From assembly GCA_018971685.1 (NCBI GenBank), contig JAGXAG010000003.1:88366-121075 (forward strand): a stretch of DNA of 32,710 bases. Direction: 5' to 3'. The DNA comes from Patescibacteria group bacterium. GTDB lineage: Bacteria > Patescibacteriota > Minisyncoccia > Phycocordibacterales > PALSA-1337. Positions 1 through 32,710 of this stretch are shown one piece after another (position 1 is the first letter of the stretch; every line of letters begins with the position of its first letter). The position numbers were made by a program, and so were the translations under genes. The notes under the pieces are model-generated. The model was not told the origin of the DNA, searched no databases, and was given only the letters and a program-made list of their open reading frames with translations.

Positions 1-744
1 ATCGCCACATTCGTTTCGACTTTGTTGGGCGGATTATTCGCGCTCAAACTGAAGGACAAATTGCACCTGGTTCTGGGATTTTCCGCCGGCGCGGTCGTAG
101 CGGTGGCGTTTTTTGATTTGTTGCCGGAATCAGTCAATCTCGGATCGAAATTTTATTCGGCCAATACCATGCTCGCCGTGGCCGCCGTCGGATTCATGGC
201 CTACCTGATTTTGGACAGGGTTATTTTCTTGCATGCCCACGCGCATTCCGGTCATGAAGGCCATGAATGCGATCACGACACCGAAAGCGCGGAAACCAAA
301 AAGATGCACCGCGGCGTCCTGGGGGCCGGCAGTCTCTGTTTGCATAGTTTCCTCGACGGCGTCGCCATCGGTCTGGCTTTCCAAGTGTCGGCGGCGGTCG
401 GAGCGATCGTGGCCATCGCGGTATTGACGCATGATTTTTCCGACGGCATCAATACCGTCGGCATCGTCTTGCGCCATGGCAACCGCGGCGAACACAAGAC
501 GGTTATGCGCTGGCTTTTTGCCGACGCGCTCTCGCCAGTTCTGGGCGCCGGGTCGACTTTGTTTTTTACCGTGCCCGAGCGCGGCCTGAGTATCATTCTG
601 GCCTTGTTTGCCGGCTTTTTTCTCTATATCGGCGCCAGCGATCTCATTCCGGAGAGCCATCATGCGCACCCGAAGCTCATGACTACGATGATGACGCTTT
701 TGGGCGCCGGAATTTTGTATGCGGCGATCACGATCGCCGGGTGA
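1..744 (+). CDS. ZIP-family metal transporter, 5' partial
   Basis: The frame is open from base 1 (reading IATFVSTLLGG) with no convincing start in the window, so the true start lies upstream. It is an integral membrane protein with several hydrophobic segments. After two or three of them comes a histidine-rich loop around 230-290 (HAHAHSGHEGHECDHD), typical of the metal-binding cytoplasmic loop of ZIP/GufA proteins. Two later helices carry HSFLDG and HDFSDG, the places where ZIP proteins normally have the H-x-x-x-E-G metal-site motifs; here Asp replaces Glu in both. The expected role is uptake of zinc or another divalent cation. The family call is firm; the metal is unknown. The next gene, the NADH dehydrogenase-like flavoprotein, starts 78 nt downstream and has its own -10-like element. 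Confidence 0.85.
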   Translation: MATFVSTLLGGLFALKLKDKLHLVLGFSAGAVVAVAFFDLLPESVNLGSKFYSANTMLAVAAVGFMAYLILDRVIFLHAHAHSGHEGHECDHDTESAETKKMHRGVLGAGSLCLHSFLDGVAIGLAFQVSAAVGAIVAIAVLTHDFSDGINTVGIVLRHGNRGEHKTVMRWLFADALSPVLGAGSTLFFTVPERGLSIILALFAGFFLYIGASDLIPESHHAHPKLMTTMMTLLGAGILYAAITIAG

Positions 745-822
745 CAGCAAAAATCTCGCGCCGCCGGCAAAATTTCCTCGCGGCACCGTTTGGAGTTAAT
801 TATTCGTAATACTATTCAATAA

Positions 823-2205
823 ATGTTGCGGCCACACATAGTCATTCTGGGAGCCGGATTCGGAGGCACTTATGTGGCCAAGAAGCTTTTGCCGGCTGTC
901 AGCAAAGGTAAAATCGATGTCACTGTCGTCAACAAGACCAATTACTTCCTGTTTACGCCGCTTTTGCACGAAGTTGCCACCGGAGCGCTCAGTCCCGCCT
1001 CGTCGGCTGAACCTTTGCGGGAGATTTTCAAAGGTTCCGGAATCAGGTTATGCCAGGGGGTAGTAGAGTCGGTCAACGCCGCCAACCGCCGCGTTCACAT
1101 TCGAGGCGCGGCAAGCGATGCCGGCAAGCACACGCTCGAATATGACTATCTGGTTATTGCCACCGGCGCTGAGGCGAATTATTACGGCATACCCGGCGCC
1201 GAACAATTCACTCTGCCGCTCAAATCGCTTGCCGACGCCGCGCGCATCCGCTCAAAAGTGATTGACGCTTTCGAAGAGGCCGTATTGTGCGAAGATCTCG
1301 AAGAGAGATTGCGCCGACTTTCATTTGCCGTGATAGGCTGTGGCCCGACGGGCGTAGAGGTTGCCGCCGAGCTGGCGGAGTTGGTCCGCGGCATGGCCCG
1401 ACGTTACTATGACTGCACCAACTGTTTGCCGGATGTTTGCGGTTCGGCGCAATCGGCGCGGAAGGGAAATCTGCGTGGCAGTTGCCGGCCGGAAGAGCCG
1501 ACCATAGGCATTGTTGACGGCGCGCCGGAATTGCTCGCCCAATTCCCGCCCAAACTCCGCGCCGCGGCCGCGCGGCGGCTGTTGAAACACGGCGTCAATC
1601 TTCATCTGGGCAGCAAGGTCACCGCCGTTACGCCCAAGGGTGTTGTCCTCGCGAACAATTCGACCGTGCCGGCTGCTACTGTCATCTGGGCCGCCGGTGT
1701 CAAGCCGGCCATGCCGGTTTTCGAAGGCGATATGCCGGAATTGGTGAACGGTCGCCTGGCAGTCGATGAATTTTTCCATGCCGGCGGGAACGACAGGGTA
1801 TTTGCCCTGGGCGACATTGCCGCGTATGACGCCGTCAGTATTACAGCCGTTTCTTCCGTCGCGCCGAGGATGAAGGACGGCCCTATCCAACCGTCAAGGC
1901 CTGTTCCCATGCTTGCTCAAGCGGCCGTCCAAGAAGCCAAGATCGTTGCCGGAAATATTATCGCATCGATAAACCAAAAGAAATTAAAATCGTTCAAATA
2001 CCGTCCCAAAGGCGCGTTGGTTTCTGTCGGCCAATGGTTTGCCGTTGGCGAGATTTTCGGCCTGCAACTTTCCGGCAATCTCGCTTGGTGGCTCTGGCGC
2101 ACCGTCTATCTCTTCAAATTCGCCTCATGGAAAAAACGCATCCATATCGCCTTTGAATGGACCGTCAATCTGTTCTACACGCGGGATATTACGAAGCTGT
2201 CGTGA
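823..2205 (+). CDS. Type II NADH dehydrogenase-like FAD/NAD(P)-dependent oxidoreductase
   Basis: 460 aa, close to the usual 400-450 aa of NDH-2. A Rossmann FAD motif GAGFGG lies at residues 10-15 and an NAD-binding motif GCGPTG at about 172-177; VFALGDIA is the C-terminal FAD contact motif. The last 50 residues (LAWWLWRTVYLFKF followed by a basic amphipathic stretch) match the membrane-anchoring tail of NDH-2. The family passes electrons from NADH to quinone at the inner face of the membrane without pumping protons. Odd feature: a Cys-rich insert at about residues 197-224 with Cys198, Cys201, Cys206 and Cys221, not part of the standard NDH-2 core. The start is ATG 823, preceded by a -10-like TACTAT 7 nt upstream and no Shine-Dalgarno, suggesting a leaderless mRNA. 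A related flavoprotein such as a sulfide:quinone reductase is less likely given the tail. Confidence 0.85.
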   Translation: MLRPHIVILGAGFGGTYVAKKLLPAVSKGKIDVTVVNKTNYFLFTPLLHEVATGALSPASSAEPLREIFKGSGIRLCQGVVESVNAANRRVHIRGAASDAGKHTLEYDYLVIATGAEANYYGIPGAEQFTLPLKSLADAARIRSKVIDAFEEAVLCEDLEERLRRLSFAVIGCGPTGVEVAAELAELVRGMARRYYDCTNCLPDVCGSAQSARKGNLRGSCRPEEPTIGIVDGAPELLAQFPPKLRAAAARRLLKHGVNLHLGSKVTAVTPKGVVLANNSTVPAATVIWAAGVKPAMPVFEGDMPELVNGRLAVDEFFHAGGNDRVFALGDIAAYDAVSITAVSSVAPRMKDGPIQPSRPVPMLAQAAVQEAKIVAGNIIASINQKKLKSFKYRPKGALVSVGQWFAVGEIFGLQLSGNLAWWLWRTVYLFKFASWKKRIHIAFEWTVNLFYTRDITKLS

Positions 2206-2220
2206 GAGTTGACAGCTTCG
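2192..2220 (+). terminator. 10-bp hairpin overlapping the NDH-2 stop codon
   Basis: A perfect 10-bp inverted repeat (2192-2201 pairs with 2211-2220) with a 9-nt loop that contains the TGA stop of the flavoprotein gene. There is no clear U-tract after it, so it may terminate weakly or protect the 3' end of the mRNA. It sits just upstream of the promoter of the following P-type ATPase. Confidence 0.45.
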
Positions 2221-2251
2221 GTTACCAAAATCGGACCTCAATAAGCCGGCA

Positions 2252-2260
2252 TGCTATAAT
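2252..2260 (+). promoter_or_regulatory. Extended -10 promoter of the metal-type P-ATPase
   Basis: TGCTATAAT is a perfect extended -10 element. Its last base is 6 nt before ATG 2267, so transcription would begin at or next to the start codon and give a leaderless mRNA. No good -35 is visible at 17 nt. Confidence 0.6.
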
Positions 2261-2266
2261 ATCCCC

Positions 2267-4165
2267 ATGAACAAATCGTCTGAAACCGAAGACAGACTCT
2301 TCTTGGTTTTCGACATCTGCCTAATATCCCTAACGACCACGGCTATGATCGCCTCATTCTTCTTTGAGGCCAAGATCGCCAATGTTACCTTGGCTGTTCT
2401 CTCATTCTTGGGACTCGTACCCGTCGTCGTAAACGCCATCAAGTCTTTGACCAAGAAAAAACTTTCCGTCGATCTGCTCGCATCCATCGCTCTCATCTTC
2501 TCATTGCTCGCCAAGGAATGGTTTTCCGCCGCGTTCATTACTCTCATGCTCGCATTCGCAAGGTTGTTCGAGCGCATCACCGAAGAAAAAGCCAAGAAGA
2601 CCATCAAGAGTTTGATGAAATATCATGTCGAGCGCGTGCGCCTGCGCATCGGCGATACCGCCCGGGAAGTGCATATAAGCGAAGTCAAGCCCGGCGATCT
2701 GGTGATCGTCGAAGCCGGCGACCGGATGCCGGTGGACGGCATCGTCGAGTCCGGCCAAGCCGAAGTCAACGAATCGTCTCTGACCGGCGAAAGCGAACTC
2801 GTACCGAAAAAGTCCGGCGATAGGGTATTCACTTCGACCATAAACGAGAGCGGCTCGCTCATAGTCAAGACCGATAAGGTGGGCAAGGATACCACCCTGG
2901 CGCGCATGATCGCCTTGGTCGAACAAGCTGGCCGAGACAAGAATAGTGCCGAACGCGCGGCCGAAAAATTCACCCAGTGGTATATATTGCTATCGCTGAT
3001 CGCCAGCGGCGTGATGTATATAGTCGGCCTCAACGCCAGGGAAATATTGGCGGTGCTCCTGGTCGTCTGTGCCGACGACATTGCCGTGGCGGTGCCGCTC
3101 TCCTTTACCGCCGCCATGTCGCACGGCGCCAAACGGGGCGTCATCGTCAAAGGTTCGAGCGCTTTCGAACAGCTCTCGCATATGAAATTTTTGCTGACCG
3201 ACAAGACCGGCACGCTCACCCGCGGCAAGCCGAAGGTTGTCGATGTCAAAAGCTACGGTTCATTGGCTTTGAATGAAATCGTCGCCAGATTTGTCGGCGG
3301 CGCATCGGAGTCGGGGCATGCGGTGTCGAAAGCCATCATGGAATACGCCGCGGAAAAACGCATCTCGCCGCATATGCCGGACGAATCACAAGAGATTTCC
3401 GGACAGGGCGTTTCATTCCGGCACGACGGCGAGAACATGCTCATGGGACGACTCTCATTCATGGAAAACAGCAAATGTGTTATTTCCGAGAGTGTCCGCG
3501 CTGATATCCAAACAGAAAAAGACGCCGGCCGCGGCATAGTGTGCCTGGCTATAAATGGCAAAGTCGAAGGCATGCTTTCTTACCAGGACGAGCTTCGGCC
3601 GCGAGTAAAAGAGATTATCGCCGAGACCAAAGTGCTTGGCGTTAAGGAATGGCACATGTTGACCGGCGACAATGAAAAAGCGGCCGCAGCTGTTGCCGGC
3701 GAACTCGGCATTCGTCACTTTCACGCCAATATGACGCCGGAAACCAAAGTGGAATTTATCCGCAAATTCGAGGCCGAACACTCGAACGCCGGAACCAAAA
3801 GCGGATCGCGCAAGGATCCGGGCAAGGGTATTGTCGGCTATATGGGTGACGGGGTGAACGACGCGGCTTCACTGGCTCTCTCGGATGTATCAATAGCTAT
3901 GGGCGGTATAGGGGCGGATGCGGCCATTGAAGCTTCGGACATAACTATCATGAAGGACAAGTTGGACCGCTTGCCAGAGACGATGAACATGGCGAAAAAG
4001 GTCATGTCGGTTATGCGCGGCAATTTCTGGATTTGGGGCATTACCAATGCGGCCGGTCTTGCGCTGGTCGCTGTCGGCATCCTCGGCCCCGCCGGCGCCG
4101 CCACCTACAATTTCCTCACCGATTTCTTGCCGATAGGGAATGCGCTCAGAGCGGGAAAAAAGTAA
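2267..4165 (+). CDS. Heavy-metal-type (P1B-like) P-type ATPase with altered TM4 motif
   Basis: 632 aa, lacking an N-terminal metal-binding domain. Order: two N-terminal hydrophobic pairs, actuator domain with SLTGES (about 170-175), a TM pair, phosphorylation motif DKTGT with Asp312, nucleotide domain with SESGHAVSKAI in place of the P1B SEHPLAKAI motif, TGDN, GDGVNDAASLALSDVSIAMG hinge, and a short C-terminal TM pair. It should be a membrane ATPase moving a cation by an Asp-phosphate cycle. In TM4 the CPC-type metal site expected before the P-domain is replaced by C268-A-D-D-I-A-V-A-V-P: only the first Cys remains, the conserved first Pro is lost and two Asp are present. The transported ion therefore cannot be taken from the P1B rules. 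The overall fold call is firm, the specificity unknown. Confidence 0.85.
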   Translation: MNKSSETEDRLFLVFDICLISLTTTAMIASFFFEAKIANVTLAVLSFLGLVPVVVNAIKSLTKKKLSVDLLASIALIFSLLAKEWFSAAFITLMLAFARLFERITEEKAKKTIKSLMKYHVERVRLRIGDTAREVHISEVKPGDLVIVEAGDRMPVDGIVESGQAEVNESSLTGESELVPKKSGDRVFTSTINESGSLIVKTDKVGKDTTLARMIALVEQAGRDKNSAERAAEKFTQWYILLSLIASGVMYIVGLNAREILAVLLVVCADDIAVAVPLSFTAAMSHGAKRGVIVKGSSAFEQLSHMKFLLTDKTGTLTRGKPKVVDVKSYGSLALNEIVARFVGGASESGHAVSKAIMEYAAEKRISPHMPDESQEISGQGVSFRHDGENMLMGRLSFMENSKCVISESVRADIQTEKDAGRGIVCLAINGKVEGMLSYQDELRPRVKEIIAETKVLGVKEWHMLTGDNEKAAAAVAGELGIRHFHANMTPETKVEFIRKFEAEHSNAGTKSGSRKDPGKGIVGYMGDGVNDAASLALSDVSIAMGGIGADAAIEASDITIMKDKLDRLPETMNMAKKVMSVMRGNFWIWGITNAAGLALVAVGILGPAGAATYNFLTDFLPIGNALRAGKK

Positions 4166-4171
4166 GTTAAT

Positions 4172-5020
4172 TTAAATTATTGCAACGGCATGTTTCATAA
4201 TATCTGCTACATATATTTTCTTTATTTCTGCAACTCCCAAAGCCTGAGAATATATTCTCAAATCATCAATACTACCTTTGAAGCTCCTGCCGCCACAACA
4301 TCCAGCGCCTATAGTTATATATTGATCATAAACTCTATAAGGACTTGTATCTTTAAGAACCATTTGTCCGTCGATAAATAGGCGTAAAAAACTTCCGTCC
4401 CATGAGGTGGCTACGAATACCCATTTGTTATATGGTATTGTCCCAGCACAACTCCAGCGCACAGCAGTATAATTTGTTGGGTGGTAGCATAATTGATTAT
4501 TACTTATTTCCCAAAAGTTTTGAAGTATTGAATGTGAATTATCACCTCCAGTTTCATTATAAACCCATGCACTCAGTGTAAATTTTTGTAACTGAGGAGT
4601 GTCGGGTATGTCGACATAACTTCCATCACCATTAAAATGTAAGGCCATGTCGTTATTCCCTGCGGGACCCGGAACTCTAGTTACACCAGTACCGACAATA
4701 GGATCCATTTGTGTTGTCACTTCATTTTTCGTAGTATTTCCGGAAGTTTCATCAAAATTCCACATCCCGATAGCTTCTGCTCCAAAACTTTGAAATAGAG
4801 CTGAATTTTGTTGTACTCCGGCAGATAATCTTGCTTTCTCTCTGGCACTACTTAATGATGCTAATACTATACTTGCTAGCATCCCTATGACCGAAATAAC
4901 TACCAACAACTCAATTAATGTAAAACCTCTCAATAAGGCGACACATTTTTTTCTTGGCTTCTTTGGAAAGCGGAGGCCCCTTTCACGCGTTGAAATATCC
5001 CCAAATTGGCGCAAGAACAT
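4172..5020 (-). CDS. Prepilin-like protein with C-terminal LamG/concanavalin-type domain
   Basis: A type IV prepilin/pseudopilin N-terminus is clear: basic leader, then RG|FTLIELLVVISVIGMLASIVLASL, with Gly at the cleavage site and Glu at +5. After a short linker, the C-terminal ~190 residues look like a LamG/jelly-roll domain (ALHFNGDGSYVDIPD, FTLSAWVYNE, WVFVATSWDG, LRLFIDG, GSIDDLRIYSQAL). Such proteins are expected on the cell surface via the type IV pilus/secretion machinery and may bind glycans or protein. The start is uncertain: ATG 5077 and ATG 5020 both give long leaders, and TTG 4933 would give the shortest one (MRG|FTLIE). The gene is AT-rich compared with its neighbours and adjoins an integrase relic, suggesting acquisition. 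It runs convergent to the P-ATPase with only 6 nt between stops. Confidence 0.75.
   Translation of the reverse strand: MFLRQFGDISTRERGLRFPKKPRKKCVALLRGFTLIELLVVISVIGMLASIVLASLSSAREKARLSAGVQQNSALFQSFGAEAIGMWNFDETSGNTTKNEVTTQMDPIVGTGVTRVPGPAGNNDMALHFNGDGSYVDIPDTPQLQKFTLSAWVYNETGGDNSHSILQNFWEISNNQLCYHPTNYTAVRWSCAGTIPYNKWVFVATSWDGSFLRLFIDGQMVLKDTSPYRVYDQYITIGAGCCGGRSFKGSIDDLRIYSQALGVAEIKKIYVADIMKHAVAII
4929..4950. repeat. 22-nt imperfect direct repeat, copy 1
   Basis: Matches 5159-5180 at 19 of 22 positions (core AATAAGGC, then ACATTTTT or CCATTTTT), in the same orientation. Copy 2 lies at the putative end of the integrase relic; copy 1 overlaps the leader of the prepilin gene. Possibly two copies of one IS end, or chance in AT-rich DNA. 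Confidence 0.35.
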
Positions 5021-5126
5021 TGGTAATGTGATATTCCCGAGGTAATTATATTTTCGCAGAAAACTACTGTGGTACATGTGTTATATTTCGAAGATGAGTT
5101 AGACCGGTAATATTCTATAAACTAAA

Positions 5127-5310
5127 TTATAATCTACTTTGAATTACAAAACTCTGCACTGAATAAGGCCACCCATTTTTGCACTCCGTTGGTAATTTAG
5201 ACACATAATACTCTGAAGCGGTTAACACCTCAAGCGGCGCCAGTTTGTTCTTGAAAGCATAGTGTACGCGCTTGATGTTGTAGAACTTCAGATATTGAGA
5301 TGGCGCCTTG
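5127..5310 (-). pseudogene. Integrase-type transposase remnant (IS481/IS3-like C-terminus)
   Basis: In the minus-strand frame ending at 5127 the peptide KAPSQYLKFYNIKRVHYAFK, continuing NKLAPLEVL, matches the C-terminal end of rve/integrase transposases (the FYN..R.H.A...PLE pattern of IS481/IS3 relatives). No catalytic DDE region precedes it: upstream, the same frame runs into unrelated sequence next to the DUF3298-like gene. This is therefore a 3' scrap of a decayed insertion sequence. The stretch 5155-5190 looks like its former terminal repeat. Non-functional. Confidence 0.6.
5159..5180. repeat. 22-nt imperfect direct repeat, copy 2 (putative IS end)
   Basis: Partner of 4929-4950. It lies inside the 3' end of the integrase relic, where a terminal inverted repeat of the former insertion sequence would be expected. 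Confidence 0.35.
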
Positions 5311-5421
5311 AAGAGCGCCGTTGTTATTTTGTATGAAAACGAGGGGAAAAGGGAGTTTCGTAATTTACAGTATAATATTTTTAACGCAATTAATAGGCGT
5401 CTTGAGGTTAGTCTTCGAAAA

Positions 5422-6249
5422 TTATTCTCGAATGTCGTCAATCGGTATCGTCACATGTTGTTCGCCGAACGAGCCGGGCGCGACGGCGTATTTCGGGAAA
5501 TAAACAGTCAACAAATAATCGGTGAAAGTGAAGTCGGCGAAATTCTCGGGCGACGGCGCGGTACCGGCGGTGATCATATCGGTTGGCGCATTGCCATTGG
5601 AATTGGTACTGAGTACGGCGATCAACTGCTTCCTTGATGTGCTGGCAATCTTGGCCAAATAGTCGGGCACGGAACCGAACAAATCGTCCAACGTGATAAA
5701 TCGGCGATTGCCAATATCATAATTGAAAGTCTGCAAAGTGGAATTTTCATTTGCACCGCCGGTGTATTCGTCGAACCTCTCTATGAAGCTTATGTATTTG
5801 GAATTTATCTGCGCCGGCTGCCATGAAGCAATGAACGAATAGGAGCTCATCGGCAATACCGCGCTTGCGTTTTGATCTGTATTTAAGCTTACGCCCGTGT
5901 CCGTATATGAACCGATGTTTGTTTCGGTCGTTGCTCTGGCGGCCGCGTTTTGTTTTGTCTCGGCCATAAATTCGGCAAGCTGGCCGGTAACTGCTTGTGC
6001 GATAGTCTCGTTCAATTCCGAAGGCAGTCCCGGGAATTGCGGATATTCTATGGTTACCGTAGGGCTGGTCGAGGCAGTCTCTTCCACGGAAACGATCGAC
6101 ATCGGTATGACCCTGCTATTGGCCGGCGCGCCCTCGAGAACGGTGTTCACATTGTTATTCATACCATTTCCGGGCGCGTATTTATATCCGGCCCAGAATG
6201 AAACGCCGGCTAAAATTATCACCAGTGCAAATACCGATACCCTTTTCAT
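5422..6249 (-). CDS. Membrane-anchored DUF3298/RsiV-like protein
   Basis: 275 aa. An N-terminal signal anchor (MKRVSVFALVIILAGVSFWA) places the rest outside the membrane. The middle has the pattern of the DUF4163/DUF3298 pair: VTIEYPQFPGL followed by a helix, then FNYDIGNRRFITLDDLFG, where this family has its typical 'TG..i.L.dlF' motif, and a C-terminal strand LLTVYFPKYAVAPGSFGEQH. Relatives include RsiV-like lysozyme receptors and peptidoglycan-deacetylase-associated domains; no catalytic motif is visible here, so a binding or sensing role in the envelope is a guess. It is divergent from the P3A ATPase with 65 nt between starts; a dyad overlaps its start codon. Confidence 0.7.
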   Translation of the reverse strand: MKRVSVFALVIILAGVSFWAGYKYAPGNGMNNNVNTVLEGAPANSRVIPMSIVSVEETASTSPTVTIEYPQFPGLPSELNETIAQAVTGQLAEFMAETKQNAAARATTETNIGSYTDTGVSLNTDQNASAVLPMSSYSFIASWQPAQINSKYISFIERFDEYTGGANENSTLQTFNYDIGNRRFITLDDLFGSVPDYLAKIASTSRKQLIAVLSTNSNGNAPTDMITAGTAPSPENFADFTFTDYLLTVYFPKYAVAPGSFGEQHVTIPIDDIRE

Positions 6250-6265
6250 AGTATAATCATACTAT
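6248..6265. promoter_or_regulatory. 18-nt dyad overlapping the start of the DUF3298-like gene
   Basis: ATAGTAT and ATACTAT arms (7 bp, perfect) separated by 4 nt. It lies in the divergent region between the DUF3298-like gene and the P3A ATPase and includes -10-like sequence, so it could be an operator. AT-rich, so chance is possible. Confidence 0.3.
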
Positions 6266-6279
6266 AACACACCTCTCAC

Positions 6280-6308
6280 TTCACCGCGCGGCATAAATCG
6301 CTTACAAT
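6280..6308 (+). promoter_or_regulatory. Promoter of the P3A ATPase
   Basis: TTCACC, a 17-bp spacer, then TACAAT at 6303-6308. The predicted transcript start is about 6315, which coincides with the second of two in-frame ATGs, again a leaderless arrangement. Confidence 0.5.
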
Positions 6309-6314
6309 ATGACA

Positions 6315-8675
6315 ATGCATCCGACCCAAGGACTGACTAACGCTGAAGCAGAGAAGCTGCGCGCAAAATTCGGGCCGAATACCATAAGCGAGCGGAAGAA
6401 ATCTGCTTGGCGCAGACTGATCAAAAAGGTTGTGTCGCCGATGTCCATGATGTTCGTGGCCGCCGGCGTGTTGTCAGCGATAGCCGGAGAAGGCGCCGAT
6501 GCCGCCGTTATCGCGGCATTATTCATAACCAATATAAGCGTTTCCGTGTGGCATGAATCAAAAGCTGACAATGCCATAGAGCTCTTGAAGAAAAATCTCA
6601 CCGTTATCGTAAAAACCATGCGCGATGGTGCGTGGGTAAAATTGCCGTCCATCGATCTTGTGCCCGATGATATAGTAGAGCTAACCGTTGGCGATCTTGT
6701 CCCGGCTGATATCGAATGTTTGGAATGCAAAAATGTTTCTGTAAACGAAGCCGCTGTGACCGGAGAATCGATGCCGAAAGAAAAAAACTTCGGAGACAAA
6801 GGTTATTCCGGATCCTTTGTAGTAACGGGTTTGATCCGTGCCAGAGTGACAGCTACCGGCGGCAAGACTTATTTCGGAACGGCCGTTTCGCTGGTTGAAG
6901 GGGATCGGCGTGCCAGTTCTTTGGAAAAAGATGTTCTGTCGGTGTCAAAATTTCTCTCGGTGATAAGTATTTTTTTGGTAGGTGTTCTTACCATAGCGTT
7001 GCTTGCCGCGCATCAGCCGATATTGAAGATCGCCACCCTGGATGTATCGATGCTTATTGCCGGCATACCGGTGGCACTGCCGACAGTCATGACTCTCGTA
7101 ATATCCGTAGGCGTTGTAAAGTTGGCACGCCGGGCTATAATAGTGCGACGGCTGTCTTCTCTGGAAGACTTGGCGAATGTCAATCTTTTGCTTTCCGACA
7201 AGACTGGCACTCTGACCGAAAATCGCATAACTGTCGATAAGATGGTTCCGCTTTGTCCGGATTTTTCAGATAGGCAGATATGGTCTCTGGCCATTGCGGC
7301 ATCTCCGGATCCGGAAAAAAATCCATTAGCGGTTGCCATACTGAACAAAGGCGGAGAATTGCGCTTCAGTGCGTGTCCGATCGTCGATTTCGTGCCAGGA
7401 GATTCCGAGCGCAAGCGCGCGACAATATTTTTCGATGACGGCGGCAATAGAAAAGCCGCTTCTCTGGGTGCTCCGCAAGTCATTATGGGATTGTCGGATG
7501 CGGATGTCGAACGCCGTGAAGCTTTCGTTAAGATAGTCGAGACTGCGGCTAAAGACGGCTTCAGGGTGTTGGCGCTGGCGGTCAGCAACACAGACAAGGA
7601 GGAAGCGATGAAATTGGCCGCGGTATTTTATTTGGCTGATGAAATCAGAAAAGACGCCAGGCAAACTATATCTTTTCTGAATGATTACGGTATTGCCGTT
7701 AAAATGGTTACTGGAGACGGATATGATGTGGCGGTCCATGTGGCGCATGATCTGGGCATAGAAGGCAAGATTGTCCGTAAGTCAGATGTGGAAAATGCCC
7801 CGGATAATATCAAAAACGAGTTCGCGCAAACCGCCGGTTTTGCAGAAGTGTTGCCTAAGGACAAATACGACATCGTGACATTGGCGAGGTCCGCGAACGC
7901 CGGAGACAGTTCGAAACCATATGTAGTTGCTGTTACCGGCGACGGAGTAAACGATGTGCCGCCGGTCAAGACGGCCGATGTCGGCATAGCGGTGGCGAAT
8001 GCGGTTGATGCCCTGAAGGGCGCAGCCGACATCGTCCTGACTTCTGCCGGCATAGCAGTTATACGCGACGCCATCATCGAAGCGCGCAAAATATTCGTGC
8101 GTCTTTATAATTACTCCGTTTACCGGATATCTGAAAGTTTCCGGCTCATCATCACTATAGCCGTTATCGGCGTCATATTTGGCACTTATCCGTTGACACC
8201 GGTGCAGATCATCCTCATAGCGCTTTTGGATGATGTGCCGATAATTTCCTTGGCTTATGATCGTGTGGTGGTATCGCGCGCGCCGGCCGCCATTAATGCC
8301 AGAAAACGTTTTACCATGAGCACTCTTTACGGGCTTACTGGAGTGGCAAACAGTATGTTTTTGTTATGGATTTCATATTCATTTTTACATCTGCCTTGGG
8401 CGGTCATCCAAACAATGTTCTTTCTGAAACTTACTGTCTCAGGGCACATGCTTATCTATGTCGCACACACCGACCAGCCTTGGTACAAGTTTTTGCCGTC
8501 GAAGCAAGTAATCTGGGCGACTTCCGTGACACAGATCATCGCCACCATTCTTTCTGTGGCCGGAATCTTTGTTTCGGCGATCCCATTGTCGTATGCTCTG
8601 CTTGTATGGGTATGGGCGTTCGGCTGGATGCAGGCCGGAGAATTGGTGAAGAGGATGTTCGCCAAACACGGTTAA
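6315..8675 (+). CDS. P3A-type (plasma-membrane H+-ATPase-like) P-type ATPase
   Basis: About 786 aa. N-terminal TLTNAEA-type cation-ATPase domain, actuator TGES motif (VTGESMPKEKN), TM4 AGIPVALPTVMTL (exactly the P3A form), phosphorylation motif SDKTGTLTEN (Asp295 from this start), TGDG, GDGVNDVPPVKTADVGIAV hinge, and TM6 ALLDDVPI, where proton ATPases carry their conserved Asp (LLND in most). It should expel protons at the expense of ATP and energise the membrane. The hinge NDVPPVK departs from the usual NDAPALK. ATG 6309 is also in frame, but the -10 at 6303-6308 abuts it, so I prefer 6315. A hairpin (8673-8699) covers the stop. In a reduced organism this pump could replace or supplement F-ATPase in making a proton gradient. 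Confidence 0.88.
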   Translation: MHPTQGLTNAEAEKLRAKFGPNTISERKKSAWRRLIKKVVSPMSMMFVAAGVLSAIAGEGADAAVIAALFITNISVSVWHESKADNAIELLKKNLTVIVKTMRDGAWVKLPSIDLVPDDIVELTVGDLVPADIECLECKNVSVNEAAVTGESMPKEKNFGDKGYSGSFVVTGLIRARVTATGGKTYFGTAVSLVEGDRRASSLEKDVLSVSKFLSVISIFLVGVLTIALLAAHQPILKIATLDVSMLIAGIPVALPTVMTLVISVGVVKLARRAIIVRRLSSLEDLANVNLLLSDKTGTLTENRITVDKMVPLCPDFSDRQIWSLAIAASPDPEKNPLAVAILNKGGELRFSACPIVDFVPGDSERKRATIFFDDGGNRKAASLGAPQVIMGLSDADVERREAFVKIVETAAKDGFRVLALAVSNTDKEEAMKLAAVFYLADEIRKDARQTISFLNDYGIAVKMVTGDGYDVAVHVAHDLGIEGKIVRKSDVENAPDNIKNEFAQTAGFAEVLPKDKYDIVTLARSANAGDSSKPYVVAVTGDGVNDVPPVKTADVGIAVANAVDALKGAADIVLTSAGIAVIRDAIIEARKIFVRLYNYSVYRISESFRLIITIAVIGVIFGTYPLTPVQIILIALLDDVPIISLAYDRVVVSRAPAAINARKRFTMSTLYGLTGVANSMFLLWISYSFLHLPWAVIQTMFFLKLTVSGHMLIYVAHTDQPWYKFLPSKQVIWATSVTQIIATILSVAGIFVSAIPLSYALLVWVWAFGWMQAGELVKRMFAKHG

Positions 8676-8699
8676 ATCCGCATTTGGACCGCAGATTTA
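8673..8699 (+). terminator. Weak hairpin after the P3A ATPase
   Basis: Arms 8673-8681 and 8691-8699 pair at 8 of 9 positions with a 9-nt loop; the first arm begins at the TAA stop. No U-tract follows. Confidence 0.3.
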
Positions 8700-8761
8700 G
8701 TTGCGGGCGCAATATCGTGTTAATATTACCAGTACAACTTTCCCATAAGGACTAAAATATA

Positions 8762-9562
8762 ATGTCGGACCATGCGATTTCAGTCAAAAACATTACAAAG
8801 AAATTTGGCGACTTGACGGCGGTCGATGACATCTCTTTCGGTGTGCCGGCCGGTTCGATCTTCGCCTTTTTGGGGCCGAACGGCGCAGGCAAGACCACAA
8901 CGATAAAAATGCTCACGACATTGTTGCACCCGACTTCCGGCACGCTGGAATTGAACGGCATGGATCCCGTCAAACACCCCCATGATGTGAGGAAATCGTT
9001 CGGCATCGTCTTCCAAGATCCTTCACTCGATGACGAGCTGACCGCTTACGAAAACATGTTTTTCCACGCCGGACTCTACGGCTTGCCGCGCGCCGAGACG
9101 CCGAAAAAGATTGAAGATCTGATGAAATTCGTCGAGCTTTGGGATCGCCGCGACAGCCTGGTCAAGACTTTTTCCGGCGGAATGAAACGTCGGTTGGAAA
9201 TCGCCCGGGGACTGCTGCATACGCCGGCGATTTTATTCTTGGACGAACCGACAACGGGTCTCGATCCGCAGACCAGAAATTATATCTGGACTTATCTGAA
9301 AAAGCTGAATGAAGAGCGCGGCCTGACCATATTTTTCACCACTCACTACATGGAAGAAGTGGAGCGTATCGCCAAAGAAGTTGTTATTGTCGACCATGGT
9401 AAGATCGTGGCCAACGACACACCGGTTAATATTGTGGCCAAGAACGGTTCGGTTTCACTAGAGGATGCCTTTATTTCGCTGACCGGCCGGGTTATCAGAG
9501 AAGAAGACGCCAGCGGCATTGACCATCTGCGCACCATGGCCAGAAGGTGGGGAAGGAGGTAA
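8762..9562 (+). CDS. ABC transporter ATP-binding protein, DrrA-like
   Basis: 266 aa. Walker A GPNGAGKTTT, Q-loop FQDPSLDDELTAYEN, signature FSGGMKRRLEIARGL, Walker B ILFLDEPTTGLDP, H-loop FFTTHYMEE. The FGIVFQDPSLDDELT stretch and the C-terminal extension after the D-loop match the DrrA/NodI group that powers ABC-2 exporters. Its partner permease lies at 10136, but a minus-strand PAP2 gene stands between them, so the two halves are not directly co-transcribed as an ordinary operon. A weak ribosome site (AAGGA, 8747-8751) precedes ATG 8762 by 10 nt, one of the few in the window. Expected function: ATP-driven export of a lipid, glycan precursor or drug; substrate unknown. Confidence 0.9.
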   Translation: MSDHAISVKNITKKFGDLTAVDDISFGVPAGSIFAFLGPNGAGKTTTIKMLTTLLHPTSGTLELNGMDPVKHPHDVRKSFGIVFQDPSLDDELTAYENMFFHAGLYGLPRAETPKKIEDLMKFVELWDRRDSLVKTFSGGMKRRLEIARGLLHTPAILFLDEPTTGLDPQTRNYIWTYLKKLNEERGLTIFFTTHYMEEVERIAKEVVIVDHGKIVANDTPVNIVAKNGSVSLEDAFISLTGRVIREEDASGIDHLRTMARRWGRR

Positions 9563-9579
9563 TCGGCAAGCCATATTTT

Positions 9580-10065
9580 TCAGAGGTTCGGTGGCGGTAG
9601 TTTCTGACGATTTTGCAGATGGCGCTTTATGACATAATGAACGGTTACGGTTGCCGCGATGGCTATAACCGCACTGCCGACGACATCGGTTGTATGGTGA
9701 ACGCCGACATAAACACGGGCTATACCTACGGTAATGGCGATAATCCAGAGCCACATGCCCAGCTTCTTTTCCCATATGGTGCCGATCATGGCTACAACCG
9801 ATACCAACAAAGCATGATCGGAGGGGAAGCCATTGTCGGCGGCATGTGCTATGAGAGGCGTGAAATTGTCGACCACGAACGGTCTCGGATCGTAATAAAC
9901 CATGCCGCACAGTTTGGCTACAATATAAGCCAACACGGCCGAGGCTATGGCGAGTATGGCCATGCGCATCCATTCTCGCCTCGGCTGCATGAAGAAATAG
10001 ATGGCCAAAATAACGATAGGTAGAACGAAAAGATATTTTGCCGAAAAAATGAAGAAGGCGGTCAT
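9580..10065 (-). CDS. PAP2-family phosphatase (undecaprenyl-diphosphatase-like)
   Basis: 161 aa, mostly hydrophobic with five or so membrane helices. The three PAP2 signature blocks are present: K-x9-RP in KLCGMVYYDPRPF, PSDH in GFPSDHALL, and the R-x5-H-x3-D block in ARVYVGVHHTTDV; the His residues form the phosphohistidine and the proton donor. Small BcrC-type members dephosphorylate undecaprenyl diphosphate on the outer membrane face, recycling the carrier for cell-wall synthesis and giving bacitracin tolerance. Other PAP2 members act on phosphatidic acid or phosphatidylglycerophosphate, so the substrate is inferred. It is placed antisense between the ATPase and permease of an ABC-2 exporter, 17 nt from the ATPase stop. 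Confidence 0.85.
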   Translation of the reverse strand: MTAFFIFSAKYLFVLPIVILAIYFFMQPRREWMRMAILAIASAVLAYIVAKLCGMVYYDPRPFVVDNFTPLIAHAADNGFPSDHALLVSVVAMIGTIWEKKLGMWLWIIAITVGIARVYVGVHHTTDVVGSAVIAIAATVTVHYVIKRHLQNRQKLPPPNL

Positions 10066-10092
10066 AAATATTATGGTATTATAATATCACAG

Positions 10093-10108
10093 GTTTCCAA
10101 ACGGAAAC
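10093..10108. promoter_or_regulatory. 16-nt dyad between PAP2 and ABC permease genes
   Basis: GTTTCC and GGAAAC arms, perfect over 6 bp with a 4-nt spacer, located in the divergent intergenic region just upstream of the permease -10. Candidate operator. Confidence 0.3.
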
Positions 10109-10119
10109 AATATCGGATC

Positions 10120-10128
10120 TGATATAAT
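10120..10128 (+). promoter_or_regulatory. Extended -10 promoter of the ABC-2 permease
   Basis: TGATATAAT. Its last two bases overlap the first in-frame ATG (10127); 7 nt later is a second ATG at 10136, where a leaderless transcript would begin. Confidence 0.5.
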
Positions 10129-10135
10129 GTCGTCA

Positions 10136-10885
10136 ATGAACTCTTACGCCATATACATACTCTGGCTGCGTCAGATCAAACGCTACTTCCGCTCCAGGTC
10201 GCGACTGATAGGGTCGCTCGGTCAGCCTATTGTTTTTCTTGTGGCGCTGGGCTTCGGATTCGGGCCGGTCTTCGCCAAGGCCGGCGGGGGCAATTATATC
10301 CAATTTTTGTCGCCGGGCATCATTTCTATGTCTATTATGTTCACGGCTGTATTTTCCGGTATAGAGCTCATTTGGGACCGACAATTCGGCTTTCTCAAGG
10401 AAACCATGGTGGCGCCGGTCTCGCGGCTATCCATCATGTTCGGCAGAACATTGGGCGGAGCAACCACTTCATTCATGCAGGGGTGTATTGTTCTAATTAT
10501 CACGCTTGTCATCGGTTTTCGTCCGGATCTCGGCATGGTGCTCTGGGGGCTTCTGTTCATGTTCGGTATCGCTATCGTCTTCACAGCTTTCGGCACAGCG
10601 GTGGCTTCGACCATGGAAGATATGCAAGGCTTCGGACTCATTGTTAACTTGGTCAATATGCCGCTCTTTTTCTTGTCTGGTGCTCTTTTCCCATTGAATG
10701 ATGCGCCAGCCTGGATACGCTACATCGCCGACGCCAATCCTTTGACCTATGGCGTTGACGGCCTGCGCACAGCCTTGACTGGTGTTACGGAATACGGCCT
10801 AGGTCTGGATGCTCTCGTCATTGCCGCAGTGACGGTGCTATTTTTGTCTGTTGGCGCGTGGTTGTTCGGAAAGATTGAAGTATGA
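10136..10885 (+). CDS. ABC-2 type permease, DrrB-like
   Basis: About 249 aa with six hydrophobic segments. The pattern RQIKRYFRSRSRLIGSLGQP near the N-terminus, FLSPGIISMSIMFTAVFSGI in the middle and NLVNMPLFFLSGALFPLND followed by NPLTYGVDGLR near the C-terminus is the classic ABC-2/DrrB signature. It would form the membrane channel for the ATPase at 8762. ATG 10127 is an alternative start but lies inside the -10 element, so 10136 is preferred. Its stop overlaps the following nucleotidyltransferase start by 4 nt (ATGA), indicating translational coupling. Confidence 0.88.
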   Translation: MNSYAIYILWLRQIKRYFRSRSRLIGSLGQPIVFLVALGFGFGPVFAKAGGGNYIQFLSPGIISMSIMFTAVFSGIELIWDRQFGFLKETMVAPVSRLSIMFGRTLGGATTSFMQGCIVLIITLVIGFRPDLGMVLWGLLFMFGIAIVFTAFGTAVASTMEDMQGFGLIVNLVNMPLFFLSGALFPLNDAPAWIRYIADANPLTYGVDGLRTALTGVTEYGLGLDALVIAAVTVLFLSVGAWLFGKIEV

Positions 10886-11385
10886 GTAAAATTATCATCG
10901 GCAAAAAGTCAAAAAGATCCAAAAAACCGAAAATAACGGTTGCCGTGTCCGGCGGCTTTGATCCGGTCCATATTGGCCATGTTAGAATGTTCGAAGAAGC
11001 CAAGAAGCTCGGCGATGAATTGGTAGTGATCCTGAATAATGACAACTGGCTGACCGCCAAGAAGGGTTATGTCTTTATGCCCCAGGAAGAACGCCGGGAA
11101 ATCATCGAAAGTTTCCGCTTCGTTGATCGGGTTATTTTCACCAACCACGACAAAAAGCCGAATGACATGAGCGTCTGCGAAGAATTGCGCAAACTGAAGC
11201 CGGATATTTTTGCGAATGGCGGCGACCGTCACGGTGGCAATATTCCGGAGTACGGTCTGTGCGATACGCTAAAAATCAAAATGCATTTTAATGTAGGACA
11301 CGGCGGCAAAGTGCAATCGAGTTCCTGGCTGGTTGACAAAGCCGGCAATAATTCCAAGCGGCGCGGAAAACGGAGGAGGAAATGA
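10882..11385 (+). CDS. Cytidylyltransferase-like (HIGH-motif) nucleotidyltransferase
   Basis: 167 aa. After a basic N-terminal tail (KKSKRSKKPK), the fold begins with VAVSGGFDPVHIGHVRMFEEA: the HxGH motif at His30-His33 is the nucleotide-binding and catalytic signature of the cytidylyltransferase superfamily (glycerol-3-phosphate cytidylyltransferase, RfaE C-terminal domain, FAD synthetase-like). The later segments PQEERREIIESFRFVDRVIF and KPDIFANGGDR fit the RfaE/TagD branch. It likely activates a sugar phosphate or polyol phosphate with CTP or ATP for envelope glycoconjugates, though the substrate cannot be read from sequence. It overlaps the ABC-2 permease by 4 nt, supporting an envelope-related role. 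The C-terminus ends in a highly basic tail (KRRGKRRRK). Confidence 0.8.
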   Translation: MSKIIIGKKSKRSKKPKITVAVSGGFDPVHIGHVRMFEEAKKLGDELVVILNNDNWLTAKKGYVFMPQEERREIIESFRFVDRVIFTNHDKKPNDMSVCEELRKLKPDIFANGGDRHGGNIPEYGLCDTLKIKMHFNVGHGGKVQSSSWLVDKAGNNSKRRGKRRRK

Positions 11386-11445
11386 TACGATATTTGTTCC
11401 TGAAAGAAAAAGTTGGATATTAATACGATAATGCCAGTAAAAAAT

Positions 11446-11475
11446 TTGACGAAGCAGGTGCCGGCACGCTAACAT
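11446..11475 (+). promoter_or_regulatory. Promoter upstream of thioredoxin
   Basis: TTGACG at 11446-11451, an 18-bp spacer, and TAACAT at 11470-11475. The expected start gives a leader of about 36 nt, unlike the leaderless genes nearby. The 133-nt gap before the gene holds nothing else I recognise. Confidence 0.45.
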
Positions 11476-11518
11476 GTGTAGACGCGTCAGTATTAATAGA
11501 AGCTAATTTTAAAATCCC

Positions 11519-11851
11519 ATGTCAAAAATAATAGATTCCAACCAGTCAGATTTCGAGGTAGTTGTTATCAAGTCAAACACACCCGTCCTGGTGGATTTTT
11601 GGGCGCCGTGGTGCGGGCCATGTCGGGCGATGGCGCCGGTTCTGGATGAGTTGTCAGACGAATTGGACGGCAAACTGAAAGTGGTCAAAGTCAATGTCGA
11701 TGAAGCGCAAAATCAAGGACTCGGCATGCAGTACATGATCCAAAGCATACCGAATATGAAAATATTCAAAGACGGTAAAGTCGTCCACGAAGTCGTCGGC
11801 ATGCGTCCAAAGGAAATGCTCAAAGAAGAGCTTGCACCGTTTCTCGTCTAA
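11519..11851 (+). CDS. trxA: Thioredoxin
   Basis: 110 aa, the standard thioredoxin length. Active site W31-C-G-P-C35 within VDFWAPWCGPCRAMAPVLDEL, the cis-Pro loop SIPNMKIFKDGK, and the C-terminal helix of the fold are all present. A cytoplasmic disulfide reductase supplying electrons to enzymes such as ribonucleotide reductase. No thioredoxin reductase is seen in the window. It is convergent with the SDR gene, with 12 nt between stops. Confidence 0.95.
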   Translation: MSKIIDSNQSDFEVVVIKSNTPVLVDFWAPWCGPCRAMAPVLDELSDELDGKLKVVKVNVDEAQNQGLGMQYMIQSIPNMKIFKDGKVVHEVVGMRPKEMLKEELAPFLV

Positions 11852-11863
11852 TCGCACACGATG

Positions 11864-12547
11864 TTACCACGGATATTTTTCTCCGTTATACCAGAATTTA
11901 CCTGTCTCAGGATTTGAGACTGCCAGTTTGTAGATATTTTCGGCGGCTTCGGAGGGCAATGTCGGGGCTTCCTCGCCACCCATGTCGGTCCTGATCCAAC
12001 CAGGATGGACTGAAGACACGATTATCTCCTTGTCTTCGTGTTTCAATCTATTGGCAAGAGTTATTGTGTACATATTAAGCGCACATTTGGATATTTTGTA
12101 TGCCGGATAATAATAGGGGAAATGAGAATTCTCCGGATGCTCGCTGTCTGTGAGCGAACCGGCCGCGGATGAAATATTCACAATGTGCCCGTTATTATTC
12201 ATCAGAGGGATTATACGCTCGGTAAAATCGGCCGTACCGATCAGATTGACTTCCAAGGTTTGGCGCAATTTGTTTGCGACAAGCGCGGTTTCATTCTCGT
12301 CAAATAATACGCCGGCATTGTTTATCAAAATGTCAATTTTTTCATTTGATTGTGAAATCAGCGCCGTGCAACGGACAATCGAATCCGGTTCCGCCAGATT
12401 GAGTTCCAATATTGCCAAATTCGGATGCTTATAAGGTTCGTTACCGTTGGTTGTTGTGCCTATAACCTTGAATTCTTCCGCCAAGAATTTATCCGCGAGC
12501 GCTCGTCCGATACCGCGAGATACGCCGGTAATGAGAACTGTTTTCAT
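11864..12547 (-). CDS. Short-chain dehydrogenase/reductase (SDR)
   Basis: 227 aa, classical SDR length. Cofactor motif TGVSRGIG (T-G-x3-G-x-G) near the N-terminus, NNAG in ILINNAGVLF, catalytic Ser in NISSAAGS, and the Tyr-Lys pair in YKISK (Y-x3-K). The C-terminal HPGWIRTDMGGEEAP is the usual SDR substrate-loop lead-in. It resembles C-factor/carbonyl-reductase-like SDRs; substrate unknown. The start codon is preceded at 6 nt by an extended -10, so the mRNA is probably leaderless. Confidence 0.9.
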   Translation of the reverse strand: MKTVLITGVSRGIGRALADKFLAEEFKVIGTTTNGNEPYKHPNLAILELNLAEPDSIVRCTALISQSNEKIDILINNAGVLFDENETALVANKLRQTLEVNLIGTADFTERIIPLMNNNGHIVNISSAAGSLTDSEHPENSHFPYYYPAYKISKCALNMYTITLANRLKHEDKEIIVSSVHPGWIRTDMGGEEAPTLPSEAAENIYKLAVSNPETGKFWYNGEKYPW

Positions 12548-12553
12548 GGAAAA

Positions 12554-12562
12554 ATTATATCA
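12554..12562 (-). promoter_or_regulatory. Extended -10 promoter of the SDR gene
   Basis: Read on the minus strand: TGATATAAT, ending 6 nt before the ATG at 12547. No clear -35. Confidence 0.5.
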
Positions 12563-12584
12563 TTAAATATTTGTTCTGGGTATA

Positions 12585-12612
12585 TTGACGGAACAATAAT
12601 TTCAGTTAAAAT
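12585..12612 (+). promoter_or_regulatory. Promoter of the 61-aa membrane protein gene
   Basis: TTGACG (12585-12590), 16-bp spacer, TAAAAT (12607-12612), then exactly 6 nt to ATG 12619. Confidence 0.5.
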
Positions 12613-12618
12613 TTACGC

Positions 12619-12804
12619 ATGAAACTCAATGATATTTTAAAACCAAATGTATTTTCAGAAATCAGTCGCGATATAGCGCAAGTATTTTTTGCTGCGATGG
12701 TGGTAGGACCGTTAATTGAAAGCCCAACTTTTTATATAACGGGTTCAGGGTTATTTCTATCATTAAGTTTTTGGCTTGTCAGTCTGCGAGTTGCGCAAAT
12801 TTGA
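12619..12804 (+). CDS. Small membrane protein, 61 aa
   Basis: 61 aa. An N-terminal polar helix (MKLNDILKPNVFSEISRDIA) is followed by two hydrophobic segments, roughly residues 21-36 and 41-58, linked by a short turn. I do not recognise a family. Support for its being real comes from a well-formed promoter placed 6 nt before the start codon and from the absence of any opposing gene. It lies between the SDR gene and an even smaller membrane protein gene with the same promoter geometry. Function unknown. Confidence 0.55.
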   Translation: MKLNDILKPNVFSEISRDIAQVFFAAMVVGPLIESPTFYITGSGLFLSLSFWLVSLRVAQI

Positions 12805-12825
12805 ATTATCAACATGACGCATAAT

Positions 12826-12831
12826 TATAAT
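12826..12831 (+). promoter_or_regulatory. -10 element of the 32-aa membrane protein gene
   Basis: TATAAT, 6 nt before ATG 12838. A TTGAAT at 12801-12806 could serve as -35 with a long, 19-bp spacer. Confidence 0.45.
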
Positions 12832-12837
12832 ATCATC

Positions 12838-12936
12838 ATGACTCAGGTATATATCTTGGGAGCACTGCTCCTGATAGCTTTCATATTGATGGGAATGTGG
12901 ATTACCAGAGATTCGAAAAAAGGCGGACAGCAGTAA
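12838..12936 (+). CDS. Single-TM microprotein, 32 aa
   Basis: MTQVYILGALLLIAFILMGM continues with WITRDSKKGGQQ: one hydrophobic helix followed by a short basic tail, so a single-pass protein with the positive end in the cytoplasm is likely. An upstream in-frame ATG at 12814 would give 40 aa but lies before the -10 at 12826-12831, so 12838 is preferred. No family recognised. It ends 8 nt before the convergent MacB-type permease. Its reality rests on the promoter spacing and clean TM-plus-basic-tail composition. Confidence 0.45.
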   Translation: MTQVYILGALLLIAFILMGMWITRDSKKGGQQ

Positions 12937-12944
12937 TTTTTGCC

Positions 12945-14186
12945 CTACTCATATCTGAGCGCTTCGATCGGATTGAGGCGGGAAGCTCGCCGCGCGGGGT
13001 AATAACCGAAGATTATGCCGATCGCCGCGGAAACGCCGAATGCCAGAATGACTGAGGAGATGGAAATCGATGTTTGCAGGACGCCCAGTTTTGTGACCAC
13101 ATAGGCCGCCAGCCAACCCAAAGCGACTCCGATGGCGCCGCCCAGAACGGTAAGAGCGACTGCTTCCGCGAGGAATTGGATACTGATGTCATGGCGCGTT
13201 GCGCCGATCGCTTTGCGCAGGCCAATCTCTTTGGTACGCTCGGTAACCGTGGTAAGCATCATGTTCATGATGCCGATGCCGCCCACCAGAAGCGAGATGC
13301 CGGCTACGGCCGCCAAAAGGATCGTGAAGGTGCCTGTCACGCTCGATGCCGCCGAAACGATCGATGCTTGGTTCAAGACATTGAAGTCTGCTTGTGTAGG
13401 ATCGGAAATATGATGTCGGTTAAGCAATAATGTCGTTATATCATTTTGGACTTGAGTCATAACTTGCGAAGAATTCGCCGAGATGCCGATGTTGGTTAGA
13501 TAAGTCGTGTCGCCTAGGAGAAAGAGTTGGGCGTCCGGCAAAGGCACAAAGACGACATCGTCTTGGTTATTAAAGCCGCCACTGGCGCCTTTTGACACAG
13601 TTACGCCTACCACAGTGAATTGGATGCCTTTGATACGGATGACCTGGCCCACCGCTTCATTGCCGGCACCGAAAAGATCGCTTGCGGTAGTCGGGCCGAT
13701 AACCGCAACTTTTGACAAATTAGTAATATCAGAATTAATTATAAACCGACCGTCATTGACTTGGAAATTATGTACCGTGGCGTACGCTGGAGTTACGCCC
13801 GTTACAGAAGTGTTGGTGTTAGTGCCTTTGGCAGTGACTTGATAGCGGCCGGAGATCTCGGGCGATACGGCAGCCACATTGGCGATTTCATTGCCGATGG
13901 CGGTTGCGTCTGCCGGCGTCAAAGTGTGCGAAGATCCGCGGCCGGTCGAGACCTGGTAACCGGGACCGCGCTCTGCGCCGGGGAAGACGATGAGCAGATT
14001 GGAACCGATCGATTCTATGCTGGCCTGGATCGAACCTTGCGCGCCTTGTCCGATCGAGACCATGGTGATAACCGAGCTGATGCCGATGATGATGCCGAGC
14101 ATGGTCAAAGCCGTACGCACCTTATTGGTGGTCAAAGCGGAAAAAGTTTCGTGCAGCAAGTCTCTGGTAGTCATGTTATTTAACAA
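12945..14186 (-). CDS. MacB/FtsX-type ABC transporter permease
   Basis: 413 aa. N-terminal TM helix in ALTTNKVRTALTMLGIIIGISSVITMVSIGQGA (MacB/LolC motif), a large extracytoplasmic MacB-PCD domain (about 50-270), then three C-terminal helices including GISLLVGGIGIMNMMLTTVTERTKEIGLRKAIGA, the FtsX-family core, and PARRASRLNPIEALRYE at the very end. It acts as a mechanotransmission permease with the ATPase encoded immediately upstream, which it overlaps by 11 nt. Together with the adaptor at 14925 it forms a MacAB-like system; with no outer membrane expected, it probably exports peptides or lipoproteins to the cell surface. Confidence 0.92.
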   Translation of the reverse strand: MLNNMTTRDLLHETFSALTTNKVRTALTMLGIIIGISSVITMVSIGQGAQGSIQASIESIGSNLLIVFPGAERGPGYQVSTGRGSSHTLTPADATAIGNEIANVAAVSPEISGRYQVTAKGTNTNTSVTGVTPAYATVHNFQVNDGRFIINSDITNLSKVAVIGPTTASDLFGAGNEAVGQVIRIKGIQFTVVGVTVSKGASGGFNNQDDVVFVPLPDAQLFLLGDTTYLTNIGISANSSQVMTQVQNDITTLLLNRHHISDPTQADFNVLNQASIVSAASSVTGTFTILLAAVAGISLLVGGIGIMNMMLTTVTERTKEIGLRKAIGATRHDISIQFLAEAVALTVLGGAIGVALGWLAAYVVTKLGVLQTSISISSVILAFGVSAAIGIIFGYYPARRASRLNPIEALRYE

Positions 14187-14877
14187 CTCTTTTTTTATGC
14201 TCGTTTCCGTCTTCTACTATCAAACCGTCTTTTATGTGAATAATGCGATCGGCGTGTTCGGCGACATCGCGTTCATGGGTGATAAGGACGATAGTGCGAC
14301 TCATTTCCTTATTTAGGCGCTGGAAAGTGCCCAGTACAATATTGCCGGTAGCGGTGTCGAGGTTGCCGGTTGGCTCGTCTGCCAGAATTATCGACGGCTT
14401 ATTGACCAAGGCGCGGGCGATAGCAACGCGCTGAATCTGGCCGCCAGAAAGCTGATTTGACTTATGATCGAATCGGTCTTCGGCAAGTCCGGCAGACAAA
14501 AGCGCGGAGCGGGCATCTTTGTCGCGTTCGTTTTCGGCCACATTGGCATAGACCAGAGGCAGTACGACATTCCTGAGAACGGTGGCGCGAGGCAGAAGGT
14601 TGAACGATTGGAAAACGAAACCGATTTTCTCGCGGCGTATCTTGGCAAGCTCGTCATCCGATAATTTCGATACATCCTCGCCGTCCAGAACATAAGTGCC
14701 CGAAGACGGTGTATCGAGGGCGCCTACAATATGCATTAAAGTTGATTTACCGGAGCCTGATGGGCCCATTATCGCCACAAATTCGCCGTCTTTGACAGTA
14801 AATGATACACCGCGCAAAGCATGCGTTTCGGTGTCGCCGGTTATATATGTCTTTGTGATATTTTTTACTTCGATCAT
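14176..14877 (-). CDS. MacB/LolD-type ABC transporter ATPase
   Basis: 233 aa. Walker [11 protein letters not shown]-loop [16 protein letters not shown], signature [15 protein letters not shown], Walker [13 protein letters not shown], and the H-loop [16 protein letters not shown]. The FNLLPR and ADEPTGNLD wording is diagnostic of the MacB/LolD/FtsE group. It partners the overlapping permease at 12945. A 32-nt perfect palindrome lies immediately upstream, between this gene and the adaptor. Confidence 0.93.
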
Positions 14878-14887
14878 AAAGATAACT

Positions 14888-14919
14888 TACGAGGTTAGTC
14901 CTCGAGGACTAACCTCGTA
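14888..14919. repeat. 32-nt perfect palindrome inside the MacAB-like operon
   Basis: Every base from 14888 to 14919 pairs with its mirror, centred on TCGA; as RNA it would fold into a stem of about 14 bp with a tetraloop. It fills the short gap between the adaptor stop (14925) and the ATPase start (14877), and lacks a U-tract in the reading direction. Likely an mRNA processing or stability hairpin, or a partial terminator setting the adaptor-to-ATPase ratio. Confidence 0.6.
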
Positions 14920-14924
14920 GTCGG

Positions 14925-16724
14925 TTATCCGCCTCTGACGGCTCTGAACACCGCGCCTCCGGCGGGACCGCCTCGATTGCCGCCAAAACTGTTCAATATA
15001 CTTGGCGCCGAAGTTGTCTGTGCGGCTGATCCTGATGTTGTACGCGTCACTACCCATTGGCCTACTTGTAGACCGGAGATAATTTCGGTATTCGAGTCGT
15101 CCGAATTGCCGACGGTGACTGTGACATTACGCGGCGCAGTTGCCGACGATATTGTGATGCCGGCCGATGTTCTGCTTGTTCCGGCTGCGCTCTGGCCGTA
15201 AAAAGTGTGTGTAGACGAACCGAATGATTGTGAACCGTTAAATTGCGATGTCGAGCTGGCTGATTCGCTTATATGATTGTCATAAGTTGTCGAACTTACA
15301 GCGTTATTGCGGATAATTGGCACCGGCAAAGCTGGTTTGTCGAACACTTGCACATAGTTTTGATTGCCCTGTGTTTTGATCGCGGTTGAAGGTACTACCA
15401 GCACACCCTTGTCTTCTTTGGTGATGATGGTCGCGTTTACACTCATACCCGGCAAAATTCTCGGATCGTCGGTATTTATAGCTATTTTTACATCGTAAGT
15501 TACTACGCCTTGGTTGACAGTGCCTACCAGGTCGACTTCAGAAACTGTTCCTGTAGCATTCAGGCCATTGATTGCGTCGAAAGTGATGTCTACCGGTTGG
15601 CCGGTTTTGACTTTTGCGGCGTCTATTTCATTCAATGAAATAGTGGCAATTTTCCGGTTACCTATGACAGTGGCGATGACAGTGCCATTGCCGGCTTGGT
15701 CATATACGCTGACAGGAATTCGTCCGACGATACCGTCAAATGGCGCGCGAATGAAATAATTATCATAAGTTTGCTGGGCCTGATCAACGGACAATTGTTG
15801 CGATTGTATATCGAGCGAGTCGGGGGCGGCTGTCAGGTTGGTAAGTGCATTTTGATCGCTCTGGATGGTATTTTGTGCCGAAAGCAAATTGGCAACATCG
15901 TTGTTGATCGTGTTAGACCAAGTGTTTATGCTGGTAGCCGCACTTGATGCCGTGCTGGTGAGATAGTCGGGTTGCACAGTAGTTATGAAAGTGACGGTAT
16001 TTTGTGCGTTTTGTAGGGTCGCGGCGACATCTTTGGCCATATTGTAAGTATCGGACAACAGTTGTTCGATGCTTGAAGTGGCACTTGTCCGGCTCATGTT
16101 CTTGTACTCCTCGATGACCACCGTGTATTCGGCGTTCGCTTTGTCATAGCTGGCGCCTGTCTGGTCGCGGTAAGTGCGCGCAGACGGTATAAGATATGAC
16201 GATTTCTGATCCGATAGGAAAGTGCCCTGGCTGTAAAGCATGTCTTTCATGCCAGATATAACCGCCGGCAAGTCTATAAAGGTCGACGATACGGTATTGA
16301 AGGCGCTTGAATATGATTGGGCAAGAATATTTTGTGCATTGGCGACATCCGTTGCCTTTGGTGACTCTATCAGTTTGGCATAAGCGATTTTCGCATTCTC
16401 TAGATTGTTCAAGGCCTGGGTATCGTCAATGGTCGCCAGCAATTGTCCCCGATTGACATGTTGCCCGACCGCCGCGTCTATCGTCTCGATTGTTCCGGAA
16501 ACTTGCGAAGTGACATCCAATTGGTCGGCCGCGGATACTTGGCCGGTGCCGGTCACGGTTTGGGTTACGGAACCTAGATGCGCGCGCGAGATCGTATATT
16601 GTGTCTCGGCATTGGCGTTGCCGACAGAACGGAAAACGAGATATACAATGACTGCGATCAATATAATCGCGAAAACAGATATTACTTTGTGCGCCCCGAG
16701 TATCTTTTTGATTCTGTTGAACAT
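14925..16724 (-). CDS. MacA/HlyD-type adaptor protein with long helical insert
   Basis: 599 aa, much longer than MacA (about 370 aa). N-terminal TM anchor (VISVFAIILIAVIVYLVF), first lipoyl half GTGQVSAADQLDVTSQVSGT, then a roughly 200-residue helical region (about 110-310) rich in Ala, Ser, Asn and Thr, second lipoyl half YFIRAPFDGIVGRIPV, beta-barrel DAAKVKTGQPVDITFDAI and membrane-proximal domain. The C-terminal 100 residues are a low-complexity Ser/Thr/Gly tail. It would bridge the ABC transporter and the cell wall. Second gene from the end of the regulatory half of the operon, 47 nt before the ATPase. Confidence 0.85.
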   Translation of the reverse strand: MFNRIKKILGAHKVISVFAIILIAVIVYLVFRSVGNANAETQYTISRAHLGSVTQTVTGTGQVSAADQLDVTSQVSGTIETIDAAVGQHVNRGQLLATIDDTQALNNLENAKIAYAKLIESPKATDVANAQNILAQSYSSAFNTVSSTFIDLPAVISGMKDMLYSQGTFLSDQKSSYLIPSARTYRDQTGASYDKANAEYTVVIEEYKNMSRTSATSSIEQLLSDTYNMAKDVAATLQNAQNTVTFITTVQPDYLTSTASSAATSINTWSNTINNDVANLLSAQNTIQSDQNALTNLTAAPDSLDIQSQQLSVDQAQQTYDNYFIRAPFDGIVGRIPVSVYDQAGNGTVIATVIGNRKIATISLNEIDAAKVKTGQPVDITFDAINGLNATGTVSEVDLVGTVNQGVVTYDVKIAINTDDPRILPGMSVNATIITKEDKGVLVVPSTAIKTQGNQNYVQVFDKPALPVPIIRNNAVSSTTYDNHISESASSTSQFNGSQSFGSSTHTFYGQSAAGTSRTSAGITISSATAPRNVTVTVGNSDDSNTEIISGLQVGQWVVTRTTSGSAAQTTSAPSILNSFGGNRGGPAGGAVFRAVRGG

Positions 16725-16728
16725 GTCT

Positions 16729-17214
16729 TTAGCGTGTTATTTTACTGCTTGGCATTGTTGATGACGCCAACGGTTGCGGCAATATGCGGATAAACGCGGC
16801 ATTTATACGACCTTTGCCGTCCGGTTCGCCGATAACAATGACCTGCTCGCCCGGTATAAGGTCGGTAGTCGAAGCCTCGGAGCGAAAATGGCGTATCGCG
16901 GTGCTGCCGCCGATAACGGCAATCCTCTCGACATTGCCTTGGTCTCTGATCATGATTGACGGCAACTGGACGGAAATGATTTTGCCTATGGCGCCGTGAG
17001 GATTGGAATCGTCGGTGTCATTCAGAAATGGCGCCAATGGCGATCGCGGCCAGCCGATCGAGTAATAATTGTTGTCGCGCTCAAAGCTGAATTTGGCGCG
17101 ATAATATCCGGCCGCCATACCGATTGAAAATATGACCATAAGTACCAAAAGCATCCCTAAAATTTTTAAGAGGCGCGCGTATCCGGACGATCCGAAGAAT
17201 TCTTTGTAATTCAT
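16729..17214 (-). CDS. Membrane-anchored DUF5666-like protein
   Basis: 161 aa. A single N-terminal TM helix (LLKILGMLLVLMVIFSIGMA) and an extracytoplasmic domain whose last 80 residues look like a small beta-barrel: GKIISVQLPSIMIRDQGNVE, IAVIGGSTAIRHF, PGEQVIVIGEPDGKGRINAAFIRI. That pattern of two strands, a 'T.i...' segment and 'G..V.V.G...dG...A..I.i' is characteristic of DUF5666 OB-like domains. Function unknown; the operon position between candidate anti-sigma and efflux adaptor suggests an envelope sensor or accessory subunit. Its stop is 5 nt from the adaptor start. Confidence 0.65.
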   Translation of the reverse strand: MNYKEFFGSSGYARLLKILGMLLVLMVIFSIGMAAGYYRAKFSFERDNNYYSIGWPRSPLAPFLNDTDDSNPHGAIGKIISVQLPSIMIRDQGNVERIAVIGGSTAIRHFRSEASTTDLIPGEQVIVIGEPDGKGRINAAFIRILPQPLASSTMPSSKITR

Positions 17215-17222
17215 TTTATTAT

Positions 17223-17645
17223 TTATGATACGGTTTTTGGACTGTGGTTTGAGAGGCCGTCAAATGACGCTACTAATGATCTCACCGAATAAACAAATAT
17301 AAGGACAATTGCTGTCAGCAAAGCGCTTTCCGCTATCGGCGCCGACTCGATGATCGACATTGCAAGCTCTTTCCAATATTGCAAAACTACAAGTCCGTCG
17401 GTCGACAACAGGGAAATATATTGGGTGAAGCCGGAATGGCTGGCGGCACCGAGCAGATAATCGATGGCAGGTATGAATGAAACAGATGCGGCAATGGCAA
17501 GCACTCCAAAAGTTACTGTGCTAAAGATTGCCTGTCTTCGTCTAGCCGTCGCGATGCGCACAAAAACAGCACTAATGATACGGTCTCGAGCGCCGTCGGC
17601 GGAATATGATTCGAAAATTTTGGAGTATGATTCTTTAGGATTCAT
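17223..17645 (-). CDS. Small membrane protein, candidate anti-sigma factor
   Basis: 140 aa. A cytoplasmic N-terminal part of about 40 residues containing a helix and a basic stretch (ARDRIISAVFVRIATARRRQ), followed by a TM segment (FSTVTFGVLAIAASVSFI), a loop, and a second TM segment near the C-terminus (ALLTAIVLIFVYSVRSLVAS). It directly follows the ECF sigma gene, the normal place for a membrane anti-sigma factor, but it lacks the H-x3-C-x2-C zinc motif of ZAS-type anti-sigmas, so the role is inferred from position and topology only. Confidence 0.55.
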   Translation of the reverse strand: MNPKESYSKIFESYSADGARDRIISAVFVRIATARRRQAIFSTVTFGVLAIAASVSFIPAIDYLLGAASHSGFTQYISLLSTDGLVVLQYWKELAMSIIESAPIAESALLTAIVLIFVYSVRSLVASFDGLSNHSPKTVS

Positions 17646-17731
17646 GGTAATTAGCTTTTGTCCAATGGATTTTTTCTCAAAAAACCTTAAAAAATCAGTA
17701 TAAATACGAACTTGATGGACTTAACGGTGCA

Positions 17732-18373
17732 TTACCGCAAATGGTGTTGCACCAGCCTTTCTCTCATCTTCAGCAAAGCGCGCCTATGCCAACTTTTTAC
17801 GGTATTCATCGGTTTTTTCAACACAACCGAGATCTCGTCGAATGTCATACCGTCACGATAGTGCATGATGAGTACTGCACCGTGGTCCGGGTGCAATACG
17901 CTCATGGCCTCGTCCAGCCGGTTGCCCAATTCTTGGTCGGCAAATACTTTATCCGGCAAAGGCTCCGGATCTTCGAGTGTATCCGCAAAATCTAGGTCAA
18001 CATCGTTATTGTCCAAATCCGAGAAACTAAACGCCCTTTTTTTCTTCAAGTGATCCAGGGCGGTATTGCGCGTTATGGCGTAGATCCACGGCCTGAATTT
18101 GCCGCCGGTTTTGAATCTCTGTATGTATTTCCACGCCTTGAAGAATGCATCCTGGGCTATATCCTCGGCATCTTCTTCATTCTTGGCATATTGGACCGCG
18201 AAATGGTACATGCTGGATGTATAACGGCGCATCAATTCGCTGAAAGCGCCATCATCTTTCTTTTTGCAGGCTTCGACCAGCGATTCATCATCCATTTGGC
18301 TGTATGTCAACCGCACATCTTCATTTGGCGGTATGGTGTTGTCTTTATCAGGCTTTACAGCATTTTTTGCCAT
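17732..18373 (-). CDS. ECF-type RNA polymerase sigma factor
   Basis: About 213 aa (ATG 18391 would add six residues). Region 2: AFSELMRRYTSSMYHFAVQY, NEEDAEDIAQDAFFKAWKYI, GKFRPWIYAITRNTALDHLKKK, the -10 recognition core. An acidic linker (DLDNNDVDLDFADTLEDPEP) follows. Region 4: VLHPDHGAVLIMHYRDGMTFDEISVVLKKPMNTVKSWHRRALLKMRERL, a helix-turn-helix for -35 contact. It heads a minus-strand operon with a candidate anti-sigma, a DUF5666-like protein and a MacAB-like exporter, which it probably controls along with itself. The His/Trp in KSWHRRALL replaces the more common Arg in the recognition helix. Confidence 0.93.
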   Translation of the reverse strand: MAKNAVKPDKDNTIPPNEDVRLTYSQMDDESLVEACKKKDDGAFSELMRRYTSSMYHFAVQYAKNEEDAEDIAQDAFFKAWKYIQRFKTGGKFRPWIYAITRNTALDHLKKKRAFSFSDLDNNDVDLDFADTLEDPEPLPDKVFADQELGNRLDEAMSVLHPDHGAVLIMHYRDGMTFDEISVVLKKPMNTVKSWHRRALLKMRERLVQHHLR

Positions 18374-18487
18374 GCTCCGTAAGCATAACAAAATAGTCTC
18401 ATTATTGCGATATTCTCGGTCAGTTTATTTGCGTGAATATTTGCCTGGCGAGGCGGCTCGTTCTGATTTTTCGAAGCGACATCGCAC

Positions 18488-19456
18488 TTATCGGATCTTG
18501 CAAGATGCTTTCAGTTCATTTATATCATCGGCTGTAAGCGTTTCGTTTGTTCCCTCATTCAAGTAATACATAATCGCTTTTGGATTGCTCACATGTTGTA
18601 AACCGAGTGCGTGGCCGAATTCGTGTTCCAGTACTCTTTGCAACTGACCCAGGTCGTTGAATTGGTAAATATTGATACGCTTTCCAGAAGAGTCCTCGAT
18701 ATATTCACCCTCGCTGAATTGTTCGCCGGTTGAAGCGCCAACGGTATTGTACGCCTTGACATTCAGGTTCAATTCGCCGACCAGGCGGTTCAGCACCGTC
18801 ACGACGGAATTCAAAGTGGTCACCAGTTCATTAAAGGTCTTTTGGCGATCGTTGATGTTTTGTGCCTCCGCATTCAACGCTAGCCGTGTTTTTTCCATGG
18901 CCTGGAATTGTGCCCGCGGTGCTCCGCCTTGGTTGTTCCAATAAGCGACATTCTGTTCATAAGCAGCTTTGTCGGCACTATAGGAGTCAGTGTCTTTTTG
19001 GATATCGGCTTTTTCGGCGGTATAGGTTGCATATAGGGAATCGTATCTGGTTTTGAGTGTGTCATAAGTCGACTTGTCATCCTTGATGACAATGCCGATC
19101 TTTGCCAATTGCGCCGTGGCTTGCTGGCGGTAATCGTAAACCAAATTTATTTTCAACGCGCCGTCGGGCGAGTATTCCAAGAGGTTTTTGCCTAACGCCG
19201 AATTCCATATGCCGGCGGCTTGATTTGCGGCATCGATGAATCGGGCCTTCGTTATGCCGAATCTGCCGTCGAAGCCTCCCAGTGAATATTTTATCGGCCG
19301 TGAACACGGTGCCGCCGGAAACAGTATTTCTTTGCCTTGAATGAAAGTCGCCGCCAATTGGGCGCGGTACTGGTAACCGGCGCCGGCCAGAACAGCTACG
19401 ATAATAAGATCGGCCATTAGCCGAACCGCCTTTTTGCGTGTGGACATGCCATTCAT
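18488..19456 (-). CDS. Matrixin-like zinc metalloprotease with coiled-coil insert
   Basis: 322 aa. N-terminal membrane anchor (LMADLIIVAVLAGAGYQY). The catalytic signature HEFGHALGLQH at 278-288 is the H-E-x2-H-x2-G-x2-H zinc site of matrixin/metzincin proteases, and the Met-turn is AIMYY (Met296). The N-terminal protease half begins around PIKYSLGGFDGRFGITKARF, containing the 'W' strand (AAGIWNSALG). Between these halves lies an inserted helical, coiled-coil-like segment of about 120 residues (roughly 125-245) that the usual matrixin domain lacks. Expected to cleave surface or neighbouring-cell proteins outside the membrane. A -10 element 7 nt before the ATG suggests a leaderless mRNA. Confidence 0.85.
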   Translation of the reverse strand: MNGMSTRKKAVRLMADLIIVAVLAGAGYQYRAQLAATFIQGKEILFPAAPCSRPIKYSLGGFDGRFGITKARFIDAANQAAGIWNSALGKNLLEYSPDGALKINLVYDYRQQATAQLAKIGIVIKDDKSTYDTLKTRYDSLYATYTAEKADIQKDTDSYSADKAAYEQNVAYWNNQGGAPRAQFQAMEKTRLALNAEAQNINDRQKTFNELVTTLNSVVTVLNRLVGELNLNVKAYNTVGASTGEQFSEGEYIEDSSGKRINIYQFNDLGQLQRVLEHEFGHALGLQHVSNPKAIMYYLNEGTNETLTADDINELKASCKIR

Positions 19457-19463
19457 AGATAAA

Positions 19464-19472
19464 ATTGTAGCA
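19464..19472 (-). promoter_or_regulatory. Extended -10 promoter of the metalloprotease gene
   Basis: On the minus strand TGCTACAAT, ending 7 nt before the ATG at 19456. Confidence 0.45.
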
Positions 19473-19496
19473 GATTATGCGGCAAATGTTTGGTTT

Positions 19497-20978
19497 TCAG
19501 TCTATGAACACTTCAGCTGTTTGTCCGGCTTGATGCCGTTTCAATCTGATCCACCACGCTCCGAATGATCCGATTATGACAACCGCCGCCGCCGCGAAGA
19601 AGACCGTGCCGTAAGCAGATATTTGCGCTTTCAAGGAGATAAGGCCGATCGCTTTGGTGATATCCGACGGATTGGCGGCATTGATGGAACTGTAGCGTGT
19701 TATGGCGATCGCTTTGTCATAAGTGGCGTTTTGCAGAAGCGTGCCGAAGATGGCGATGCCGAAAGCACCGGAAATATTCCGGACCAGGGCGAGAATGGAG
19801 GAAGCTACGCCGATCTCATCGTGCGGTACCACATTGGCGATGATCGAAGTGCGCTGAGGCATGCCGAGTCCCATGCTGAACGCCATGATCATAAGCGGCC
19901 AGATAATGTCCCATGAAGTCGACCGCGGATCCAGCCACGAGAAAAAGTAAAGAGCGACGCCGGACAAAAGCGTACTGCCGATAAGCACATACCTCGGTTC
20001 GACTTTGCCGATCATCTTGCCGCCGATTGGCGCCGCGGCGATCAGACAGAAAGCCATCGGTATGAATAAATATCCGGACTCTGTAGCATCAAGGCCGAGG
20101 AAAGTTTGCGCGAAGATCGGTATGAGGAAAATACTGCCCATCAGTCCCATGAATATGACGAAGTTATTTATGAGCGTGTTGTTGAAAATGCTGTTCCTGA
20201 AGAATTTGAAGTCGACGATCGGCTCCGGATGTTTTTTCTCTATAATAACGAACGCTACCAGGAACGCGATCATGACGGCGTAAGTAGAAACGCTGTTCAA
20301 GGACAGCCAGCCCCAGTCGAGGCCTTTGTCCAAGACCAAGACCAGTGATGCCAGAGCGCCGCCTAGGGTGGTCGCGCCCCACCAGTCGAAGACGACGGTT
20401 TTCTTTTCCGAGACCGATTCGTTGATGAAAGCCAGCGCCATGGCCAGGCCGATCAGGCCCACCGGCAGATTTACCAGGAACACCGATCGCCAGCCGAAAT
20501 TGTCGATGAGCGGTCCGCCGATCAGCGGCCCGAATACCGAAGCCGCCGCGAACGAAGATGACCAAATACCCAGAGCCTGTCCACGCGATTTCATATCCTT
20601 GAATGTGACCGCCAATATGGCCATAGCCGTGGGATAATCCGCCGAGCTCGCGACGGCTTGAATGACGCGGAATACGATCATCGACGATAAATTCCAGGCC
20701 AATCCGGCCAAAACCGATCCGCCGATGAATATGGTGAAGCCGAGCACATAGACTTTTTTGCGGCCGATGGTGTCGCCGAGCTTGCCCCAAATGGGCACGA
20801 AGACGGCGTTGGCCAATATATAAGCCGTGGCGATCCAGCCGGCGGCCGACACGGTGATGCCGAAGCTGTCTATCATCTTGGGCAAGGCCAAGTTGACGAT
20901 CGTTTGGTCGAGCCGGCCCAAGAAGGTGCCGACGATAACCGTCGCCAAGACCAGCCATTGTAACTTCGAATTATTCAC
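19497..20978 (-). CDS. DHA2-family MFS multidrug exporter (EmrB/QacA-like)
   Basis: 493 aa, 14 predicted membrane segments. N-terminal TM1 motif LGRLDQTIVNLALPKM is the DHA2 motif D1 (LDxTIVNVALP), motif A GKLGDTIGRKKVYVLG is complete, and motif C-like GPLIGGPLIDNFGWRSVFLVNLPVGL is the EmrB pattern. It should export small hydrophobic compounds by proton antiport. It overlaps the short HlyD adaptor gene by 4 nt and belongs to a three-gene operon with two adaptors. Substrate unknown. Confidence 0.93.
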   Translation of the reverse strand: MNNSKLQWLVLATVIVGTFLGRLDQTIVNLALPKMIDSFGITVSAAGWIATAYILANAVFVPIWGKLGDTIGRKKVYVLGFTIFIGGSVLAGLAWNLSSMIVFRVIQAVASSADYPTAMAILAVTFKDMKSRGQALGIWSSSFAAASVFGPLIGGPLIDNFGWRSVFLVNLPVGLIGLAMALAFINESVSEKKTVVFDWWGATTLGGALASLVLVLDKGLDWGWLSLNSVSTYAVMIAFLVAFVIIEKKHPEPIVDFKFFRNSIFNNTLINNFVIFMGLMGSIFLIPIFAQTFLGLDATESGYLFIPMAFCLIAAAPIGGKMIGKVEPRYVLIGSTLLSGVALYFFSWLDPRSTSWDIIWPLMIMAFSMGLGMPQRTSIIANVVPHDEIGVASSILALVRNISGAFGIAIFGTLLQNATYDKAIAITRYSSINAANPSDITKAIGLISLKAQISAYGTVFFAAAAVVIIGSFGAWWIRLKRHQAGQTAEVFID

Positions 20979-21655
20979 TGCTTGTATATCCAGACTTTGG
21001 CCGACATGCCGTTTTTCAGTTCCGGATATTCGATGGTGTTGAAGCGGATTTTGACATCAAATTGGTTGGTCGGCCGCTTGTCTGATATGTTGAATACGAT
21101 GTCGCCTTGCCTGGCGGTCGGACTGATCTCGTCCACGACGCCTTGGTAACTCTTTGAGCCGAAAGCGTCGACGGTGAAGATTGCTTGGTCGCCGATCTTT
21201 ATATCCGACAGACCTTTGTCTTCGTCTATGGTAGCAACCACGCGCAAAGTTCCGGGATCGACCTCTTTGACTATTACGGTCTGCGGAGAGACGAGACTGC
21301 CTATGGCCGTATTGGCATCGACTATTTCGCCGGCCGTTTTGGTCTTGAGCAATTCATTGCCCACTTGGGCCACGACCGTATTCGCCGGCACGACATCTCC
21401 GACATTTACGAATACCTTGTTCAATACGCCCGGAGCCGCGGGCATTATGGATGCAACCGGCGCTTCCACGACGGCGTTATCGGTATATATTCTTTGCGAA
21501 GAAATCGCCCAGTATATGATCCCGGCGGCACCGCCGAGGACGATCACTCCGACCAACATGGAAGTCACCCAGATGTTTTTGGTCAAGCGCCGGAACACGC
21601 TTTCTTTTGGTTTGTTTTCGGTTTCGATGCCGTTGTCTTTGTTTTCTTCAGCCAT
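20975..21655 (-). CDS. Short EmrA/HlyD-like adaptor lacking the helical hairpin
   Basis: 226 aa, against about 390 aa for EmrA. A cytoplasmic N-tail and TM helix (SMLVGVIVLGGAAGIIYWAI) precede YTDNAVVEAPVASIMPAAPG, the EmrA-type first lipoyl segment. The second lipoyl half (TKTAGEIVDANTAIGSLVSP) follows almost at once, so the coiled-coil hairpin that normally separates the halves is missing. The beta-barrel (KIGDQAIFTVDAFGSKSYQG, continuing VVDEISP) and C-terminal domain remain. It is translationally coupled to the MFS exporter (4-nt overlap). Likely a membrane-proximal clamp for EmrB-like protein. Confidence 0.82.
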   Translation of the reverse strand: MAEENKDNGIETENKPKESVFRRLTKNIWVTSMLVGVIVLGGAAGIIYWAISSQRIYTDNAVVEAPVASIMPAAPGVLNKVFVNVGDVVPANTVVAQVGNELLKTKTAGEIVDANTAIGSLVSPQTVIVKEVDPGTLRVVATIDEDKGLSDIKIGDQAIFTVDAFGSKSYQGVVDEISPTARQGDIVFNISDKRPTNQFDVKIRFNTIEYPELKNGMSAKVWIYKQ

Positions 21656-21667
21656 CTTGGTTTTGTG

Positions 21668-23209
21668 TCAATTCGCCGAGCCGAAATCGGCTACAGTATC
21701 GTTTGTGTTTAATCCCGATAGTATCTCGACATAACCGTCAGCGGACTCTATGCCGATCGTTACTTTCTTCTCGGCAAATGCCGCAGACTTCGGATCTTTT
21801 ACCAGCACATATTTACCGGATCCTTTCGTGATGATGGAACTTGCCGGCACGGCGATGGCGCTCGATACACTTTTTGCCGTTATCGAAACATTGGCCGACA
21901 GCCCCGATTTTATTCTGGCATCGGCGGCATTATCGAATCGCAGAGTCACTTTGTAAGAATTGACGCCGTTCTGTACGGTTTCCGCCGGATCAATGAGCGA
22001 AACCGCGGCGGGGAAGTCTTGCGACGGGCCGTAAGCGTCCAAGGTTATCGCGGCTTTGTCGCCGACGGCGATTTTGCCTATGTCAGTTTCTGGCACCAGT
22101 ATCTCCACCTTGAAATCTCCGGACGACATGAGCCCGATGGTTTCGTTGGATGATATTCCCGGCACGAATACTTGTCCGACCTTGAGATCCGCGTTAGTCA
22201 CGATGCCGTCGAAGGGCGCAATCAGATACGAATGATACAGCTGGCTTTGCAGGGCTTCTACATTGGCCTGGGCCTTGGCTTCGGCCGCTTGGGCCGACTG
22301 TATGGCTTCCGGCGTAGAGCCGGCTTCTTCCAAGGCCAGAGAATCTCGAGCATTACTCCAGGTGGCTTCGGCCGCTTGTTCGGCGGTAGCGGCGTTGTTG
22401 GATTCTTGGGCGGCGCCATTTACTGCGGCGACCACGGTGTCGATGGCCGATTGGCTCATGCCGGAATTGCCGACGGACAGATTGCCGGCGATGGTGCCCA
22501 GATGGTCCGTGAATGATTTGACGGCTGACAGCCCCGCATCGGTAGCTGACATGGCGGGTTTTATTTGGTCGCTTGAAGTGGCCGTTGAATTTACGGCCGA
22601 CAAGGCTTGTTTCCAAGTGTTCAATTTGTCACTGATCGAGATTCTCTCGCTATTTATGGATAATTGTTCGGCCTGGCTCTGGGTTCTTATGTTTATGGTC
22701 GGGTTGGCGGTCGGACCGTTGACAAACACCATGTCGGCTTTATTGAGTACGGCGTCCTCGTTTTCCAGGTAGGCGTTTTTCATTGCGGTAATAAAAGCGG
22801 ACGATGCGTCGGAATATTTTTGTGCGTATATGGCAAGTTCTTCAGGTCTGGCGCCTTTTTTAGCCAAGGCAAGATTGGCTTGCGCGGACATAAGGTCGGC
22901 TTTGGCGCCGTCAAGCTGGGCAGATAGCGAACTGGCATCGAGGGATGCCAAAACCTGCCCTTTCTTGACGGTATCTCCGACATTGACGGACACATAATTG
23001 ACCAGGCCCTGCATGTTGAACGCCAGAGACACTTGTTGGTCCGGTTCGACGGTTCCGTTGCCGGTGACGGTTTCGGTAAGATCGCGCAGCGAGACTGTCG
23101 CCATGGCGTAATCTTGGGGATGTTTCGAGAATATCGCGATCAGTCCCCACACAACCAACGCGAAAACGCCTGTTCCTGCCGCTATTTTTAGCCACATTTT
23201 CCTGTTCAT
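21668..23209 (-). CDS. Long RND/MacA-type efflux adaptor
   Basis: 513 aa. N-terminal TM (IAAGTGVFALVVWGLIAIF), first lipoyl half GNGTVEPDQQVSLAFNMQGL with VGDTVKKGQVLASLDAS, then about 210 residues of helix (about 85-310; Ala/Ser/Gln-rich, ending QAAEAKAQANVEALQSQ), the second lipoyl half YLIAPFDGIVTNADLKVGQV, beta-barrel KIAVGDKAAITLDAYGPSQD and membrane-proximal domain. First gene of the operon with the short adaptor and the DHA2 exporter, 12 nt before the next gene. Carries a strong promoter. Confidence 0.87.
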   Translation of the reverse strand: MNRKMWLKIAAGTGVFALVVWGLIAIFSKHPQDYAMATVSLRDLTETVTGNGTVEPDQQVSLAFNMQGLVNYVSVNVGDTVKKGQVLASLDASSLSAQLDGAKADLMSAQANLALAKKGARPEELAIYAQKYSDASSAFITAMKNAYLENEDAVLNKADMVFVNGPTANPTINIRTQSQAEQLSINSERISISDKLNTWKQALSAVNSTATSSDQIKPAMSATDAGLSAVKSFTDHLGTIAGNLSVGNSGMSQSAIDTVVAAVNGAAQESNNAATAEQAAEATWSNARDSLALEEAGSTPEAIQSAQAAEAKAQANVEALQSQLYHSYLIAPFDGIVTNADLKVGQVFVPGISSNETIGLMSSGDFKVEILVPETDIGKIAVGDKAAITLDAYGPSQDFPAAVSLIDPAETVQNGVNSYKVTLRFDNAADARIKSGLSANVSITAKSVSSAIAVPASSIITKGSGKYVLVKDPKSAAFAEKKVTIGIESADGYVEILSGLNTNDTVADFGSAN

Positions 23210-23223
23210 ATTCGGTGCTACCG

Positions 23224-23252
23224 ATATTAGCGTTGCAAGGCAGGGAAGTCAA
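23224..23252 (-). promoter_or_regulatory. Promoter of the adaptor/MFS operon
   Basis: Minus strand: TTGACT (23247-23252), 17-bp spacer, TAATAT (23224-23229). A short leader of about 8 nt precedes ATG 23209. The -35 overlaps the 3' end of the upstream gene (stop at 23249). Confidence 0.6.
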
Positions 23253-23575
23253 CGAGATGATCGTCTTTGTTTTTTAGTTCGTCTGCCGAGCACGAATCTT
23301 TGCGAAGGACTTAACGGTTTGTCTGTTCGATGCATACAGCCGGGCCAACAACACGGTCTGCGCATGCCGTCTATGAGTTCGGATACGATTCTCCTTATGT
23401 GATCTTTGCGCGTTTTCTCCTGTTTGACTGATACGGCCCAACAAATCCACTCGTTGCGCGCGAGCGGAGTTATATCTTCCCACGCCGCCAGTGCCGCCTG
23501 ATTGGAAGCAAGGGTCTTCCTCAAATCTTCCGGCAAGCTGTGCACCACACCCGCGGAGATTGCCTTTTTGAGCAT
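23249..23575 (-). CDS. YdeI/OmpD-associated (OmdA-like) family protein
   Basis: 108 aa. The central part, LPEDLRKTLASNQAALAAWE, then DITPLARNEWICWAVSVKQE and KTRKDHIRRIVSELIDGMR, fits the YdeI/OmdA domain pattern: 'LP.DL...L......A...W..L....R.....WI..AK..ETR..RI......L..G'. The family has been linked to bacteriocin protection, but its activity is not established. The C-terminal 40 residues are Cys- and Arg-rich (RPCCWPGCMHR) and do not belong to the family core. A -10 element 6 nt upstream of the ATG supports the start. The DUF name is inferred by pattern, not by search. Confidence 0.7.
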   Translation of the reverse strand: MLKKAISAGVVHSLPEDLRKTLASNQAALAAWEDITPLARNEWICWAVSVKQEKTRKDHIRRIVSELIDGMRRPCCWPGCMHRTDKPLSPSQRFVLGRRTKKQRRSSR

Positions 23576-23581
23576 AATGTT

Positions 23582-23590
23582 ATTCTATCA
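23582..23590 (-). promoter_or_regulatory. Extended -10 promoter of the YdeI-like gene
   Basis: Minus strand: TGATAGAAT, ending 6 nt before ATG 23575. A TTGACA nearby is too close (9 nt) to be its -35. Confidence 0.4.
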
Positions 23591-23698
23591 GATTTTCTGT
23601 CAAATATCATAAAATATCTTCGATTTATGTTATTCTTCACATAAATCAGAGATAAAAATTATCAATTATCAATAATTTTACAAAAAACCAGCCGGCTA

Positions 23699-23857
23699 AT
23701 GTCTACTAAATGTGGTACATATCACTTGCTCCGCTTGGTGACAGATATCACCACGTACTTCCGCACCACAAAAGAGCTGCATTACATACCGAATCTGAAG
23801 GATGGGATCTTTAAGCTCACGAAGCCGACGAGGGAGCAGTTGGCGGCGGTTGTATAA
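23699..23857 (+). CDS. Possible 52-aa ORF, hypothetical or gene fragment
   Basis: The stretch 23591-23883 is intergenic apart from this ATG-started 52-aa frame (MSTKCGTYHLLRLVTDITTY, later IPNLKDGIFKLTKPTREQLA). It has no good promoter or ribosome site. Its composition after residue 20 looks like real protein, so it may be the 3' scrap of a lost gene. A 6-bp inverted repeat (23736-23741 with 23748-23753) lies inside it. No family recognised. Confidence 0.25.
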   Translation: MSTKCGTYHLLRLVTDITTYFRTTKELHYIPNLKDGIFKLTKPTREQLAAVV

Positions 23858-23883
23858 ACATATTTACTAATATTTAAGAAATC

Positions 23884-23910
23884 AAGCCCACCGGTTGAAC
23901 CAGTGGGCTT
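23884..23910 (-). terminator. Terminator of the unknown 162-aa gene
   Basis: Arms 23884-23896 and 23898-23910 pair at 12 of 13 positions (GC-rich core GCCCAC/GTGGGC); the minus-strand continuation is T-rich (GATTTCTTAAATATT). It lies 19 nt beyond the stop of the gene at 23930. Confidence 0.7.
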
Positions 23911-23929
23911 GGGGTCTAAACAGACAGAA

Positions 23930-24418
23930 CTACATTCCGAAGAAGTCCATCTCGCGGCGCAGCGAGGAAAGTTCCTCCGGCGTCGGGCGTTTGGCGGGGC
24001 CGGCCGGCACCATCTTGCGCTTCTTGGCGACATGCACCTGGATAGCCTTGAGGATCTTGGGAAGGATGTCTTCCCAGTTGAAGAGGCTGTTCACCTTCAG
24101 GCACTGCAGGCTGTAGCCGTCAGTGTCAGAGGCGGACTTCAGGCCGTGGATCTTCGCCAAATCCTTGTAGAAGGGATGGATCTTTCCCTTGATGCCCCAG
24201 CCGGGCTTGTTGGCGTTCTTGACGACGGTCCGCAGGTCCAGACCATGATCGTCAATTTCGGGGAAACGAGTCCGGGTGTTGATCCGGATGCAGTCTGGGT
24301 TCGGACAGAACTCGACCTGGTAGATGAACCCACGTCGCGGAAGTTTCTTGTTTTCGGGCTTCTGCGGAGTGCTGCCAGGCTTAACCGTTTGTCCGTTACT
24401 TATCGTTCGGTTTTTCAT
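23930..24418 (-). CDS. Unknown protein, about 162 aa
   Basis: From ATG 24418: a basic, Pro/Lys-rich N-terminus, a domain with VEFCPNPDCIRINTRTRFPE (a Cys-x4-Cys pair), a central GLDLRTVVKNANKPGWGIKG segment, and a C-terminal helical part that ends in a basic/Pro linker (KKRKMVPAGPAKRPTPEELS). No family recognised. The open frame extends to an ATG at 24538, but that lies upstream of a textbook promoter (24498-24526), so the shorter start is preferred; the mRNA leader would be about 70 nt. With its own promoter and strong terminator it is a stand-alone transcription unit at the edge of the defence island. The Cys pair might bind metal. Confidence 0.6.
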   Translation of the reverse strand: MKNRTISNGQTVKPGSTPQKPENKKLPRRGFIYQVEFCPNPDCIRINTRTRFPEIDDHGLDLRTVVKNANKPGWGIKGKIHPFYKDLAKIHGLKSASDTDGYSLQCLKVNSLFNWEDILPKILKAIQVHVAKKRKMVPAGPAKRPTPEELSSLRREMDFFGM

Positions 24419-24497
24419 AACTATGGTTCTTGTGTGCTGGTCTCCGTGAGAAGCCAGGTTGTTAAGCCACACAAAAGCTTTTTTCAAAACTACGCAT

Positions 24498-24526
24498 AGT
24501 TTAGCACGTATAATATAAGCTGTCAA
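24498..24526 (-). promoter_or_regulatory. Consensus-like promoter of the 162-aa gene
   Basis: Minus strand: TTGACA (24521-24526), 17-bp spacer, TAAACT (24498-24503). Best -35/spacer match in the window. Confidence 0.65.
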
Positions 24527-24670
24527 GCTCACTCTCAAAAAGCCCTATTTTTAAGGCCTAAGTTAGTAATTAGGGCCAAACATGGCTTTTGTTAACTATA
24601 TTTGGCCGGATCTGCTGTTATCCCATTTTGTCCACTAATTACACTGTACTGTGCAAAAAAGGACATTTTA

Positions 24671-24679
24671 TGCTACAAT
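24671..24679 (+). promoter_or_regulatory. Extended -10 promoter of the defence operon
   Basis: TGCTACAAT, with predicted start around 24686, inside the dyad at 24678-24719. The -35 region is poor. A second -10-like TATAAT (24725-24730) lies only 2 nt before the abiEi ATG and is badly placed for it. Confidence 0.5.
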
Positions 24680-24719
24680 ATCTCCGAAATATGTTAAAAT
24701 TAACATGTTCCAGAGATAT
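24678..24719. promoter_or_regulatory. 42-nt dyad, candidate AbiEi operator
   Basis: Centred between 24698 and 24699, 17 of the 20 mirrored pairs match. Outer arms ATATCTC (24678-24684) and GAGATAT (24713-24719) and inner arms ATGTTAA (24691-24697) and TTAACAT (24700-24706) are perfect. It overlaps the likely transcription start and precedes abiEi by 13 nt. AbiEi antitoxins are known to repress their operon by binding inverted repeats upstream. Confidence 0.6.
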
Positions 24720-24732
24720 ATCCATATAATAT

Positions 24733-25356
24733 ATGCAATACCTAGAGTTTAGAGAACAATTGAAGAATTACCCAGTTTTTAGCCTTAATGACATACGGAA
24801 GCTTGAGGCAGATTTTGACTTGCGCCGATTAAATGAGTGGCAGAAGAAGAATTACATAAAGAAGGTTCGCAAGAGCTTTTACATGTTCGCGGATCTACAA
24901 GTTAATGAGCAGATTTTATACACGATCGCCAATCGCATCTATGAGCCGTCGTACATTTCACTTCAGATGGTACTTTCACTTTACGGACTTATCCCTGAAG
25001 CTGTGTACGGGATAACTTCAGTCACTTCACAGAACACAAAGACCCTGAAGACTCCGATCGGAGATTTTAGCTACAGGCATATTCGCCCGGAGCTTATGTT
25101 CGGGTATGAATTACGCGAATATGAAGGTCACAGCCATCAAGTGGCAGAAATCGAAAAGGCAGTTTTGGATTATCTCTATCTCAACGCCAAGTTAGAATCC
25201 CGGGAAGACTTCGAAGGATTGCGTTTCAATGCTGCTGAATTCAAGAGTAAGGTAAATATGGAAAGGTTTAACAAGTACCTCGAAGTATTCAGCAATAACG
25301 CGCTTAGAAAGAGGGTCAAGAAGTTTTTAACATATATCGAACATGCTCAGTCTTAA
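24733..25356 (+). CDS. AbiEi-like antitoxin/transcriptional regulator
   Basis: 207 aa. N-terminal winged-helix-like part (FSLNDIRKLEADFDLRRLNE, followed by a RKSFYMFAD wing), then the AbiEi domain: YISLQMVLSLYGLIPEAVYG ITSVTSQNTK-type core, IGDFSYRHIRPELMFGYELR, and AEIEKAVLDYLYLN. In type IV AbiE systems this protein counters the AbiEii nucleotidyltransferase without touching it and represses the operon. Its stop overlaps abiEii by 14 nt. A long dyad in front of the gene is a fitting binding site. First gene of the defence operon. Confidence 0.8.
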   Translation: MQYLEFREQLKNYPVFSLNDIRKLEADFDLRRLNEWQKKNYIKKVRKSFYMFADLQVNEQILYTIANRIYEPSYISLQMVLSLYGLIPEAVYGITSVTSQNTKTLKTPIGDFSYRHIRPELMFGYELREYEGHSHQVAEIEKAVLDYLYLNAKLESREDFEGLRFNAAEFKSKVNMERFNKYLEVFSNNALRKRVKKFLTYIEHAQS

Positions 25357-26119
25357 GAACATCGAACAATACTATCCGGATAATGAGAAGCCTTTCAAGA
25401 GAAATATCTTGAGAGAATATTTGCAATACAAGATTCTCGAGATTATTTTCAACTCAAAGTATGCCAAGGACCTCATCTTTCTTGGCGGCACAGCGCTCAG
25501 AATCATCTATGGCAACACCAGATTCTCCGAGGATCTTGATTTTGATAATTTTGGTATTACCAAGGAACAATTTGCCGATCTGGCAAATGAGATTAAGAAG
25601 GGCTTGGAGCTACAAGGATACGAAGTAGAAATAAAGAATGTGTTTAAGGGTGCATACCGGTCCTACATCAGGATGCCGGGCGTGCTTTTTGATAACGAAA
25701 TGTCGCCCCTTCGTGAGGAAAAGATTTTGATTCAGATCGATACAATGCCGCATGTATTCGATTACACAAAAGATGCAAAGATTCTGAACAAGTTTGATGT
25801 CTTCACACAAATTTTTGTTACCCCTATTGATATTCTACTTTCCCAGAAGATCTTTGCCGCACTCAATCGCTCCCGGGCCAAGGGACGCGACTTTTTCGAT
25901 ATTGTTTTCCTCATGCCAAAGACCAAGCCGAATTACGAATACCTTGAAAAGAAGCTTGGTATAAAGAATGGCAAGGAGTTGAAGGATAGCCTGCTTTCGA
26001 AGACTGCCGACCTAAACTTTGAGGAACTGGCCAGGGATATTGAACCGTTCCTGATCAATTCAGATGAGGGTAAGAAGGTGAGATTGTTTAGAGAATATAT
26101 TCAATCAATAGAAATTTAA
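25343..26119 (+). CDS. AbiEii-type nucleotidyltransferase toxin
   Basis: 258 aa. The nucleotidyltransferase core is clear: FLGGTALR (Gly48-Gly49-Thr50) followed by FSEDLDFD with Asp64 and Asp66, the metal-binding acids of the AbiEii/AbiGii family; a later acidic strand EEKILIQIDTM and the ITPIDILLSQKIFAALNRSR-like segment (VTPIDILLSQKI, RSRAKGRDFFDI) supplies the conserved Lys and the KxRDxxD motif. Family members such as MenT add nucleotides to tRNA acceptor ends and block growth, giving abortive infection. The pair with AbiEi makes a complete toxin-antitoxin module. Mod starts 4 nt downstream of its stop. Confidence 0.88.
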   Translation: MLSLKNIEQYYPDNEKPFKRNILREYLQYKILEIIFNSKYAKDLIFLGGTALRIIYGNTRFSEDLDFDNFGITKEQFADLANEIKKGLELQGYEVEIKNVFKGAYRSYIRMPGVLFDNEMSPLREEKILIQIDTMPHVFDYTKDAKILNKFDVFTQIFVTPIDILLSQKIFAALNRSRAKGRDFFDIVFLMPKTKPNYEYLEKKLGIKNGKELKDSLLSKTADLNFEELARDIEPFLINSDEGKKVRLFREYIQSIEI

Positions 26120-26123
26120 AACT

Positions 26124-27836
26124 ATGAATCCTGTTGTGAACCAAAAACAAAAGAGCGTCGAAAAAGATTACTCAACTCTAAGCAAAGAGGATCTTGTTAA
26201 GATCGTCGAGAAACTAGAGTCTCGAAAGAAATATGGCCTTATCTGGGACGAAGAAAAGGTAAAGGAGCAATTCGAGAAAGATGCTCAAAATGCCCTGCCG
26301 GTGTTGAAGGAAATTAAGGGTAAGGAAATTGTTGATAAGGACCAGTCAAAGCCAATCAATATCCTCATCGAGGGTGATAACTATCACGCTCTCTCTGTTT
26401 TGAATTTTACGCATCAGGGTAAGATTGATGTGATCTACATTGATCCGCCGTATAACACAGGTTCGACTGATTGGAAATACAACAACGATTATGTCGATAG
26501 TAACGATACGTATCGTCATAGCAAATGGCTCTCAATGATGAGCAAGCGTTTGAGACTTGCTCGAAGATTACTAACTGAAGACGGGGTGCTCATTTGTGCT
26601 ATCGATGAAAATGAACTGAGTCGGCTAGGAATGTTGCTCGAAGAAGTTTTTGAAGGATATGAGATACACTGTGTCACGATCGTTCATAACCCCAGGGGTA
26701 TTCAAGGCACTAATTTTTCGTACACGAATGAATATGCATATTTCTGCTTCCCAGCCGGTAAGAAGGTTATCGGTCCAAGAAAGATAAAGCAGGAAGATAT
26801 CGATTGGAGAAATCTTAGAGATAACGGCGGCGAATCTTTGCGAACTGATGCAAGAAATTGTTTTTATCCGATTATTGTTAAAGATGGCAAAGTCGTGGGA
26901 TTTGGTGATGTTGTGCCAAACGAGACGCACCCAAAGAAGCAGACTATTAAAAAGGATGACGAGTATTTTATTTACCCGATTGATCCGAAGGGTATTGAGA
27001 GGAAGTGGCGCTACGCCCGACAAAGCGTGGATGAGATCAAGAATCTTCTTCGTGCGAAGCCATCTAAAGGAGGATATGAAATTGAGCTAGGTAAAGACTT
27101 TGGAACTGTAAGAACGGTCTGGCAAGATAGTCGATATGACTCAAATGAGTACGGCACAAAATTAGTACATACCTTGGTACCTGATGCGCATTTTGATTTT
27201 CCGAAGTCCGTGCATAACACATATGATTGCATCGCGCCTATTCTGTACAACAAGAAGGACGCGACTATCCTTGATTTCTTTGCGGGATCGGGCACTACCG
27301 GTCATGCGTTGATGCTGATGAATAAAGAAGATGATGGGCAGAGAAAATTTATCCTTTGTACGAATAACGAGAATGGTATTGCAGAAGACGTGTGCTATCC
27401 GAGAATAAAGGCAGTTATAAAAGGAAATAAAGAATATCCTGATCTGACTGGTATAGCATCAAGTCTAAAATATTTCAAAACAAAATTTATCAAAAATACT
27501 TCCAATCCGGATGATGCTAAGAGGAAGATTACCGAGGAATGCACTGAGATGCTTTGCTTACGCGAGAATGTGTTTGATGAGGTAAAAAGCAACGACGAAT
27601 ATCGAATATTCCAGCACGGTAATAAAATTCTTGCTGCGTACTACGCTCTTGAGCGGTCCGGTCTAAAGGATCTTAAGAAGGACCTGGATAAGTTCGATGG
27701 TGACAAAGTCCTCTACTGCTTCACGCTTGATCCGCTCGGGCTCGATAAGAAGGACTTCAAAGGTTGGGATAATGTGACACTCGAGCCGATTCCGCAGAAA
27801 ATATTGGATGTCTACAAACAAATTTATGAGTATTGA
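26124..27836 (+). CDS. mod: Type III restriction-modification methyltransferase (Mod)
   Basis: 570 aa. Order of motifs is beta-class N6-adenine: catalytic DPPYNTG first (Asp107-Tyr110), then a variable target-recognition region (about 170-330), then the AdoMet motif DFFAGSGTTG (384-393). The N-terminal GDNYHALSVLNFTHQGKIDV and ENELSRLGMLLEEVFEG are type III Mod/site-specific methylase signatures. It recognises the target sequence for both methylation and, with Res, cleavage. Somewhat shorter than typical Mod (600-680 aa). It overlaps the Res start by 11 nt. No Shine-Dalgarno; likely coupled to abiEii. Confidence 0.9.
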   Translation: MNPVVNQKQKSVEKDYSTLSKEDLVKIVEKLESRKKYGLIWDEEKVKEQFEKDAQNALPVLKEIKGKEIVDKDQSKPINILIEGDNYHALSVLNFTHQGKIDVIYIDPPYNTGSTDWKYNNDYVDSNDTYRHSKWLSMMSKRLRLARRLLTEDGVLICAIDENELSRLGMLLEEVFEGYEIHCVTIVHNPRGIQGTNFSYTNEYAYFCFPAGKKVIGPRKIKQEDIDWRNLRDNGGESLRTDARNCFYPIIVKDGKVVGFGDVVPNETHPKKQTIKKDDEYFIYPIDPKGIERKWRYARQSVDEIKNLLRAKPSKGGYEIELGKDFGTVRTVWQDSRYDSNEYGTKLVHTLVPDAHFDFPKSVHNTYDCIAPILYNKKDATILDFFAGSGTTGHALMLMNKEDDGQRKFILCTNNENGIAEDVCYPRIKAVIKGNKEYPDLTGIASSLKYFKTKFIKNTSNPDDAKRKITEECTEMLCLRENVFDEVKSNDEYRIFQHGNKILAAYYALERSGLKDLKKDLDKFDGDKVLYCFTLDPLGLDKKDFKGWDNVTLEPIPQKILDVYKQIYEY

Positions 27837-30171
27837 TTTAAAACCATATCAGGAAAGAGCAGTCGAACAGCTGATCGAAAATGCGATCAAGCTTCTTTCG
27901 TATGATGGTCCGGGCGAGCTCTGCGTCTTCCAGGCACCTACCGGCTCCGGCAAGACGGTGATGATGGCGAAATTCATCGAAGGGATTATCAAGGAACTTC
28001 CGCAAGAAGATCTCTGCTTCATTTGGATGAGTATTGGCAAGGGCGACTTGCATCTCCAAAGCAAGCATTCTCTTGAGAAAATATTCGGCGGCTTTCCGCG
28101 CGTCGTTTCTGTCGAGGAAGAATTTAGTGGCGGCCGAGAGAGGATCGTACAAAATGAAGTTGTTGTAGCAAACTGGGAAAAACTCCGCAGCAAGGACCGC
28201 ACAAGTGGTGATTGGAAGAATATCGTCATGAAAGATGGAGAGAAGCTCAATTTCCGCGATGTTCTGGAAAAGACCCGTGAACAGCGAAAAATCATTCTCA
28301 TCATCGATGAAAGCCATGTGAGTGCGGAAACCGCCCGGGCAAATGAACTTCGCGATCTTATTGGAGCAGATGTGACCTTTGAGATGAGCGCTACGCCACG
28401 ACGTGTTCAGGAAGATCTTGGCTTCATGCAGAAAGTCCTCAAAGGCAAGGGCGAGGCCGGATATGTTTCTGTCGATCCGAAAGATGTGATCGACGAAGGC
28501 ATGATCAAGAAAGAACTTATTATCAATGAAGATATCGCAAAGATCGCCGCTGATGAGGACGACTCACAGACGGCAGTACTCGAAGCCGCATATCGCAAGC
28601 GTTTAGAGCTCAAGAAAGCATTCGAGAAAGAAGGATCGGATGTAAATCCGCTAGTTCTTATTCAAATACCTACTGCTGAAGCTGGTGAGCAGAAAATTGC
28701 TGCAGTAAAGAAATTTCTGTTCGATAAAGATATTACCGAGAGAAGCGGAAAATCAGGCAACGGCAAACTTGCTGTCTGGCTTGCCGAAGAAAAATCAGAG
28801 CTCATTGATTGGATTTCCGAGCCAGACAATGAAATAGAATTTTTGATATTCAAACAAGCTATCGATACCGGCTGGGACTGTCCGCGTGCTCACATCTTGG
28901 TGAAATTCCGTGAGACACACAGCATTCCGTTCGAGATTCAGACCGTCGGCCGCATCTTGCGTATGCCGGAACAGATGCATTACCAAAACGAAATGCTTAA
29001 TCGTGGATATATCTACACAAACCTCAAGTCAATCGAGGTTAAAAAGGAAGAATATAATCCGAATATCATCAAGCATCTCCGGGCTGAGCGTATTCCGACT
29101 TACAAGCCGATCAAGCTTCAGTCGTACTACAAAGCCCGTGCTGATTACGGCGATGTGACATCAAGTTTTAATCCGGTGTTCGCCGCTGTCGCTGATGAAT
29201 ATTTTGGCATCAAGAAAGCTGGCATAGCCGAAAGCGTAAAAACTATCGAAAAAGCAGGTATTAACCTCGATATTAAAAAATATCAGCAGGAATTGATCGC
29301 CGACACCTACATCGATTCAAAAGCATTTGATCAGATGGAAGGCAATCTATCAGCAGATGCGTTTGCGAAACTCTCTGTTGCAGCCGGTGAACTTCAGCTT
29401 TTCTTTGAACAGACTATCAAGAATAACCTTGGTTCGTTCAAGAACGTGAAGCGTTCGGTCCCGGCTGTTAAGACCGCTATTTATCTCTGGTTCAGAAAAG
29501 CTGTCGGCTCGAAAGAATGGGATGACGAAATGTTCATGACTCAAAAGATTTTCCAACACGACAAAAATCGCGGCATTTTTGAGCACATTCTGGCTACGGC
29601 TATTGATCGCTATAAGTTAGTCAAAGAGCAAGAGGTTCGGGATCGCATCGAGGAAAGCGAGCAATGGTACGATTTCGAGCTCAAGCCGGAACAGTTTTAC
29701 AACGAATTTTCAGATGAGCGCGTAGAGGCCAAAAATTACGCGTACAAGCCTTGTTACCTGAATGTTGACCGTTCACAGCCTGAACGGGCCTTCGAGGCCT
29801 TTCTGGGCAAGAATTCGGCCAAAATCGATTGGTGGTGGAAGAACGGCGAGAGCAAATTGGACTATTTCGGCCTTAAATACGAATATCAGGCCGCTATTTA
29901 CACTTTCTATCCGGATTACCTGGTCCGACTCAAAGACGGCCGTCTCGGCATTTTCGAGGTGAAGGAATCAAATGATCGGGACGGATTGAGCTACACCAAA
30001 GCAAAGGCCGAAACACTTCAAAAGTACATCGCGCAGCAGAAGAACAAAAAACTCTTTGGTGGCATTGTAATTGAGAAAAATAAAGCTTGGTTGATCAACG
30101 ATAACTCAAAATACAACTGGGAGAAGTGCGAGAAGGATGATTGGGGTGAATGGGAGAATTTGAATCTTTAA
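27826..30171 (+). CDS. res: Type III restriction enzyme Res subunit (helicase-nuclease)
   Basis: 781 aa. SF2 helicase: Q-like LKPYQERAV, Walker A APTGSGKT (Lys43), Walker B DESH (161-164), motif III MSATPRR, motif VI QTVGRILRMPE. The C-terminal endonuclease domain contains FYPDYLVRLKDGRLGIFEVK with the PD-x-EVK catalytic residues (Glu711, Lys713). It translocates after Mod binds two sites and cuts DNA. ATG 27826 overlaps the mod stop; an upstream ATG (27808) is possible but adds only six residues inside mod. It lacks obvious damage, so the system looks intact. Confidence 0.92.
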   Translation: MSIDLKPYQERAVEQLIENAIKLLSYDGPGELCVFQAPTGSGKTVMMAKFIEGIIKELPQEDLCFIWMSIGKGDLHLQSKHSLEKIFGGFPRVVSVEEEFSGGRERIVQNEVVVANWEKLRSKDRTSGDWKNIVMKDGEKLNFRDVLEKTREQRKIILIIDESHVSAETARANELRDLIGADVTFEMSATPRRVQEDLGFMQKVLKGKGEAGYVSVDPKDVIDEGMIKKELIINEDIAKIAADEDDSQTAVLEAAYRKRLELKKAFEKEGSDVNPLVLIQIPTAEAGEQKIAAVKKFLFDKDITERSGKSGNGKLAVWLAEEKSELIDWISEPDNEIEFLIFKQAIDTGWDCPRAHILVKFRETHSIPFEIQTVGRILRMPEQMHYQNEMLNRGYIYTNLKSIEVKKEEYNPNIIKHLRAERIPTYKPIKLQSYYKARADYGDVTSSFNPVFAAVADEYFGIKKAGIAESVKTIEKAGINLDIKKYQQELIADTYIDSKAFDQMEGNLSADAFAKLSVAAGELQLFFEQTIKNNLGSFKNVKRSVPAVKTAIYLWFRKAVGSKEWDDEMFMTQKIFQHDKNRGIFEHILATAIDRYKLVKEQEVRDRIEESEQWYDFELKPEQFYNEFSDERVEAKNYAYKPCYLNVDRSQPERAFEAFLGKNSAKIDWWWKNGESKLDYFGLKYEYQAAIYTFYPDYLVRLKDGRLGIFEVKESNDRDGLSYTKAKAETLQKYIAQQKNKKLFGGIVIEKNKAWLINDNSKYNWEKCEKDDWGEWENLNL

Positions 30172-30182
30172 GACTAAACAAA

Positions 30183-31355
30183 ATGACTGTCAATCCTACT
30201 GATTTCAGAGAGGTAATCTATCCAGATGGACAAAAACTTTTCTTTAGTAAAAAGCATTCTTTTCATGATCATTTTGCACATAAGAGGAAAACAACAAAAT
30301 TTCCATATCATAAAAATATCCTACTTTTTCTCAAAGAGAATCCTGCAATAAATATATACTTTACATTGGATGAGGAGGCCAAGCCATTCAAAAAAATCGA
30401 ACAAGGGTTCCTTATAAATATGGTTTCTTACAGTGAATTCTGTAAGACAATTGGAACTAAAACTGGCGGCAGATCAAAAGCTTTTCTGGGACAAAATTTA
30501 AGTCTGAAAGACATTAATTTCACCGATAACGATAAAGACGAATTCATACGAGCTAATGCTTCTGAAAAGAATATTGTGGGTGCGGTCCAAAGCCTTCATC
30601 CGGATGTTCAAAAGAAGATTATGGATTCTTTAAGTTCGCTTGAGACCATAAATACATACACACCAAAAAGAGAAATAAATCAGAATGAATTCGTATCGGC
30701 GTTTACCAGGTTTCTCACTGATTCTTCTGTTCAGGCTGCATTTTATAATCAGCTTCCACATATCCAGATTGAGATACTCAAATCGCACATCAAATTTTTG
30801 AAGGAAAATCTAGATAAAAATGAAACCTTCATCCAAAATTGGATTGATGAGGATGATGGCAAATTCAGAAAACAGAGATGTTTAATTTTTGGTCTAGAAT
30901 ACGTTGACCCCAAGAGGGAGGGGCAGGTATCAGGCAAAAAGTTTGATATTTTAGCTGAACAAGATTTAGAGCACCACGTAATTTTTGAATTGAAATCACC
31001 AAAAGATGAAATCTTCAAGATCACGGAAGAATCCACAGTTGCAGGTGGTGTTACAACAGAATATAACATCTCTCCCCAGCTATCCCGAGCAATTCCAGAG
31101 GTTCTTGGTTATAAGGGACTTTATGAAAAAGCAAGTAACGAGGAACTGCAAAAGATTGGGGTCAATGTAAGAAAGCCTATAAGAAAATGTGTGATCGTTT
31201 TAGGTACAAAGAAGGATGATCCCGTATGGAAAGATAATTTTGAGCGCGTATCAAATTGTTTGAATGGAATTGAGTTACTCACCTACAATCACCTTATTGA
31301 ACGTCTGGAAAATACCGTTAAAAATCTTGAAGAAAATACATCAGCTATTACCTAA
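30183..31355 (+). CDS. Shedu-like (SduA, DUF4263) anti-phage nuclease
   Basis: 390 aa (ATG 30150 adds 11 residues inside res). The C-terminal part matches the DUF4263 pattern: RCLIFGLEYVDPKREGQVSG KKFDIL with Asp255, then HHVIFELKSP with Glu269 and Lys271 (PD-(D/E)xK core), a long helix ending SPQLSRAIPEVLGYKGLYEK (Gln-containing helix of the fold), and RKCVIVLGTKKDD, ELLTYNHLIERLENTV. Shedu proteins are nucleases that nick or cut phage DNA as single-gene defence. The N-terminal 170 residues form a separate, unrecognised sensor-like domain (DEEAKPFKKIEQGFLINMVS). Codon use and operon spacing (11 nt from res) fit the same island. Confidence 0.78.
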   Translation: MTVNPTDFREVIYPDGQKLFFSKKHSFHDHFAHKRKTTKFPYHKNILLFLKENPAINIYFTLDEEAKPFKKIEQGFLINMVSYSEFCKTIGTKTGGRSKAFLGQNLSLKDINFTDNDKDEFIRANASEKNIVGAVQSLHPDVQKKIMDSLSSLETINTYTPKREINQNEFVSAFTRFLTDSSVQAAFYNQLPHIQIEILKSHIKFLKENLDKNETFIQNWIDEDDGKFRKQRCLIFGLEYVDPKREGQVSGKKFDILAEQDLEHHVIFELKSPKDEIFKITEESTVAGGVTTEYNISPQLSRAIPEVLGYKGLYEKASNEELQKIGVNVRKPIRKCVIVLGTKKDDPVWKDNFERVSNCLNGIELLTYNHLIERLENTVKNLEENTSAIT

Positions 31356-31365
31356 CACAAAAGCT

Positions 31366-32346
31366 ATGGAGAATCTAAAATCTCAAGTATCGGATATAAA
31401 TACTAAAATACGCGACTTTGTTAATGACTCTACAATAAAGAAGACAAATATCTTTGCGAAAAAACATGATGGCGACTGGAATCAGTTTTGTGCGGCACTG
31501 GATACGATCGGTGATACATGTTTAGCCGTTGAAGGGTTCCAGAGGGACCAAAGTGATTTTGTAAAAAATCCCTATCTTACTACATACGGAATTTTACAAG
31601 CACTTTTCATACAACAAGATAGCGTAAATTACTTGAAAACTGCATTATTTGGCAAAGACAAAAAAATTGATTGGTCCAGTAATAAATATTCAGAGTTGGC
31701 AAAGATTAGACAACTCAGAAACGAGACGATCGGACACCCAGTAAAAACCGAAAAGAAAAGAGGTAAGTCAAAGTATATGGATGGCGAAGTATCCTCTTGT
31801 ATGATAGACCGGTCCTCTTTATCGAAAGAGGGTTTTAGTTACATGCTATGGATGAGCTCAGGGACCGAAACAAAGCACGTAAAGTTTTCCGATGTTCTAA
31901 ATGCACAAAATCAAAATCTCAGTGCGGAACTTGAAGCTATTCTGAAGGAATTACAAAAAGAGGAAAAGGAACACAAGGTAAAATTTAAAGGGGAAAAGCT
32001 TGCTGATATCTTGAATGCCAGATCATTATACGAAATCAATCTAATTTATGGGGTGCACTGGGATGACCACCTTGCTTGGCCAAGTTTTGATCATTACCAT
32101 GAACGATATAAGAAAATACGAGCAGGTCTTGAAAGTCGTTATGGTAAATTCGGAACAATTCTGAGAATCCCGGGCACTGAAGAAGTTGTAAAAAAGCTAG
32201 ACTACGTTTTTTCTAAGATTGAGGGTTTTAAAATTAGTCGAAAGTTTGATGATTACGAGTTTGAAGTTTATGTTGACGCTCTTGATGCTGGACTAAAAGA
32301 ACTCAAGACACACCTTGAAGAAATAGACAAAGAATTTGAAATATGA
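31366..32346 (+). CDS. Unrecognised protein with HEPN-like R-x5-H motif
   Basis: 326 aa from ATG 31366, 10 nt after the Shedu stop; an upstream ATG 31264 would overlap Shedu and is unlikely. N-terminal half is helical: NQFCAALDTIGDTCLAVEGF, then GILQALFIQQDSVNYLKTAL, and LAKIRQLRNETIGHP, in which Arg118-Asn119-x4-His124 is the R-N-x4-H signature of HEPN ribonucleases. The middle (WMSSGTETKHVKFSDVLNAQ) and a charged helix (LEAILKELQKEEKEHKVKFK) follow, then a C-terminal helical domain. HEPN proteins cut RNA in toxin-antitoxin and abortive-infection systems. The motif and defence context suggest a toxin or effector, but the family is not recognised and the nuclease role is inferred. It overlaps the next gene by 4 nt (ATGA). 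Confidence 0.6.
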   Translation: MENLKSQVSDINTKIRDFVNDSTIKKTNIFAKKHDGDWNQFCAALDTIGDTCLAVEGFQRDQSDFVKNPYLTTYGILQALFIQQDSVNYLKTALFGKDKKIDWSSNKYSELAKIRQLRNETIGHPVKTEKKRGKSKYMDGEVSSCMIDRSSLSKEGFSYMLWMSSGTETKHVKFSDVLNAQNQNLSAELEAILKELQKEEKEHKVKFKGEKLADILNARSLYEINLIYGVHWDDHLAWPSFDHYHERYKKIRAGLESRYGKFGTILRIPGTEEVVKKLDYVFSKIEGFKISRKFDDYEFEVYVDALDAGLKELKTHLEEIDKEFEI

Positions 32347-32560
32347 AAAGGGAACAAACTAGAACTAGGCACATTAACGAGAAGTATTTTTTCGATATCC
32401 CAGTTTTTCGTTGTGATTTTGATACCTGGGTTAAAGATCAAGAAGATAAGAGAAACAAGTTGGCTCAAAACCTTGCCGGGAAGGATAAGAAAGTTACAGA
32501 ACGCGAGGTTGATTTTGCAGAAAAATGGCTTCGTCCAAACTGGTCAGCATACTATTACAG
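32343..32560 (+). pseudogene. Last operon gene, truncated by an IS element
   Basis: ATG 32343 overlaps the previous stop by 4 nt. About 72 residues of genuine-looking sequence (FFDIPVFRCDFDTWVKDQED, later VTEREVDFAEKWLRPNWSAY) run to about 32560; the frame then enters the insertion-sequence end and stops at 32591 after a few foreign residues. It is thus the 5' part of a gene interrupted by the IS. No family recognised; coupling with the HEPN-like gene suggests a partner such as an antitoxin or second subunit. Confidence 0.6.
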
Positions 32561-32710
32561 TGTGTACTTCCCCCATTTCTTCAGACACTGACCTTGTGTT
32601 GGGAATTGTACGCCGCCGCGGCCTGAATCGCAAACTGGGCTGGTGCCATATCGAGCGACGAATGTATCCGGGCGTTGTTGTAGATCCAGATTGAGCGGTA
32701 GATCTCGGCC
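32561..32710 (-). mobile_element. IS3-family (IS150-like) insertion sequence, 3' end only
   Basis: The element appears to begin at 32561 or 32563: TGTACTTCCCCCATTTCT resembles the IS150-group terminal repeat (TGTACTG-CCCCA type). The transposase stop lies 18 nt inside. The other end, and any target-site duplication, are outside the window. Confidence 0.65.
32581..32710 (-). CDS. IS3/IS150 transposase OrfB, C-terminal part (5' end outside window)
   Basis: The minus strand reads AEIYRSIWIYNNARIHSSLD and on to MAPAQFAIQAAAAYNSQHKV before TGA at 32581-32583. The IYNN.R.H.SL...P pattern is the C-terminus of the rve integrase core of IS3-family OrfB. The catalytic DDE residues lie upstream beyond the window. 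GC-rich compared with the defence genes, consistent with a recent insertion. Confidence 0.8.
   Translation of the reverse strand, partial: AEIYRSIWIYNNARIHSSLDMAPAQFAIQAAAAYNSQHKVSV

Follow-up and report, generated by a model that had tools for sequence, protein, structure and literature searches.

The island described here occupies the distal part of a 32,710-nt stretch of DNA (the window), which takes in bases 88366-121075 at the right end of contig C14 in a host genome of 750 kb and 14 contigs. Seven genes, all on the + strand, run from 24733 to about 32562. They comprise abiEi (24733-25356), assigned to a type IV toxin-antitoxin system as its antitoxin and putative autorepressor (PADLOC AbiEi, 2e-64); abiEii (25343-26119), for a nucleotidyltransferase-type toxin (Pfam AbiEii, 7e-20; PADLOC AbiEii, 1e-95); mod (26124-27836), for a type III DNA methyltransferase (Pfam N6_N4_Mtase, 2e-24; PADLOC MTase_III, 1e-76); res (27826-30171), for the type III restriction subunit (Pfam ResIII, 2e-18; PADLOC REase_III, 5e-20); an SduA-like (Shedu) nuclease gene (30183-31355); a HEPN-like gene (31366-32346); and a small last gene (32343 to about 32562). 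In gene order the junctions are a 14-nt overlap, 4 nt, an 11-nt overlap, 11 nt, 10 nt and a 4-nt overlap. The initial annotation had listed the same co-directional genes and junctions, and all were reproduced, the sole variant being a possible res start at 27808 that would extend the mod/res overlap to 29 nt. No obvious Shine-Dalgarno sequence is present at any of the seven starts. At the left edge of the island lies an orphan gene of 202 aa on the - strand (23930-24538), without any family match.

Structure prediction identifies the first gene product as a genuine AbiEi, composed of an N-terminal wHTH and an AbiEi-type C-terminal domain. Its AlphaFold model (pLDDT 90) was matched by Foldseek to the S. 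agalactiae AbiEi (6y8q; E 9.6e-8, probability 1.00, 202 columns); a PDB sequence search with AbiEi gave no match, and the structural assignment thus came only from fold comparison. The AbiEii nucleotidyltransferase, above the Pfam cut-off, is encoded directly downstream in the 14-nt overlapping frame. The two proteins that follow show the features of type III membership, Mod carrying the DPPY and FxGxG motifs (as DPPYNTG and FFAGSGTTG) and Res those of an SF2 helicase with a C-terminal PD-(D/E)XK nuclease (PTGSGKT, DESH and PDYL...EVK). Across the relatives compared, abiEi-abiEii and mod-res are each near-invariant as a pair. The same genome holds a second, divergent type III mod-res pair on contig C3 (74614-76854; locus L086), with 35% identity in res.

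The rear half of the island differs from the front in composition and kinship. Description of the fifth gene as Shedu-like was borne out: the SduA_C match (3.6e-7) exceeds the Pfam gathering score, and the D-x13-E-x-K residues of the DUF4263 nuclease domain (D255, E269, K271) are invariant in four relatives. Related SduA proteins were found at 47% in genome G406 and at 53%, over a partial copy, in G179. The HEPN-like protein is assigned at the level of its motif, RNxxxGHP, which is invariant in four homologues; Pfam, the PDB sequence search and the fold search returned nothing significant for it. GC3 is 0.32-0.37 in the SduA-like, HEPN-like and small genes against 0.44-0.51 in abiE-mod-res, and the closest relatives of the rear genes sit in other genomes than those of the front genes. 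On the grounds of this lower GC3, and of a HEPN-like relative (70%, genome G171) that has an XRE gene and a serine recombinase as neighbours, the three rear genes appear to form a distinct cargo module of lower GC. At that G171 locus (L105, contig C3, 1376-4254) the HEPN-like gene overlaps the XRE regulator gene by 4 nt, and the two perhaps constitute a two-gene toxin-antitoxin unit. A Type I restriction operon in G434 (L228, contig C12, 1-7712) carries three genes between its hsdM and hsdS: one for SduA, spaced 3-4 nt from its neighbours, an unknown one and a small HEPN-like one. Together with the present island, this makes SduA within restriction operons a recurring theme; the literature likewise describes defence systems, such as PrrC, lodged within Type I operons (PMC12629846).

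The last gene, noted earlier as truncated, is indeed cut near its 3' end by an IS3-family element that starts at 32562/32563, and the contig ends 148 bp further on; the 3' end of the seven-gene run therefore lies outside the window. What is present of the element (32563-32710, - strand) is its right end, encoding the OrfB C-terminus (translation AEIYRSIWIYNNARIHSSLDMAPAQF..., family assigned by eye). The boundary was drawn from common contig ends, which in this assembly overlap by 149 bp, the same 149 bp being found at both ends of contig C7. The opposite IS end occurs on four other contig ends. The IS in the window is immediately preceded by GTG, and C12 alone among the four starts with this triplet (with four candidates, such a match has a chance of about 6%). 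If C12 is the continuation, the 3-bp duplication suggests that the small gene lost only about five codons (ALTDR-stop). Beyond the candidate join, C12 encodes a protein with a helix-turn-helix hint and then a serine recombinase with its 3' end at tRNA-Asn, and the island would thus lie within an integrative element. Joining C14 to C12 across the IS is tentative, because the other IS ends fail to pair by their flanking triplets. The serine recombinase gene at the C12 end (L229) is related to another large one at the start of C5 (L230), with its 3' end at tRNA-His, and copies of the IS3-family element adjoin both. A 17-bp repeat between C12 and C14:72633 was considered as an island boundary and rejected, having been traced to the remnant of another element upstream of core genes. 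The empty site was not located with marker genes of both flanks in 12 genomes of the same order.

Compact spacing as such is not unusual in the host genome: in a sample of about 113 kb, 34% of adjacent genes that run in the same direction are separated by 15 nt or less. The seven-gene run is unusual in its length, since the longest tight run elsewhere in that sample has four genes, and six consecutive tight junctions are expected with a probability of about 0.0015 at the genome's rate. The junction that connects the toxin-antitoxin pair to restriction deserves separate consideration. In the class, abiEii is present in 59 of 384 genomes, and stand-alone abiE without restriction cargo is common there; 14 of 15 such stand-alone loci have no co-directional gene within 40 nt after abiEii, which makes the 4-nt gap between abiEii and mod in the island notable.

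Control of the run would start from the region ahead of abiEi. An extended -10 (TG-C-TACAAT) with a weak -35 was placed at 24671-24679 (+) from the sequence and from homologue comparison, the stand-alone abiEi homologues having a TGCTA-type extended -10 or a TTGACA/TATAAT promoter at the same place. Overlapping the -10 is the putative AbiEi operator (24678-24719), a 20-2-20 inverted repeat with arms at 24678-24697 and 24700-24719, pairing at 17 of 20 positions around a 2-nt loop; the core is TGTTAAAATTAACA at 24692-24705. The dyad exceeds the 99th percentile of 1000 simulated regions, yet stays below their maximum. The core TGTTA-N4-TAACA, or a close variant of it, is shared by 5 of the 13 regions compared upstream of abiEi (the window among them), for an expectation of 0.0023 per region. 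The four other regions all precede stand-alone abiE pairs, so that the operator appears to belong to AbiE and to have been brought along with the pair. Autorepression is well supported by this sharing of the core with stand-alone relatives, together with the inverted repeat and the AbiEi fold, and there is strong indication from sequence and model that AbiEi represses its own promoter. The initial annotation had placed the only convincing promoter of the island before abiEi, over a long dyad. The dyad stands; a strict consensus scan did not detect the abiEi promoter, and its singling out therefore rests on the homologue comparison. That scan returned 13 promoter-like sites in the region compared to 18.2 in shuffles, fewer than expected. 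Candidate internal promoters, all of them weak matches on the + strand, precede res (27774-27802) and the HEPN-like gene (31260-31289 and 31352-31381).

Recurrence of the arrangement was examined with abiEii, SduA, res and HEPN protein queries in the 384 genomes of the class, and further in 380 genomes of the phylum (SduA), contigs of GTDB genomes (mod), viral contigs and plasmids. The complete abiE-mod-res-SduA-HEPN order had no second occurrence in any of these sets. Its front half did recur: a metagenome contig (JAUSIS010000003.1, locus L121) shows abiEi-abiEii-mod-res with abiEii 4 nt before mod, exactly as in the window. The expectation that the gene order would be found elsewhere thus holds for the front and fails, in the sets searched, for the whole. 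AbiE of L121 is of another subfamily (PADLOC PDLC02255/PDLC02324, as opposed to PDLC02241/PDLC02313 in the window), and no comparable dyad was found ahead of the L121 abiEi. A different toxin-antitoxin pair takes the same position on two related betaproteobacterial conjugative plasmids: mazE-mazF-mod-res on NC_014908.1 (94484-108316) is connected by overlaps of 4, 1 and 4 nt, and a similar run on NZ_CP027670.1 has mazE/mazF and mazF/mod overlaps of 4 and 1 nt. A toxin-antitoxin pair a few nt upstream of mod-res hence occurs in more than one lineage (the window, L121 and these plasmids).

How commonly mod is headed in this way was surveyed on 134 distinct mod loci, each having 250 nt or more of sequence upstream. 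A co-directional gene lies within 30 nt upstream of mod in 60 of them, and in approximately 17 of the 60 the first or second upstream gene encodes a small HTH protein of XRE or excisionase type (by reading, unscored). The position ahead of a type III mod appears, from these sequences, often to be a regulator slot. AbiE in that position is rare (one of the 134 loci besides the window, and none of 724 plasmid records); chimeric tblastn queries found no plasmid record with abiEii-mod adjacency, and mazF-mod adjacency was found, among plasmids, only on the two. The search of viral contigs gave no relatives of the SduA-like, HEPN-like or abiEii genes, and its 41 mod relatives have, by reading, no AbiE close upstream. 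In G210, abiEi follows a type III res at a distance of about 0.6 kb and abiEii is broken off before a transposase-like gene; this is loose clustering, different from the abiEii/mod join. With the window, L121 and the mazEF plasmids taken together, toxin-antitoxin pairs appear to have entered the regulator slot at least three times.

We consider it moderately probable that the island is a mosaic operon, in which AbiE heads a type III restriction-modification operon under AbiEi control and the SduA-HEPN-like module is appended downstream. The AbiE pair would bring its autorepressed promoter into the controller slot, AbiEi most likely replacing the small HTH regulator frequently encoded ahead of a type III mod. 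Repression of the front promoter through the 20-2-20 operator would set the basal levels of AbiEii, Mod and Res together, and those of SduA and the HEPN-like protein would be set by read-through from the same promoter. Derepression of toxin and restriction together would follow if AbiEi were lost or the island reached a naive host. The IS3-family element inserted later at the 3' end. The order and spacing of the genes, the conserved operator, the fold of AbiEi and the recurring toxin-antitoxin/mod/res join are seen in the sequences; that the genes are co-transcribed and that AbiEi acts as repressor in this organism, as well as the physiological logic, are what we infer from them. Against this reading stand the rarity of AbiE ahead of mod, the L121 abiEi without a comparable dyad and the weak internal promoter matches, although promoter-like sites in total are fewer than in shuffles. 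The earlier proposal that AbiEi sets the level of restriction is supported in part: the close packing of abiE against mod-res recurs with another AbiE subfamily and with MazEF, as would fit a toxin-antitoxin promoter driving restriction. AbiEi control of restriction can be inferred with good reason, that of the SduA-like and HEPN-like genes is suggested weakly, and the triggering of AbiEii on loss of the island, also proposed earlier, is a conjecture. Given that the same join is made with unrelated toxin-antitoxin pairs elsewhere, it may be a reused control device. We put forward, as a tentative extension, that unrelated families (two AbiE subfamilies and MazEF) were repeatedly recruited for type III restriction control, with the antitoxin acting as restriction controller, the toxin dose coupled to the restriction dose, and antitoxin loss or inactivation releasing both.

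Ordinary stacking in a defence island, where separate acquisitions abut by chance, have their own promoters within the preceding coding sequences and leave AbiEi in control of abiE only, is a rather unlikely yet substantive alternative. It accommodates the complete order without a second occurrence in the sets searched, the modules with relatives in different genomes and differing GC3, the tight spacing common in the genome and the weak internal promoter matches. Chance abutment is hard to reconcile, however, with the identical 4-nt abiEii/mod gap beside another AbiE subfamily in L121 and with the overlapping mazF/mod on the plasmids, and no other run sampled in the genome is as long. That AbiE serves mainly as a post-segregational growth inhibitor stabilising defence cargo on a mobile element, with restriction regulation incidental, is improbable: AbiE does stabilise plasmids in E. 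coli (PMC3985639), by the tentative IS join the island continues into a contig whose serine recombinase gene ends at tRNA-Asn, and a HEPN relative adjoins such a recombinase, but stand-alone abiE without restriction cargo is common in the class and addiction does not require the 4-nt coupling to mod.

The proposed mosaic operon would combine elements of several known systems. With the S. agalactiae AbiE type IV system it shares the overlapping gene pair, the wHTH AbiEi fold and an inverted repeat, here a putative operator, over the promoter (PMC3985639, PMC7319586). AbiEi of S. agalactiae binds two 23-bp inverted repeats, 3 bp apart, that cover -35, -10 and +1 (PMC3985639; PMC7319586); the putative operator here, 20-2-20 over the -10, resembles those 23-3-23 sites (PMC3985639). 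Known AbiE is bicistronic, whereas here it runs on, at 4 nt, into type III restriction and further genes. Adjacent mod and res, with their methyltransferase, helicase and nuclease motifs, conform to type III restriction-modification; the operon head, unlike in the usual mod-res, is a toxin-antitoxin pair. As in C-protein controlled restriction-modification, a DNA-binding protein, here predicted to be autoregulated, is encoded first in the operon, but the regulator is the antitoxin of a toxin and there is no C protein. A second defence function resides in a restriction operon, as it does where PrrC and other systems are embedded in Type I operons; here, however, the operon is of Type III, and the added system stands at its head and would supply its promoter.

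Reviews describe restriction controllers for Type II and for one Type I system (PMC12707154): in Mycoplasma gallisepticum, a C-family regulator at the head of the Type I hsd operon appears to repress the whole operon (PMC12707154). The control logic therefore has a precedent, and the antitoxin in that role is the new element. In the reviews on restriction control that we consulted, no dedicated controller of type III operons is mentioned, and a literature search with most subscription journals and preprints outside its scope turned up no type III operon described as headed by a toxin-antitoxin pair. Our verdict, as judged from sequence, is that the island probably represents such an operon with appended defence cargo, a variant not previously described in the literature searched. 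If restriction is indeed controlled by toxin-antitoxin repressors, a single switch would govern the dose of defence, the dose of toxin and the maintenance of the element. Further cases could be sought by a simple rule, a toxin-antitoxin pair within about 4 nt of mod. The position ahead of mod has other occupants as well: a protein of approximately 550 aa with a GSSxGxNAIGKST P-loop closely precedes many type III mod genes (L152, L154, L159, L164, L184, L252, L255, L257, L258, L262, L266 and L286).
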